Source: Thiorhodospira sibirica ATCC 700588 (GTDB lineage: Bacteria > Pseudomonadota > Gammaproteobacteria > Ectothiorhodospirales > Ectothiorhodospiraceae). Taken from it: a stretch of DNA of 64,000 nucleotides. The notes beneath the pieces are model-generated. The model searched no databases and was not told where the DNA came from. It saw only the letters and a list, made by a program, of their open reading frames with translations. Below, one piece after another: positions 1-64,000 of the stretch; the stretch's first letter is position 1; each line of letters starts with the position of its first letter. The DNA lies in the NCBI RefSeq assembly GCF_000227725.2, contig NZ_MU255057.1:103483-167482 (forward strand), in the 5' to 3' direction. Both the position numbers and the translations under genes were made by a program.

Positions 1-92
1 AACCCCAGGCGCTGGGCCGCCTCGGCCTGCCGCAGATGCTTGTTCGCCACCGCCTGAATCATCTCTAGTCGGTCAATTTCTTTGTGACTCAT
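1..92 (-). CDS. ISNCY-family transposase, N-terminal part (cut by window edge)
   Basis: About 30 codons beginning MSHKEIDRLEMIQAV, the start of a helix-turn-helix DNA-binding region. It is identical to the start of the complete transposase at 29875-31155. The ATG at 92 is preferred to one seven codons upstream because an AGGAG sits a suitable distance before it. Whether the gene is intact cannot be judged from here. Confidence 0.85.
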   Translation of the reverse strand, partial: MSHKEIDRLEMIQAVANKHLRQAEAAQRLG

Positions 93-191
93 CGTAATGT
101 GCTCCTTCGTCATGCGTGCCCCTCCCGCTTAAATATAAAGGGGACATTTTAGAATTGGACGAAGGGGACATTACTGCTTTGGGCTAACAGT
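1..191 (-). mobile_element. ISNCY/IS1202-like element, right end only (copy 1)
   Basis: These 191 bases are identical by eye to 31064-31254, the right end of the complete element later in the window. They contain the start of the transposase gene (minus strand), an AGGAG ribosome site, and two AAGGGGACAT-type subterminal repeats typical of this element. The rest of the element lies left of the window. Identity stops exactly at base 191, which fixes the right boundary to within a base or two. The tRNA-Ser promoter begins 16 bases further on. Confidence 0.9.
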
Positions 192-206
192 GTGAGCGCC
201 ACCCTC

Positions 207-235
207 TTTACCTGCGTTTTCAAACCGTGTATAAT
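207..235 (+). promoter_or_regulatory. Sigma-70 promoter of tRNA-Ser
   Basis: TTTACC at 207-212 and a perfect TATAAT at 230-235 are separated by 17 bases. The tRNA begins about 70 bases downstream. The IS right end lies 16 bases upstream of the -35 box. Confidence 0.75.
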
Positions 236-307
236 CGTCCTTCTCTATATAGCCTTCAAGGAAATCAAAAGCTTGATATCCTCTGAAGGTGCGCGAGTTC
301 AATTTTA

Positions 308-398
308 GGAGAGATGGCCGAGCGGCTGAAGGCGCTCCCCTGCTAAGGGAGTATGGGTCAAAAGCCCATCGAGGGTTCGAATCCCTCTCTCTCCGCCA
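308..398 (+). tRNA. tRNA-Ser(GCU)
   Basis: Class II tRNA with a long variable arm. Acceptor stem GGAGAGA pairs with TCTCTCC, the anticodon loop holds GCT, the T-loop is GGTTCGAATCC, and CCA is encoded at 396-398. A strong terminator follows at once, so this is a single-gene transcript. Confidence 0.96.
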
Positions 399-406
399 AG
401 TTTCGC

Positions 407-437
407 AATAAAGCCCCTTTTCAAGGGGCTTTATTTT
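407..437 (+). terminator. Rho-independent terminator after tRNA-Ser
   Basis: Inverted repeat AATAAAGCCCCTT / AAGGGGCTTTATT with a three-base loop, running into a T-rich tail. Confidence 0.9.
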
Positions 438-457
438 TGCCCTTAACCCCAGGGCTT

Positions 458-856
458 TCAAGGTGACTTCTTCTCCCTTGCTGCCAGCAGGCGAGCGACA
501 GAGACGTGCGGCTTGGTTCGATCGTGGGATCGCTGCGGTGCAGGTTTCTTCGGACCCCGCTTCGCCTTGTGGTAGCGGCTCAGTTTGGTCCGCTCGGCCT
601 GCGCTAGGAGCCAGGCAGCGAAGTCCACAACGGCCAAGGTGTGGAAGACCGTCCAGTCCTCTGAATCGACAATCTCACAGAGGCTCTCTGCCGTATTGCT
701 GATGTGTCTGGCCATGTAGTAGCCAGAAAGGCTGTCGGCCTCCTCGCCGTGCGCTACACGCAACGCCGCCTTGGCCACGGAGAGCACATTGTAGGTAATG
801 ACTGCGCAGGCGAACGCGAAGAGTGCTGCCGACGGATGGGCCAAGAATCTGTTCAA
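458..856 (-). pseudogene. IS4-family transposase, C-terminal fragment
   Basis: About 132 codons resembling the C-terminal part of IS4-type transposases, including an 'AFACAVITYNVLSVAKAAL' stretch and a basic tail. The catalytic part is missing. The 5' edge runs directly into an unrelated IS5-type fragment in another frame, so this is a relic of nested insertions and deletions. The family call rests on recognition of the C-terminal pattern. Confidence 0.65.
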
Positions 857-1047
857 AGTCTCTTAAGCAAGATGCCCAGGAAGGCCAGGTGAATAAATGG
901 TAAGCTGGTGTTGAGCTTGCGCTCAGCGTTTTTCCAAAGTCGCCGGTGCTTTTCCAGCCAGGCGAAGCTGCGCTCTACCACCCAGCGCGTGGGGATGACC
1001 TTGAAGGTATGCAATTCGCTGCGCTTGGCGAGTGATCCGGCCAGCAC
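853..1047 (-). pseudogene. IS5-family transposase, C-terminal fragment A
   Basis: 64 codons with the hallmark 'RWVVERSFAWLEKHRRL' of IS5-group DDE transposases; the Glu in VVERSFAWL is the catalytic E. The fragment ends 'LPFIHLAFLGILLKRL', as complete members do. The N-terminal part with the first two catalytic Asp residues is gone. It overlaps the IS4 relic by four bases. Confidence 0.75.
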
Positions 1048-1079
1048 TCCGCTGGTGGTGTTTCCCGTTCAAGCGCGTG

Positions 1080-1298
1080 AGGGGCCGGGAACGGCCCGAG
1101 GACACGCACGAGATCAATCATCGCCTGTCCCCGCCTCGGGCACGCGTGGAGCACCCGTTTCGGGTCATCAAGCGCCAGTTTGGATATACCAAGGGGCGCT
1201 ACCGGGGTCTGACCAGGAACACGGCCCCGTTGACCCCCCTGTTTGCGCTGTCGAATCTGTACCTGGCGAGGCGCCCGTTGTTGCGTACGCCAGGATAG
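1080..1298 (+). pseudogene. IS5-family transposase, C-terminal fragment B
   Basis: Opposite strand and different subgroup from fragment A. It reads '[19 protein letters not shown]', the C-terminal signature (including catalytic Glu) of another IS5 subgroup, and ends '[14 protein letters not shown]'. The region before about 1080 is unrelated, so only the last 70 or so codons survive. The two fragments meet near 1050. Confidence 0.75.
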
Positions 1299-1426
1299 GG
1301 GCGTCCGCTGTCCGTGCCGTGGGCCGTGAATAGGCCCGAATCGTTCAAAAGAACCGGAAATCCAGACCCCAATTGACCGAGCAAACGACATGTCGTCCTT
1401 GATGTGCATTCGCCAGCTGCCCGAGA

Positions 1427-2326
1427 TCACTTAATCAGAGGTTCCTTAATCTTATCGTATCCAAGCGCTTCATAATCCAATCGTGCAAAACAGATCAGCT
1501 CGCAAGAACACCTTGCGGCCAATAGATGAATAAGAAGCATCTATATCATCATCTACCTCAAGCAAGGATTCGATAAAATCTCTTTGAGTATCATAATTTT
1601 CACCTGCCACAAAGGTGGCAATACGGTCAATAATTACCAAAGGTTTCTCAACATTGCGTTCAGCAATATAACTTACTACACACCGATAAATTCGGTCAAG
1701 ATTAAGTTTGGTTTTTATCGAATCGCCTCCAATAATTTCTTTTTTATTTGCTTATACTGATATAAGATAATTCAAAATATTTTTTTAATCAAAATAATTA
1801 AACTCTTTAAAAGCCCCTTTAGCTTTTTAATAACTGAATCATCGAATTCTTTGGATTTTATCTGTCTGAGACATTCATTAATTTCCTTTTCATGCGGGGT
1901 ATCTGGAAAATCTGAAAGTTTATATAGCTCTTCGCATATTCTGTTGATAATTTTGAATTTACAAGTTAATTTTTATATTATTTTATTATCATTACCAGGA
2001 AATTATTCTGCAATAAATGAACGCAACAACTGGAATGATATCGCCTCTTATATAGGTATTATGAGTCGATTTCTGTAGGTACCAAGCTTCTTGCTTCTGT
2101 TTTTCAACAACTCGAACAGAGCGCTCTTACCCGAGCCTATTTGCCCAACAATTACAGAATGTCGATCTTGCAAGAATTGCTTGACAGAGGTAGTTAATAC
2201 AAAGTTCTTTTCCAGTGATTCATCTTTCCTTTCATCAGCCGAGCCAAAATCAAGGAGCGGAAGCACCTCGATTGAAAATGGTTCTTTTAATGTATTGACT
2301 GCATCCATATCTTTTCCTCTTTTCAT
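1427..2326 (-). pseudogene. Decayed P-loop ATPase resembling the Sll1717 family
   Basis: The start (ATG 2326 or 2308) reads into 'LDFGSADERKDESLEKNFV' and a Walker A motif GQIGSGKSALF near 2140, like P-loop ATPases of the Sll1717 family (function uncertain, often in accessory regions). In-frame TAA codons at 2048, 2003 and 1973 interrupt a frame that otherwise stays readable to a TGA at 1772. After a frameshift, 'KPLVIIDRIATFVAG' and 'GRKVFLRADLF' continue, and an extra T near 1488 shifts the frame once more into 'ARLDYEALGYDKIKE'. The 3' end is lost at the junction with IS relics. Base composition is far more AT-rich than the neighbours, which suggests transfer. Family assignment is from memory. 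Confidence 0.6.
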
Positions 2327-2334
2327 CGCAGAGG

Positions 2335-2425
2335 AATGCCGGTTACCCGACGCCCCCTGCACAGATCCCGGCGTGCGGTTTTCCCGTACCAGGCTCTTCA
2401 GTCATAATTCACTCGCGTAAAAGGA
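2335..2425 (-). other. Possible group II intron 3'-end relic
   Basis: On the minus strand this reads CTGAAGAGCCTGGTACGGG, AAAACCGCACGCCGGGATC and then CTGTGCAGGGGGCGTCGGGT, which resembles the domain V hairpin and 3' junction that follow some bacterial group II intron maturase genes. One pair in the catalytic AGC stem is mismatched. No maturase frame is readable beside it. The call is from pattern memory only. Confidence 0.3.
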
Positions 2426-2606
2426 CGTTCCCTCACGCAAGCCTCTAATTTTGCATCTCCTGCATTGTATCAACCGGTGTCGAAAACGCAATAAGCCTCC
2501 AGCACCCGCCTGAGTCCTTCTCAAGGCAAATAGGGCACCCCCTTGTCATCCGCTTCCCAATAAACTCAGATCTTTACTGGGTACTCCTGCACAATATAGT
2601 GAATAG

Positions 2607-3287
2607 TCAATCAGCAGCGAAAAACAAGGTTTCATTGTAATGGTGAACGAAATACCAGATAGCGTCTATGTGGTTTTCGAGCTTTTTTGAAAATGACAGG
2701 GTTTTTCTGACGAAGCAAGATACACGTTGTCTTAATGTGGCATTTTTGCCCACGGCGCGATGGCGTTGTGTAGGTAATACCCCCTGATAGCGCAGGTGTC
2801 CCAAAAATCGGTGTAACACACACCACATTGACGATACACTGCGGGCAAAGACTCCCAAAGCCCTTGGGCCCCTTGCCGACTTCGATCCCCGACACACACG
2901 CCGACCCTTTCGCCCGTATCCTGATCGATCGCTTACCAACCCCAGGGTTTATGATGCTTATTTCCTACAAAAGACCACCACGCATCGCATGGGATCACGC
3001 GCTTGCCTTTGGTTTTTTACCTGCACCTTTCGAGGTGTTTCTTTATATTTTTGATTCACATAGCTTTGTAGCCAACGCTCTGAAACCCCAACGACCCGAG
3101 CGATACCGGCCCGTGAAATTCTTTCCAATAAGAGCTTATCAATGAGCGCTTTTTTATCCTCACTGATTCGATTCTGGGGATTTTCGACAAATTGCCGACC
3201 ACACGCTTTGCACGCGAATTTCGGCTTGTGGTTATGGATACGGCCATTTTTAATCACATGCTCTGAATGACACGAAGGACACTGCAT
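2607..3287 (-). pseudogene. IS1-family transposase, frameshifted
   Basis: The 5' part (2958-3287) begins MQCPSCHSEHVIKNGRIH and carries the CxxC...CxxC zinc ribbon and helix-turn-helix of IS1 InsA. The 3' part (2607-2939) ends with 'LSFSKKLENHIDAIWYFVHH', the C-terminal signature of the IS1 catalytic protein. Between them the reading moves among frames (a piece of the middle is readable in 2632-2895). More than one shift is present, so this is not just the programmed IS1 frameshift. Terminal inverted repeats could not be placed with certainty. Confidence 0.75.
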
Positions 3288-3591
3288 GGTTTTTTACTCT
3301 TTACTAACCCATCACCTCTATATCTTACCACATTCAACACTACCATTTACAGGACTACCCAATTTCGGAGACATCGGCAGCTCAGGCATCGCGACAAAAG
3401 GCACCTCGATCACCTGCTCAACTGATGATTGTCAATACCCTGATAGCGCGATCGCCCTGGCCTGGGTGCTATCGTAGTTGCATTTTGTGCCAATTTTGCT
3501 GCAGAATACGCAGCCTGTTTTGCAATGAGTGCATTTAATGCTTGCATTCGCTGTGAGGCGGGGTATTTTAAGTTTAAATACTAATCTTTGT
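3288..3591. other. Gap with no supported gene
   Basis: Between the IS1 relic and tRNA-Pro. A 45-codon minus-strand frame (3410-3547, beginning MQALNALIAK, alanine-rich) exists but has no recognisable ribosome site or homologue, so it is not called. No convincing -35/-10 pair for the tRNA was found. Confidence 0.4.
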
Positions 3592-3668
3592 CGGAGTGTA
3601 GCTCAGCTTGGTAGAGCACCGTCTTCGGGAGGCGGGGGTCGAAGGTTCAAATCCTTTCACTCCGACCA
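3592..3668 (+). tRNA. tRNA-Pro(CGG)
   Basis: Acceptor CGGAGTG pairs with CACTCCG; D-arm GCTC/GAGC; anticodon loop TTCGGGA gives anticodon CGG; T-loop GGTTCAAATCC; discriminator A and encoded CCA at 3666-3668. The anticodon arm matches the E. coli CGG isoacceptor pattern. Confidence 0.95.
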
Positions 3669-3766
3669 CGTTCTTAAATTCCCTTGATTTTCCCTACTTT
3701 AGTCCTCCCTATCAGACCTTTCTAAAATCAATCCAGTGCGGGTGTTGCCGTCAAGGCTCTGCTGAG

Positions 3767-4480
3767 TCACCTATAGCCAAGTGGTGGGCGCTTGGGTGGG
3801 TCGGCGACGTGGTCGCGCAGGTAGACCGGCATGGCCTGTTCGGGGGGGAGTTGCTGGCCGCTGTGGTATGCGCGCACGGCCAGGCGGGCTACGCAGGCGG
3901 CTTCGGCAAAGGCATTTGGCTGGTATTGGGTGAGGCGCGGGCCAAGGGCCTGGCGGAGTGCGTCGGGGTAGCTGGCAAAGCCTGAGCCGATGCCGCTAAA
4001 CCGTTCTGGTTCAACGGGCAAGCTGACAGCCTGTGGCGAACATACCTGCTCCTCTGTCAAGGGCTGGGCCAGGCCCTGCGCGTCTGCGCCAAAGCTGGCG
4101 CAGTAGACTTCTTGCATACGCGCATCGGTGGCGGCAAATACCGCCCTGCTCCCTTGATCCAGCCCTTGTTGCGCTAGGGCGGCCAGGCTCGAAATGGCCA
4201 GCACTGGTAAGTCCGCTGCAAATGCACTGCCCTGGGCCACGCTGGCGGCAATCCGCACTCCGGTAAATGCCCCCGGCCCCCGGCCAAAGGCAATGGCGTC
4301 AAGCTGGCTTAAGGATAGCCCCGCTTCATCCAGCACGGCCTGCATCATGGGCAGAATCAGACGCGCATGTTCACGCGGGGCGAGCTGGCTTTGCTGGTAG
4401 AGTGTGCCGTCATACCACACGGCGGCAGAACACTGCTCACTGGCGGTTTCGATGGCTAGGATTTTTAATGCACAGGACAC
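3767..4480 (-). CDS. tsaB: tRNA threonylcarbamoyladenosine biosynthesis protein TsaB
   Basis: 237 aa. TsaB partners with TsaD and TsaE to transfer threonylcarbamoyl to A37 of ANN-decoding tRNAs in the cytoplasm. The N-terminus 'LKILAIETASEQCSAAVW' is the ASKHA-fold first strand, followed by 'REHARLILPMM' and the family signature GRGPGAFTGVRI near residue 68. Length is normal. It starts with GTG and lies nine bases after the DUF3775 gene on the same strand, so the two are probably cotranscribed. Confidence 0.95.
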   Translation of the reverse strand: MSCALKILAIETASEQCSAAVWYDGTLYQQSQLAPREHARLILPMMQAVLDEAGLSLSQLDAIAFGRGPGAFTGVRIAASVAQGSAFAADLPVLAISSLAALAQQGLDQGSRAVFAATDARMQEVYCASFGADAQGLAQPLTEEQVCSPQAVSLPVEPERFSGIGSGFASYPDALRQALGPRLTQYQPNAFAEAACVARLAVRAYHSGQQLPPEQAMPVYLRDHVADPPKRPPLGYR

Positions 4481-4489
4481 AGGCCGGCC

Positions 4490-4891
4490 TTAATCTTCAT
4501 CGTCACAGGAGTAGCCCATCATGGACAGCCCCTCGGCCAGGTAATCTGACACCAGCGGCGTGGCGATGAGGTATTCTGCAGTGTGGGAAGTCCAGTTGGA
4601 TTTGGCCTCAGCAAAGGCCAGTTGCCATTCGTTGTCATCAAAATCACCGCGTCCCATCCACATCAGGGCCACCAGACACACCTGCTGCTCGGGTTCGAGT
4701 TCGTCGATATTGCTTTTGATTTCCTGATAGGCCGGGTCATCGGCGTATTCGGCAACGCTGGCCATACCCGCCAGCCCCCAGTCATCGTGGGGGATTTCCG
4801 GTTCTTCATGAATGGCTACGTCTTCCTGGGCGTGAAATTCCTGGATGCGCTCAATCAGCCAGCACACCAGACCGGGATCAATCGTTAACAT
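4490..4891 (-). CDS. DUF3775 family protein
   Basis: 133 aa, strongly acidic, soluble, no signal peptide. Starts MLTIDPGLVCWLIERIQEFH and contains 'LEPEQQVCLVALMWMGRGDF', which matches DUF3775 proteins of proteobacteria. No function is known. It is the first gene of a two-gene minus-strand unit with tsaB and is divergent from lptF. Confidence 0.8.
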   Translation of the reverse strand: MLTIDPGLVCWLIERIQEFHAQEDVAIHEEPEIPHDDWGLAGMASVAEYADDPAYQEIKSNIDELEPEQQVCLVALMWMGRGDFDDNEWQLAFAEAKSNWTSHTAEYLIATPLVSDYLAEGLSMMGYSCDDED

Positions 4892-5129
4892 GATAACTTC
4901 TCGCTTTTACATAAAAAGGTTGAGGATACCAGCAGGGCGGCGTTAGCCGCGTTGGCTGCTGACAGAGGATTATTTGCACTATACTAGCACTTTGTGGCGA
5001 CGGGTTTGGTCTTTTGCGCCGACAGCGGTGCTTTGAAGCCAGGTCCGTGCCAATCGTGTGTATTTTATCGGTCGGCCTGTTTGTGTGCGCTAACGGGCGG
5101 GACATCCTTCATTTTAAAGGCTGTGGGCT

Positions 5130-6239
5130 TTGTCTGTGCTTCCTGGTGTACTGGATCGTTATCTGCTGCGTGAGTTGCTGCGTACCCAGCTGGCGGTGTT
5201 GCTGGTGTTGTTGCTGATTATTTTAGGCGGGGTGCTGGCGCGCATGTTGCGCGAGGCGGCAGAGGGGCGTATTCCCAGCGATTTGATTATGCCGCTGTTG
5301 CTGTTTGGCAGTCTGCGCGGACTGATTTTGCTGTTTCCCATTGCTTTGTTTGTGGCGTTGATGCTCACCCTGGGACGGCTGTATCAAGACAGCGAGATGA
5401 GTGCTTTGCGGGCCTGTGGGGTTGGCCCGCTGCGCTTATATCAGGCCTTTGCCTGGGTGATCATACCGTCGATGGGGCTGGCGGCGGTATTGGTGTTTTG
5501 GGTTTCCCCTACAGTGGTCTCCTTGATGGAGCAGCTGCGCACACAGGCGCTGCAACGCTCTGAGCTGGTCGGCATCAGCCCTGGGCGTTTTCTGATAGCC
5601 CGTCAGGATGCACGGGTGTTTTATATTGAATCGCTGAGCGAAGATCGTCGGCGCATGGAGGCGGTCTTTACCCAGCGCCGCGATGCCAAAGGCACGGATA
5701 TTGTGGTGGCCCGCCAGGCGGAGCAATATGTGGATGAAACCACCGGACAGCGCTTTTTGGTGTTGCTGGATGGCTATCGTTATCAGGGCATCCCGGGGCA
5801 GGGGGCCTATCAGATCATGGCCTTTGAGCGCTATGGGGTACGGGTGCCGGAAACCAGCGGCGGTGCAAACCGGCGGCAGAACCGCGATGCCCTGCCCAGC
5901 CACCAACTGTGGCGCAGTGAGGATCCGGCCCTGCGGGCGGAATGGCAGTGGCGGGCCTCGGTGCCGCTTTCTGTGCTGGTTTTGTCCTTGCTGGCCTTGC
6001 CTTTGGCGCATACCAGCCCGCGCAAGGGGCGCTATGCCAAGCTGGCGGCGGGTATTTTAGTCTATGTGGTCTATGCCAATCTGCTGATTTTAGCCAAGTC
6101 CTGGTATGCCGACGGTTATACCCCGGCGTGGCTGGGGATGAACTGGGTGCATCTACTGCCCGTGCTATTGATGCTGGCCCTGCTGTATCAGCAACAGGGC
6201 GGCTTTTGGCAGCCCCTGCGCGGGATGGGGCACCGATGA
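5130..6239 (+). CDS. lptF: LPS export ABC transporter permease LptF
   Basis: 369 aa. With LptG and the LptB2 ATPase it extracts lipopolysaccharide from the inner membrane and passes it to the periplasmic bridge. Two transmembrane helices near the start ('LLVLLLIILGGVLARML' and the following pair), a periplasmic beta-jellyroll region (about 130-265), then C-terminal helices ending near 355. The frame opens with TTG at 5130; a GTG two codons later is an alternative, and no ATG fits the usual N-terminus 'LDRYLLRELL'. The stop overlaps the lptG start as ATGA. Confidence 0.93.
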   Translation: MSVLPGVLDRYLLRELLRTQLAVLLVLLLIILGGVLARMLREAAEGRIPSDLIMPLLLFGSLRGLILLFPIALFVALMLTLGRLYQDSEMSALRACGVGPLRLYQAFAWVIIPSMGLAAVLVFWVSPTVVSLMEQLRTQALQRSELVGISPGRFLIARQDARVFYIESLSEDRRRMEAVFTQRRDAKGTDIVVARQAEQYVDETTGQRFLVLLDGYRYQGIPGQGAYQIMAFERYGVRVPETSGGANRRQNRDALPSHQLWRSEDPALRAEWQWRASVPLSVLVLSLLALPLAHTSPRKGRYAKLAAGILVYVVYANLLILAKSWYADGYTPAWLGMNWVHLLPVLLMLALLYQQQGGFWQPLRGMGHR

Positions 6240-7303
6240 TCAAGATTCTTGATCTGTATATTGCCCGCACGGTGATCGGCGGCACCCTGCTGGCTTTGCT
6301 GATGCTGACCGCGCTGGATGTGGTGTTTAGCTTTATCGGCGAGCTCAATGATATTGGGCGCGGTGATTATGGGCTGATTCAGGCACTGGTTTACACCGCG
6401 CTCACCATTCCCAGACGCCTTTATGATCTCTTCCCCAGCGCGGTCTTGCTCGGCGCATTGCTAGGGCTGGGCGGGCTGGCCGCACACAGCGAATTGATTG
6501 CGCTGCGCGCTGCCGGAATCTCAATTCGTCGCATTGTGCGCTCGGTGTTGCAGGCCGGGGTGATCATGCTGCTGGCGGCGGTGTTGCTGGGGGAATTGGT
6601 CGCCCCCGCCAGCGAGGCCCGCGCCCAGAGCCTGCGCACCTTTTCCCATTCCGAGCAGATGTCGATGGGCTTTGGTGGCCTGTGGGCACGGGATGAAAAC
6701 CGCTATCTCAATGTCAGTATGGTCATGACCGGGCCGCGTCTGGTGGATCTGCGGGTGTATGAATTTGATCCGCAGGGCCGCTTAAGCCGGGCCACCCAGG
6801 CCGAATCGGCACGCTATGTTGATGGTCAATGGCAGGTTGAGGGCATTGCCCGCAGCCATATCAGCCACACCGACGGCGTGCGCAGCGAGTGGGTGGCCGA
6901 AGAGACCTGGCCGCGCTTGCTGGCCCCGGAACTGTTTGCGGTGATCGTGATTGAGCCACAACAGATGTCGGCGCTCACCCTGCTTAGCTACATCCGCTAT
7001 CTGCAGGATAATGCCCTGGATGCCGCCCCTTATGAACTGGCCTTCTGGAATCGGGTGATTTTGCCGCTGTCGAGTCTGGTCATGCTGCTGCTGGCCATGC
7101 CCTTTGTGTTTGGCTCGCTGCGTTCTGGCAGTGCCGGGCAGCGGCTGTTCATCGGCATTGTCGTGGGGGCAGGCTTTCATCTGCTCAATCGTACCCTGAA
7201 TCACTTGGGTCTGATTTATGGCCTGCCGCCGCTGCTAAGCGCCGCCTTGCCAACGCTGTTATTTCTTGCGGTGGGGCTGTGGGCTTTACAACGCATCCGC
7301 TAA
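6236..7303 (+). CDS. lptG: LPS export ABC transporter permease LptG
   Basis: 355 aa, second half of the LptFG heterodimer. Begins MIKILDLYIARTVIGGTLL with an N-terminal membrane helix, a central jellyroll, and three C-terminal helices ('LVMLLLAMPFVFGSLRSGSAG', 'LLSAALPTLLFLAVGLWAL'). A longer frame runs upstream but the ATG at 6236 gives the correct family start and the four-base overlap with lptF implies translational coupling. Confidence 0.95.
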   Translation: MIKILDLYIARTVIGGTLLALLMLTALDVVFSFIGELNDIGRGDYGLIQALVYTALTIPRRLYDLFPSAVLLGALLGLGGLAAHSELIALRAAGISIRRIVRSVLQAGVIMLLAAVLLGELVAPASEARAQSLRTFSHSEQMSMGFGGLWARDENRYLNVSMVMTGPRLVDLRVYEFDPQGRLSRATQAESARYVDGQWQVEGIARSHISHTDGVRSEWVAEETWPRLLAPELFAVIVIEPQQMSALTLLSYIRYLQDNALDAAPYELAFWNRVILPLSSLVMLLLAMPFVFGSLRSGSAGQRLFIGIVVGAGFHLLNRTLNHLGLIYGLPPLLSAALPTLLFLAVGLWALQRIR

Positions 7304-7384
7304 AAAATTGTGCGCTGCACAATCCGCCCGTGTGCTATCATGTAAGACCTTAACCATTCCCACCTCCCGCATATTTTCACGCTT

Positions 7385-8308
7385 ATGACCTGTGCCCTTG
7401 CGCTGCGCAAACTGACCAAAACCTATAACCACAGCCTGCACGCCCTGAAAGGCATTGATCTTGAGGTCCAGGCCGGGGATTTTTTTGCCCTGCTGGGACC
7501 CAATGGCGCGGGCAAATCCACCGCCATCGGCATCATTGCCTCGCTGATCAATAAAAGCGCCGGGCAGGTGTTGATCTTTGGCCATGATCTGGATCATGAG
7601 CTCAACGCCGCCAAGCGCTGTATCGGCCTGGTGCCGCAGGAGTTCAATTTCAATAATTTTGAGCCGGTGCTTGAGATCGTCGTCAACAGCGGCGGTTATC
7701 ACGGCATCCCCTATAAGGAAGCCTGCCGCCGGGCGGAAAAATACCTCAAGCAGCTTGACCTGTGGGAGCGGCGCAAAGACATCGCCCGCAATCTCTCCGG
7801 CGGGATGAAGCGGCGCCTGATGATTGCCCGCGCCCTGGTGCATGAGCCGCAGCTGTTGATCCTCGATGAACCCACCGCCGGGGTGGATATCGAAATCCGC
7901 CGCTCCATGTGGGATTTTCTGCGCACCATCAACCGCGAAGGCCGCACCATCATCCTCACCACGCATTATCTGGAGGAGGCGGAAAACCTGTGTCGCAACA
8001 TTGCCATCATTGACCACGGTGAGATCATCGAAAACACCCACATGAAAGGCCTGTTGAGCAAGCTGAGCATGGAGACCTTTGTGCTGGATCTGGCCAGACC
8101 CTTACACGAAGAACTGAGTCTGCCCGGACATACCTTGCGGCGCATTGACGATATGACCCTGGAGGTCGATATTGCCAAACAGACCGGCCTGAATCAGCTA
8201 TTTATCGATTTGACGCAAAAAGGGGTCCAGGTCCTTAGCCTGCGCAACAAGACCAACCGCCTGGAACAACTGTTTATGAACATGGTCGAGGAGAGTCGCG
8301 CCGCATGA
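7385..8308 (+). CDS. yadG: ABC-2 type exporter ATPase (YadG-like)
   Basis: 307 aa cytoplasmic ATPase. Walker A GPNGAGKST (about residue 41), signature LSGGMKRRL, Walker B 'LLILDEPTAGVD', and switch His in 'IILTTHYLEEAE'. A C-terminal extension of about 80 residues follows. The start codon of the permease overlaps its stop by four bases. YadG/YadH-type pairs occur widely in proteobacteria; their substrate is unknown. Confidence 0.88.
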   Translation: MTCALALRKLTKTYNHSLHALKGIDLEVQAGDFFALLGPNGAGKSTAIGIIASLINKSAGQVLIFGHDLDHELNAAKRCIGLVPQEFNFNNFEPVLEIVVNSGGYHGIPYKEACRRAEKYLKQLDLWERRKDIARNLSGGMKRRLMIARALVHEPQLLILDEPTAGVDIEIRRSMWDFLRTINREGRTIILTTHYLEEAENLCRNIAIIDHGEIIENTHMKGLLSKLSMETFVLDLARPLHEELSLPGHTLRRIDDMTLEVDIAKQTGLNQLFIDLTQKGVQVLSLRNKTNRLEQLFMNMVEESRAA

Positions 8309-9081
8309 AGCACCTGCACGCTAACGCCATTGCGCTCAAAACCATCGTGGTCAAGGAAACCCTGCGCTTTGCGCGCATCTGGATTCAGACCGTGTTGCCG
8401 CCGATGATTACCATGTCTTTATATTTCATCATCTTTGGCGGCTTGATCGGCTCGCGCATCGGCGAGATGGAAGGCATTCGCTATATGGACTTTATTGTTC
8501 CGGGGCTGATCATGATGGCGGTGATTACCAATGCCTATTCCAACGTGGTGTCGTCATTTTTCAGTGCCAAGTTCCAGCATCATATCGAAGAAATGCTGGT
8601 TTCGCCGATCCCCAACAGCTTGATCATCATCGGCTTTATCGGTGGTGGGCTGCTGCGCGGCCTGACCGTGGGGGTGGCGGTGACGCTGGTGTCTTTGCTG
8701 TTTAGTCCGCTGGCCGTACACAATCTTGCGGTGACCTTATCGGTGGTGCTGCTCACCGCCATTTTGTTTTCGCTGGCGGGCTTGATCAACGGTGTGTTTG
8801 CGCGCACCTTTGATGACATTGCCATCGTCCCAACCTTCGTGCTGACGCCGTTGACCTATCTTGGCGGGGTGTTTTATTCGATCAGCCTGCTGCCGGAATT
8901 CTGGCAACATGTCTCGCTGATCAACCCCATTTTGTACATGGTCAACGCCTTTCGCTATGGTCTGCTGGGGGTCAGCGACATGAATCTGTGGATCTCATAC
9001 GCCATTATCATCGGCTTTATTATCGCTTTGTATCTCTTTGCCCTGTATCTTATGAACAAGGGGTATGGCATTCGCAAATAG
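8305..9081 (+). CDS. yadH: ABC-2 type exporter permease (YadH-like)
   Basis: 258 aa with six predicted membrane segments and the ABC-2 motif region 'LAGLINGVFARTFDDIAIVPTF...LGGVFYSISLLPEFW'. It forms the membrane channel for the preceding ATPase, with which it overlaps by ATGA. Substrate unknown. Confidence 0.88.
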   Translation: MKHLHANAIALKTIVVKETLRFARIWIQTVLPPMITMSLYFIIFGGLIGSRIGEMEGIRYMDFIVPGLIMMAVITNAYSNVVSSFFSAKFQHHIEEMLVSPIPNSLIIIGFIGGGLLRGLTVGVAVTLVSLLFSPLAVHNLAVTLSVVLLTAILFSLAGLINGVFARTFDDIAIVPTFVLTPLTYLGGVFYSISLLPEFWQHVSLINPILYMVNAFRYGLLGVSDMNLWISYAIIIGFIIALYLFALYLMNKGYGIRK

Positions 9082-9185
9082 CGCCGGTGTAGCCACCCTG
9101 GCAGCGCTGCTCTTGGGGGGCGGCCTGATCATGCTAAACTGGCATGGCTTTATAACCAAAATAACCCATTTTCTAGGAGCACATC

Positions 9186-9425
9186 ATGTCAAAAGGGCAA
9201 ACGCTACAAGAACCCTTTCTCAATACCCTGCGCAAGGAACGCATCCCGGTGTCGATCTATCTTGTCAACGGCATCAAATTGCAAGGACAGATTGATTCTT
9301 TTGATCAATTCGTGATTCTTTTGAAAAACACCGTCAGCCAGATGGTCTATAAACACGCCATCTCGACCATTGTTCCGTCGCGCCCGGTCCGGCTGCCCTT
9401 AAGTGATGAGCACGCAGATGACTGA
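9186..9425 (+). CDS. hfq: RNA chaperone Hfq
   Basis: 79 aa. Sm-fold hexamer that pairs small RNAs with mRNAs. The Sm1 region '[21 protein letters not shown]' and Sm2 '[12 protein letters not shown]' are intact, including the KH of YKH used for U-binding. The long acidic tail of the E. coli protein is absent, as in many other bacteria. Ribosome site AGGAG lies at 9175-9179. It heads hfq-hflX, with era following. Confidence 0.97.
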
Positions 9426-9448
9426 CGCCCTGCCCCGCGAGAACGCCT

Positions 9449-10738
9449 TTGTTTGTGTTTGAACGCCCACGCAGCGGGGAAAAGGCGCTGCTGGTCCACA
9501 TGGAACTGAGCGGCGCCCTGGCAGAAGATCGCCAGGAATTCATCGAACTGGTGCGCTCAGCCGGGGCGCAGATTCTTGACTGTCTCGGCGGCTCGCTACG
9601 CAGCATTGACCCGCGCCATTTTATCGGCAGCGGCAAAGCAGAAGAACTGCGCGAGGCGGTGGCCTTGCATCAGGCTGAGCTGGCGATCTTTGATCACACG
9701 CTCTCCCCCAGTCAGGAGCGCAATCTGGAGCGCCTGTTGCAATGCCGGGTTTTGGATCGTACCGGTTTGATTCTGGATATTTTTGCCCAGCGGGCGCGTT
9801 CGCACGAAGGCAAGCTGCAGGTGGAACTGGCCCAGCTGCGTCACCTCTCTACCCGATTGGTGCGCGGCTGGACCCATCTGGAACGCCAAAAAGGCGGCAT
9901 CGGCCTGCGTGGCCCCGGTGAAACCCAGCTGGAAACCGACCGCCGTCTGCTGGCGGCGCGCATCAAACAGATCGAACGCCGTCTGAGCAAAGTTGCCAGC
10001 AGCCGCGAGCAAAACCGCCAGGCCCGGCAACGTGCCGAAACCCCGACGGTTGCCCTGGTGGGTTACACCAATGCGGGCAAATCGACCCTGTTCAATCGGC
10101 TCACCGGCGCACAGGTCTACGCGGCAGATCAACTCTTTGCCACGCTGGACCCCACCCTGCGCCGTCTGGATTTACCCTTGCAGCAATCGCTGATCCTCGC
10201 CGACACCGTGGGCTTTATTCGCCACCTGCCGCACGATCTGGTGGCCGCCTTTAAGGCCACCCTGACCGAAACCCGCGAGGCCGCGTTGCTGTTACACGTC
10301 ATCGACGCTGCTGATGAGCAGCGCGACCGCTACATCGAACAGGTCAACGCCGTGCTGGCCGAGATCGACGCCGCCGAGGTTCCGCAAATTCTGGTGTATA
10401 ACAAAATCGACCTGCTCGAATCGGTCAGCGTGCGCAGCGAAGCTGCCGCACATGGCCAACCGGCGCGTGTCTGGCTGTCGGCACAAACCGGCGAAGGCAT
10501 CGAACAGCTGCGTGAGCTTTTGGCTGAACATTTCAGCCAGGCGGTATTTCACGGCACCGTCGAGTTGCCCGCCCATGCCGGAAAATTGCGCGCCGCCCTG
10601 TTTGCCCAGCACGCCGTCCTCGCCGAAAGCTTTACCGAGGCCGGTGGCTGGCGGCTGGAAATCCGCCTCACCCAGCGCCGCCTGGAAGCCCTGTGGCGCG
10701 AGCATCAACGCATTGCCCCCGAGATCATCAACCCGTGA
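9449..10738 (+). CDS. hflX: Ribosome-associated GTPase HflX
   Basis: 429 aa. GTPase that splits stalled or heat-damaged ribosomes. N-terminal HflX domain, glycine-rich 'QKGGIGLRGPGETQLE' motif near 150, G1 GYTNAGKST near 206, G3 'DTVGFIRHLPHDLV', G4 NKID. The frame opens at TTG 9449 (second choice GTG 9455), matching the family start 'FERPRSGEKALLVH'. An ATG at 9418 is in another frame and reads 14 codons to a stop, so it is not the start. Confidence 0.95.
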   Translation: MFVFERPRSGEKALLVHMELSGALAEDRQEFIELVRSAGAQILDCLGGSLRSIDPRHFIGSGKAEELREAVALHQAELAIFDHTLSPSQERNLERLLQCRVLDRTGLILDIFAQRARSHEGKLQVELAQLRHLSTRLVRGWTHLERQKGGIGLRGPGETQLETDRRLLAARIKQIERRLSKVASSREQNRQARQRAETPTVALVGYTNAGKSTLFNRLTGAQVYAADQLFATLDPTLRRLDLPLQQSLILADTVGFIRHLPHDLVAAFKATLTETREAALLLHVIDAADEQRDRYIEQVNAVLAEIDAAEVPQILVYNKIDLLESVSVRSEAAAHGQPARVWLSAQTGEGIEQLRELLAEHFSQAVFHGTVELPAHAGKLRAALFAQHAVLAESFTEAGGWRLEIRLTQRRLEALWREHQRIAPEIINP

Positions 10739-11628
10739 CTGCATCGACACCCGCCACCCGCTGTGGCTACATCGCCATCATTGGCCGCCCCAATGTCGGC
10801 AAATCCACCCTGCTCAACGGCTTTGTCGGGGAAAAAATTGCGGCGGCCTCGCGCAAGCCGCAAACCACCCGCCACACCATCCTGGGCATTGTCACCCGCC
10901 CCAACCACGACCAGCTGATTTTTGTCGATACCCCCGGCATTGATCTGGGCAACCGCCACCGCCTGGGCCAAGTGCTCAATCGCACCGCCCAGGCCACCCT
11001 CAATGACGTAGATGTCATCTTGCTCGTGGTCGAGGCCGGACGCTTTGACGATGCCGACCAACATATACTGCAGCAGGCCATCGGCAGCCGCCGTCCCATC
11101 TTGCTGGCCATCAACAAAGTCGATCGCATCAGTGACAAACGCACCCTGCTGCCCTATATCGAACGCCTCAGCCAACGGCATGAATTTGCAGACATCGTGC
11201 CGCTTTCCGGGCTTAAAGGCATCAACCTTGAGCCGGTATTGGAGGCCCTGAGCACGCTGCTGCCCGCTAACCCGCCCCTGTTTGACGAAGACGCCATCAC
11301 GGATCGCAGCGAACGCTTCCGCGCCAGCGAGATCATCCGCGAACAACTGCTCGAACGCCTTGGCCAGGAAGTCCCCTACAACACCCACGTCGAAGTCGAA
11401 GCCTATCAAGACAGCGACAACGGCGGTGTCCTTGAGATCCACGCCACCATCTTTGTCACCCGCACCAGCCAAAAAGGCATCCTCGTCGGCAAAGGCGGTC
11501 ACATGATCAAAGCCATCGGCACCGGCTCCCGCAAAGCGCTCGAAGAACTCCTTGGCCGCAAAATCATGCTCAAACTCCGCGTCGCTGCAGACCCCAACTG
11601 GCAAGACAAACACCTGCTGCGTCAATGA
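10735..11628 (+). CDS. era: GTPase Era
   Basis: 297 aa. Binds the 3' end of 16S rRNA and assists 30S assembly. G1 GRPNVGKST at about residue 16, G2 'KPQTTRHTILG', G3 DTPG, G4 NKVD, and a C-terminal KH domain with GKGGHMIKAIG. The GTG at 10735 overlaps the hflX stop (GTGA) and gives the standard N-terminus; a longer frame upstream is not needed. In many relatives era follows rnc, so its position after hflX is less usual. Confidence 0.95.
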   Translation: MTASTPATRCGYIAIIGRPNVGKSTLLNGFVGEKIAAASRKPQTTRHTILGIVTRPNHDQLIFVDTPGIDLGNRHRLGQVLNRTAQATLNDVDVILLVVEAGRFDDADQHILQQAIGSRRPILLAINKVDRISDKRTLLPYIERLSQRHEFADIVPLSGLKGINLEPVLEALSTLLPANPPLFDEDAITDRSERFRASEIIREQLLERLGQEVPYNTHVEVEAYQDSDNGGVLEIHATIFVTRTSQKGILVGKGGHMIKAIGTGSRKALEELLGRKIMLKLRVAADPNWQDKHLLRQ

Positions 11629-11841
11629 AGATTTCTGATGCAGATTTTGCCTTGCCTATCCATCGCAGGCGCGGAAGCTATTAACCCGGCAATCAAATAG
11701 CTATGCTTCTGCGTACTGAATTATCTTGGCTTGGAAATAGCTGGCAACCCGCTTGGGCAGTTTCTGCAGCTTGCGCATATGAGACATTTCGTTTCATGCG
11801 TAAAGCCTAACACATGCGTACCTATTTGATCACCGGGTTAA

Positions 11842-13052
11842 CAGGGCGAGCGCGTATAAATCCTTAGCCAAATAGAACCTTAGCGCGGTAGTCATCATCC
11901 CAGTTGGCCTTGCGGCGTTTCTTGGACATACGCAGCGTGGAAGGATCTCGTTCCAACAGGTTCATGCAGAGATGTCGGATGGAGGTCAGGATGGCCGGGG
12001 CGTTGCCTTTGCGGATGCGGGTCGCGTCTTCGCGAAACACCACATCCAAGCGCCAGTGCAGGAGATTCTCCACGCCCCAGTGCCCGCGCACGGCGTGGGC
12101 GAAGCGCTCGGCCTGGGCCGGGATGGACGTGATGAAAAACCGCCGTTCGATGCTGTGGCGTTCCTCGATCCAGCATTCCCGCTCCACCCTGCCGATACTG
12201 CGTAGCCCCTTCCAACGTTCGGTCTGTGAGAGCGTGCCCAATTCTTCGGTGATCCAATAACGGCGCACCTCAAGACGCCCATGATCCTTGTCGATCTCCT
12301 CAATGAAGTCATGGGGAACATGGGCAAACTCCCCGGCGCGTGCGGTCTCGAAGAAGTCTTTGACCTCCTCGTGCAGCGTGCTCTGATTGCCCTTGAGTCC
12401 GAGAACATCATCGCCGCCCTGATCAATGATCTGCTCAGCGATCTTGGTCTGACAGCCCATCGCATCGAGGGTCACAATGCAGCCTTTCAGCGCCAACAAT
12501 TCCAGCAGTTTGGGAATGGCTGTGATTTCATTGGATTTCTCCTCGGTGGCTTCTTGGCCCAGCACCCAGCGGTTGCGGTGGCTCCAAGCACTGACCCTGT
12601 GCAGCGCCGCTTTGCCTTTGCGCCGATCCCGAGACCCGTGCGCCGTCTTGCCATCGACGGCAATGACATCGCCCTCGGTGGCCTCAGTGACCGCTTGGGT
12701 CCACGTGAGAAACACCTGTTGAAAGGCTTTGGGATTCAAGCGCGACATCACAGGGGCGATGCGATCATGCGAGAGAATGCCGTTGGCAAAGGGCGCGAAC
12801 TTGCGTAACCCATCAAGCTTCGCTTTGCCAAAGTCCTCCATCGCTTCCCAGCCTTGTGCACCGCTCAACGTTGCACAAATCACCCGCAGCAAAATTTCCA
12901 TGAGAGGATACAATCGGTTGCGCTCCACCCGGGGTCGCGCAGACCGGCAAAGCACTCTGTCAAACGGGCCGCCATGAGAAACTCCTGCGGTTGTTTCTCG
13001 ATAGATTGCCGCAACTGCATCTATTTGAAAACTTTTATACACGCTCGCCCTG
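11842..13052 (-). mobile_element. ISAs1-family insertion sequence
   Basis: 1211 bp bounded by imperfect inverted repeats: CAGGGCGAGCGCGTATAAA at 11842-11860 and its partner (minus strand CAGGGCGAGCGTGTATAAA) ending at 13052. It holds one transposase gene. No target duplication is evident in the ten bases either side, so a flank may have been rearranged. The left neighbour is a featureless 213-base gap after era; the right neighbour is a broken EVE-gene copy. Confidence 0.85.
11864..13020 (-). pseudogene. ISAs1-family transposase, N-terminal frameshift
   Basis: The main frame from 'PRVERNRLYPLMEILLRV' onward is a full ISAs1 DDE transposase, with 'DVIAVDGKTAHGS', 'IVTLDAMGCQ' and the C-terminal 'HWGVENLLHWRLDVVFRED'. 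The normal N-terminus (MQLRQSIEKQPQ..., then FLMAARLTECFAGLRDP) is readable in another frame from 13020 or 12975. The two meet at a run of C/G bases at 12928-12934 where one base appears to be missing. The alternative long start in the main frame gives an unfamiliar N-terminus. It is either a dead gene or one that needs frameshifting. Confidence 0.8.
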
Positions 13053-13098
13053 GCCAGTCCGGAGCCGTTGAGCGTGCGGGTCTCTCAGACCGAGCCAG

Positions 13099-13237
13099 GA
13101 TGCAAAATGCCAGAGCACCGATTTTGACCTGATCGCGCAGCAGGTTGCGTGCTGGTAATTGCGCACCCTGCTTCAGGCTTCGACATCCCGGGCGACCAGA
13201 TCGTCGCCGATCAATACACGTCCAACAGGCTCTGATC
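13099..13237 (-). pseudogene. Broken partial copy of the neighbouring EVE-domain gene
   Basis: Roughly 100 bases align to 13790-13895 at nearly 90% by eye. The readable protein pieces 'RDVEA', 'RVRNYQ' and 'RNLLRDQVKIGALAF' match the intact EVE protein. The conserved Trp codon after VEA is TGA and a one-base deletion follows. The copy is cut off toward the ISAs1 element, so only the N-terminal third remains. Confidence 0.8.
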
Positions 13238-13268
13238 GTTACACGCTTTGTCGTCGCTGAGGGGTGCG

Positions 13269-13448
13269 CTATTCTGCGCGCCCCGTAGCTTTCTTTGGGT
13301 GCGTCAGCACTTCTGGGATTATTCGCAGCGGCTTGCCATCCCGCCACACAACGGCATACTGACCTAATTGCTGCTTACGTTCCAGGGCCTGATTAACGGC
13401 CCTTTTCAACGCAGCCAGTGCTTGGGCCTCATAGTCTTTATTTTGCAT
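13269..13448 (-). CDS. Small hypothetical protein, 59 aa
   Basis: ATG at 13448, TAG at 13269. Reads MQNKDYEAQALAALKRAVNQ, then ALERKQQLGQYAVVWRDGKP and LRIIPEVLTH. I recall similar short proteins with 'rLGQYAVvWqdGkp' in proteobacteria but no function. It lies 21 bases after the EVE gene on the same strand, so it is probably its last operon partner. Confidence 0.6.
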   Translation of the reverse strand: MQNKDYEAQALAALKRAVNQALERKQQLGQYAVVWRDGKPLRIIPEVLTHPKKATGRAE

Positions 13449-13469
13449 GATGGTTCACTGCGTTATGCG

Positions 13470-13928
13470 TTATCCGGGCATCAGGTTGATGATGTGTTGC
13501 CATTGTTCTGGGGTGACGGGCATGACGGACAGGCGGTTGCCGCGCCGGAGCAGGGGCATGTCTTGCAGGGGTGGGCAGGCTTTCAGGGTGTGCAAGGGGA
13601 TGGTCTGAGGAAAACGCTGGTGCAGGCATACATCGACACAATACCAGCGCGGGGTGTGTGGATCGCTGCGTGGGTCAAAATAGGGACTGCTCGGGTCAAG
13701 CGCGGTGGGGTCGGGATAGCCCGCCCGCACAATGTCCATGATGCCGACGATGCCTGGTTGTGGGCAGCTGGAGTGATAAAAAAAAGCCTGATCACCGATT
13801 GTGATCTGGTCGCGCAGCAGGTTGCGTGCCTGGTAGTTGCGTACCCCGTTCCAGGCTTCGACATCCCGGGCGGCCAGATCGTCAATACTGAACTCGATGG
13901 GCTCTGATTTCATCAGCCAATAGGCCAT
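13470..13928 (-). CDS. EVE domain-containing protein
   Basis: 152 aa, about the usual length of stand-alone EVE proteins. Starts MAYWLMKSEPIEFSIDDLA and contains 'GVRNYQARNLLRDQITIGDQAFFYHSSC', the PUA-like pocket thought to bind modified bases. The ATG at 13928 is chosen over a longer frame because it begins the family motif. It lies 28 bases after cbpA in a minus-strand series. Role in this cell unknown. Confidence 0.92.
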   Translation of the reverse strand: MAYWLMKSEPIEFSIDDLAARDVEAWNGVRNYQARNLLRDQITIGDQAFFYHSSCPQPGIVGIMDIVRAGYPDPTALDPSSPYFDPRSDPHTPRWYCVDVCLHQRFPQTIPLHTLKACPPLQDMPLLRRGNRLSVMPVTPEQWQHIINLMPG

Positions 13929-13956
13929 GTGCGTATCCTGATGGCGCTCGCCGCGC

Positions 13957-14874
13957 TTAGTTGAACTGATGGCGCGGGTTAAAGGCCATGTCTTTGCGCA
14001 TGCGCTCATAGAACTCGCGCTGGGTGGCGGTCTGCGCTGGCGGGGTGTGAATCTGCAACACCAGGTATTGATCGCCCGGCGGGGTGCCCGGCAGGCCCTT
14101 GCCTTTGAGTCTGAGGCGGTTGCCGGATTGTGCGCCGGCAGGGATTTTCATTTCCACAGTACCGCTGAGCGTCGGCACTTGCACGCTGCTGCCCAGGGCG
14201 GCTTCCCACGGGGTGATGGGCAAATCCAGGTAGATATCGCGCCCTTCCAGACGAAAATAACGGTGCGGGCGAATTTTGATTTCCAGATATAAATCGCCCC
14301 CAGGGCCACCGCCTAAGCCCGCCGCGCCCTGTCCGGCCAGGCGTATGCGCTGGCCTTGGCTGACGCCCGGCGGAATCTTGACTTCCAGGGTTTTGCCTGA
14401 AGCCAGGCGCACCGAGATCGGTCCTCCGAGGGCGGCATGTTGCAGATCAATCTCGATGGTGCTGGTCTGATCGGCGCCTTTGGCCCGAAAACCGCTGCGG
14501 CTGCTTTGTGTGCGCCCGCCCCCAAACAGGGATTCAAAAAAATCAGAAAAAGCCGCGCCGTCGCCAAATTCTGTTTTAAAGTGTGAGCTGTTGCTGCGAA
14601 AACCGCCCATGCCACTGGGATCAAAGCCTGGCGGGTGACGAAATTCCTGACCGGCTTTCCAGTTACTGCCGAGTTGATCGTAAAGCTTGCGCTTTTCGGG
14701 ATCGCCCAGCACCTCATACGCCTCGTTGACCGCCTTGAAGCGTTCCTCGGCATTGGCTTCCTTGCTGACATCGGGATGAAATTTGCGCGCCAGGCGGCGA
14801 TAGATCTTTTTAATCTCGTCTTGGGATGCGTGACGGCTGACCCCCAGGGTTTTGTAGTAGTCTTTATATTCCAT
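13957..14874 (-). CDS. cbpA: DnaJ-family co-chaperone CbpA
   Basis: 305 aa. J domain at residues 1-70 with the HPD motif ('RKFHPDVSKEAN'), a Gly/Phe-rich linker (80-125), then two C-terminal beta domains and no zinc-finger, as in CbpA rather than DnaJ. It would stimulate DnaK and may bind curved DNA. Eleven bases separate it from the exbB-like gene upstream. Confidence 0.92.
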   Translation of the reverse strand: MEYKDYYKTLGVSRHASQDEIKKIYRRLARKFHPDVSKEANAEERFKAVNEAYEVLGDPEKRKLYDQLGSNWKAGQEFRHPPGFDPSGMGGFRSNSSHFKTEFGDGAAFSDFFESLFGGGRTQSSRSGFRAKGADQTSTIEIDLQHAALGGPISVRLASGKTLEVKIPPGVSQGQRIRLAGQGAAGLGGGPGGDLYLEIKIRPHRYFRLEGRDIYLDLPITPWEAALGSSVQVPTLSGTVEMKIPAGAQSGNRLRLKGKGLPGTPPGDQYLVLQIHTPPAQTATQREFYERMRKDMAFNPRHQFN

Positions 14875-14885
14875 ACGGTTATCCT

Positions 14886-15518
14886 TTAAGTGTTGATCTT
14901 TTCAACCACGGTCTCGCGTTCACCGTGTAATACTTCGATCAATTTGATGGCTTCCTGCTCCATTTCCAAGACCAGCTCATCCACCCGTCCGCGAAAATAA
15001 CGGTGAAAGATCAGCGCAGGAATGGCAACCGAGATGCCGGCAGCGGTGGTGATCAGGGCCTGGGAGATGCCGCCGGCCAGTTCGCCGGGATTGCCCACGC
15101 CGATGTCGGTGATAACCGCAAAGACCTGAATCATGCCGACCACGGTGCCCAAAAGTCCCAGCAAGGGGGTGATCATAGCAATGGTTCCCAAGGTGTTGAG
15201 GAAGCGCTCCAGCTGATGCGCTACCTGCCGTCCGCTTTCCTCAATGCTTTCTTTCATGATTTCTCGCGGATGATGGCGATTGATTAACCCAGCCGCCAGC
15301 ACCCGCCCCAGTGGCGAGCTGCTGCGCAGGGCCTGAATCCGCTGGCCGTCGAGTTTGCCAGCCTGAATCCACTGCCAGATTTGTACCACCAGCGCGGCGG
15401 GGATAATTCTGCGCCGTTGCAAAGACCAGAAGCGTTCCAGCACAATGGCCAGAGCCAGGATAGAACATGCAATGATGGGGATCATTAACCATCCCCCGGC
15501 TTTGACTAGCTCAAACAC
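14886..15518 (-). CDS. MotA/TolQ/ExbB proton channel family protein
   Basis: 210 aa, three membrane helices: 'WLMIPIIACSILALAIVL' near 10-28, 'IAMITPLLGLLGTVVGMI' near 112-130, and 'ALITTAAGISVAIPALIF' near 155-172. The second and third carry the conserved proton-path region. Family members energise outer-membrane transport or motility with an ExbD/TolR/MotB partner. No such partner is adjacent: cbpA follows 11 bases downstream. Confidence 0.88.
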   Translation of the reverse strand: MFELVKAGGWLMIPIIACSILALAIVLERFWSLQRRRIIPAALVVQIWQWIQAGKLDGQRIQALRSSSPLGRVLAAGLINRHHPREIMKESIEESGRQVAHQLERFLNTLGTIAMITPLLGLLGTVVGMIQVFAVITDIGVGNPGELAGGISQALITTAAGISVAIPALIFHRYFRGRVDELVLEMEQEAIKLIEVLHGERETVVEKINT

Positions 15519-15545
15519 GTTGCATCTTGCCTCAGAATAGGGGGT

Positions 15546-15950
15546 TTAGGTGTGTTGCTTGGCTTCCTGCCACAGTGCCTCAAGGCGTGCCAGATCTTGG
15601 GTGGCCAGTGGCTGTCCCTGTGCGGCCAGTTGCGCCTCAATATAGGCAAAGCGTTGCATAAAGCGGGCATTGGTGCCCTGCAAGGCGGCCTGCGGGTCGA
15701 TATTTAGATGACGGGCCAGGTTGCTGACGGCAAATAACAGATCGCCGATTTCAGCAAACAGGCGCTGCGCCTGCTCAGGGCCGTGCGGCCTTTGCATTTC
15801 GCTGCGCACCTCGTTGAGCTCCTCACCGATTTTGTCCAGCACCGGCCAGGGATTGTCCCAGTCAAAGCCCACTGTAGCGGCCCGCGCCTGTAAACAGCGG
15901 GCGCGCTCCAGGGCGGGCAGATCGGCGGGGATGTCGTCAAGCAGGCCCAT
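15546..15950 (-). CDS. MazG C-terminal domain protein (half-length)
   Basis: 134 aa matching only the second half of MazG nucleoside triphosphate pyrophosphohydrolase: 'LDDIPADLPALERARCLQAR', 'VGFDWDNPWPVLDKIGEEL', then the metal-binding EELNEVRSE and 'EIGDLLFAVSNLARHL'. The N-terminal MazG domain is missing although an initiator ATG is present, overlapping the yfaZ stop as TAATG. In E. coli the C-terminal domain alone carries activity, so this may be functional. Confidence 0.85.
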   Translation of the reverse strand: MGLLDDIPADLPALERARCLQARAATVGFDWDNPWPVLDKIGEELNEVRSEMQRPHGPEQAQRLFAEIGDLLFAVSNLARHLNIDPQAALQGTNARFMQRFAYIEAQLAAQGQPLATQDLARLEALWQEAKQHT

Positions 15951-16573
15951 TAAAAATCCAGCCGCACACCGAAATGCACATTATCGTCCATGCGATAGCG
16001 TTTTTTCTGATTCAGATCAGCCTGGATGTACCGATAGCCGAGAAAGCCCGCCGCACCGGGGGTGACTTCCACCTCAATGCGGGCGCCCAGATCCAGCAAC
16101 TCGCGCCCATCGCTGAAGCTGGTGACCCGTGGCGCATAGTAGCCCTCAAGGCCCAGGCTTACCGGCATATTGGCCGGAATCACATGGCGTACATCCCCGC
16201 CCAGCGCCAGGGACTGAAAATTGCTGTCAGGTTTGTCGATCATGCCCAGATAAGCTTTTGCGCCCACCCCGAACACCATTGGCTGATTGCCCGCCGGGCG
16301 GCCCGATGCCTTGAGTCCGAGGCTAAACAGCCAGTCACTGCTATCGTTGTAAAAAGCGGCCGCAGAAAAATCAGCCCCTCCCAGTCCGCCCACTGCGCCG
16401 GTATCCAGTACCACGCCCAGTTGTGCGGTATCGCGGCTGATATAGGCGCTGAACTCTTTGGCCTGCAGCGGGCTTAACACCGCAGCGCCTAACAATAGCA
16501 CGGCCAGCGTCACGCCGGATAAGCGAGCGCGGATATCAGAATACGCAGGAAGCGTCACACGGTCACAGTACAT
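15950..16573 (-). CDS. YfaZ-family outer membrane protein
   Basis: About 207 aa. A hydrophobic signal segment 'GVTLAVLLLGAAVLSPLQA' is followed by a beta-strand-rich region ('FSAYISRDTAQLGVVLDTGA', 'LDLGARIEVEVTPGAAGFLGY') ending in a C-terminal Phe, as in outer-membrane barrels. Start uncertain: ATG 16573 or one eight codons upstream at 16597. Function of YfaZ proteins is unknown. It sits about 45 bases after thrC on the same strand. Confidence 0.8.
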   Translation of the reverse strand: MYCDRVTLPAYSDIRARLSGVTLAVLLLGAAVLSPLQAKEFSAYISRDTAQLGVVLDTGAVGGLGGADFSAAAFYNDSSDWLFSLGLKASGRPAGNQPMVFGVGAKAYLGMIDKPDSNFQSLALGGDVRHVIPANMPVSLGLEGYYAPRVTSFSDGRELLDLGARIEVEVTPGAAGFLGYRYIQADLNQKKRYRMDDNVHFGVRLDF

Positions 16574-16617
16574 ATACAGGACTCCGGTTAAAGCCAAGGG
16601 AAAAGATAAATGTGAGC

Positions 16618-17760
16618 TTAGCTGAGATGATCCAAAATTGCCCGCTCCACATCTGCATAGCTGGCTTGCGCCTTGATCAGCGGGCGGGTGCTTTGGGCGA
16701 TGGCGGTGTCAGGGTCTTTGAGGCCGTGGCCGGTGAGGGTGCAGACCACGCAGGAACCCTCCGGGATGCGCCCGGAATGAATATCCCGCAAGGCCCCCGC
16801 CAGCGAGGTTGCCGAGGCCGGTTCACAAAAGATGCCTTCGCGTTCGGCCAGCAGTTTCTGGGCGGCGAGAATTTCGGCATCACTGCATTCATCAAACCAG
16901 CCGCCGGATTCGGCCTGCACTTTCCAGGCAAACTCCCAGGACTGCGGGTGACCGATGCGAATCGCGGTGGCCACGGTTTCGGGTTGATCCACCATGTGAC
17001 CGCGCAAAAACGGCGCACTGCCTGCGGCCTGATAACCGACCATTTTCGGGCGGTTGCCGACCAACGCGCCGCCGGCATACATGCAGCGGCCTTTGCAAAA
17101 GGCGCAGGCCTGGGTGACATTTTCCCCAGAGCTTGAGGAATATTCGCAATAACCGATCCAATGGGCGGTGATGTTACCCGCATTGCCTACCGGCAGACAG
17201 TGAAAATCCGGCGCCCGGCCAAGCTCTTCAATGATCTCAAAGGCAGCGGTTTTCTGCCCTTGCAGGCGATAGGGATTGACCGAGTTGACCAGGGTTACCG
17301 GGGCTTTTTGTGCCACCTCTTTCACCAGCTTCATGCCATCATCAAAGTTGCCCTGAATCTGAATCACCACCGAGCCGTGCATCATCGCCTGGGCCAGCTT
17401 GCCCATCGCAATCTTGCCTTCAGGGATGACCACAAAGGCAGTAATTCCCGCACGCGCCGCATAGGCCGCCGCCGAGGCGGAGGTGTTGCCGGTGGAGGCG
17501 CAGATAATCGCCTTGGAGCCTTCTTCGACGGCCTTGGTCACCGCCATGGTCATGCCGCGATCTTTGAACGAGCCGGTGGGGTTGAGGCCCTCAAACTTGA
17601 CATAAATCTCGACCTCCTTGCCGATCAGACGCGGGACATTATTGAGCCGCAGCAGCGGGGTATTGCCTTCACCCAGACTGATCAGGCGGGTGTCATCATG
17701 GACCGGCAGGCGGTCGCGGTAGCGCTCAATCAATCCGGTGTAGCGGGGACGAAAAGACAT
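16618..17760 (-). CDS. thrC: Threonine synthase
   Basis: 380 aa PLP enzyme converting O-phosphohomoserine to threonine. '[11 protein letters not shown]' near the start, PLP-lysine motif GSFKDRGM near residue 60, '[16 protein letters not shown]', and a glycine loop '[13 protein letters not shown]'. This is the shorter class of threonine synthase. The ATG at 17760 gives [15 protein letters not shown]; the longer frame covers a repeat. It follows hom, as is usual. Confidence 0.95.
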
Positions 17761-17780
17761 GCGATTTCCTAACTGATATG

Positions 17781-17830
17781 CAGCGCCGAGCTGTACTCGG
17801 CGGGTTGGGAACACCGGTCAGCAGACCGGC
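17781..17830. repeat. Family 1 palindromic repeat, copy R1 (partial)
   Basis: In the hom-thrC gap. GCCGAG-CTGTA-CTCGGC at 17785-17801 is followed by GGTTGGGAACACCGG and an ACCGG-type second palindrome. It matches the left half of the 70-base repeats at 50255 and 54023. Confidence 0.65.
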
Positions 17831-17841
17831 ATTAAAAATAC

Positions 17842-19155
17842 CTATTGCGCCAGCGTTTCCAGACGAATCCGGGTGACCGGCTGGGTCACACTGGCCAGGG
17901 CCTCAATCTCGCTGATGGCCTGATTGAGATTGCCCTCGCGCACCCGATGGGTCAGCAGGATCACATCCGCCTCGGTGGTCTGTTCATCGCGCTCTTGTTG
18001 CAAAATGGCCTCAATGCTGATCGACAGATCACCCAGAATACGGGTAATGTCGGCCAGTACGCCGGGGCGATCCAGCACCCGCAGACGCAGATAAAACGCA
18101 GTTTCCACGGCCTCCATCGGCAAAATGGGCAAATCCGCCAGCGCATCGGCCTGAAAGGCCAGATGCGGCACCCGGTTTTCCGGATCAGCGGTCAGCGCCC
18201 GCACCACATCCACCAGATCAGCCACCACCGCAGAACCGGTGGGCTCAGCCCCGGCACCTGCGCCGTAATACAGCGTAGAACCGACCGCATCGCCATTGAT
18301 CAGCACCGCATTCATCACCCCATCCACATTGGCCAGCAGCCGCTTGGCGGGAATCAAGGCAGGATGTACCCGCAACTCAATGCCGTGCGGGGTGCGCCGG
18401 GCCATACCCAGATGCTTGATGCGATAACCAAGCTCTGTGGCATAGCCCACATCTTCGCGGGTGATGTGGGTAATGCCCTCGGTATACACCTTTTCAAATT
18501 GCAGCGGAATACCAAAAGCCACCGAGGCCAGAATGGTCAGCTTATGGGCGGCGTCAATGCCTTCCACATCAAAGGTCGGATCGGCCTCGGCATAACCCAA
18601 GGCTTGCGCCTGGGCCAGCACCTCTGCAAAGGCACGGCCTTTGTCACGCATCTCGGTCAAAATGAAATTGCCGGTGCCGTTGATGATCCCCGCCAGCCAT
18701 TGGATATGGTTGCCCGCCAAGCCTTCGCGCACCGCCTTGATGATCGGAATGCCACCCGCCACGGCAGCCTCAAAGGCCACCATCACCCCGCGCTCCTGCG
18801 CCCGTGCGAAAATTTCATTGCCGTGCAAGGCAATCAATGCCTTATTGGCGGTAACCACATGCTTGCCATTGGCAATAGCCTGCAACACCATCTCGCGGGC
18901 AAGCCCGGTGCCCCCCATCAACTCAATAACAATGGCGACCTCAGGATCATTAACCACCGCCGCCGGGTCTTGTGTGATCTGGATGCCGCTGGCCTGACAC
19001 TGTGGCAGACAGTTGACATCGCGGGCCGCCGCAATACTGATTTCAATCCCACGTCCGGCCCGGCGGGCAATTTCCTCACGGTTGCGATACAGCACGGTGA
19101 CGGTACCGCAGCCCACCGTACCCAATCCAAGCAGACCTACCTTGACAGGTTTCAA
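17842..19155 (-). CDS. hom: Homoserine dehydrogenase
   Basis: 437 aa, stand-alone (not fused to aspartokinase). N-terminal NAD(P) loop GLLGLGTVGCGTV, central 'LAGIINGTGNFILTEM' and catalytic 'EADPTFDVEGIDAAHKL', C-terminal ACT domain from about 350 ('RPGVLADITRILGDLSIS') for threonine feedback. It makes homoserine, the branch point to threonine and methionine. Order alaC-hom-thrC on one strand. Confidence 0.96.
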   Translation of the reverse strand: MKPVKVGLLGLGTVGCGTVTVLYRNREEIARRAGRGIEISIAAARDVNCLPQCQASGIQITQDPAAVVNDPEVAIVIELMGGTGLAREMVLQAIANGKHVVTANKALIALHGNEIFARAQERGVMVAFEAAVAGGIPIIKAVREGLAGNHIQWLAGIINGTGNFILTEMRDKGRAFAEVLAQAQALGYAEADPTFDVEGIDAAHKLTILASVAFGIPLQFEKVYTEGITHITREDVGYATELGYRIKHLGMARRTPHGIELRVHPALIPAKRLLANVDGVMNAVLINGDAVGSTLYYGAGAGAEPTGSAVVADLVDVVRALTADPENRVPHLAFQADALADLPILPMEAVETAFYLRLRVLDRPGVLADITRILGDLSISIEAILQQERDEQTTEADVILLTHRVREGNLNQAISEIEALASVTQPVTRIRLETLAQ

Positions 19156-19194
19156 GACATACTCCTGATTTTAAAACAATTCTTGGAATGATAA

Positions 19195-19224
19195 ACACGC
19201 CGCCTGTCGCTAAGGCAGGGCGTG
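19195..19224 (-). terminator. Hairpin between alaC and hom, likely terminator
   Basis: Read on the minus strand: CACGCCCTGCC / GGCGGCGTG-type imperfect stem followed by TTTAT. It could end or attenuate alaC transcription before hom. Confidence 0.45.
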
Positions 19225-19272
19225 CTATCGTTGCGTATCATGCGGCATGGTTGCATTGAAAATCGGGGCCTT

Positions 19273-20469
19273 TCAGCCCGCCAGCAAATGCCCGTCTTCG
19301 CGCAGCATGGCGCGAATCCCGCGCAGCGCCTGACGGGTGCGGTGCTCATTTTCAATCAGGCTGAAGCGCACATGGGTATCGCCATAACTGCCAAAGCCAA
19401 TCCCCGGCGAAACGGCCACCTTGGCCTGCTTTAACAGCTTTTTGGAAAACTCCAGCGACCCCATCTCCACATACGGCGCAGGAATCGGCGCCCAGACAAA
19501 CATCGTCGCCTTGGGCTTATCCACCGTCCAGCCCAGATGGTTCAAACCATCACACAACACATCCCGGCGGTTTTGATAAAGCTGGCAGATTTCATGGCGA
19601 CATTCCTGCGGACCTTCCAACGCCGCAATCGCCGCCACCTGAATCGGCGTGAAGGTGCCATAATCCAGATAGGACTTAATCCGCGCCAGCGCCGCCACCA
19701 GGGTCGGATTGCCGCACATAAAGCCCACCCGCCAGCCGGGCATGTTATAACTTTTAGATAGCGTGAAAAACTCCACCGCCACCTCCTTAGCCCCCGGCAC
19801 CTGCAGAATCGACGGCGCCACATAGCCATCAAACACAATATCGGCATAGGCAATATCATGCACCACCCAGATCCCGTATTCACGCGCAATCGCCACCACT
19901 TTCTCAAAAAAATCCAGCTCCACACATTGCGTGGTGGGATTGCCGGGAAAGTTTAGAATCAACATCTTGGGGCGCGGCCAGGAATCCTGAATGCTTTTTA
20001 CCAGCTCGGCAAAAAAATCCACCCCTGGGGTCAGCGGCACATGGCGAATATCCGCCCCGGCGATGACACAGCCATACGGATGAATCGGATAGGCCGGATT
20101 GGGCACCAACACCGCATCCCCCGGCCCCAATGTCGCCAGCGCCAGATGTGCCAGTCCTTCCTTGGAGCCAATGGTTACCACCGCCTCGGTTTCAGGATCA
20201 AGGCTGACCTGATAGCGCTCGGCATACCAGCGGCTAATCGCCCGGCGCAGGCGCGGAATGCCCTTGGACATGGAATAGCGGTGCGTATCATCGCGCTGCG
20301 CAACCTCCACCAATTTAGCCACAATATGCGGCGGGGTCGGCTGATCCGGATTGCCCATGCCAAAGTCAATGATATCCTCGCCACGCGCACGCGCCTTGGC
20401 CTTTAGATCGTTAACGATATTGAATACATAGGGCGGAAGGCGTTTAATTCTCGGAAATTCATCAATCAT
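19273..20469 (-). CDS. alaC: Alanine transaminase AlaC-type aminotransferase
   Basis: 398 aa class I PLP aminotransferase. '[17 protein letters not shown]' near residue 34, the PLP-binding region '[11 protein letters not shown]', and the Schiff-base Lys in '[16 protein letters not shown]'. It matches AlaC (YfdZ), which makes alanine from pyruvate. In many gammaproteobacteria this gene precedes hom-thrC, as here. Start ATG at 20469, [16 protein letters not shown]. Confidence 0.93.
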
Positions 20470-20664
20470 GGGCGCATTATTATTAAAAGGGCAAAGGGCA
20501 GAAGGAGATAATTGAGTCTATGCAACAGCGCGCAGCAGGGCACAAAGCCTTAAAAAATAAACCGCGCAAAACAAGCGCTTGATTCTAGCACTGCAACGCG
20601 GTATCCCGCCATCCCTGCAACCATCATGGAGCAGCGCTGCATGCGTTCTGGTAGCCGCGGTGTA

Positions 20665-21249
20665 TCAGTGGTGGCGCTGATCGGGGGGGGGCTCGCTATG
20701 GGATTTTTTCAATGCCTTGTGTTGTTTGCGCAAGGTGAGCAGGCGGCGGCGTTTTTCCTTGAGACGGCGGATAATATGCAAACGCCAGATGATGCGGATG
20801 AACAGGTATCCGAGGATGGCGGCGACGGCACTCATGATCAGGCTGCCAACGAGCAGGGGTTTCCAGATAAACAGCAGTTCTTCGCTGAACCATTGGGCGT
20901 CGAGGGTTAAGGCAAAGCCGCGTGCGGGTTCATCGAGTACGCGCCGCCCGATCTGGTAGGCGATAAAAAAGATAAATGGCATGGTTAGCGGGTTGGAAAC
21001 CCAGACCAGCAGCACCGAGATCGGCAGGTTGACACGCAGGATGATGGCCAGCGTGGCGGCAACCACCATTTGCATCGGGACGGGCAAAAAGGCGCAAAAT
21101 AGCCCCACGGCAAAGGCATTGGCCACCGAGCGGCGATTCATGTGCCACAGGTTGGGGTCTTGTAGCAGAGTGCCAAAAAAGCGCAGCGAGGGATGATGGC
21201 GCACGCGCTGATAGGCCGGAAAGAGTTTTTTGATGAGATTTTTAGCCAT
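20665..21249 (-). CDS. DUF2062 domain-containing membrane protein
   Basis: 194 aa. DUF2062 signature region 'RRSVANAFAVGLFCAFLPVPMQM' followed by membrane segments 'LPISVLLVWVSNPLTMPFIFF' and a third near 145-165, then a very basic tail (RRLKEKRRRLLTLRKQHK). ATG 21249 (MAKNLIKKLFPAY) is preferred to one five codons earlier. Function unknown; probably inner membrane. Confidence 0.85.
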   Translation of the reverse strand: MAKNLIKKLFPAYQRVRHHPSLRFFGTLLQDPNLWHMNRRSVANAFAVGLFCAFLPVPMQMVVAATLAIILRVNLPISVLLVWVSNPLTMPFIFFIAYQIGRRVLDEPARGFALTLDAQWFSEELLFIWKPLLVGSLIMSAVAAILGYLFIRIIWRLHIIRRLKEKRRRLLTLRKQHKALKKSHSEPPPDQRHH

Positions 21250-21479
21250 GCCAGCGCGTGTCATCGAGGTATTGGTCTATGGGTATGCCTTTTAAAGAAC
21301 AATAAAATCTAAAGATATAATCGTTTATTCATAAAAATGCGCGGTTGCGTGTTTCCCCCAGCGTGGCGAACGGTTACAATATTTTCAGCTCAGGCAGATA
21401 GCAAGCATTGCGCCTGTTCCGGTGCAATGTGCGTCGTTCATTCCATCTTCATCAGCCAGGATTTGACGTTTACTTCCCT

Positions 21480-22649
21480 ATGAATCTACACGAATACCAA
21501 GCCAAGGCGCTGCTGCGTGATTATGGTATTGCCCTGCCCCCGGCAGTGGCGGTGCGCTCCCTTGATGAATTGCCACAGGCCTGTGCGCAGCTGGGCGGGG
21601 ATCAGTGGGTGGCCAAGGCGCAGATTTATGCCGGCAGTCGCGGCAAGGCGGGGGGAATCAGGGTGGCCAAGGGCACCGCTGAGCTGCGTGAGGTTGTTGA
21701 GGCCATGCTGGGGAGTCAGTTGGTGACGCCGCAAACCGGCCCGGAGGGGTTGCCGGTGCATACCGTGTTGCTGGAGACGCCGGTGGCCATTGCCCGCGAG
21801 CTTTATGTGGGGCTGCTGGTGGATCGCTCGCATGGACGCATTACCTTGGTGGTTTCCGATGCCGGGGGTACGGATATCGAGGAGGTGGCGGCCCAGACCC
21901 CGGAGCGTATTATTACCCTGTTTTTGGACCCCATTGCCGGATTGATGCCCTATCAGGCACGGCGGGCGGCCTTTGGCCTGAATCTGCAGGGGGCACAGAT
22001 CAATGCCCTGGTGACCTTGTTGACCCAGCTGTATCGGCTGTTTTTGGCGGTGGATGCGACCCTGATTGAGATCAACCCGCTGGTGGTGGATGCTGATGGC
22101 ACGCTGATGGCCCTGGATGCCAAGATTACCCTGGATGATAACGCCTTGTATCGGCAAACGGCACTGGCCGCCTTGCGCGATGTCTCGCAAGAAGATGAGC
22201 GTGAGGTCAAGGCGCGTGAGCAGGCGCTCAATTATATCCATCTGGGCGGCAATATCGGCTGTATGGTCAACGGCGCCGGGCTGGCGATGGCCACCATGGA
22301 TCTGATCAAATTGCACGGCGGCGAACCGGCCAATTTTCTGGACGTGGGCGGGGGCACGACGGCTGAACGGGTGACCTATGCGTTTAAGCTGATTCTTGAG
22401 GATCCGGCTGTGCGAGCGGTGTTTGTGAATATCTTTGGCGGGATTGTGCGCTGTGATCTGATTGCCGAGGGGATTATTCAGGCCGTGCGTGAGGTGGGGG
22501 TTAAGGTGCCGGTAGTGGTACGCCTGGAGGGAACCAATGTGGATCAGGGACGGGAATTATTGCAGGCCAGTGGGCTAAATATCATCACCGCCAGCGATTT
22601 GACCGATGGCGCGCAAAAGGCGGTGACCGCCGCGCAAGGGGGGCTGTGA
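21480..22649 (+). CDS. sucC: Succinyl-CoA (or malate-CoA) ligase, beta subunit
   Basis: 389 aa. ATP-grasp subunit beginning [17 protein letters not shown], with '[20 protein letters not shown]' and '[19 protein letters not shown]', and the C-terminal ligase domain '[19 protein letters not shown]'. It forms an acyl-CoA with ATP cleavage. Succinate is the default substrate; malate-CoA ligases are close relatives and cannot be excluded by eye. TGATG coupling to sucD. Confidence 0.9.
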
Positions 22650-23518
22650 TGGGCATTTTGGTGGATGCACAGACGCGGGTGATTTGTCAGGGCTTTACCG
22701 GCAAGCAGGGCACCTTTCATGCCGCCCAGGCGCTGGCCTACGGGACGCAGATGGTCGGCGGGGTAACGCCCGGCAAGGGCGGACAGACCCATTTGGGCCT
22801 GCCAGTCTTTGATACGGTGGTCGAGGCGGTGCGCGAAACCGGTGCCAATGCCAGCATGATTTATGTGCCCGCCGCCCTGGCCGCCGATGCGATTCTGGAG
22901 GCTTTTGATGCCGGGATCGGGGTGATTGTGTGCATCACCGAGGGCATTCCGGTTTTGGATATGCTCAAAGTCACGGCAGTGCTTTCGGGCAGCACGGTGC
23001 GCTTGATCGGCCCGAATTGTCCGGGGGTGATTACTCCCGGCGCCTGCAAAATCGGCATCATGCCGGGACATATTCATCAGTCGGGCTGTGTCGGGATTGT
23101 CTCGCGCTCAGGCACGCTGACCTATGAAGCGGTCAAGCAAACCACCGACACCGGTCTGGGGCAAAGCACCTGCGTAGGCATTGGCGGTGATCCGATTCAC
23201 GGCATGGATTTCATTGACTGTCTGGATCTGTTTGAACAGGACCCGCAGACCGAGGGCATTATTCTGGTCGGTGAGATCGGCGGCACCATTGAGGAAGAGG
23301 CCGCCGAACATATCAAGGCCCATATCAGCAAGCCGGTGGTGGCACATGTGGCCGGGGCGACCGCCCCCACCGGGCGGCGCATGGGTCATGCCGGGGCGAT
23401 TATCGCCGGTGGCAAAGGGACTGCTGAACAAAAATTTGCAGCCCTGCGCGCTGCCGGGGTTGAGGTGGTGGCCTCGCCAGCGGATATGGGTGCCCGCATC
23501 AAGGCGCTCTTGGACTAA
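22649..23518 (+). CDS. sucD: Succinyl-CoA (or malate-CoA) ligase, alpha subunit
   Basis: 289 aa. CoA-binding Rossmann domain '[19 protein letters not shown]', '[20 protein letters not shown]', and the phospho-His motif '[20 protein letters not shown]' near 248. The ATG at 22649 shares a base with the sucC stop. The operon continues without 2-oxoglutarate dehydrogenase genes; instead yjbQ-like and RuBisCO-like genes follow closely. Confidence 0.92.
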
Positions 23519-23562
23519 TGGCGCAGCCTTGCCCCAGCCGGGCCGAATGAGAGACAAAAATC

Positions 23563-23988
23563 ATGAAATATCTGCAGGAAACCTTGAGCTTAAGCACCGT
23601 TACGCCACTGCAAATCATCGACCTGAGCGAGCCGGTGCGTGCCTTTGTGCAATCCAGCGGGCTGCAAAACGGCCTGCTGACGATTTTCTCCACCCATACC
23701 ACCGCCTATATCAGCATTAACGAACAAGAGGCCCTGCTGGAAAAGGATATGCTGGCCTTTCTGAAACGTCAGGCACCCCGTGATGGGGATTATCAGCATA
23801 ATCTCAAGCCTGCGGACGGGCGCGATAATGCCCATGCCCATCTGCTGGGCCTGTCGATGAATGCCTCAGAAAGCATCCCGCTGTATGCCGGCAAGCTGGC
23901 CTTGGGAACCTGGCAATCGGTGTTTTTTATTGAACTTGACGGCCCGCGTCCGGCGCGTCAGGTGATCCTGCACTTAATGGGAGATTAG
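23563..23988 (+). CDS. YjbQ/UPF0047 family protein
   Basis: 141 aa. '[27 protein letters not shown]' and '[21 protein letters not shown]' are the metal-ligand-rich signature of UPF0047. Some members show weak thiamine-phosphate synthase activity; the physiological role is unclear. It lies 44 bases after sucD and five bases before the RuBisCO-like gene, so all four are probably one transcript. Confidence 0.9.
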
Positions 23989-23993
23989 CCCCC

Positions 23994-25298
23994 TTGCATC
24001 CGCACGACATTAGCGGCTTTTTTGCCTCGCTGGAACAGTTAAACCGCGATGATTATTTAATCCTTGATTACTATCTGGAGTGTCAGGGCGATCCCGAACT
24101 GGCGGCGGCACATTTTTGCAGTGAGCAGTCTACTGCCCAATGGAAGCGCGTGGGCGTGGATGAGGATTTTCGCCCACGCTTTGGCGCCAAGGTCATTGAG
24201 CTGCGCATCCTGGAACGTCTGGAAGCCCCCAGCTATCCCCTGGATACGCCGTTTGCCGGGCCGTTGACCGCCTGTCGCCTCAAAATTGCCCACCCGCACG
24301 CCAATTTTGGCCCCAAACTGCCCAATCTGCTCAGTGCCATCTGTGGGGAAGGGGTGTTTTTTGCCCCCGGCATTCCCATTGTCAAACTGCTGGATATTGA
24401 ATTTCCCGCCGTCTATCTGGAGGCCTTTGCAGGCCCTAAATTCGGCATCCAGGGTCTGCGCGAGCAACTCAAGGTGCAGGATCGACCGATTTTTTTCGGT
24501 GTGATCAAGCCCAACATCGGACTCGCGCCAGAACCCTTTGCCCAGGCGGGCTATGAAAGCTGGCTGGGCGGGCTGGATATTGCCAAAGACGATGAAATGC
24601 TGGCCGATGTCAGCTGGTCTACCCTCGAAACCCGCTCGCGTCTGCTGGGTGCGCTACGCCAGAAGGCCGAACAGGAAACCGGCGAGCCGAAAATCTATCT
24701 GGCCAATATCACCGACGAGGTTGACCGGCTGTTGGCCCTGCATGATATCGCCGTTGCCAATGGGGCCAACGCCTTGATGGTGAATGCCTTGACCACCGGC
24801 CTAAGCGCCGTGCGGATGCTACGCAAACATACCTCTGTGCCGCTGGTGGGGCATTTTCCGATGATTGCCGCCTTCAGCCGTCTGCCACATTATGGCATCC
24901 ACAGCCGCGTATTTACCCACCTGCAGCGTATCGCCGGTTTTGATGTGATCATCATGCCCGGTTTTGGGTCACGCATGATGACCCCACATGCCGAGGTATG
25001 TGACTGCGTGCAAGCCTGTACCGATGACCTCAGTGCATCACTCAAACCCGCCCTGCCGGTGCCTGGCGGCAGTGACTGGGCGGGCACGCTGGCGGGTGTT
25101 TATGAGCAGGTCGGCTCCATTGATTTTGGTTTTGTGCCGGGGCGCGGCGTCTTCAGTCATCCACAAGGACCGCGTGGCGGTGCCGCCAGCATCCGCCAGG
25201 CCTGGGACGCCATTCGTCAGGGCATCGCCTTGCCAGACTATGCCCGCGAACACCCCGAACTGGCGGCGGCAATACAGGCTTTCGGGGCGCGGGAGTAA
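23994..25298 (+). CDS. RuBisCO-like protein, form IV (Photo-type)
   Basis: 434 aa. The whole length resembles the form IV 'Photo' proteins of Chlorobium and purple sulfur bacteria, e.g. '[20 protein letters not shown]' near 40. The carbamate-lysine motif [10 protein letters not shown] (K198, D200, E201) and K172 of the IKP strand are kept. The second active-site Lys of KPK is Asn (N174), and the loop 6 Lys is missing: the stretch reads [10 protein letters not shown] (321-330). The SGG phosphate motif is PGGSD. It cannot be a carboxylase by these criteria. A Chlorobium homologue is linked genetically to sulfur oxidation and stress. TTG start at 23994, with GGGAG just before. Confidence 0.93.
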
Positions 25299-25311
25299 TC
25301 TGGAAGGCCGT

Positions 25312-25400
25312 GGAGCGCCGAGTTTCTCTTGGCCCGTCGGAATACCACATCCACCTGTAAAAGCCTGGTTTAAAAACAGCCGAGTACAACTCGGCACGCC
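25312..25400. repeat. Family 1 palindromic repeat, copy R2
   Basis: GGAGCGCCGAG at 25312-25322, a degenerated middle, TTTAAAAACA, then GCCGAG-TACAA-CTCGGC at 25379-25395. It fills the RuBisCO-like/zinc-ribbon gap. Confidence 0.65.
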
Positions 25401-25424
25401 ATCAACCATGTGAGGACTGCAACC

Positions 25425-25940
25425 ATGCACACGCATGATTCACCAGATGATAAAGACCGCCTGGCACACGCCTATGATGCGATGCTGGAGCGGGTCAAGC
25501 AGATGCTGGACAGTGCCGAAGAAGTCGGGCATACCATTGAACAGGCCCTGGATCGGGCCTATCACCGCGCTATTGAGCTTGACGAAATCACTCGTGAAGA
25601 GGCTGAAAAGGTGCGTGATTATGTGCGCCGTGACCTGCACGATATGGGGGATTACATCAAGCAGACGCAGCAAGATTATCGTGCCTGGCTGCAGATGGAT
25701 CTGCAATTGATTGAGGCGCGGGTTTTGGATTTGATCGCCTCGGTGGCTGATCGCACCAAACTGGAACTGAGCGAATGGGCGGCGCGTGCCCAGGTGGCTA
25801 TTTTGTGGCATACCGGCGAGATTACCGGGCCAGGGGTGTTGCGCTGTGAAGGCTGCGGGGAAAAGCTGCATTTCAAAAACAGTGGGCGCATTCCGCCCTG
25901 CCCCAAATGTCACGCCACGGTTTTTAAACGCGGTCGCTAA
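25425..25940 (+). CDS. Zinc ribbon-containing protein (YbeL/DUF1451-like)
   Basis: 171 aa. A long charged helical region (about 1-115, likely coiled coil) is followed by a zinc ribbon CEGCGEKLHF...CPKCHATVF at the C-terminus. The length and 'ILWHTGEITGPGVLRCEGCG' fit the YbeL family of E. coli. Cytoplasmic; function unknown. ATG 25425 is preferred to an upstream start five codons earlier. Confidence 0.85.
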   Translation: MHTHDSPDDKDRLAHAYDAMLERVKQMLDSAEEVGHTIEQALDRAYHRAIELDEITREEAEKVRDYVRRDLHDMGDYIKQTQQDYRAWLQMDLQLIEARVLDLIASVADRTKLELSEWAARAQVAILWHTGEITGPGVLRCEGCGEKLHFKNSGRIPPCPKCHATVFKRGR

Positions 25941-25969
25941 CTTAACCCTTTGATGTAACAGGAGGCTTT

Positions 25970-26626
25970 ATGGATTTTGCGCAGGCCCGCTTTAACATGG
26001 TAGAACAGCAAATCCGTCCCTGGGATGTGCTTAACACCCGTATTCTTGCCGCCATTGAGCAAACACCGCGTGAACATTTTGTGCCGCTCGCACATCAAAA
26101 ACTTGCCTACGCCGATCTGGAAATCCCTCTGGATTGCGGCGAATACATGATGTCGCCAAAGCTTGAGGCGCGCTTGCTGCAAGCCCTGGACCCGCAACCC
26201 AGCGAAATTTGTCTGGAAGTGGGCACCGGCTCAGGCTATCTGACGGCCTGCCTGGCGCGCTTATGTGCGCAGGTGGATAGCATTGAGATTCATGCCCCAT
26301 TAAAGCAGGCCGCGACACAACGGCTCAAAGCCCAGGGCATTGAAAACTGCCAGGTGCGCGAAGGCGATGCGGCCTACGGGTATACGCGGATGCGGATGCG
26401 CTATGATCTGATCGCGGTGACGGGCTCTTTGCCGGAATATCACCCCGCCTTTGAACAACAGCTTACGCTCGGTGGGCGTTTATTTGTAATCACGGGTGAA
26501 GGGTATGCGATGCAGGCCCACTTGATCACGCGCCTGGGTGAGGGTGAATTTGCCCGTGAGGTGCTGCTTGAAACGCATGTTCCAGCATTGCAGGGTGTCA
26601 AAGTCCCGGACAGATTTGTATTTTAG
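25970..26626 (+). CDS. Protein-L-isoaspartate O-methyltransferase-like protein
   Basis: 218 aa. SAM motif I 'CLEVGTGSGYLTACLARLC', N-terminal 'ARFNMVEQQIRPWDVL', and post I 'VDSIEIHAP'. It is of the PCMT-like group that lacks some catalytic residues of true Pcm and often stands next to type I secretion or TolC genes; no such neighbour is here. Repair of isoaspartyl residues is not assured. Clear GGAGG ribosome site before ATG 25970. Confidence 0.8.
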   Translation: MDFAQARFNMVEQQIRPWDVLNTRILAAIEQTPREHFVPLAHQKLAYADLEIPLDCGEYMMSPKLEARLLQALDPQPSEICLEVGTGSGYLTACLARLCAQVDSIEIHAPLKQAATQRLKAQGIENCQVREGDAAYGYTRMRMRYDLIAVTGSLPEYHPAFEQQLTLGGRLFVITGEGYAMQAHLITRLGEGEFAREVLLETHVPALQGVKVPDRFVF

Positions 26627-26684
26627 CGTAAGGCTTCATCACAGCCTGGCCCATTCACCATCGGTAGCAAAGCCGCTATTGGGA

Positions 26685-26766
26685 TATAATCCCCTCCGGA
26701 TTTGACTCAGGCCGGTCCAGCGTGTGCCGTCGTGTCAGCGTACTCACGGCACACGCCCCGGCTTTT
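26685..26766 (+). promoter_or_regulatory. -10 box followed by strong hairpin and T-run
   Basis: TATAAT at 26685-26690 (no good -35). Then GCCGG ... GCGTGTGCCGT / ACGGCACACGC ... CCGGC (26711-26762) and CTTTTT. The 11-base inner stem is perfect. It may be the terminator of the methyltransferase gene, a leader attenuator for the next gene, or a short RNA of about 70 nt. Confidence 0.5.
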
Positions 26767-26795
26767 TAAGCTATCTTTGAAGAGGGTTTGTATTT

Positions 26796-27179
26796 GTGAA
26801 ATATGCAGCCAAGCGCGTATGGCCTGAAGCGCCCAAACAGTGGGAATATGAAGGTGAAGCGGAGCAGATGGAGGCCTTTGCGCTGGAATACGCCAGCAGT
26901 CAGCAGCTTGCTCAGGGAACGGAAATCATCGTCATTGAAAAAGGCGGCGATCTGGGACTGGAGTATTTCCGCGTCACCGACACAGCACCTTATGCCGTTG
27001 TGACCAGTCAACCCCGTCTGGAACGGGAAGACTCAGTCATCCCGACCACCTTGGCCGCCACCGGGATACGCCCCTTTATCATCGCCATCACCAAGATGAC
27101 CCTGATTGCCGTCACCATCGGCGTGGTCGTGCTGGGCGCCATTTTGCTGATGCGTTCCATGGGTATCAATGCACAATAG
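26796..27179 (+). CDS. Hypothetical protein with C-terminal membrane helix
   Basis: 127 aa, not recognised. Soluble N-terminal 90 residues (acidic; '[16 protein letters not shown]', '[15 protein letters not shown]') and one membrane segment near 93-120 ('[20 protein letters not shown]'). It probably sits in the inner membrane with the bulk cytoplasmic. It starts 30 bases after the hairpin and T-run and ends 50 bases before aroB. Confidence 0.7.
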
Positions 27180-27229
27180 GCGCGTCTTGGCCTGATCCAT
27201 CACTTTGCACGGTTGATAATGCCCGTTTT

Positions 27230-28306
27230 ATGCACACCTTGACCCTTGATCTGGGCGAGCGCAGTTACCCGATTCATATCGGCGCTGATGCCCTCAACGA
27301 TGTCCGGCTGTTTGCGCCCTATCTGGGTGATGGCCGCCGCTGCCTGATTGTGACCAATGAAGTGGTGGCTCCCCTGTATCTGGCGCAACTGCAGGCCACG
27401 CTTAGCGGTTATGCCCCTGATGTGCTGATTTTGCCCGATGGCGAGCAATACAAAACCCTCGCCACGCTGGAGCGTATCTATACCGCCTTGCTAGAGGCCC
27501 GGCATGATCGCGGCGTGGTGCTGTTGGCCCTGGGTGGCGGGGTAATCGGTGATATGACCGGTTTTGCGGCAGCCACCTATCAGCGCGGTGTGGATTTCAT
27601 CCAGATCCCGACCACCCTGCTGGCGCAAGTGGACTCCTCCGTTGGCGGCAAAACCGGCGTGAATCACCCCCTGGGTAAAAACATGATCGGGGCCTTTTAT
27701 CAGCCGCGCTGCGTGGTGATTGACACCCAAACTCTGCAGACTCTGCCTGATCGCGAATTGAGCGCCGGGCTGGCCGAGGTGATCAAATACGGCCTGATTG
27801 CCGATGCGGATTTTTTTGTCTGGCTGGAGCAGCATTTACCCCAGCTGCGTGCCAAAGACACCCCCGCGCTGATTCATGCCATCCGCCGCTCCTGTGAAAC
27901 CAAGGCCGCCGTGGTGGCTGAAGATGAGCGCGAAGGCGGACGGCGGGCAATTTTAAATCTCGGTCATACCTTCGGTCATGCCATTGAAACCGGCCTGGGC
28001 TATGGCGAATGGCTGCACGGCGAAGCGGTGGGGGCGGGCATGGTCATGGCGGCGCAACTGTCTGAGCGCCTGGGTTGGCTGGATCAGGCCACGGTCACCC
28101 GTATCCAGACCCTGATTGCCGCCGCCGATCTGCCCACCCGGCCACCGCAGGCGCTGTCAGCGACACGGCTGCGTGAACTGATGGCGGTGGATAAAAAAGT
28201 CTTGCGCGGTCAGCTGCGACTGGTTTTGTTAAAGGCCATCGGCGAGGCCATCGTTACTGCAGCGGTTGCTCCCGCTGAGCTGGAGGCCGTACTGGCCGGG
28301 TCCTGA
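27230..28306 (+). CDS. aroB: 3-dehydroquinate synthase
   Basis: 358 aa. NAD- and metal-dependent second step of the shikimate pathway. '[21 protein letters not shown]', '[21 protein letters not shown]' with substrate-binding Lys, and the metal site '[11 protein letters not shown]'. Normal length. A hairpin terminator follows at 28321. Confidence 0.97.
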
Positions 28307-28318
28307 GCCGGTGTTTTC

Positions 28319-28348
28319 GTGGCGGCATCTTCCAGATGCCGCTTTTTT
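28319..28348 (+). terminator. Family 2 repeat acting as terminator after aroB
   Basis: GTGGCGGCATCT-TCC-AGATGCCGC followed by TTTTTT. The nine-base stem plus T-run is a textbook terminator. The same sequence type recurs at 63039-63094 and, diverged, at 35301-35329. Confidence 0.85.
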
Positions 28349-28383
28349 ATGAAACGTCGCTCATTAGAGCAGGTAATCCAGCC

Positions 28384-29550
28384 ATGCCCTTCAGTTACAG
28401 CCAACCCTTAGCCCCCTACGCCCTCAGCGATGCACAATCGCGAGGCCGTCGCCATGCCGAGGCCCTGCCTACGCAGCGCAGCGAATTTCAGCGGGATCGT
28501 GACCGCATTGTGCATTGCACGGCCTTTCGACGCCTGGAATACAAAACCCAGGTGTTTGTGAATCACGAAGGCGATCTGTTCCGCACCCGCCTGACCCATA
28601 CCATCGAAGTGGCGCAGATTGCCCGCTCCTGCGCCCGCACACTGGGACTGAATGAAGACCTCACCGAGGCCATCGCCTTGGCCCATGATCTGGGACATAC
28701 CCCCTTTGGCCATGCTGGACAGGATACCCTCAATGCCTGTATGCGCGACGATGGCGGCTTTGAACACAACCTGCAATCGCTACGGGTGGTAGATCATCTG
28801 GAACGGCGTTATGCCGAGTTTGACGGACTCAACCTGTGCTTTGAGACCCGCGAAGGGATTCTCAAACACTGCGCCCTGAAAGATGCCAGCACCCTGGGCG
28901 AAGTGGGCGAGCGCTTTGTCCTGGGCCTGCAGCCCTCGCTTGAAGCGCAACTGACCAACCTTGCCGACGAGATTGCCTACAACAACCACGATGTTGATGA
29001 TGGTCTGCGCGCCGGTATTATTAGCGTAGAAGACCTGCTCGAGATTGAGCTGTTTGCCGAACATTACCACGCCGTCTGCGCCCGCTACCCCCAGCTTGAC
29101 GCCAAGCGCACTCGCCACGAAGTCATCCGCCGCATGATCAACCACCTGGTCAGCGACCTGCTCAGCACCTCACAGGCCCGCATCAGCCAGTCCGGAGTCG
29201 GCAGCGTTGATGAAGTGCGCCAATATCCCGAACCCCTGATCGGATTTAGCAGCGCCACCCGCGAAGCAAACCGGGAACTCAAACGCTTCCTGCACCGCCG
29301 CCTCTATCAACACTATCGGGTACACCGCATGACCAAAAAAGCCGACCGCCTGGTCCATGCGCTGTTCGATGCCTACCTCAATGACCCCAAACTGCTGCCC
29401 GATGAACACCAACGCAACGTCACCACCCTGGAACATGAACACGGACGCAGCGGCCGCGCCCGCGCCGTCGCCGATTACATCGCCGGCATGACCGACCGCT
29501 TCGCCATCGGCGAATACCAGCGCCTGTTCAACCCCGACATGCTGTCGTAG
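28384..29550 (+). CDS. Deoxyguanosinetriphosphate triphosphohydrolase-like protein
   Basis: 388 aa HD-domain enzyme of the Dgt group. '[15 protein letters not shown]' near 50, metal-binding '[16 protein letters not shown]' and [12 protein letters not shown]. It hydrolyses dNTPs to nucleoside and triphosphate; substrate choice varies in this subgroup. ATG 28384 ([14 protein letters not shown]) is taken rather than one 16 codons upstream within the hairpin region. aroB and this gene are commonly near each other in gammaproteobacteria. Confidence 0.92.
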
Positions 29551-29764
29551 GCAGAGACTGCATCAAACACTTCCAGATCAGGCAGATATAAAGCCTTCTT
29601 GTGGTAAAACGCAGTTGTGCTGGGCACAACAATTCCCGTTGATCCAAGCAAGCCTGATTTTTATTTTTTGAGGCTTGAATATCAAAAGCTTAGGGCTGTG
29701 TTTCTGGCGAAAAATGCGCACGTTTATGAAGCGAAGGCGGAGTATTGAGGTATATGGCAGGGAT

Positions 29765-29824
29765 GTAAAAACAAATGTCTGTCAACCCAATTCTGTAAAA
29801 ACAAATGTCTGTCAACCCAATTCA
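29765..29824. repeat. 30-base tandem duplication at the ISNCY left end
   Basis: The unit 29765-29794 (GTAAAAACAAATGTCT plus 14 bases of the element's left end) is repeated at 29795-29824 with only the last base different. The first 16 bases of the unit also follow the element's right end at 31253-31268, so each unit is target sequence plus IS tip. Confidence 0.95.
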
Positions 29825-31254
29825 GAAAAGTCCCCTTTTGTGCAAAGCAGAAGTGTCCCCCGTAGAATGCGTGGTTATGGTGTTTGGGCTGGTGCCGGAG
29901 TGATGTTGCCCCGACCTCTCCAAGGGTGGTCCGGCGCCGGTTTGTAGGTTGGCTTGGCGGTCTGTTTTGCCTTGGCCTGGTCGACGCTGTGGTGGACACT
30001 TTTTTCATCATCCAGCGGTGTGGGCGGTTCGCCCTCAGCCAACAGACGGTAAGGCATGATGTGCCCCTGGTGCAGGAGGGTGATGGTGCCGTCGAAGGCC
30101 TCGCAGACGGTGAGGGTGGCACCCCGCAGGCGGTAGCCCTTGCCCTGTCCCTGAAGCTGATATTCCCGGTTCTTGAACTGGAAGCAAAGGTTCTTGGAGA
30201 GCTTACGGGTATGGTGCAGGCAAAGGATGAGGGCCTGCTCCTCGGGGCTGTGCAGCACCGGTCGGTGGGCATCCTGGGGGCTTTGTGGCTCGACGGCGAA
30301 GCGGGCGTTGAAGTCGGCCATGAAGGTGGGGAGGAAGGCGTTGGCGGCGTCGATGTCCGAGATCTCACGCAGGCGCAGCTCCTTGACCAAACGGTCTTGC
30401 AGGGTCTGGTTGGCCCGCTCCACCCGCCCCTTGGCCTGAGGCGTGTTGGCATGAATGGCGGCGATGTCGAGGGTCTTGAGGGCGCGGGAAAACTGGGTCA
30501 GCTCCCCGTCGTGCTCAGGATGATTGACACGGAAGATGCTGTGTTTGTCTGAGTAGAGGGCCACCGGACGTCCGTGCTGATCCAGGTATTGCTGTAGGGT
30601 CTCCATGTAGGCCTGGGTGGTCTCGGCGGGCACGAAGCGCAGGGCCATCAGGCGCCCTGTGGCGTCGTCGATGAACACAATCAGGGTACAGCGCGGGCCG
30701 CGCACCTCAAACCAGTCATGGGGCGAGCCGTCGATTTGAATGAGCTCCCCCAGGCAGGGGCGGCGTGGACGGCGCTGATGAATGCGGGCTTGCTTGCGTT
30801 GCTTGGGCTGCCATAGCCCATCGGCCACCATCCACTGGCGCAGGGTCTCGACCGAGAGATGATGACCATGGCGCTCGGCCAGCTTTTCGCAGGCCAGGGT
30901 GGGGCCAAAGTCGGTGTAGTGCGTCTTGACCAAGGCGAGCACCTCCTGGCGTACTGTCTCGGCAATGGCGTTATTGGGACGTCGGCCACGGTGGCCACTG
31001 CGTAGCCCTGTCGCCCCATGCTCACGATAGCGGCGAACCAGGCGCTTGACCTGGCGCACGCTCAACCCCAGGCGCTGGGCCGCCTCGGCCTGCCGCAGAT
31101 GCTTGTTCGCCACCGCCTGAATCATCTCTAGTCGGTCAATTTCTTTGTGACTCATCGTAATGTGCTCCTTCGTCATGCGTGCCCCTCCCGCTTAAATATA
31201 AAGGGGACATTTTAGAATTGGACGAAGGGGACATTACTGCTTTGGGCTAACAGT
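29809..31254 (-). mobile_element. Complete ISNCY/IS1202-like insertion sequence (copy 2)
   Basis: About 1445 bp. Left end CTGTCAACCCAATTCAG and right end (reverse complement) CTGTTAGCCCAAAGCAG form related termini, each followed by two TGTCCCC-type subterminal repeats, probably transposase sites. The flanks share GTAAAAACAAATGTCT (29795-29810 and 31253-31268), a target duplication of 13-16 bases depending on the exact tip. The right flank is the -35 region of the tRNA-Tyr promoter. Confidence 0.9.
29875..31155 (-). CDS. ISNCY-family transposase
   Basis: 426 aa. N-terminal helix-turn-helix ('QAEAAQRLGLSVRQVKRLVR'), then an rve-type DDE core: 'LIQIDGSPHDWF', 'VALYSDKHSIFR', and 'AKGRVERANQTLQDRLVKEL'. 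All three acidic residues are present and the frame is open, so the enzyme is probably active. A C-terminal beta-rich domain follows ('LCFQFKNREYQLQGQGKGYR'). The start at 31155 has an AGGAG; an ATG seven codons earlier is less likely. It is transcribed away from the tRNA operon. Confidence 0.93.
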   Translation of the reverse strand: MSHKEIDRLEMIQAVANKHLRQAEAAQRLGLSVRQVKRLVRRYREHGATGLRSGHRGRRPNNAIAETVRQEVLALVKTHYTDFGPTLACEKLAERHGHHLSVETLRQWMVADGLWQPKQRKQARIHQRRPRRPCLGELIQIDGSPHDWFEVRGPRCTLIVFIDDATGRLMALRFVPAETTQAYMETLQQYLDQHGRPVALYSDKHSIFRVNHPEHDGELTQFSRALKTLDIAAIHANTPQAKGRVERANQTLQDRLVKELRLREISDIDAANAFLPTFMADFNARFAVEPQSPQDAHRPVLHSPEEQALILCLHHTRKLSKNLCFQFKNREYQLQGQGKGYRLRGATLTVCEAFDGTITLLHQGHIMPYRLLAEGEPPTPLDDEKSVHHSVDQAKAKQTAKPTYKPAPDHPWRGRGNITPAPAQTP

Positions 31255-31267
31255 AAAAACAAATGTC

Positions 31268-31296
31268 TTGACATTTTTTCAGCGGCTCACTAAAAT
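31268..31296 (+). promoter_or_regulatory. Sigma-70 promoter of the tRNA-tuf operon
   Basis: Perfect TTGACA at 31268-31273, 17-base spacer, TAAAAT at 31291-31296, then a GC-rich discriminator TGCGCGC typical of stringently controlled stable-RNA promoters. Its first T is the last base of the IS target duplication, so any natural AT-rich upstream element beyond 16 bases has been replaced by the IS end. Confidence 0.9.
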
Positions 31297-31312
31297 TGCG
31301 CGCTCTCATCTT

Positions 31313-31397
31313 GGAGGGGTTCCCGAGCGGTCAAAGGGGGCAGACTGTAAATCTGCTGGCTCAGCCTTCGAAGGTTCGAATCCTTCTCCCTCCACCA
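31313..31397 (+). tRNA. tRNA-Tyr(GUA)
   Basis: Class II tRNA with long variable arm, acceptor GGAGGGG/TCCCTCC, anticodon GTA in CTGTAAA, T-loop GGTTCGAATCC, encoded CCA. It begins 16 bases after the -10 box. Confidence 0.96.
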
Positions 31398-31517
31398 GGA
31401 TTTTTATTAGATGGTTGTTATGCAAACGGTCTGATGTGTGTTTTAAGGCGTTGAGCCGCTCTATGCTCCGCTTAGCAGGTCTTGTCTGAAGGCTGGGATG
31501 CCCGATATTAAGATGTT

Positions 31518-31591
<74 letters not shown>

Positions 31592-31607
31592 GTGTTGTGA
31601 TGTTTTA

Positions 31608-31683
<76 letters not shown>

Positions 31684-31747
31684 TTTTCTTTTGCTCGTTA
31701 TTCATTCAGTTAAAACAAGATATCAAGCGTCAACGGGGTATTGAGCC

Positions 31748-32938
31748 ATGTCCAAGGAAAAATTTGAGCGTAAGAAGCCGCACGTCAACGTGGGAACCAT
31801 TGGTCACGTAGACCATGGGAAAACAACCTTGACCGCCGCGCTGACCGTGGTACAGGCCAAAAAATTTGGTGGCGAAGCCCGTGCCTACGACCAGATTGAC
31901 AACGCCCCGGAAGAACGCGCCCGTGGGATCACCATTGCCACCGCGCACGTCGAATACGAATCCGAAAACCGCCACTACGCCCATGTAGACTGCCCCGGCC
32001 ATGCCGACTACGTCAAAAACATGATCACCGGTGCGGCGCAGATGGACGGCGCCATCCTGGTCGTGAGCGCGGCTGACGGCCCGATGCCCCAGACCCGCGA
32101 ACACATCCTGCTCGCCCGTCAGGTAGGCGTGCCCTACATCGTCGTCTTCCTCAACAAAGCCGACATGGTAGACGACGCCGAACTGCTCGAGCTGGTCGAA
32201 ATGGAAGTCCGCGACCTGCTCTCCAGCTACGAATTTCCGGGGGACGACACCCCCATCGTCATAGGCTCCGCCCTCAAAGCACTTGAAGGCGACACCTCCG
32301 ACATCGGCGTGCCCGCCATCGACAAACTCATAGCCGCCCTCGACAGCTACATCCCGGAGCCCGAGCGCGCCATTGACGGCGCCTTCCTCATGCCCGTCGA
32401 AGACGTCTTCTCCATCTCCGGGCGTGGCACCGTCGTCACCGGTCGTATTGAGCGTGGCATCGTCAAAGTCGGCGACGAAGTCTCCATTGTCGGCATCCGC
32501 GACACCCAGAAAAGCACCGTCACCGGCGTAGAAATGTTCCGCAAACTGCTCGACCAGGGACAGGCCGGAGACAACGTTGGGGTCTTGCTGCGTGGCACCA
32601 AACGCGACGACGTAGAACGCGGACAAGTGCTGTGCAAAACCGGCTCCATCACGCCGCACACTAAATTTGAAGCCGAGGTATACGTCCTGTCCAAAGAAGA
32701 AGGCGGACGCCACACCCCGTTCTTCAACGGCTACCGTCCGCAGTTTTACTTCCGCACCACCGACGTGACCGGATCAGTAGACCTGCCAGAAGGCATCGAA
32801 ATGGTCATGCCGGGCGATAACGTCAAAGTTGTGGTATCGCTGATCAACCCGATTGCGATGGAGGAAGGATTGCGCTTTGCGATTCGTGAAGGTGGCCGCA
32901 CAGTCGGTGCCGGCGTTGTTGCCAAAATCATTGAGTGA
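31748..32938 (+). CDS. tuf: Elongation factor Tu
   Basis: 396 aa. Delivers aminoacyl-tRNA to the ribosome. G1 [10 protein letters not shown]2 '[15 protein letters not shown]', G3 DCPGH, G4 NKAD, and domains 2 and 3 intact ('[15 protein letters not shown]'). Very high C-ending codon use compared with neighbours, as expected for the most abundant protein. Cotranscribed with the tRNAs. A second tuf near rpsG would be usual but lies outside the window. Confidence 0.98.
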
Positions 32939-33013
32939 TTCAGAGTTGTTTTTATCGGCAGCAGTTGGCTGCCGGTTTGCAGTGCCCATCAAGTTGTTGT
33001 TAGTAAAAGCTTT

Positions 33014-33089
<76 letters not shown>

Positions 33090-33102
33090 TATCTCTTCAA
33101 AA

Positions 33103-33122
33103 CGACGCCCTTTGGGGCGTCG
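33103..33122 (+). terminator. Hairpin after tRNA-Trp
   Basis: CGACGCCC-TTTG-GGGCGTCG with a weak T stretch after it (CATAACCTTTT). It separates the tRNA-tuf unit from secE-nusG, perhaps with readthrough. Confidence 0.7.
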
Positions 33123-33147
33123 CATAACCTTTTAAGTAATTCATCCT

Positions 33148-33525
33148 ATGACAGGCAAAGCTGAAGTAGAACGCTCCGGGGTTGATACCGCGAAGCTGGT
33201 AGCCGCTGTGTTGCTGCTGGTTGCGGGCGTGCTTGCGTTTTATTGGTTTGCCGCCGAGTCGTTATTGTTTCGGGTGTTGGGCCTGTTAGCGGTTGTCGGC
33301 GTTGCTGTGGGCATTTTTGCCACGACTGCGCCCGGACGCGCCTTGTGGGGCTTTTTGGGTGAGTCGCGCAATGAAGTGCGCAAGATGGTCTGGCCGACCC
33401 GTGCCGAGGCCCTGCAGACGACCTTGATCGTTATTCTGGTCGTGATTATCGTCGCCATATTTTTATGGCTGGTGGATATGTTCCTGGGTTGGTCCGTGCG
33501 TTCTATTATCGGTACTGGCGCGTGA
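33148..33525 (+). CDS. secE: Preprotein translocase subunit SecE
   Basis: 125 aa with three membrane helices (about 15-35, 42-60 and 93-115), the long E. coli-type form. The conserved amphipathic region 'GESRNEVRKMVWPTRAEALQT' before the last helix clamps SecY. Eleven bases upstream of nusG. Confidence 0.97.
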   Translation: MTGKAEVERSGVDTAKLVAAVLLLVAGVLAFYWFAAESLLFRVLGLLAVVGVAVGIFATTAPGRALWGFLGESRNEVRKMVWPTRAEALQTTLIVILVVIIVAIFLWLVDMFLGWSVRSIIGTGA

Positions 33526-33536
33526 GGAACCTCTAA

Positions 33537-34070
33537 ATGGCCTTGCGTTGGTACGTTGTGCAAGCCTATTCAGGCTTTGAAAACCATGTAAAGCGCTCCA
33601 TGATGGAGCGCATCAAGCGTTTTAATATGGAAGATAAGTTTGGTGATATTCTCGTGCCCACTGAGGAAGTGGTGGAAATGCGGGATGGCCAAAAGCGCAA
33701 AAGCGAGCGCAAGTTTTTTCCCGGTTATGTGCTGGTGCAGATGGAGATGAGCGAGGAAGCCTGGCATCTGGTGCGCGATGTGCCCAAGGTGTTGGGATTT
33801 ATTGGAGGCAGCGCCGATCGACCTGCGCCGATCAGTGACCGTGAGGCCAATAATATCCTGCAGCGGATGCAGGATGGTATTGAAAAACCCCGTCCCAAGG
33901 TTTTGTTTGAACCGGGCGAGGTGGTGCGTGTAACCGATGGTCCTTTCAATGACTTCAATGGCGTCGTTGAAGAAGTCAACTATGAGAAAAACCGTCTCTT
34001 GGTTGCCGTGCAGATTTTTGGCCGTTCCACACCCGTGGAGCTGGAATTTCATCAAGTCGAAAAAGTCTAG
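33537..34070 (+). CDS. nusG: Transcription termination/antitermination factor NusG
   Basis: 177 aa. NGN domain '[19 protein letters not shown]' at the start and C-terminal KOW domain '[20 protein letters not shown]'. It links RNA polymerase with Rho or the ribosome. Standard length. Confidence 0.98.
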
Positions 34071-34169
34071 CGATTCTGACTGTTTGCGATCCTGCTTAGG
34101 GTCAGACATTGCTGTTTCCCAGGGGAGCCGTTCAGGCGCTATCACCCATATCTCAGGAGTTCTCTTCGT

Positions 34170-34601
34170 ATGGCTAAGAAAATCGAAGCGTATGTCAAGC
34201 TTCAGGTTCCCGCCGGTAAGGCCAATCCAAGCCCGCCGGTGGGCCCCGCGCTCGGTCAGCGCGGTGTCAATATCATGGAATTCTGCAAGGCCTTCAATGC
34301 GCAAACACAAAGCCTTGAGCCAGGTCTGCCGATTCCAGTGGTGATCACGGTCTATTCCGACCGCAGCTTCACCTTTGTCACCAAAACTCCTCCGGCATCG
34401 GTATTGCTGAGAAAGTCCGTTGGCCTTGCCAAAGGCTCGGCAACGCCCAACACCAACAAGGTTGGCAAGGTGACGCGGGCACAGCTGGAAGAAATCGCCA
34501 AGGTCAAGCAGCCTGATCTGACGGCTGCCGATCTGGAGGCAGCCGTGCGGTGTATTGCCGGCAGTGCGCGCAGTATGGGTCTGGAAGTCGAGGAGGTCTG
34601 A
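34170..34601 (+). CDS. rplK: 50S ribosomal protein L11
   Basis: 143 aa. '[20 protein letters not shown]' and C-terminal rRNA-binding '[13 protein letters not shown]' are typical. It forms the GTPase-associated stalk base. L1, encoded next, is known to repress this pair in E. coli; the leader 34071-34169 would hold the operator, though I did not fold it. Confidence 0.98.
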
Positions 34602-34602
34602 G

Positions 34603-35292
34603 ATGGCAAAATTAAGCAAGCGGATGCGGGCCATTCGTGAAAAAGTCAGCTCCACCAAGAGCTATCCTGTGATTGAGGCGTTTGAGCTGCTCAAATCCCT
34701 GCCGGCGGCCAAATTTGCCGAATCTGTAGATGTCAGCGTCAACCTGGGGGTTGATCCGCGTAAATCCGACCAGGTGGTACGCGGTGCTACGGTACTGCCC
34801 AACGGAACGGGTAAATCTGTAAGAGTTGCCGTATTTGCTCAGGGTGCCAATGCCGAGGCGGCCAAGGCGGCCGGCGCCGATATCATCGGCATGGATGATC
34901 TGGCTGCCCAGGTCAAAGCCGGCCAACTGGATTTTGATGTGGTCATTGCCAGCCCGGATGCGATGCGCGTGGTCGGTCAGCTCGGCCAGATTCTGGGGCC
35001 GCGTGGTTTGATGCCGAACCCCAAGGTAGGCACCGTGACCCCGGATGTGGCCACGGCGGTGAAGAATGCCAAATCCGGTCAGGTGCGTTACCGTACTGAC
35101 AAGGCCGGGATCATTCATTGCACCATCGGCAAGGTCAGCTTTGCCCCAGAGGCGCTGCATGAAAACCTCAATGCCCTGCTGGCGGATTTGAACAAGATGA
35201 AGCCATCCGCTGCCAAGGGTATTTACATGAAAAGGATCACTGTCTCCACGACGATGGGGCCGGGGATCATGCTGGATCAAAGCAGTCTGTAA
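34603..35292 (+). CDS. rplA: 50S ribosomal protein L1
   Basis: 229 aa. [15 protein letters not shown] start, '[20 protein letters not shown]', and '[18 protein letters not shown]' near 130. The ATG at 34603 follows GAGGTCTGAG and sits one base after the rplK stop. Confidence 0.98.
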
Positions 35293-35300
35293 GCGTTTTT

Positions 35301-35329
35301 TGTGGTGCCATCTTGCGGATGGTGCCACA
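35301..35329 (+). repeat. Diverged family 2 hairpin after rplA
   Basis: TGTGGTGCCATC-TTGCG-GATGGTGCCACA, a 12-base stem with two G-T pairs. It resembles the GTGGCGGCATCT repeats elsewhere. No T-run follows, so it is probably a processing or partial-termination site between rplKA and rplJL. Confidence 0.7.
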
Positions 35330-35411
35330 TTTGCAGGTTGGAGGACGGCTGTGATGATGCAGCCTTCCGTCCAAGACCGCAGGTGTCACGCACCTTAGAT
35401 GTGACTTAAAT

Positions 35412-35505
35412 CATGCCTGCGCAGACGGTGTCCCCCGATTCAGTCATTGGCTGTGGTTGTGGGTGTGCCGTATTCGGTAGCCGTTTTGTGCCGTTGTCAG
35501 GCATG
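35412..35505 (+). promoter_or_regulatory. Putative L10 (rplJ) mRNA leader
   Basis: CATGCCTG (35412-35419) pairs with CAGGCATG (35498-35505), enclosing GCAGACGGTG and 'CTGTGGTTGTGGGTGTG', close to the E. coli rplJ leader that L10-L12 binds to repress translation. A second hairpin, GCAAAAACC/GGTTTTTGC at 35522-35550, lies just before the ribosome site. Confidence 0.65.
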
Positions 35506-35570
35506 AGATGGTTTTTCTTTTGCAAAAACCGCTGTGTATAAGGTTTTTGCGGTTTTAAGGAGACTCAATC

Positions 35571-36101
35571 GTGGCATTAACACTGGAAGACAAAAAACGC
35601 ATTGTCTCTGAAGTGGCTGCGGTGGCTTCTCAGGCGCATTCCGCGGTTGCAGCTGAGTATCGCGGACTTACCGTAGGTGAGATGACCGAACTGCGCGCCA
35701 AGGCGCGTCAAAATGGCGTCTATCTACGGGTGGTGAAGAATTCCCTGGCCCGCCGTGCGGTCGAGGGAACCAGCTTTGCATGTATGCAGGAAGGATTGGT
35801 CGGCCCTTTGGTGCTGGCATTTTCGCAAGACGATCCCGGTGCTGCAGCAAGGCTGATTAAAGACTTCGCCAAGGATCATGCCAAATTACAGGTCAAGCTG
35901 GTGTCCGTCAGTGGACAACTGCTTGGTCCGGCTGATCTTGAGCGCCTGGCCAGTATGCCGACCCGTGATCAAGCTATCAGTATTTTGATGGCCACCATGA
36001 AAGCGCCGCTTGATAAATTCGCTCGCACGCTTAATGAAGTTCCCGGCAAACTGGTGCGCACCGTTGCTGCCGTTCGTGATCAAAAGCAGTCCGCTGCTTA
36101 A
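35571..36101 (+). CDS. rplJ: 50S ribosomal protein L10
   Basis: 176 aa. Anchors L7/L12 dimers to the ribosome. 'AEYRGLTVGEMTELRAKARQ' and 'LRVVKNSLARRAV' are typical. GTG start at 35571 after AAGGAG. Confidence 0.97.
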   Translation: MALTLEDKKRIVSEVAAVASQAHSAVAAEYRGLTVGEMTELRAKARQNGVYLRVVKNSLARRAVEGTSFACMQEGLVGPLVLAFSQDDPGAAARLIKDFAKDHAKLQVKLVSVSGQLLGPADLERLASMPTRDQAISILMATMKAPLDKFARTLNEVPGKLVRTVAAVRDQKQSAA

Positions 36102-36155
36102 TCCCCATCACCACATGAATCGGGTGAAAACCTGTCTCGCTTAGGAGTATTTAGC

Positions 36156-36530
36156 ATGGCCGTTTCTAAAGAAGATATCCTGGAAACCATTTCCAACATG
36201 ACCGTTTTGGAGATCGTTGATCTGATCTCTGCCATGGAAGAAAAATTTGGCGTTAGCGCTGCCGCTGCTGTGGCGGCTGCCCCGGTGGCTGTGGCTGCCG
36301 AAGCGGCTGCTGAAGTCAAAGACGAATTTGATGTCGTCATGACCAGCTTTGGTGCCAACAAGGTCAACGTGATCAAGGTGATCCGTGCGATCACCGGTCT
36401 GGGTCTGAAGGAAGCCAAGGATATGGTTGAATCGGCACCGGCTACGGTCAAAGAAGCCGCGAATAAGGAAGAAGCCGAAAAGATCAAGAAAGAGCTTGAA
36501 GAAGCCGGCGCCAGCGTTGAGCTTAAGTAA
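36156..36530 (+). CDS. rplL: 50S ribosomal protein L7/L12
   Basis: 124 aa. N-terminal dimer domain '[19 protein letters not shown]', Ala-rich hinge (about 36-58), C-terminal factor-binding domain '[20 protein letters not shown]'. Binds elongation factors. Confidence 0.98.
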
Positions 36531-36698
36531 GCCCAGGCGTTTATTGTCTGGATTGCGGTGGGCGCTGTCATTGCTGGCAGCGTTTCGCCGTTTGCCTTGG
36601 CCTGACACGGCATTCGTTTTGTACGCGCCAGCTTAGATATTTGCTTGATTGTACAGTTTGTTAGTTGCCAGGCTCACTGGCATTGATCATTATTTGGA

Positions 36699-36730
36699 GG
36701 CCGGCGGTGCTACACCCCCGGCCTTTTCTT
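36699..36730 (+). terminator. Attenuator between rplL and rpoB
   Basis: GGCCGG-C-GGTG-CTA-CACC-C-CCGGCC followed by TTTTCTT. A further weaker stem CGCTGTC/GGCAGCG lies near 36567. A partial terminator here is known in E. coli to set the ratio of ribosomal protein to polymerase; the same role is inferred. Confidence 0.8.
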
Positions 36731-36794
36731 GCTTGTCCCGGCTCACCATCGCTTTGGTTGAGTGTATCGGGGGTTCTTAGTGTGAGGAATTGCA

Positions 36795-39700
36795 ATGGCT
36801 TACAGCTACACCGAGAAGAAACGCATTCGCAAGGACTTCGGCAAGCGTCCGCAGATCCTCGAAGTCCCTTATCTGCTGACCACGCAGCTTGAATCATATC
36901 GCCGTTTTTTGCAAGCCGATACGCCCGTCAAAACGCGTGAGGATGTCGGCCTACATGCCGCCTTCAAGTCGGTGTACCCGATTGTGAGCTATTCCGGTCA
37001 TGTCGAGCTTGAATATGTGAGCTATCGCCTCGGCACCCCGGTGTTTGATGTCAAGGAATGCCAATTACGCGGCCAGACCTATGCCGCCCCACTGCGCGTT
37101 TTATTGCGGCTGGTGATTTATGACAAGGAAGCTCCGGCTGGCTCCCGCGTGATCAAGGATGTCAAGGAACAGGAAGTGTATATGGGCGAGCTGCCCCTGA
37201 TGACCGAAAACGGCACTTTCGTGATCAACGGCACCGAGCGCGTCATCGTGTCCCAGCTGCACCGCTCCCCTGGGGTGTTTTTTGACCACGACAAGGGCAA
37301 GACCCATTCCTCGGGCAAGCTTTTGTTTAATGCGCGGATCATTCCCTATCGCGGCTCCTGGCTGGATTTTGAATTTGATCCCAAGGATTGCGTGTTTGTG
37401 CGCATCGACCGTCGGCGCAAACTTCCCGCGACGGTGTTGCTGCGTGCCCTGGGCATGGATACCGAAGAAATTCTGCGTACCTTTTTTGCCACCAATACCG
37501 TCACCTTCACCGAAGAAGGCTTCGATCTGGAGCTACTCCCGGAACGCCTGCGCGGTGAAACGGCGGCCTTTGATATTGTGCTGGGAGATAAGGTGTTGAT
37601 TCCTGCCGGGCGGCGCATCACTGCCCGCCATGTACAGCAAATGGAACAAGCTGGCCTGCGCTCGCTCAATGTCAGCGGTGAATATCTGGAAGGACGGCTG
37701 CTGGCTCATGCCATCGTTGATGAAGACAGCGGTGAGGTGGTGGCACCGGCGAATGAACCACTGACCCAGGAGCTGCTGGAAAAGATTCGCCAGGCCGGGG
37801 TCACGTCATTTCGTACCCTGTACACCAACGAACTGGATCACAAACCCTTCATCTCCAACACCTTAAATATTGATGTAACGCGCTCGCAGCTGGAGGCGCA
37901 GGTCGAGATTTACCGGGTCATGCGTCCGGGTGAACCGCCGACCAAGGAAGCGGCCGAGAATCTGTTTAACGGCCTGTTTTTCGCCGAAGATCGCTATGAT
38001 CTGTCCCCGGTTGGGCGGATGAAATTCAATCGCCGTGTCGGGCGTGAGGAAACCGAAGGTTCCGGCGTCCTGGAAATCCGCGACATTCTCGATGTGCTCA
38101 AGGTATTGATTGACATCGGTAACGGCAACAATCAGGTGGATGACATCGACCATCTGGGCAACCGTCGGGTGCGCAGCGTCGGTGAAATGGCAGAAAACAC
38201 CTTCCGCGTCGGCCTGGTACGGGTTGAACGGGCGGTCAAGGAACGCCTGAGCGTGGCGGAAAGCGAAGGGCTGATGCCTCAGGAGCTGATCAACGCCAAG
38301 CCGGTTGCGGCTGCCATCAAGGAATTTTTTGGCTCCAGCCAGCTCTCGCAGTTTATGGATCAAAACAATCCCCTGTCCGAGGTCACGCACAAGCGGCGTA
38401 TCTCTGCCCTGGGGCCAGGCGGTCTGACCCGCGAACGGGCCGGCTTTGAGGTGCGCGACGTGCATCCCACTCACTATGGCCGCGTCTGCCCGATTGAAAC
38501 CCCGGAAGGTCCGAATATCGGTCTGATCAACTCGCTGGCGGTGTATGCCCGCACCAATCACTACGGCTTTCTGGAAACCCCCTATCGGCGCGTCGTTGAC
38601 GGGCGGGTGACCGAGGACATTGTGTATCTGTCGGCGATTGAAGAAGGGCAATTCCTGATTGCCCAGGCCAACGCGACCCTGGATGAGGAAGGGCGCCTGA
38701 TTGACGAGCTGGTATCCTGCCGTCAACAAAATGAATTTACCCTGTCGACCCCGGATAAGGTCGATTTTATCGACGTATCGCCCAAGCAGATCGTCTCTGT
38801 GGCGGCGGCACTGATTCCCTTCCTCGAACACGACGACGCCAACCGCGCCTTGATGGGCTCCAACATGCAGCGCCAGGCCGTACCCTGTCTGCGTGCCGAA
38901 AAGCCGCTGGTGGGCACTGGCATTGAGCGCACCGTTGCCATTGACTCGGGTTCTTCGATTGTGGCGCGGCGTGGTGGTGTGGTCGATTCCGTGGATGCGG
39001 CGCGCATTGTCGTTCGGGTCAATGATGATGAGGCTGAGGCCGGAACCTCGGGGGTGGATATTTACAATCTCACCAAATACACCCGCTCCAATCAGAACAC
39101 CTGTATCAATCAGCGACCGCTGGTGAACGTCGGCGATGTGATTGCGGCGCGTGATGTGCTGGCTGATGGTTCATCCACGGATCTGGGTGAGCTGGCGCTG
39201 GGGCAGAATATGCTGATCGCCTTCATGCCCTGGAATGGCTACAACTTTGAAGACTCCATCCTGATTTCTGAGCGCGTGGTGCAGGAAGACCGCTTTACCT
39301 CGATTCATATTGAGGAGCTGACCTGTGTGGCCCGCGATACCAAGCTGGGCTCCGAGGAAATCAGCGCCGATATTCCCAACGTCTCGGAAAGTCTGCTGTC
39401 CAAGCTGGACGAATCGGGGATTGTCTTTGTGGGTGCCGAGGTGCGCGCCGGGGATATTCTGGTGGGCAAGGTGACACCCAAGGGCGAGACTCAGCTCACG
39501 CCTGAAGAAAAGCTGTTGCGCGCCATCTTTGGTGAAAAAGCCAGCGATGTCAAAGATACCTCGCTGCGCCTGCCCTCTGGCATGGAAGGCACGGTGATTG
39601 ACGTGCGCGTGTTTACCCGTGATGGGGTGGAAAAAGACAAGCGTGCCCAGGAGATTGAGGAAACCGCGCTGGCGGCAGTGCGCAAGGATCTCAAAGATCA

Positions 39701-40874
39701 GCTGCGCATCTACGAAGAAGACCTCTATGACCGGGTGGAAAAGCTGCTGCTGGGCAAAGTCGCCGGGGGTGGCCCCAATGGCCTGGCCGATGGCGCCAAA
39801 ATCACCAAGTCCTATCTGGCTGATCTGCCCCGCGAACGCTGGTTTGAGGTGCATCTGCGCAATGAAGACGCCAATACCCAGCTGGAGGCCATTGCCGAGC
39901 AGGTCAAGCAGCAGCGTGAAGCCTTTGAACATAAATTCAAGGAGCAAAAGGCCAAGCTGATCACCGGTGACGATCTGGCACCAGGGGTTTTGAAGATGGT
40001 CAAGGTCTACGTGGCGGTCAAACGGCGCATGCAGCCGGGTGACAAAATGGCTGGACGCCACGGCAACAAGGGGGTGATCTCGATGATCGTGCCCGAGGAG
40101 GATATGCCGCATCTGGAAGATGGCACCCCTGTAGACATCGTGCTCAACCCGCTCGGGGTGCCTTCGCGCATGAACGTGGGGCAGGTGCTGGAGGTGCATT
40201 TGGGCTGGGCGGCTAAAGGACTGGGGCAAAAAATCGCCCGCATGGTCGATGCCAAGGTCAAGATGGATGAATTGCGCAGCTTTTTGGACAGCTTCTATAA
40301 CCTTGGCAATATCGACAAGGTACATCTGGAGACACTGAGCGACGAGGAAATCCTCACCCTGTGCAAGAATCTGCGCGGCGGTGTACCCATTGCCACCCCG
40401 GTGTTTGACGGGGCGACGGAGGCCGAGATCAAGACCTTGCTGCGCATGGCTGAACTTCCCGTCAGTGGTCAAAGCACCTTGTATGATGGCCGCACCGGCG
40501 AGGCCTTTGATCGCCCGGTGACGGTGGGCTATATGCACATGCTCAAGCTCAATCACCTGGTAGATGACAAGATGCACGCCCGCTCGACCGGTCCGTACAG
40601 CCTGGTTACCCAGCAGCCGCTCGGTGGTAAAGCCCAGTTTGGCGGTCAGCGCTTCGGGGAAATGGAAGTCTGGGCCTTGGAGGCTTATGGTGCCGCCTAC
40701 ACCCTGCAAGAGATGCTCACGGTCAAATCCGATGATGTGCAGGGGCGCAACAAGATGTACAAAAACATTGTTGATGGGGATCATCGCATGGAAGCCAATT
40801 TGCCGGAATCTTTCAATGTGTTGATGAAAGAAATCCGTTCGCTCGCCATTAACATCGAATTGGAGCAGGATTGA
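36795..40874 (+). CDS. rpoB: RNA polymerase beta subunit
   Basis: 1359 aa, normal for gammaproteobacteria. '[20 protein letters not shown]' near 155, the rifampicin-pocket region '[20 protein letters not shown]' near 515-535 with wild-type residues visible (Q, D, H, R, S), '[17 protein letters not shown]', and C-terminal '[12 protein letters not shown]'. Stop overlaps the rpoC start (TGATG). Confidence 0.99.
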
Positions 40875-43800
40875 TGAAAGATCTTTTGCAGCTGTTTACC
40901 CAGCAAGGGCAGGTCGAGGAATTTGATGCCATTCGCATCGGCCTGTCATCCCCGGACATGGTGCGGGCGTGGTCCTATGGCGAGGTGAAAAAGCCCGAGA
41001 CGATTAACTATCGCACCTTCAAGCCCGAGCGTGACGGCTTGTTTTGCGCCAAAATCTTTGGCCCGATCAAGGATTATGAATGCCTGTGTGGTAAATACAA
41101 GCGCCTGAAACATCGCGGCGTGGTCTGTGAAAAATGCGGCGTGGAAGTGACCCAGACCAAGGTGCGGCGCGAACGCATGGGGCATATCGAACTGGCCAGT
41201 CCGGTTGCGCATATCTGGTTTTTAAAGAGCCTGCCCTCGCGCATTGGTCTGTTGCTGGATATGACCCTGCGGGATATCGAGCGGGTCTTGTATTTTGAGG
41301 CCTTCGTGGTCATTGATCCGGGTCTGACGGAGCTGGAACGCTATCAGCTGCTCAATGATGATCAGTATCTGGAAGCCATCGAAAGCTATGGCGATGAGTT
41401 TGATGCGCGCATGGGCGCGGAGGCCATCTTTGAACTGTTGCGCACCCTGGATTTGCAGGCCGAGGCCAACAAATTGCGCGGCGAGGTCAATGAGACCAAC
41501 TCCGAAACCAAGATTAAGCGCATTGCCAAGCGGCTTAAAATCATTGAATCCTTCCTGGATTCGGGGAACAAGCCCGAATGGATGATCCTGACCGTATTGC
41601 CGGTGTTGCCGCCGGATCTGCGCCCCCTGGTGCCGCTGGACGGTGGGCGTTTTGCCACCTCAGATCTCAATGATCTGTATCGCCGGGTGATCAACCGCAA
41701 CAACCGCCTCAAGCGCCTGCTGGAGCTGAATGCCCCGGACATCATCGTGCGCAATGAAAAGCGCATGTTGCAGGAATCCGTTGATGCCCTGCTGGATAAC
41801 GGACGGCGTGGCCGGGCGATTACCGGCACCAACAAGCGCCCGCTGAAATCTTTGGCCGATATGATCAAAGGCAAGCAGGGGCGGTTTCGGCAAAACCTGC
41901 TGGGCAAGCGCGTGGATTACTCGGGGCGTTCGGTGATTGTGGTTGGCCCGACGTTGCGCCTGCATCAGTGCGGCCTGCCCAAAAAGATGGCGCTGGAGCT
42001 GTTCAAGCCCTTTATCTTTGGCAAACTGCATCGCCGGGGACAAGCCACCACCATCAAGGCCGCCAAAAAACTGGTCGAGCGTGAAGGCCCGGAGGTCTGG
42101 GATATCCTTGATGAGGTGATCCGCGAACATCCCGTCCTGCTCAACCGCGCACCCACCTTGCATCGCCTCGGCATTCAGGCCTTTGAACCGGTGCTGGTGG
42201 AAGGCAAGGCGATTCAGCTGCATCCCTTGGTCTGTGCGGCCTTTAACGCCGACTTTGACGGCGACCAGATGGCCGTGCATGTGCCGCTGTCGCTGGAAGC
42301 GCAGCTGGAAGCCCGCGCCCTGATGATGTCGTCAAACAACGTGCTCTCGCCAGCCAACGGTGACCCAATCATCGTGCCTTCGCAAGACATCGTGTTGGGG
42401 CTGTATTACATGTCACGCGAGCGCATCAATGCCAAAGGTGAAGGGATGCGCTTTGCCGATGTTGATGAGGTGCATCGCGCCTATGAAAACAAGCAGGCCG
42501 ATCTGCATGCACGCGTGACCGTGCGCATCCGGGAAGTCTTGCTTGATGAGCAGGGCCAGCGCCGGGAGCAGACCGTGCGCCGCGAAACCACCGTCGGACG
42601 CGCCTTGTTGTCAAAGATTTTGCCTGATGGGCTGCCGTTTAAACTGGTGGATCGGGACCTTAACAAAAAAGCCATCTCTGGTCTTATCAACGCCTGCTAT
42701 CGGCAGGTGGGTCTGAAAGAAACGGTCGTTTTTGCCGACCAGTTGATGTATACCGGCTTTTACTACTCCACCCGTGCGGGCTTCTCCTTCGGTATTGATG
42801 ACATGGTGGTTCCGCCGCAAAAGGCCGATATTCTGGCCGTTGCCGAGGCACAGGTTAAAGAGATCGAGGACCAGTACGAATCCGGTTTGGTCACCAAAGG
42901 CGAACGCTATAACAAGGTCGTGGATATCTGGTCGCATACCAACGACGAAATTGCCAAGGCGATGATGGATCGCCTCAAAAAAGAAACCGTGATCGACGCT
43001 CAGGGCAATTCCGTTGATCAGGCCTCCTTTAACTCCATTTATATGATGGCCGACTCCGGCGCGCGTGGTTCCAGTGCGCAGATTCGCCAGCTGGCGGGGA
43101 TGCGCGGCCTGATGGCCAAGCCCGACGGCTCGATCATCGAGACCCCGATTACGGCAAACTTCCGCGAAGGTCTCAACGTTCTGCAATACTTCATCTCCAC
43201 CCACGGAGCGCGTAAAGGTCTGGCCGACACCGCCCTTAAAACCGCTAACTCCGGGTATCTGACCCGCCGTCTGGTGGATGTGGCGCAGGATCTGGTGGTC
43301 ACCGAAACCGATTGCGGCACGGAACACGGCATTGTCATGAAGCCGATCATCGAAGGTGGCGATGTGGTTGAGCCGCTGCGCGAGCGGGTGCTTGGGCGCG
43401 TTCTGGCCCGTGATGTCTATGCCATCGGTATGGATGACCCGCTGCTGACCGCTGGCACTCTGCTGGATGAAAAAGCCGTGGATCAGATGGAAGCGGCGGG
43501 TATCGATGAGGTATTGGTGCGCTCAGCGATCACCTGTGAAACCCGCTATGGCATCTGCGCCATGTGCTATGGGCGCGACCTGGCGCGGGGCCATCTGGTC
43601 AATATCGGCGAAGCGGTGGGCGTCATTGCCGCGCAATCCATCGGTGAACCGGGCACCCAGCTGACCATGCGCACCTTCCACATCGGTGGCGCGGCCAGCC
43701 GTACTGCGGCAACCAGCAATATTAACGTTAAATCCAAAGGCCAGATTCGCCTGCACAACATCAAAACCGTGACCAATCGCCACGGCCACTTGGTAGCAGT

Positions 43801-45088
43801 ATCGCGTTCGGGTGAAATCGGGGTGATTGACGAGCAGGGACGCGAACGCGAGCGCTACAAATTGCCCTATGGCGCGGTCATTATGGTCAGCGAAGGCAAG
43901 ACGGTTGAAGCCGGTCAGGAAATCGCCACCTGGGACCCCTTGAGTCACCCGATTATCACCGAGGTGGCCGGACGGGTGCATCTGATCGACTTCATCAAAG
44001 AAGTCACCGTCAAGGAAGAAACCGACGAAACCACCGGCCTGACCTCGGTGCGCATTCTCGACCCCAAACAGCGGCCCAGTGCGGGTAAGGAACTGCGTCC
44101 GACGGTGAGGCTCCTCGGGGAAAAAGGCGAAGAGCTATGCCTGGCGGGGACAGAAATCCCGGCCCAGTATGCGCTGCAAGCCAATGCCATTGTCCGCATG
44201 GAAGACGGCGCGCAGGTGGAAGTGGGTGACGTGATTGCCCGTATCCCGCAAGACTCCTCCAAAACCCGCGATATTACTGGGGGCTTGCCGCGAGTGGCTG
44301 ACCTGTTTGAGGCCAGAAAACCCAAAGAACCGGCGATTCTGGCCGAGCGTTCCGGTACCGTCAGCTTTGGCAAGGACACCAAAGGCAAGCAGCGCATCAT
44401 CATCAAAGATGACAAATCCGGTGAAGAGTACGAAGAGCTCATCCATAAATGGCGACAGGTCAACGTCTTTGAAGGTGAGCATGTGGAGCGCGGTGAAATC
44501 ATCGTCGATGGTGAGCTTAATCCGCACGACATCGTGCGTCTGCTCGGGGTTTCTGCCCTGGCTGAATATCTGGTCAAAGAGATTCAGGATGTTTACCGTC
44601 TGCAGGGGGTAAAGATCAACGACAAGCATATCGAGGTGATCAATCGGCAAATGATCCGCAAGGTGGAAATCACCGACCCAGGCGATACCCGCTTTTTGGC
44701 CGGTGAACAGGTTGATCGTGCCCGCGTGCTGGAAGAACATACACGACTGGCCGACGATCAGTATCCTTGCAAGTACGACCGGGTATTGTTGGGGATCACC
44801 AAAGCCTCGCTGGTGACGGAATCCTTTATCTCTGCGGCCTCCTTCCAGGAAACCACGCGCGTCTTGACCGAGGCCGCTGTGCGTGGCGGCAAAGACGATC
44901 TGCGTGGCCTGAAAGAAAACGTTATCGTCGGGCGTCTGATTCCTGCGGGTACCGGTCTGGCATACCACAATGAACGTCGCCGCAAACGGCACAGCGGGCT
45001 TTTACTGCTTAAAGCAGAACAGCCTGCCGCCAACAAGACTCCGGCCTCCGGCAAATCCGTTGCCAAAAATGCGGATTCCGAGGTTTAA
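40874..45088 (+). CDS. rpoC: RNA polymerase beta' subunit
   Basis: 1404 aa. Zinc ribbon '[24 protein letters not shown]' (70-90 region), catalytic NADFDGDQM, '[14 protein letters not shown]' near 640, and a second zinc cluster around '[19 protein letters not shown]'. ATG at 40874 shares a base with the rpoB stop. A TTG one codon earlier is not needed. Confidence 0.99.
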
Positions 45089-45125
45089 ACCCACGTCATT
45101 GCTTGTTTTGCCCTTCTTTAATATT

Positions 45126-45146
45126 GCGGGTGCGCCATGCACCCGC
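45126..45146 (+). terminator. Hairpin downstream of rpoC
   Basis: GCGGGTGC-GCCAT-GCACCCGC, perfect eight-base stem, but without a T-run, so termination is uncertain. It is the only strong structure in the rpoC-yajD gap. Confidence 0.5.
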
Positions 45147-45268
45147 AGTCTTGCCGTGTTATCAAGCCAGCCCATACGTTCCCGCCTGACTGTGAACCCG
45201 GCTAAAAATTTGCTAAATTTAGCCCATGATCATGCTAAATTGTGCACTTTCTTTGAGATCTTCATCCC

Positions 45269-45637
45269 ATGAGCAAAATCACTAAACCTGCGACCTCCCG
45301 GCTGGATCAAGTTGTTGCCGATGCCCGTCGTTATCGCGATGAGCAGGAACGTGGCTACCGCGCCAGGGCGCTGGAGCTGTACCCGTGGATTTGTGGGCGC
45401 TGTTCACGCGAGTTCAGCCGGACCAACCTGCATGAACTCACCGTGCATCACAAAGACCATAATCATGACAATAATCCGCAAGATGGCAGCAATTGGGAGC
45501 TGTTATGTCTGTATTGTCATGACAATGAGCATCAGCGCCTGCTGGAAGCCGCCAGTGGTCATGGTGGCGGGAGCAGCAAAAAAGGCGCGGATGTGACCTA
45601 CCAGCCCTTTGCCGCCTTAAAAGATCTGCTGAAATAA
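45269..45637 (+). CDS. yajD: YajD-family HNH nuclease
   Basis: 122 aa. HNH core: zinc CGRCSREF, 'LHELTVHHKDHNHDNNPQDG' with the catalytic HH, 'NWELLCLYCHDNEHQ'. Length and sequence fit YajD, a widely conserved housekeeping HNH protein of unknown role. Confidence 0.9.
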   Translation: MSKITKPATSRLDQVVADARRYRDEQERGYRARALELYPWICGRCSREFSRTNLHELTVHHKDHNHDNNPQDGSNWELLCLYCHDNEHQRLLEAASGHGGGSSKKGADVTYQPFAALKDLLK

Positions 45638-45654
45638 CCCGCAGAGGGCTTGGT

Positions 45655-46302
45655 GTGTCACATCAAAAAATCCTGCCGGCGAGGTGGGCGCTGTTACGCG
45701 GTCTGTGGGTGCTTGCGCTGCTGCTCGGGCTGTGGGGCTGCAGCAAGGCGCCACCGCCGTTAGCACCCCTTTCCTGGGATGCCACCCTGCTCGCCTTTGG
45801 CAATAGCCTGACCTTTGGCACCGGTGCCGCACCTGAGCAAAGCTATCCCGCGCAACTGGCCCAATTGACCGGGCGCACCGTGATCAATGCCGGCGTACCG
45901 GGCGAACTGAGCGAGCAGGGGCTGGCGCGTCTGCCAGAACTGTTGGCACAACACCAGCCGGATCTGCTGATTCTGACGCATGGCGGCAATGATCTGTTGC
46001 GCCGGATGGAACCCCAAGCTGTGCAAGCCAATCTGGCCGCCATGATTGAGTACGCGCACAGCCAAGGCGTTGCCGTGGTCTTGCTGGGGGTGCCAACCCC
46101 GGCGCTGTTGCGTCTGCGCACCGCGCCGCTGTATCACGATCTGGCCAGGCAATTTGCAATCCCGCTGGAAGATGGCGCGCTGGCTTACATCCTGTCGAAA
46201 AATGCGCTCAAGGCCGACCCCATTCATCCCAATGCTGACGGTTATCAGATCCTTGCAGCGCGCATCCATCGCCTGCTGCAAGATGCCGGGGCGCTGGATT
46301 AA
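45655..46302 (+). CDS. GDSL/SGNH-family esterase, probable lipoprotein
   Basis: 215 aa, TesA-like. Signal peptide with lipobox LGLWGC (Cys29), so likely membrane-anchored, whereas TesA itself is a free periplasmic enzyme. Block I is FGNSLTFG (Ser51 nucleophile) with Asn in place of the usual Asp of GDS; block III GGND and block V DPIHPNADGY are standard. It would hydrolyse esters or thioesters. GTG start; 17 bases after yajD. Confidence 0.85.
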   Translation: MSHQKILPARWALLRGLWVLALLLGLWGCSKAPPPLAPLSWDATLLAFGNSLTFGTGAAPEQSYPAQLAQLTGRTVINAGVPGELSEQGLARLPELLAQHQPDLLILTHGGNDLLRRMEPQAVQANLAAMIEYAHSQGVAVVLLGVPTPALLRLRTAPLYHDLARQFAIPLEDGALAYILSKNALKADPIHPNADGYQILAARIHRLLQDAGALD

Positions 46303-46334
46303 ACCCATTATCGCACTGATTTAACGAGCACGGC

Positions 46335-47687
46335 TTGCCCCATTCTTCCCCGCTGGCGTGGTTTCGCGCCGCCGCACCTTACATCAACGCCCATCGCGGG
46401 CGCACCGTGGTCATCGCCTTTGAGGGCGAGGCCCTGCAGGATCCCCGCTTCCCCGCGCTGATTCATGATATCGCCATGCTCCACAGTCTTGGCGTGCGTC
46501 TGGTCTTAGTGCATGGGGCGCGCATGCAAATCGAACAGCAACTGCGCCAGACCGGGCAAACATTGCGCTATGTCAATGGCCTGCGAGTCACGGACACTCA
46601 GGCATTGAGCGTGGTAAAAGCCGTGGTCGGCCAACTGCGCATAGACATTGAGGCCCTGCTGAGCCAGGGCTTGGCAAATACCCCGATGGCCGGGGCGCAA
46701 ATCGAAGTCATCAGCGGCAACCATGTGATCGCCCGCCCACTGGGGGTGCGCAATGGCGTGGATTATCAGCACACCGGCGAGGTGCGCCGCATTGACGCCA
46801 CGCGCATCAACCGTCATCTGGAACAGGCACAGATCGTCTTGTTATCTCCGCTGGGCTATTCTCCCACCGGCGAGGTCTTTAACCTCAGCAGCGAAGAGGT
46901 GGCCACCACCGCCGCCGTCGCCCTCAACGCCGATAAACTGATTTTCCTTAGCGAAAGCGGCCCATTAAAAGACGCCCACGGTGCGCTCATTGGGCAATTG
47001 ACGGTTGCCCAGGCCCAGCAACTGCTACACCAGTGCGAAGCCGGGCAATGCCCACTGCTGCAGCGCCAGCTCAGCCAGGCGGTTAATGCCTGCATGCACG
47101 GCATTGCCCGCGTACACATCCTCAATCGCCGTGCTGATGGGGCAGTATTACTGGAGCTGTATACCCACGATGGCGTAGGCACACTGATCACCGCAGAATC
47201 TTTTGAACAACTGCGGCCAGCGCGTATTGAAGACATCGGCGGGATATTGGAACTGATCGGCCCACTGGAAAGCCAGGGCATCCTGGTGCGCCGCTCGCGG
47301 GAACAACTGGAACTGGAAATCGAACGCTTTACGGTGATTGAGCGCGACGCCAAAATACTCGCCTGCGCCGCCCTCTACCCCTTCGCCAGCGATGGCGTAG
47401 CGGAACTGGCCTGCCTGGCCGTACATCGTGACTACCGCGATGGCGGACGTGGGGATCGCCTGCTCGAACACCTCGAAACCCAGGCCCAGACCCAAGGCAT
47501 TAGCCGCCTGTTTGTCCTGACCACACATACCGCCCACTGGTTTTTAGAGCGCGGCTTTACTGCCGACGCCCTCGATGCCCTGCCCATAGCCCGGCGTGAG
47601 CTATACAACTGGCAACGCAACTCCAAAATCTTTAGCAAAACCCTAAACCGCCCCCGCCGCCGCCACTATCAAAACGAAACCGGTTAA
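46335..47687 (+). CDS. argA: N-acetylglutamate synthase
   Basis: 450 aa. N-terminal amino-acid kinase-like domain ('FRAAAPYINAHRGRTVVIAFEG', site of arginine feedback) and C-terminal GNAT domain ('LACLAVHRDYRDGGRGDRLL'), the classical ArgA layout. First step of arginine synthesis. The frame opens with TTG 46335; no ATG gives a better N-terminus. argH lies 5 kb away on the other strand. Confidence 0.93.
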   Translation: MPHSSPLAWFRAAAPYINAHRGRTVVIAFEGEALQDPRFPALIHDIAMLHSLGVRLVLVHGARMQIEQQLRQTGQTLRYVNGLRVTDTQALSVVKAVVGQLRIDIEALLSQGLANTPMAGAQIEVISGNHVIARPLGVRNGVDYQHTGEVRRIDATRINRHLEQAQIVLLSPLGYSPTGEVFNLSSEEVATTAAVALNADKLIFLSESGPLKDAHGALIGQLTVAQAQQLLHQCEAGQCPLLQRQLSQAVNACMHGIARVHILNRRADGAVLLELYTHDGVGTLITAESFEQLRPARIEDIGGILELIGPLESQGILVRRSREQLELEIERFTVIERDAKILACAALYPFASDGVAELACLAVHRDYRDGGRGDRLLEHLETQAQTQGISRLFVLTTHTAHWFLERGFTADALDALPIARRELYNWQRNSKIFSKTLNRPRRRHYQNETG

Positions 47688-47697
47688 GCGTTCAAAA

Positions 47698-47723
47698 GCC
47701 CCTTCTGTATAGAAAGAAGGGGC
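47698..47723. terminator. Bidirectional terminator between argA and fbp
   Basis: GCCCCTTCT-GTATAGAA-AGAAGGGGC with a GGTTTTTTT tract to the right and AAAA to the left. It serves the two convergent genes. Confidence 0.85.
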
Positions 47724-47737
47724 GGTGAGCGGTTTTT

Positions 47738-48757
47738 TTAAGCCTGGTGATAGCTGGTCAGGCGTTCCACCTCGTTTTTGGAACCCAGCACCACGGCGAC
47801 GCGCTGATGAATATCCTGAGGAGTTAGGGTCATGATCCGTTCGCGCCCATTGGTGGCCATGCCGTTGGCCTGTTCAACAATGAAGCTCATCGGGTTGGCC
47901 TCATACATCAGGCGCAGTTTGCCGTCTTGTCCCTTGGCCTTGAGTTTGCTGTCAGAGGGATACATGAAAATCCCGCCACGCACCAAAATGCGATGCACCT
48001 CAGCGACCATGGAGGCAATCCAGCGCATATTGAAATCCTTGCCACGCACACCGTCTTTTCCTGCCAGACATTCATCAATGTAGCGCTTCACGGGTGGCTC
48101 CCAAAAGCGCATATTGGAAGCATTAACCGCAAATTCCTGGGTGTCTTCAGGAATCGTGACGTTTTCGTGGGTCAGCAAAAATTCCCCGAAATCCCGATCC
48201 AGGGTAAACATATTCACCCCAGAGCCGGTGGTCAGCACCATCATGGTAGACGGCCCATACAGGCAATAACCCGCCGCAATCTGCGTCACCCCCGGCTTGA
48301 GAAAATCCTCGGTGCCTGGATTTTCAACCCCCGGCGGGGCCTTGAGAATCGAGAAAATGGTACCCACGGAAACATCGACATCAATATTGGAGGAGCCATC
48401 CAGCGGATCAAACAGCACCAGATATTTCCCCCGCACATAATCTGCCGGGAGGTGATAAATCTCGTCCATCTCCTCGGAGGCCAGCGCCGCCACATGGCCA
48501 TTATGTGCCAAGGCCTCGATAAAGATCTCGTTGGAGATCACATCCAGCTTTTTTTGCTGCTCGCCTTGTACATTTTCTGAACCCGCCGTGCCCAGAATAC
48601 CGACCAGATCGCCCTTATTCACCAGATCGGAGATCTTTTTGCAAGCCACTGCGATGTCGTTTAGCAGACCGGTAAACTCACCGGTTGCGCCCTCGATCGT
48701 ACGCTGTGCCTCAATGATGTAATTGGTCAGCGTCGTACCGATATACATTTTTGCCAT
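47738..48757 (-). CDS. fbp: Fructose-1,6-bisphosphatase class I
   Basis: 339 aa. '[13 protein letters not shown]' and the metal-site motif '[20 protein letters not shown]' near 120; '[20 protein letters not shown]' in the C-terminal half. Acts in gluconeogenesis and, in autotrophs, the Calvin cycle. ATG at 48757. Confidence 0.97.
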
Positions 48758-48957
48758 TTACCTACACTCCTGCGTGCTAATGCATGAAATTATTTTAGTT
48801 TAGGAATACCGCATGCAGCGGTGGCTACATTGTAGCCCTGCTCAGGGCAGGGGGCTACACCTAATCTGCACCGCTGGCACATTCCCGCATCCATGAGCGT
48901 GGCGACAGCGTGTTGCTGCGGGTCTGGGCCAAGGGGGTGCAAACAGGCTTGACGCCA

Positions 48958-48980
48958 ACTTGCACTAAAAAAGTGCAAGT
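48958..48980. promoter_or_regulatory. Putative NtrC binding site
   Basis: Perfect palindrome ACTTGCACT-AAAAA-AGTGCAAGT. Its core TGCACT-N5-AGTGCA fits the NtrC consensus (TGCACY-N5-RGTGCA). It centres about 115 bases upstream of the sigma-54-type element, a usual enhancer distance. A half site TGGTGCA occurs near 49002. Confidence 0.65.
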
Positions 48981-49068
48981 CCGCTTGCCGGTATCGCTTT
49001 ATGGTGCATTTTGCGCCGGGAATAGGGGAGCGGACATGGCGTTTCGCCCGGTGGCGTGCCTGAAAAAA

Positions 49069-49084
49069 TGGCATGTATTGTGCT
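49069..49084 (+). promoter_or_regulatory. Putative sigma-54 promoter
   Basis: TGGCATGTATTGTGCT has GG and GC separated by ten bases, the invariant -24/-12 spacing, with 11-12 of 16 positions matching the consensus. Transcription would start near 49095, about 45 bases before the porin ATG. Confidence 0.6.
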
Positions 49085-49140
49085 ATCCATCGACAGGTTA
49101 TCATCGTGCATCCATTTAAATACTTTTTGAGGAGATCATC

Positions 49141-50233
<1,093 letters not shown>

Positions 50234-50254
50234 GTGGCGGTGGCGTCTGCCGTG

Positions 50255-50324
50255 TGGATCGCCGACGTGCCGTCGGCTGCTCGGGACATAGATTAAAAAT
50301 TAGCCGAGTACAACTCGGCGATCC
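50255..50324. repeat. Family 1 palindromic repeat, copy R3 (complete)
   Basis: 70 bases bounded by TGGATCGCCGA and its exact inverse TCGGCGATCCA. Inside: GCCGAC-GTGCC-GTCGGC, TCGGGACATAGATTAAAAAT, GCCGAG-TACAA-CTCGGC. It lies in the glnK-amtB gap. Confidence 0.85.
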
Positions 50325-50395
50325 AAATCTGGAAGATGCTGCCACGGCGTTGTTTATTTACTGTGTCGATCAATTTGTAGCGGGGGATCTGTATC

Positions 50396-51640
50396 GTGGA
50401 AGGTCAAGTCATTGAGCTGGCATATGCCATGGACACCTTTTATTTTCTGGTGTCCGGGGTGCTGGTTATGTGGATGGCAGCGGGCTTTACTATGCTGGAA
50501 GCCGGTCTGGTACGCAGCAAAAGCACCGTTGAAATTTTAACGAAAAATATCGGTCTGTATTCAACCGCCTGCATCATGTACATGCTGGTGGGCTATCAGA
50601 TCATGTACGGCGAAGGTCTCAACAGCTTCATTCCTGGATTCGGCTTTTTCCTTGATCCGGATAACAGCGTAGAAGGCGTAATCACCAGTGGTGGCGACGA
50701 CTATTACTCCAAATCCGCCGACTTTTTCTTCCAGGTGGTCTTTGTCGCCACCGCGATGTCGATTGTCTCCGGTGCCGTTGCCGAACGCATGAAGCTGTGG
50801 GCCTTTTTATTGTTTGCGGTTGTTATGACCGGCTTTATCTATCCTTTCCAGGCGTACTGGAGCTGGGGCGGCGGCTTCCTGGATGGCCTGGGCTTTAGCG
50901 ACTATGCCGGCTCTGGCATTGTCCACCTCAGCGGTGCGATGGCAGCACTGGCCGGGGTTTTGCTGCTTGGGGCACGACGCGGCAAATACGGCTCCGGCGG
51001 CCAGATCAATGCCTTACCGGGCGCTAATCTTCCCCTGGCCACACTCGGTGTATTTATCCTCTGGATGGGCTGGTTTGGCTTTAACGGCGGCTCTGAACTC
51101 AAAGTCTCTGATGTGGATTCTGCAAACGCGGTGGCGATGGTCTTTGTCAACACCAATCTCTCCGCAGCGGGTGGTGTTGTCGCTGCCCTGCTGGCCTCGC
51201 GTCTGATGTTTGGTAAAACCGATCTGACCATGGGCCTCAATGGTGCCATTGCCGGACTGGTATCCATCACCGCCTCACCGCACACCCCTGATCCATGGCT
51301 GGCCATGCTCATTGGCGTTGTCGGTGGCGTATTGGTCGTGCTATCCATTGTCGCTCTGGATCGGATGCGTATCGACGATCCGGCGGGTGCCATTTCTGCG
51401 CATGGTACCGCAGGGATCTGGGGCGTGATGGCGGTGCTGCTCTCCAACTCGGAGGCCACCTTGATCGGACAGCTCGCCGGACTTGGTGCCATCATCGGCT
51501 TTGTCTTTAGCCTAAGCCTGATCTTCTGGCTGCTGATCAAAGTCACCATGGGCATACGCATCAGCCAGGAAGAAGAACACCTCGGCGCGGATGTCTCGGA
51601 ATGCGGTTTGGAAGCGTATCCAGAATTTACCAATAAATGA
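50396..51640 (+). CDS. amtB: Ammonium transporter AmtB
   Basis: 414 aa, eleven predicted membrane helices. 'MAAGFTMLEAGLVRSKSTVE' near 30, 'GFIYPFQAYWSWGGGFLDGLGFSDYAGSG' with pore residues, and pore His motifs 'VHLSGAMAAL' and 'AHGTAGIWG'. No separate signal peptide is apparent. GTG start at 50396. Confidence 0.96.
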   Translation: MEGQVIELAYAMDTFYFLVSGVLVMWMAAGFTMLEAGLVRSKSTVEILTKNIGLYSTACIMYMLVGYQIMYGEGLNSFIPGFGFFLDPDNSVEGVITSGGDDYYSKSADFFFQVVFVATAMSIVSGAVAERMKLWAFLLFAVVMTGFIYPFQAYWSWGGGFLDGLGFSDYAGSGIVHLSGAMAALAGVLLLGARRGKYGSGGQINALPGANLPLATLGVFILWMGWFGFNGGSELKVSDVDSANAVAMVFVNTNLSAAGGVVAALLASRLMFGKTDLTMGLNGAIAGLVSITASPHTPDPWLAMLIGVVGGVLVVLSIVALDRMRIDDPAGAISAHGTAGIWGVMAVLLSNSEATLIGQLAGLGAIIGFVFSLSLIFWLLIKVTMGIRISQEEEHLGADVSECGLEAYPEFTNK

Positions 51641-51689
51641 CACAGATGCAGTTGTTTTCTCCTTAACTCCTGCAAGGTGGTGGGTCTTT

Positions 51690-51717
51690 ACGGGCGCGAC
51701 ATGCGCCCGTTTTTTTT
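51690..51717 (+). terminator. Terminator after amtB
   Basis: ACGGGCGC-GACAT-GCGCCCGT followed by eight T residues. Confidence 0.92.
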
Positions 51718-51796
51718 GCAAAACGCATTCACCCTACACAGCAACGTTAAGGCCTTATTGCCATAGCCTGTCACCCTGTCAAGTTCCAGTTCGGCC

Positions 51797-52384
51797 TTAC
51801 TGTCTGAGCGCTTGGGCCAGGCGGGCGACGGCGGTGCCGACGCTGTGAGCGCTGCGGCGCTGGTTTTCGTCAGTGAGCTGTCCGGCGGCATCAAAGGCGC
51901 GGGTGGCGTTGCCCAGGCTCATTTGTTCCGGGACGACGATAAAGCCCAGGTTGGCCAGGTAGTGGCGGGTGTGTTGCAGGGCACGGATACCGCCCAGGCC
52001 GCCAGGTGAGGCGGTGCCAACGCCCGCCGGTTTGCCGTGTAAATGCACACCGCCAAAGCGCCCGGAACCATCGGCGAGCGGGCGGGAGATCCAGTCAAAA
52101 GTGTTTTTCAACAGCGGCGTAAAAAAGCCGTTGTATTCCGGGCAGGTCAGCAATAGGCCATCATGCTCGGCAAACAGGCTATGCAGGCGGGTGACGTTGG
52201 CGGGTAAGCCCTGTTGTTGTTCAAGTTCTTCGTCATAGACGGGCAGTGAATAATCACCCAGCTCGATCAGTTCAACCTCAGCGCCAAGGGTGCGCGCACC
52301 TTCCGCCATGACCAGGAGCAGTTTGCGGTTCAGGGATGCTTTACGGGTACTGCCACACAGGGCGAGTAAACGGGGGGTGGACAT
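51797..52384 (-). CDS. NADPH-dependent FMN reductase family protein
   Basis: 195 aa flavodoxin-fold protein. 'LLALCGSTRKASLNRKLLLVM' at the start binds FMN phosphate; 'LLLTCPEYNGFFTPLLKNTFDWISR' near 80 and 'GKPAGVGTASPGGLGGIRAL' near 115 are typical. Could be an FMN, quinone or chromate reductase. Confidence 0.9.
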   Translation of the reverse strand: MSTPRLLALCGSTRKASLNRKLLLVMAEGARTLGAEVELIELGDYSLPVYDEELEQQQGLPANVTRLHSLFAEHDGLLLTCPEYNGFFTPLLKNTFDWISRPLADGSGRFGGVHLHGKPAGVGTASPGGLGGIRALQHTRHYLANLGFIVVPEQMSLGNATRAFDAAGQLTDENQRRSAHSVGTAVARLAQALRQ

Positions 52385-52411
52385 GCAATACCTCCAGTAT
52401 TCAAGGGGTTG

Positions 52412-52500
52412 AGGAGCGCCGACGTGCCGTCGGCTGGTCGGGACGTGGCGGACGCATCCTTGCGTTAGCCTATATCAAGCGACACCTGGAAGGTGTCGCT
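52412..52500. repeat. Composite repeat R4 (family 1 half plus family 3)
   Basis: GGAGCGCCGAC-GTGCC-GTCGGC then GTGGCGGACGCATCCTTGCG and AGCGACACCT-GGA-AGGTGTCGCT. The last stem reaches the argH stop codon (52499-52501), so the repeat supplies the stop or lies directly on it. Confidence 0.75.
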
Positions 52501-53878
52501 ACGCTTGGCGTGCCGCCTGGATGCGCTGGCGCACCTGTGCCGGGGCAGTGCCGCCGTGCAGCTTACGCGCAGCGACCGAGCCTTCCAAGGTCAGGACCTC
52601 AAAGACATCGGCCTCAATGCGTTCACAAAAACCGCGTAATTCCTCCAGGCTCATGTCAGCCAGATCGCGTCCGCTGTGTACACCGTGTTGCACAGCGCGG
52701 CCAACCACCTCATGGGCGTCGCGGAATGCCAGACCTTTGCGCACCAGATAATCGGCCAGATCGGTGGCGGTGGCAAAGCCGCGTCGCGCAGCTTCGTACA
52801 TGACCTCGCGGCGTACCTGAAGATGCGGCATCATATCGGCAAAGGCGCGCAGGCAGCCCAAGAGGGTGTCGATGGTGTCAAACAGCGGCTCTTTGTCTTC
52901 CTGATTGTCTTTGTTGTAGGCCAGCGGCTGAGCTTTCATCAGCGTCAGCAGGGCCACCAGATTGCCGTTGACCCGGCCAGTTTTGCCGCGCACCAGTTCG
53001 GGCACATCGGGGTTTTTCTTTTGCGGCATGATGGAACTGCCGGTGCAGAAGCGATCGGGCAATTCAATAAAGCCAAACTGGGCGCTGGTCCACAGAATCA
53101 ATTCCTCGGAAAAGCGCGACAAATGGGTCATGATCAAAGCCCCGGCGGCGCAAAACTCAATGGCAAAATCACGGTCACTGACCGCATCCAAGGAGTTATC
53201 GGAAATGCCCTCAAAGCCCAGCAGCTGCGCTACATACGCCCGATCCAGCGGGTAGCTGGTACCGGCCAGCGCTGCAGAACCCAGCGGCAGGATATTCACC
53301 CGACGGCGGCAGTCTGCCAGACGCGCATCATCGCGCTTGAGCATCTCAAACCAGGCCAGCAGATGATGCCCGAAGGTCACTGGCTGGGCCGTTTGCAGAT
53401 GGGTAAAGCCGGGCATGATGGTGTCGGCCTCACGCTCGGCCAGATCCAGCAGACCCTGCTGCAGACGCTGCAACTGCGCCCGGATAAGATCAATGGCCTC
53501 GCGCACATACAGGCGGATATCGGTGGCCACCTGATCATTGCGCGAGCGCCCGGTATGCAGTTTTTTGCCGACCTCGCCGATGCGCTCAATCAGCCGCGCC
53601 TCAATATTCATATGCACATCTTCGCGGGCAATCGACCAGGTGAACTGACCCTGCTCAATTTCCGCTAAAATGGCATCCAGCCCCTGCACAATGGCCTGAC
53701 ATTCGGCCTCGCTCAGCACGCCAACCTTGGCCAGCATCTGCGCATGGGCTTTGGAGCCGGCGATGTCGTGACGATACAGGCGTTGATCAAAGGCCACCGA
53801 GGCGGTGAAGGCTTCAACAAAGGCGTCGGTAGGTTCGGCAAAGCGGCCTCCCCAAAGTTTATCGTGTGCAGCGTTCAT
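52499..53878 (-). CDS. argH: Argininosuccinate lyase
   Basis: 459 aa. Last step of arginine synthesis. '[21 protein letters not shown]' at the start, '[18 protein letters not shown]' near 155, and signature [17 protein letters not shown] near 280. Ends '[10 protein letters not shown]' next to a repeat. Stands alone. Confidence 0.97.
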
Positions 53879-54022
53879 GAACTCAACAAGTCAGGGTGTG
53901 GTGTGTGTGAATGGGGCATGTTGGCCCGTTGTTTTGCATTTGAGCCTAGCACGCGCTTTGCTGCGTGACAACCGATCTGTGCAAGGCACGCAGGGCAAGC
54001 GGTTTGCCGCTATGTGCCCAAT

Positions 54023-54160
54023 TGGAGCGCCGAGTTGTACTCGGCCTGTCGGGACACAGATTAAAAACCTGCTGAGTGCAACTCGGCGATCCATCTTGGC
54101 GATTCGTGTGGCGGACGCAGCTTGCGTTCGCTGATAAAGCGACGGCTAGAAGCCGCCGCG
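54023..54160. repeat. Composite repeat R5 (family 1 complete plus family 3)
   Basis: Family 1 part 54023-54093: TGGAGCGCCGAG-TTGTA-CTCGGC, GTCGGGACACAGATTAAAAA, GCTGAG-TGCAA-CTCGGCGATCCA. Family 3 part from 54108: GTGGCGGACGCAGCTTGCGT, then AGCGACGGCTAGAAGCCGCC. The order matches R4, so the two parts travel together. Confidence 0.8.
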
Positions 54161-54179
54161 ACCTTCGGAGGAGAAACTG

Positions 54180-55373
54180 ATGACCATGCCTGCGCCCCTC
54201 TCGGCAGAGCGCACACAACGACACGCGCCACAAAGCTATGCCCGGCGGATTTTGGGGGATGTCTTGATCCGCTGGGGGGCGCGCATCGGTTTGCTGTGGA
54301 TTGGGCTGTTGGTCGTTTTGGCGGTTTTTGCCCCGCTGCTGGCCAATTCGCACCCCTTGTTGCTTTCCGAGCAGGGGGTGATTCACAGCCCCATGTTGGC
54401 GCATCTTGGCCCCGTGGACTGGAGTTTATTGCTGTGTGTGTTGATCGCTTTGCCGATCGCTCTGAGCCTGCGCCGCTGGAAAACGCGGCTGTTGTGGGTG
54501 CTGGGGTTTTTAGTGACAACGCTCACGCTCACCCATCTTTGGGTGAGTCCGCCGACCTTGGTGATTTACGAGCAATACCGCCAGGCACAGGCCGAGCAGC
54601 GTTATGACTGGGTGATTCATGCGCCGATTCCCTACTCACCCAAGGATTATCTGCGCGATTACGGCGACACCGGTCTGGAAGGGCCGTTGACCGGCAGCGA
54701 GCGGCGTCATTGGTTCGGCACCGAGGAAAACGGCGCGGATGTGCTCTCGCGCATGATTCATGCCGCCCGCATCGCCCTGGCGATTGGTTTTATTGCCACC
54801 GGCATTGCCTTGTCCATTGGGGTGGTGATTGGTGGCCTGATGGGCTATTTTTCCGGGATTGTGGACATGCTGGGGATGCGTCTGGTGGAGATTTTTGAGG
54901 CCATCCCCACCCTGTTTTTGCTGCTGACCTTTGTGGCCTTTTTTGGGCGCAGTCTGTACATGATGATGTTTATCATCGGCATCACCTCGTGGTCGGGCTA
55001 TGCCCGTTATGTGCGCGCAGAATTTTTAAAATTGCGCGGACAGGAGTATGTCCAGGCGGCGATTGCCTGTGGCCTGCCGCTGCATTCGGTGTTATTTCGT
55101 CACATGCTCCCCAATGCCATGGCGCCGGTGCTGGTTGCTGCCAGCTTTGGTGTGGCTTCTGCCATTTTGGCGGAGGCCACCTTAAGCTTTCTGGGTCTGG
55201 GGCTGGTGGATGATCCGTCCTGGGGGCAGATGCTCAATCAGGCGGTGCAGTCTTCTACATTTAATTGGTGGATGGCGGCCTTTCCCGGCGGTGCGATTTT
55301 TCTGACCGTGTTTGCCTATAATCTGTTGGGTGAATCTTTGCGCGATGCGCTTGACCCGCACCTGAAACGATAA
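54180..55373 (+). CDS. Oligopeptide-type ABC transporter permease
   Basis: 397 aa, OppC/DppC/YejE class. N-terminal helix, a long loop with 'RDYGDTGLEGPLTGSERRHWFGTEENGAD' (the opening typical of the C-type permease), then five helices with the coupling motif region 'YVRAEFLKLRGQEYVQAAIACG'. A matching B-type permease, ATPase and binding protein are not beside it; they may lie elsewhere. Preceded by GGAGG and by repeat R5. Confidence 0.88.
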   Translation: MTMPAPLSAERTQRHAPQSYARRILGDVLIRWGARIGLLWIGLLVVLAVFAPLLANSHPLLLSEQGVIHSPMLAHLGPVDWSLLLCVLIALPIALSLRRWKTRLLWVLGFLVTTLTLTHLWVSPPTLVIYEQYRQAQAEQRYDWVIHAPIPYSPKDYLRDYGDTGLEGPLTGSERRHWFGTEENGADVLSRMIHAARIALAIGFIATGIALSIGVVIGGLMGYFSGIVDMLGMRLVEIFEAIPTLFLLLTFVAFFGRSLYMMMFIIGITSWSGYARYVRAEFLKLRGQEYVQAAIACGLPLHSVLFRHMLPNAMAPVLVAASFGVASAILAEATLSFLGLGLVDDPSWGQMLNQAVQSSTFNWWMAAFPGGAIFLTVFAYNLLGESLRDALDPHLKR

Positions 55374-55403
55374 TCTTATGGCATCGCTGCTCCTCCGCTG
55401 GCG

Positions 55404-58400
55404 ATGCCGCAGCCGACTGAAAAATCTGTGAAAATACCTTTTGTTCATCTCCATCTGCACACCGAATTCTCCCTGCAAGACGGCCTGGTACGCATCGGGC
55501 CGCTGTGCAAACGCCTCAAGGAGCTAGGGCAACCGGCCTGCGCCGTCACCGACCAGCACAATCTGTTTGGCATGGTGAAATTTTATAAAGCGGCCCTTAA
55601 AGCTGGCATCAAGCCTCTGATCGGCGCCGATGTCTGGGTCAGCGCTGCCCGTCTGTCTGAGCCGCCCTCCCGGCTGGTGTTGCTGTGCCAAAATGAGGTC
55701 GGCTATCGCCATTTGAGCGTCTTGCTCAGTCGTGCCTATCAGGAGAATCAGCACAGCGGCATACCAATCATTGCCCGCGATTGGCTCGGTCACACAACGG
55801 AGGGCTTGATTGCCTTATCTGCAGGCAGCAGCGGCGAGATTGGGCGGGCCTTGCTCAGTCAGTCCGCCCAGGCAGAGGCTTTGGCGGCGCACTGGGCGCG
55901 CTGCTTCCCGGATCGCTTCTATCTGGAGTTGATGCGTACCGGGCGTGCTCGCGAAGAAAGCTATCTGCAGGCCGCCGTGGATATGGCCCAAGCCCTGGAT
56001 TTGCCGGTGGTGGCGACCAACGATGTACGCTTTCTTGACCGGGAGGATTTTGAGGCCCATGAGGCGCGGGTGTGCATTCATCAAGGTCATGTACTGGATG
56101 ATCCGAGACGGCCACGCCGCTACAGCGAAGAACAATATCTGCGCAGCACCGAAGACATGGCGGCGCTGTTTGCCGATCTGCCCGAGGCCCTGGAAAATAC
56201 CCTGGAGATTGCCACCCGCTGCAATCTAAGTATCACCTTGGGCAAAAGTGTACTGCCTGATTACCCGGTGCCCCCACCGCTGAGCGTGGATGAGTATTTT
56301 CGCATGCAATCGCGCCAGGGGTTAAGCGAGCGCCTGGAACGCCTGCTGCAAGACCCTACCCAGACGATCCCCCGCCAGGCCTATGAAGAACGGCTGGAGA
56401 TTGAGCTGGATGTCATCTGTCAGATGGGCTTTCCGGGCTATTTTCTGATTGTCGCCGACTTTATCCAGTGGGCCAAGGACAACGGCATCCCGGTAGGGCC
56501 GGGACGTGGCTCCGGGGCCGGTTCGCTGGTGGCCTATGCCCTCAAAATCACCGATCTGGACCCCTTACGCTACGAGCTGCTGTTTGAGCGTTTTTTAAAC
56601 CCCGAGCGCGTCTCCATGCCCGATTTTGACATCGACTTCTGCATGGAAGGGCGTGATCGGGTGATTGATTATGTCGCACAGCGCTATGGCCGGGAGAAAG
56701 TCTCACAGATCATCACCCACGGCACCATGGCCGCCAAGGCCGTGGTGCGCGATGTGGGGCGCGTCCTCGGACATCCCTATGGTTTTGTAGACCGCATTGC
56801 CAAGCTGATTCCCTTTGAACTGGGCATAACCTTAAGCAAGGCACTGGCCCAAGAAGAAGAACTCAAGCGCCTGTATGAACAGGACGAAGAAGTACACACC
56901 CTCATTGATCTGGCGCAAAAGCTTGAAGGCGTGGCGCGCAACGCGGGTAAACACGCCGGGGGCGTGGTCATTGCCCCCTCACAGCTTACCGATTTCTCGC
57001 CGCTGTATTGTGAAGCGGATGGCCAAAGCGTAGTCACCCACTTTGACAAAGATGATGTCGAGGCCATCGGTCTGGTCAAATTTGACTTTCTCGGCCTGCG
57101 CACCCTGACCATCATCAACTGGGCCGTCCAGGCCATCAACGCCCAGCGCACCCAGGCCCAACTGCCCCCCCTGCGCATCGACGATATTCCGCTCGACGAT
57201 CAACAGGCCTTTGCCCTGCTCAAGCGCCAGGAAACCACCGCCGTCTTTCAGCTGGAATCACGCGGCATGAAAGAGCTGATCAAGCGCCTGCAACCGGATA
57301 ATTTTGAAGAAATCATCGCCTTGGTGGCTCTCTATCGACCCGGCCCCCTGCAATCGGGCATGGTAGACGACTTCATCAATCGCAAGCACGGCCGCGCCAA
57401 GGTCGAATACCCCCACCCCAGCCTGGAACCGATCCTAAAGCCTACCTACGGGATTATTTTGTATCAGGAACAGGTCATGCAAATCGCCCAGGTTCTCGCC
57501 GGCTACAGCCTCGGCGGCGCGGATTTACTGCGCCGGGCCATGGGAAAGAAGAAGCCCGAGGAGATGGCTCAGCAGCGCGAGATATTTGTCAGCGGTTCCA
57601 GTGCGAACGGGGTTGTGCAGGACAATGCCAATTACATCTTCGATCTGATGGAAAAATTTGCCGGTTATGGCTTTAACAAAACCCTGGCGGCGGGGACGCG
57701 GGTGTATACCGCTGAGGGGATTAAAGCCATTGAGGACTGCAGGCCGGGGGATCAGGTGTTCAGCATGAACCCCGATGGCCGTGTTACGCCCGCTGCGGTG
57801 GTGGCGCTGCATGATCATGGTCAGGTGAGTTTATGGGAGGTTCGTTTTCATGATGGCACGGTGGAGCGTTGCACCCTGGATCATAAATGGCTGACACATC
57901 ATGGTCAGCGGCCTTTGTGGCAGATTATGCAGCACAATGAATCGGTCTGGGGGGTGGCGGCGGACGAAGCCTTGAGCGATCTGGCGGCGCACAGCGCAGG
58001 CTGTTTTCCCACGCGGGTGGTGTTACGCCATCCGCGTGCCGTGCGTTTTGTGGGCTGGGCGCAAGGCTATGACCTGGAAGTCGATCACCCCGGCCATAAT
58101 TTTTTGCTGGCCTCGGGGCTGTGCTGTTCCAATTCCCACTCGGCGGCCTATGCCCTGGTCAGTTATCAAACGCTGTGGCTCAAGGCGCATTATCCGGCGG
58201 CGTTTATGTCAGCGGTTTTATCGGCGGATATGGATCACACCGACAAGGTGGTCAACCTGATTGAGGAATGCCGGGCGATGGGACTTGCCGTGGTGCCGCC
58301 GCATATCAATGAATCAGGGTATATCTTCACGGCCCGCGATGAACAGACCATCATCTACGGCCTGGGCGCGATTAAAGGGGTGGGCGAGGCGGCCATCGAG

Positions 58401-59414
58401 ACAGTATTGCAGGCGCGCCAGCGGGGCGGGCAATTTCAGGATTTAGACGAGCTGTGCCTGCGCATGGAAGCACAAAAACTCAACCGGCGCACCCTGGAGG
58501 CCTTGATTCGGGCGGGCACCCTCGACAGTCTCGGCGCCCATCGCGCCAGCCTGATGGACGCCCTGCCACATGCCATGCTCCGCGCCGATCAGCATCAACG
58601 CAGCGCCAGCGCCGGGCAGTTTGATATGTTCGGCATGGCCTTGGAGCCAGTACCCTCGCCGCTGCTCGACGCGGGTACGCAGATCAGCATCGCCACCATT
58701 CCCGACTGGGACGATCAAACCCGCCTGCAAGGCGAGAAAGAAACCCTGGGCCTGTATCTTACCGGTCACCCCATTGACCGCTATGAGACAGAACTGCGCG
58801 CCATCACCGGCAAAAGCATTGCCGAGTGGACCACCGAGATCTGTGATCACAGCTCACCCGAACGACAAAGCCAGAACAACGATAGAGACGGCAAAAAACG
58901 CCGGGCGCCGGAATGTGAGCTCACCGTTGCCGGCTTGATTATCCAGCTGCGCACCCGTCAAGGCGGGCGCGGTAAAATGGGCTTTCTTACCCTGGATGAT
59001 CGCACCGCTCGCATCGAGGTCGCCCTGTTTGGCGAAGAATACGAGCGCTTCAAACACCTGCTGCACAAAGACCAACTGGTCATCGTCGAAGGCAGCGGCG
59101 GCATCGACGAGTTCAACAACGCAGTGCGCATCCGCGCCCGTACCCTGATGTCTTTGGAACAAGCCCGCCGCCAGCTGGCCAAGCGCATGGTCGTGCAACT
59201 CAAAGCCCCTGTTAACCACGACCTGATCGCACACTTAGAAAGCCTGCTCAGCCCGCATCGCAATGGCCCATGCCCGGTGTTTATCCACTACGAAAACACC
59301 CAGGCCCGCGCCGTGTTTAGACTCGGCCCGCCCTGGCACCTAAACCCCGACGACACCCTCCTAGAACAACTACGCAGCCATCTGGGCAGTGAAGCGATTG
59401 AAGTGCATTATTAA
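55404..59414 (+). CDS. dnaE: DNA polymerase III alpha subunit, intein-containing precursor
   Basis: 1336 codons. PHP domain at residues 12-280 ('FVHLHLHTEFSLQDGLV'), palm active-site Asp pair in 'MPDFDIDFCMEGRDRVIDYV' near 410, 'FQLESRGMKELIKRLQPDNF' near 615, C-terminal OB fold ('ECELTVAGLIIQLRTRQGGR') and tail. Residues 760-910 are an intein placed between GFNK and SHSAAYAL. Removing 151 aa leaves 1185 aa, close to normal DnaE. As the main replicative polymerase it should be essential, so splicing must work unless another dnaE exists. Confidence 0.96.
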   Translation: MPQPTEKSVKIPFVHLHLHTEFSLQDGLVRIGPLCKRLKELGQPACAVTDQHNLFGMVKFYKAALKAGIKPLIGADVWVSAARLSEPPSRLVLLCQNEVGYRHLSVLLSRAYQENQHSGIPIIARDWLGHTTEGLIALSAGSSGEIGRALLSQSAQAEALAAHWARCFPDRFYLELMRTGRAREESYLQAAVDMAQALDLPVVATNDVRFLDREDFEAHEARVCIHQGHVLDDPRRPRRYSEEQYLRSTEDMAALFADLPEALENTLEIATRCNLSITLGKSVLPDYPVPPPLSVDEYFRMQSRQGLSERLERLLQDPTQTIPRQAYEERLEIELDVICQMGFPGYFLIVADFIQWAKDNGIPVGPGRGSGAGSLVAYALKITDLDPLRYELLFERFLNPERVSMPDFDIDFCMEGRDRVIDYVAQRYGREKVSQIITHGTMAAKAVVRDVGRVLGHPYGFVDRIAKLIPFELGITLSKALAQEEELKRLYEQDEEVHTLIDLAQKLEGVARNAGKHAGGVVIAPSQLTDFSPLYCEADGQSVVTHFDKDDVEAIGLVKFDFLGLRTLTIINWAVQAINAQRTQAQLPPLRIDDIPLDDQQAFALLKRQETTAVFQLESRGMKELIKRLQPDNFEEIIALVALYRPGPLQSGMVDDFINRKHGRAKVEYPHPSLEPILKPTYGIILYQEQVMQIAQVLAGYSLGGADLLRRAMGKKKPEEMAQQREIFVSGSSANGVVQDNANYIFDLMEKFAGYGFNKTLAAGTRVYTAEGIKAIEDCRPGDQVFSMNPDGRVTPAAVVALHDHGQVSLWEVRFHDGTVERCTLDHKWLTHHGQRPLWQIMQHNESVWGVAADEALSDLAAHSAGCFPTRVVLRHPRAVRFVGWAQGYDLEVDHPGHNFLLASGLCCSNSHSAAYALVSYQTLWLKAHYPAAFMSAVLSADMDHTDKVVNLIEECRAMGLAVVPPHINESGYIFTARDEQTIIYGLGAIKGVGEAAIETVLQARQRGGQFQDLDELCLRMEAQKLNRRTLEALIRAGTLDSLGAHRASLMDALPHAMLRADQHQRSASAGQFDMFGMALEPVPSPLLDAGTQISIATIPDWDDQTRLQGEKETLGLYLTGHPIDRYETELRAITGKSIAEWTTEICDHSSPERQSQNNDRDGKKRRAPECELTVAGLIIQLRTRQGGRGKMGFLTLDDRTARIEVALFGEEYERFKHLLHKDQLVIVEGSGGIDEFNNAVRIRARTLMSLEQARRQLAKRMVVQLKAPVNHDLIAHLESLLSPHRNGPCPVFIHYENTQARAVFRLGPPWHLNPDDTLLEQLRSHLGSEAIEVHY
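57681..58133 (+). other. DnaE mini-intein, 151 aa, Thr at position 1
   Basis: Block A 'TLAAGTRVYTAEGIKAIEDC' with RPGDQVFS; block B 'VERCTLDHKWLTHHG' (T65, H68, Trp70); block F YDLEVDHPGHNFLLASG (D131); block G LCCSN, then extein Ser. No homing-endonuclease motifs fit in 151 aa, so it is a mini-intein. Position 1 is Thr where class 1 inteins use Cys or Ser. The penultimate residue is Ser rather than His, which also occurs in cyanobacterial DnaE inteins. The Cys of class 3 block F is absent (Asp here). The site is three residues downstream of the cyanobacterial split-intein site. Confidence 0.93.
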
Positions 59415-59561
59415 TTGCGAGTGGGGATTGCTGAACGGAGCTTTTGTCGTTTATTGTCTTGGCATCGGTTCATGCGCATCGAACGGTGCGCTCAGCGCCG
59501 AGCACATCACCGAAACCCCTCAATACCTCACTTGCCCAAGTGTTTCAGGAACAGAATTGTT

Positions 59562-60263
59562 ATGCGCGTCGTAGTGATTGAAGATGAACCGGCCTTGCTG
59601 GCGCAGTTAGCGCAGCGGATGCGGGCAGAAGGTTGGCGGGTGGATACCAGCAGTGACGGGCACGATGGCCTGTATCAATTGCTGGAATATCCGGCGGATC
59701 TGGCAGTGGTGGATCTCGGCCTGCCGGGGCTTTCCGGGCTGGAGGTGATTCGTCAGTTGCGCGCCCAGCAGCGCCGCGTGCCGGTGTTGATTTTAACCGC
59801 ACGGGGGCAGTGGCAGGAGAAGGTGGAAGGGCTGGAGGCGGGGGCGGATGATTATCTGGTCAAGCCCTTTCATATTGAGGAGTTGATGGCCCGGCTCAAG
59901 GCCTTGGCGCGACGGGCGGCCGGGGCGGTCAGTGCGCGCCTGGATTTTGGCCCCCTGGTGATAGACACCGATGCCCAGGCGGTGAGTCTGGATGGGCGCG
60001 CAATCTCCCTCACAGCCTTTGAATATCTGCTGCTTGAACAGCTTAGCCGCCATGCCGGGCAGGTGATCTCCAAACAAACCCTGTCAGATTATCTGTATCC
60101 GCACGATGAGGATCGTGACAGCAATGTCATTGAAGTGTTGATTGCCCGGCTGCGCCGCAAGCTGGATCCCACGGATACGGAGCGCTTCATCGAAACCCTG
60201 CGCGGGCGGGGTTATCGCTTTAAGGTTTCAATCGCCGAGTCTGGCGATACGCCGTCGAACTGA
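59562..60263 (+). CDS. OmpR/PhoP-family response regulator
   Basis: 233 aa. Receiver domain with D8, D51 (phospho-acceptor in 'LAVVDLGLPGLSGLEV') and Lys in 'DDYLVKPFHIEEL'; winged-helix output domain 'LTAFEYLLLEQLSRHAGQVI...ETLRGRGYRF'. PhoP-like. ATG 59562 gives the canonical start; a longer frame upstream overlaps the dnaE flank. A histidine kinase gene would normally follow, but a sulfotransferase on the other strand overlaps its last 52 bases. Confidence 0.9.
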   Translation: MRVVVIEDEPALLAQLAQRMRAEGWRVDTSSDGHDGLYQLLEYPADLAVVDLGLPGLSGLEVIRQLRAQQRRVPVLILTARGQWQEKVEGLEAGADDYLVKPFHIEELMARLKALARRAAGAVSARLDFGPLVIDTDAQAVSLDGRAISLTAFEYLLLEQLSRHAGQVISKQTLSDYLYPHDEDRDSNVIEVLIARLRRKLDPTDTERFIETLRGRGYRFKVSIAESGDTPSN

Positions 60264-60904
60264 TAGCCGAACAGGGCGATGTCCTGGGCATAGTGCTGTG
60301 CCACTCGCTCGGCGCTTTCATCATCATAATAGCGCCGATAATCCTGGCGCGAGGTGGCTTTGCGCTTGTGTGGCAGATCCACTGGTTTAAGCCCGATGTG
60401 GGTGCAGATATGCCCAAAGTCGGCCTGTAGATTCTCATAATGGCCAATGTAGTCGACGATGACGTTTCCCTGCAGATCGACCAGGTAGTCGCGCTGGCGC
60501 TCCAGTGAGGTATCCAGCAGATAATTCCACGGACGCTGTGGGTCGAATTTATAGCGGATGAAGTCGCTAAAGCTATGGATGTGTGTCAGGAGGTGTGGGT
60601 GTTCGCGTTGCAGGTGATGATAGGAGCTGACCTGTAAATCCCAGGGGTTGCGCACGAAAACGAATTTATAAAGTTTGCGGTAGACCTCGGCGGGTAGCAT
60701 TTCCTGGGCGGCGATGGCTTTGGCATGGCGCGGGAATTTGGTGGCGATGCGATGCCTGCAGAGCTGGTCGAGTTTGTTGGCCAGCCACATCGGCACGCCG
60801 CACGGGCCTTGGTAGCGGTAGCGGGTTAATGCGGCGCGCACGCTGGTGCCACCGGTTTTGGCGATATGCACAAACAAAAACTGGTGTTTGAGGGATAACA
60901 GCAT
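60212..60904 (-). CDS. Sulfotransferase family protein
   Basis: 230 aa, sulfotransferase family 2 type. 5'-phosphosulfate-binding loop 'FVHIAKTGGTSVRAALTRYR' near 11, and 3'-phosphate motif 'FVFVRNPWDLQVSSYHHLQ' near 83. Would transfer sulfate from PAPS to a carbohydrate or lipid; acceptor unknown. ATG 60904 is preferred over one 20 codons upstream. Such genes are often acquired horizontally, and it ends inside the response regulator's 3' end. Confidence 0.85.
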   Translation of the reverse strand: MLLSLKHQFLFVHIAKTGGTSVRAALTRYRYQGPCGVPMWLANKLDQLCRHRIATKFPRHAKAIAAQEMLPAEVYRKLYKFVFVRNPWDLQVSSYHHLQREHPHLLTHIHSFSDFIRYKFDPQRPWNYLLDTSLERQRDYLVDLQGNVIVDYIGHYENLQADFGHICTHIGLKPVDLPHKRKATSRQDYRRYYDDESAERVAQHYAQDIALFGYQFDGVSPDSAIETLKR

Positions 60905-61003
60905 GGTGGGTGGTTTGGGTTGGTTTACTGGGGGATGCGCCTGAGTGCATGTATGCACATCCACTCAGGCGCAAGGATGACCCTGCGGAGGCAGGGTGTT
61001 GGC

Positions 61004-62950
61004 TTATTTGTTCAGCCGGTTGTCGATGAGGTTATCCACGACGCTGGGATCGGCCAGCGTGGAGGTATCTCCCAGCGTTTCCAGCTCATTGGCGGCAATC
61101 TTGCGCAGAATGCGGCGCATGATTTTGCCCGAGCGGGTCTTGGGCAGGGAGGGCGCAAATTGCAGCAGGTTGATTTTGGCAATCGGCCCGATTTCTTCAC
61201 GCACCAGACCAATCAGCTCCTTGATCAGCGCATCATTGCCTTGTTCGCCTGCCATCAGGGTGACGTAGGCATAAATCCCCTGGCCGGTGATGTCGTGCGG
61301 ATAGCCAACCACCGCTGCTTCAGCCACCTTGGGATGCATGACCAGCGCGGATTCAATTTCTGCCGTGCCCAGACGATGCCCGGAGACGTTGAGCACGTCA
61401 TCGACCCGGCCAGTGATCCAGAAATAGCCATCTTCATCGCGGCGGGCACCGTCGCCGGTGAAATAATAGCCCGGATACATTTTGAAGTAGGTTTCGATGA
61501 AGCGCTTGTGATCGCCATAGACACTGCGCATCATGCTTGGCCAAGGGGCCTTGATGCACAGATTGCCTTCTGCCACGGTGGTGGTGATTTCCTCGCCGCG
61601 ATCATCCAGCAATACGGGCTGTACCCCAAAAAATGGCACCGTGGCTGAACCGGCCTTGAGATCTACCGCGCCGGGCAAGGGAGAGATCATGTGTGCCCCG
61701 GTTTCGGTCTGCCACCAGGTATCCACAATCGGGCAGCGTTCTTTGCCAACCACGCGGAAATACCACTCCCAGGCCTCGGGGTTGATCGGCTCACCCACCG
61801 ATCCCAGCAGGCGCAGCGAATCCAGTGAGTGCTTGGTGACGAATTGATCGCCCGCGCCCATCAGCATACGAATGGCGGTCGGGGCGGTATAAAAAATCGA
61901 GACCTTGTGCTTGTCGCAGACCTGCCAGAAGCGGCCATTGTCGGGATAGGTTGGAATCCCCTCAAACATCAAGGAGGTGGCGCCATTGGCCAGCGGGCCA
62001 TAGATGATATAGCTATGCCCGGTGACCCAGCCCACATCAGCCGTACACCAGTACACCTCACCGTCTTTGTAGTCAAACACCAGCTTGTGGGTCATGGCCA
62101 CCTGCAGCAGATAGCCGCCGGTGGTGTGCATGGCGCCTTTGGGTTTGCCGGTCGAGCCGGAGGTGTAGAGGATGAACAAGGGATCCTCGGCATCCATTTC
62201 CTCGGCGGGGCACTGCGGGTCGGCCTTGGCCATTTCCTCGTGATACCAGACATCACGCGGTTCGTGCCATTCCACCGGATCACCGCCATGCTGTACCACG
62301 ATACAGGTGTGTACGTCGGGGCACTGAGCAATGGCTTTATCCGCGTTTTTCTTCAGCGGAACTTTTTTGCCGCCGCGCAGGCTTTGATCGGAGGTGATCA
62401 CCACACGGCAGTCGGCATCCTGAATGCGGTCACGCAGGGCATCGGGCGAAAAACCGCCAAACACGATGGAATGCACCGCACCGATACGCGCACAGGCCAG
62501 CATCGCCACAGCCGCCTCAGGAATCATCGGCAGGTAGATCGACACCCGGTCGCCTTTTTTCACGCCACGGGCTTTGAGCACATTGGCAAAGCGGCTGACA
62601 TCGGCATGCAGTTCGCGGTAGGTGATTTTTTTGTCCGCGTTGGGATCATCCCCTTCCCAGATCAGCGCGACCTGATCGCCACGGCTTTCCAGATGACGGT
62701 CCAGGCAGTTGTAGGCGACATTGAGCTTGGCCCCGGAGAACCACTGGATGGCTACGTCGCTATCGGTGAAAGAGCCACTTACCACCTTGTCCCATTTTTT
62801 GAACCAGGTCAGATAAGTATCGGCCTGTTCGGCCCAAAAGCCTTCCGGGTCTTGCACGGAGCGCTGATACATCGCCTGATACTGTTCGGCGTTGACGTGG
62901 GCCTTGGCGGCAAATTCTGGAATCACTTTATGAAGATGGACTTCTGACAT
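61004..62950 (-). CDS. acs: Acetyl-CoA synthetase
   Basis: 648 aa. AMP-forming. P-loop-like '[22 protein letters not shown]' near 262, '[16 protein letters not shown]' near 410, '[31 protein letters not shown]' and the C-terminal Lys in [17 protein letters not shown] that is regulated by acetylation in relatives. The symporter gene next to it probably imports the acetate. Confidence 0.97.
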
Positions 62951-63255
62951 CGTTGTGGGTCTCCTTAATCAAAGGTTTTTATGCTCATGCGCTCGACAGG
63001 CCATAGTCTACCAAGGGATGAGCTGTTTTTGTGCATTCGTGGCGGCACCTTCCCGGTGTCGCTTTTTTTAGCGGCATCACGATGATGCCGCCACATCCAG
63101 CGGCTGCGGCGTCCTGGCCGGATTTTTTAGATATCACCACAAAGCAAACGCCCGGCCTTCTGTAGAGAAAGTCGAGCGCTGCGGTGTGACGCCAAAGACG
63201 GCCCCAGGCTTGTCGGCTCAGGGCCGTTTAGCGTTTCTGCTAAGGGTTTAAAGCC
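62951..63255. other. acs-symporter gap with family 2 repeat pair and terminator
   Basis: 305 bases. GTGGCGGCAC-CTTCCCG-GTGTCGCTTTTTTT and AGCGGCATCA-CGA-TGATGCCGCCAC at 63039-63094 are two family 2 hairpins head to head. ACGGCCC/GGGCCGT at 63198-63227 could end symporter transcription (minus strand). No ORF seen. Confidence 0.65.
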
Positions 63256-64000
63256 TTAACCGGCGCGCGGTACACGCACACTTTCCACCAGCTCCTGAAT
63301 ATGTGCAGGGGGTGGTGCGGTGACCCGCGATACGGCAATGGCGACCGCAAAGTTCAGTGCTGCACCAATGGCACCAAAGGATTGCGGCGAGATGCCCAGC
63401 AGCCAGTAATCGGCATTATCCGGGAATACGTTGGTACCGGGAAGGAAGAACCAGCCTTTGTAGATGAAAATATACAACAGGGTGGATATCAGACCGGTCA
63501 ACATCCCGGCAATGGCCCCGGCGCTGTTCATGCGCTTGCTGAAAATCCCCAGCATCAGCACAGGGAACAGCGAAGAGGCCGCCAGACCGAAGGCCAGGGC
63601 CACCACCTCTGCGGCAAAGCCCGGTGGATTAAGCCCCAGATAACCGGCCAGCAGAATCGCCGCAACCATGGAGATACGCCCGGCCATCAGCTCTCGTTTC
63701 TCCGAGATCTTGGGCATGATGATCCCCTTCAAGAGGTCATGCGAAATCGCCGAGGAGATGGCCAGCAATAGACCCGCCGCCGTGGACAAGGCCGCTGCAA
63801 TACCACCCGCAGCCACCAGCGCAATCACCCAGTTGGGCAGACCGGCAATTTCGGGGTTGGCCAGTACCATGATATCGCGATCGACCCGCAGCTCACTGCC
63901 CTGCCAACCGTATTCCTCGGTGGCCATCGCAGAAAACTCTGGGTTTTTATCGTTGTAATACTGAATGCGCCCGTCTTCGTTGTGATCTTTAAACTCCAGG
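63256..64000 (-). CDS. Sodium:solute symporter (VC_2705-like), C-terminal part
   Basis: The gene runs off the right edge; about 248 codons are visible. 'VLANPEIAGLPNWVIALVAAGGIAAALSTAAG', 'HDLLKGIIMPKISEKRELMA', then five or so membrane helices, ending 'HIQELVESVRVPRAG'. This is the SSS-family group (TIGR03648/VC_2705) found beside acs, and acetate or another short acid is the likely substrate. The visible edge reads 'FKDHNEDGRIQYYND', a large loop characteristic of this group. Confidence 0.88.
   Translation of the reverse strand, partial: LEFKDHNEDGRIQYYNDKNPEFSAMATEEYGWQGSELRVDRDIMVLANPEIAGLPNWVIALVAAGGIAAALSTAAGLLLAISSAISHDLLKGIIMPKISEKRELMAGRISMVAAILLAGYLGLNPPGFAAEVVALAFGLAASSLFPVLMLGIFSKRMNSAGAIAGMLTGLISTLLYIFIYKGWFFLPGTNVFPDNADYWLLGISPQSFGAIGAALNFAVAIAVSRVTAPPPAHIQELVESVRVPRAG

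Follow-up and report, generated by a model that had tools for sequence, protein, structure and literature searches.

A Photo-type RuBisCO-like protein in Thiorhodospira sibirica and its probable partner from a distinct YjbQ subfamily

Introduction

The function of RuBisCO-like proteins (RLPs) of the Photo type (IV-Photo) has been a question since the Chlorobaculum tepidum mutant work of 2001, and papers from 2011 to 2024 still call it 'unresolved'. RLPs of the DeepYkr group convert MTRu-1P to MTXu-5P, a reaction that leads to DXP (PMC5893883, PMC6302742). For RLP2, the IV-Photo protein of R. palustris, no MTRu-1P isomerase activity was detectable in vivo or in vitro, although slight conversion of MTRu-1P in vitro had been recorded earlier, and an rlp2 deletion mutant showed no phenotype in the conditions that were tried (PMC5893883). 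A 2018 paper named R. palustris as the only reported organism with two RLP subclasses and two RuBisCOs.

Here we analyse an RLP gene of Thiorhodospira sibirica together with its surroundings in a window of 64 kb, the term standing for the whole stretch of DNA under study, and compare it with RLP loci of other bacteria. An earlier note on this DNA had placed the gene in one transcription unit with sucCD and a yjbQ gene.

Results

Among PDB entries, the protein encoded by the RLP gene (Table 1) scores highest with R. palustris RLP2 (2qyg, 666 bits) and with the RLP of C. tepidum (1tel and 1ykw, ~645 bits); the next family, represented by 3nwr, follows at 210 bits. The protein also groups among IV-Photo sequences in the tree and is the only match of this type in the whole T. 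sibirica genome. On its sequence it is a IV-Photo RLP, as the earlier note had called it (666/646 bits against 210). Other assignments fit poorly: it scores 149.7 bits against the MtnW enolase family TIGR03332 (cut-off 513.6) and 240 against the OiaX 3-oxo-isoapionate-4-P decarboxylase family NF042437 (cut-off 700), it falls under the curated RuBisCO cut-offs, and 3qfw, of the DeepYkr MTRu-1P isomerase group, is outside its 60 best PDB matches.

Residues were mapped by aligning the protein with IV-Photo relatives, 3nwr and the form I RuBisCO of the same genome, using RuBisCO residue numbers which we take from the motifs. The carbamate site is kept (K201 to K198, D203 to D200, E204 to E201) and invariant in the alignment, and K175 is kept as K172, while the lysines K177 and K334 of RuBisCO are replaced by N174 and R327. 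The earlier note had recognised both the retained carbamate site and the loss of the second KPK lysine and of the loop-6 lysine; the alignment adds the identity of the replacements. Further changes are R295 to F288, H327 to I320, N123 to E119 and G403 to R384, of which the first two imply that the distal-phosphate site of RuBisCO is gone. With this site lost and loop 6 lacking its lysine, carboxylation of RuBP does not appear plausible. The residue pattern makes it plausible that the protein carries out metal- and carbamate-dependent enolate chemistry with a monophosphate substrate, in agreement with the enolate chemistry without carboxylation that had been proposed.

Table 1. Features of the yjbQ-rlp locus and its upstream neighbours (positions in the window).
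Feature	Position	Strand	Remarks
sucC, succinate-CoA ligase beta, judged passenger	21480..22649	+	PRK00696 546 bits (cut-off 370)
sucD, succinate-CoA ligase alpha, judged passenger	22649..23518	+	PRK05678 453 bits (cut-off 336)
yjbQ-P (UPF0047/YjbQ, RLP-linked subfamily)	23563..23988	+	TIGR00149, PF01894; sole YjbQ of genome
rlp, IV-Photo RuBisCO-like protein	23994..25298	+	intact ORF, 434 aa, TTG start after GGAGA box
KPN of RLP (K172, P173, N174)	24507..24515	+	Asn in place of second KPK Lys; first Lys retained
Carbamate/metal motif K198-D199-D200-E201 of RLP	24585..24596	+	alignment
R327 of RLP in place of RuBisCO loop-6 Lys (K334)	24972..24974	+	alignment

The 3.2-Mb genome to which the window belongs (G000) encodes pufM (561 bits, cut-off 364), identifying a chlorophototrophic host, as well as RuBisCO of form I (L003) and another RLP. 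The latter is of the DeepYkr type (L002:1225-2325, also L232:7760-8860; G000:C4 near 1.438 Mb), with 3qfw as its best PDB match (336 bits), and plausibly takes the slot of MTRu-1P isomerase in T. sibirica. By eye, an MtnC-like gene was seen ~2 kb upstream of it. Within the window's family, which includes Ectothiorhodospira, pufM was found in all five RLP-positive members tested and in none of the 13 RLP-negative ones. There is an exception to the association with phototrophy: a 5.7-Mb gammaproteobacterial genome (G213) carries the pair of yjbQ and rlp (L017, G213:C28:77021-78746) with no detectable pufM. This organism is possibly a non-phototroph that keeps both genes and could be useful for recognising a phototrophy-independent function; reading the locus gave no clear functional hints around its pair.

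In the window, sucC and sucD overlap, and the gaps of 44 nt between sucD and yjbQ and of 5 nt between yjbQ and rlp, reported earlier, agree with the coordinates. A sequence scan between sucCD, yjbQ and rlp gave no promoter-like or terminator-like sites above shuffle expectation, and a single sucCD-yjbQ-rlp transcript is plausible but unproven. The contig scan for further RLP loci kept the best 80 of its 222 confirmed candidates; distant IV-Photo RLPs lie outside this set, for example that of Gemmatimonas phototrophica (PMC7844134). No sucCD was found beside the other 85 non-redundant RLP loci surveyed (flanks of up to 10 kb, less at contig ends) or in the 0.5 kb before yjbQ of the nearest relative, L026 (77% identical), and the sucD-yjbQ adjacency was seen in the window alone among the surveyed loci. 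Moreover, the genome has no second full gene for the beta subunit of succinyl-CoA synthetase besides sucC, which passes the succinate-CoA ligase cut-off and misses that of malate-CoA ligase (PRK14046, 512.9 bits against 604). In relatives, sucCD lies far from RLP and without yjbQ alongside. On the grounds of copy number, succinate-type scores and absence beside other RLP loci, we reject sucCD as a functional partner of the RLP and judge it to be an accidental neighbour. The survey of relatives had been set beforehand as a test of the proposed neighbourhood link, and it divided the claim: the association with YjbQ stood (47 of 47 proteobacterial loci) and that with sucCD was refuted. The suggested setting of an acid activated to a CoA thioester is likewise unsupported, and a sulfur-linked pathway found no support in the neighbourhoods surveyed.

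Several other elements of the window may be recorded. A P-II-like gene (49895-50233) is 26 kb from sucCD here and its homologue ~2-3 kb from sucCD in relatives (L224-L230), the sucCD region having been rearranged in the T. sibirica lineage. By eye, a transposase-like ORF (integrase-type, 433 aa, 29875-31176 on the minus strand) was seen in the interval from dgt to tuf; the sequence just past it (29675-29947) contains short repeats. Homologues of dxs, idi, puf and LsrF were not found within the 64 kb.

The surveyed proteobacterial RLP genomes comprised 47 non-redundant ones, 34 gamma (window included) and 13 alpha. Each of them, and also locus L028, has a YjbQ gene in the same orientation upstream of its RLP gene. 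The gap is at most 10 nt in 38 of these 48 linked loci and reaches 1.25 kb at L030; because the short spacing recurs across the RLP family, it is not due to chance. The 38 Chlorobiaceae RLP loci surveyed all lack an adjacent YjbQ. The pair at L028 (L028:9567-11299) comes from a Chloroherpetonaceae MAG, a member of the Chlorobiota that is placed at the base of the green sulfur bacteria, and the RLP encoded there is the sister of those of the Chlorobiaceae (SH-aLRT 90). Linkage of the two genes thus looks ancestral, both having been retained after their separation. For a MAG contig such as this one, a binning error is possible.

The window's YjbQ exceeds the cut-offs of TIGR00149 (114.4 bits, cut-off 67.75) and PF01894 (122.4 bits, cut-off 27), and reaches 223 bits against a profile of the RLP-linked subfamily, YjbQ-P (A3 model). 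In a tree of 97 YjbQ sequences, a long, well-supported branch (length 1.2, SH-aLRT 99) sets the 48 RLP-linked proteins and one from each of eight RLP-bearing Chlorobiaceae genomes apart from the other 41 copies, among them second copies from the same genomes. HMM scores separate the two sets likewise, at 206 bits or more for YjbQ-P and 104 or less for other YjbQs. Members of the subfamily have invariants of their own, one of them a short P-V/I-D-x-R insertion that precedes N-A-H. Each of the eight Chlorobiaceae genomes checked has exactly one YjbQ-P. Furthermore, YjbQ-P (208-229 bits, next 153) and RLP occur in the same four of 369 gammaproteobacterial genomes, a coincidence with a chance of 1 in C(369,4), or ~1e-9, under random placement and before allowing for relatedness. 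Distances among RLPs and YjbQs are correlated (r = 0.78), which is not proof of partnership, as shared descent would be expected to produce it. The AlphaFold model of YjbQ (pLDDT 90) matches only uncharacterised YjbQ structures (Z 16-21), the remaining fold matches being unspecific (Z of 5.6 or less). From the conserved adjacency, the separate subfamily and the co-retention where the genes lie apart, we consider it very likely that YjbQ-P is a dedicated partner of the RLP in a two-protein module. No papers tying YjbQ to RLPs were found in the open literature; an earlier mention in the subscription literature is possible.

The neighbours of the two genes differ among groups. In Chlorobiaceae, YjbQ-P lies directly upstream of dxs (TIGR00204, 818 bits against a cut-off of 466) on the same strand in 8 of 8 loci, with a gap of ~80-110 nt where it was read. 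Several Chromatiaceae (Allochromatium, Chromatium, Marichromatium, Thiosymbion and relatives) show the arrangement (bchZ)-pufLMC-yjbQ-rlp-idi, in most cases with lipA next; idi comes straight after rlp in 10 puf-linked loci of the survey. In two loci without puf genes, those of Thiococcus and Thiohalocapsa, idi lies within ~5 kb of the pair. Hence dxs and idi turn up as neighbours in unrelated arrangements. Given the conserved synteny of Chlorobiaceae, the eight dxs adjacencies amount to about one ancestral event, and photosynthesis gene clusters commonly house idi, so that its adjacency in the puf-linked loci is weak evidence by itself. For these two reasons, we hold a tie of the RLP-YjbQ-P module to DXP and isoprenoids at about an even chance.

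Chlorobiaceae RLP genes stand in a run of a class II aldolase-SDR fusion, an LsrF-like thiolase, RLP, an SDR and an LptE-like gene. The thiolase scores 510 bits (LsrF equivalog cut-off 297) and lies directly upstream of RLP in 36 of the Chlorobiaceae loci surveyed, and the fusion passes its subfamily cut-off. The fusion and the thiolase were noted at L032:6684-9912 and in the same place in at least 30 Chlorobiaceae loci, as a putative sugar-phosphate operon of green sulfur bacteria.

Discussion

Taken together, we favour the explanation that RLP and YjbQ-P form one metabolic module of chlorophototrophs, in which Mg- and carbamate-dependent enolate chemistry is tied to DXP and isoprenoid supply, although as a whole we give it slightly less than an even chance. 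With carbamylated Lys198 and a divalent metal, the RLP would enolise and isomerise a ketose monophosphate, and this step may supply, recycle or drain DXP-type isoprenoid precursors, in a pathway that would feed (bacterio)chlorophyll tails and carotenoids. YjbQ-P would work on the same metabolite. The Chlorobiaceae RLP operon, with enzymes of a deoxyketose-phosphate type, was counted in favour of this explanation. Since dxs lies beside YjbQ-P in that group, any DXP made through the RLP would be supplementary there. Also counted in favour were the joint occurrence of pufM and RLP in the window's family and the trace of MTRu-1P conversion by R. palustris RLP2; against the explanation speak the undetectable MTRu-1P isomerase activity of RLP2, the lack of a deletion phenotype and the pair in G213, where pufM was not detected.

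As a candidate substrate, structural reasoning suggests 5-deoxyribulose-1-phosphate, whose 1,3-isomerisation would give DXP directly; as the exact substrate it is doubtful. 5-Deoxyribose phosphates arise from 5'-deoxyadenosine, a by-product of radical-SAM enzymes (PMC6079011, PMC6302742), and 5'-deoxyadenosine is not mentioned in PMC5893883. The module might thus recycle the 5'-deoxyadenosine left by radical-SAM enzymes (BchE, HemN, LipA, ThiC). A shunt of this kind, which would carry 5'-deoxyadenosine from the radical-SAM enzymes of pigment synthesis to DXP and so into the isoprenoid portions of those very pigments, is a tentative idea that we rate as improbable. The near-inactivity of R. palustris RLP2 on MTRu-1P would be in keeping with a different substrate of a related kind, but is not proof of one. 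The gene mtnA, needed upstream of the proposed step, was found in 34 of 34 RLP genomes searched. It was considered as an RLP-specific companion and dismissed, being present likewise in nearly all members of the window's family that lack the RLP, so that it counts as no more than necessary context.

The same Chlorobiaceae operon could be read in a catabolic sense, with the RLP acting beside the SDR and the LsrF-like thiolase to isomerise a deoxypentulose phosphate for cleavage to DHAP and acetyl-CoA. Candidate substrates would be 4-hydroxy-5-phosphonooxypentane-2,3-dione or oxidised 5-deoxyribulose-1-P; on this view, dxs and idi would have no functional connection with the module. The scores of the thiolase and of the aldolase-SDR fusion, together with the position of LsrF directly before RLP, speak for this reading, as does structural reasoning: the LsrF substrate, 3-hydroxy-5-phosphonooxypentane-2,4-dione, corresponds to C4-oxidised 5-deoxyribulose-1-P. 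However, LsrF or the aldolase is near the pair in none of the surveyed proteobacterial loci and YjbQ-P is left without a role, and we think catabolism unlikely. For C. tepidum, a role in thiosulfate oxidation and oxidative stress has been proposed. A sulfur or redox function of this kind, with YjbQ-P processing a thiol-linked intermediate, could draw on the C. tepidum phenotype repeated in reviews and genome papers citing Hanson and Tabita 2001, and on a flavoprotein upstream in Ectothiorhodospira (cluster c22) that distantly resembles type III sulfide:quinone reductase. Yet no sulfur gene is conserved beside the pair across the genera surveyed and the R. palustris rlp2 deletion lacked such a phenotype (PMC5893883), which makes this role distinctly unlikely.

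The title of TIGR00149, 'secondary thiamine-phosphate synthase enzyme', brings thiamin into consideration: YjbQ-P would be a thiamin-phosphate synthase and the RLP would adjust DXP for thiazole synthesis. DXP is indeed a thiazole precursor and DXS requires ThDP, but a genuine thiE scores above its cut-off in 27 of 27 RLP genomes, by which YjbQ-P as the main thiamin-phosphate synthase was rejected, and the pair goes with phototrophy among members of the window's family. We regard a role in thiamin synthesis as highly unlikely. That the ligase and the RLP form one pathway on an acid activated as CoA thioester has in its favour the co-directional arrangement with short gaps in T. sibirica; the single, succinate-type copy, its location elsewhere in relatives and its absence from the other RLP loci and from the region before the L026 yjbQ render such a pathway extremely unlikely.

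With a dedicated partner kept one-to-one with the RLP in the genomes checked, and with DXP and isoprenoid contexts at hand, the question of Photo-type RLP function becomes a short list of assays. If the module explanation is true, it would provide the first specific role for a branch of the widespread and poorly understood YjbQ family. The shunt, itself undescribed, would if true assign both the orphan IV-Photo RLP and a YjbQ subfamily.

Among known systems, R. palustris RLP2 and C. tepidum RLP are 65-67% identical to the window's RLP and share with it the active-site pattern (K/D/E carbamate site, KPN, loop-6 Arg) and a phototrophic host; the window's locus differs from those of the other surveyed IV-Photo RLPs in having sucCD alongside. 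The DeepYkr RLPs, MTRu-1P 1,3-isomerases of R. rubrum and R. palustris (RLP1) represented by 3qfw, have the RuBisCO fold in common and set a precedent for monophosphate enediolate isomerisation feeding DXP in the MTA-isoprenoid shunt. They are a different family, however, for which T. sibirica has a separate gene, and IV-Photo RLP2 lacks detectable MTRu-1P activity (PMC5893883). MtnW of Bacillus, the DK-MTP-1P enolase, is likewise an RLP enolase acting on a monophosphate, and the window's RLP is far below the TIGR03332 cut-off. On the side of the partner, E. coli YjbQ, 1vph and 1vmj have a common fold (Z 16-21) and most family-conserved residues with YjbQ-P, which is set apart from YjbQ/UPF0047 at large as a separate branch with invariants of its own that tracks the RLP.
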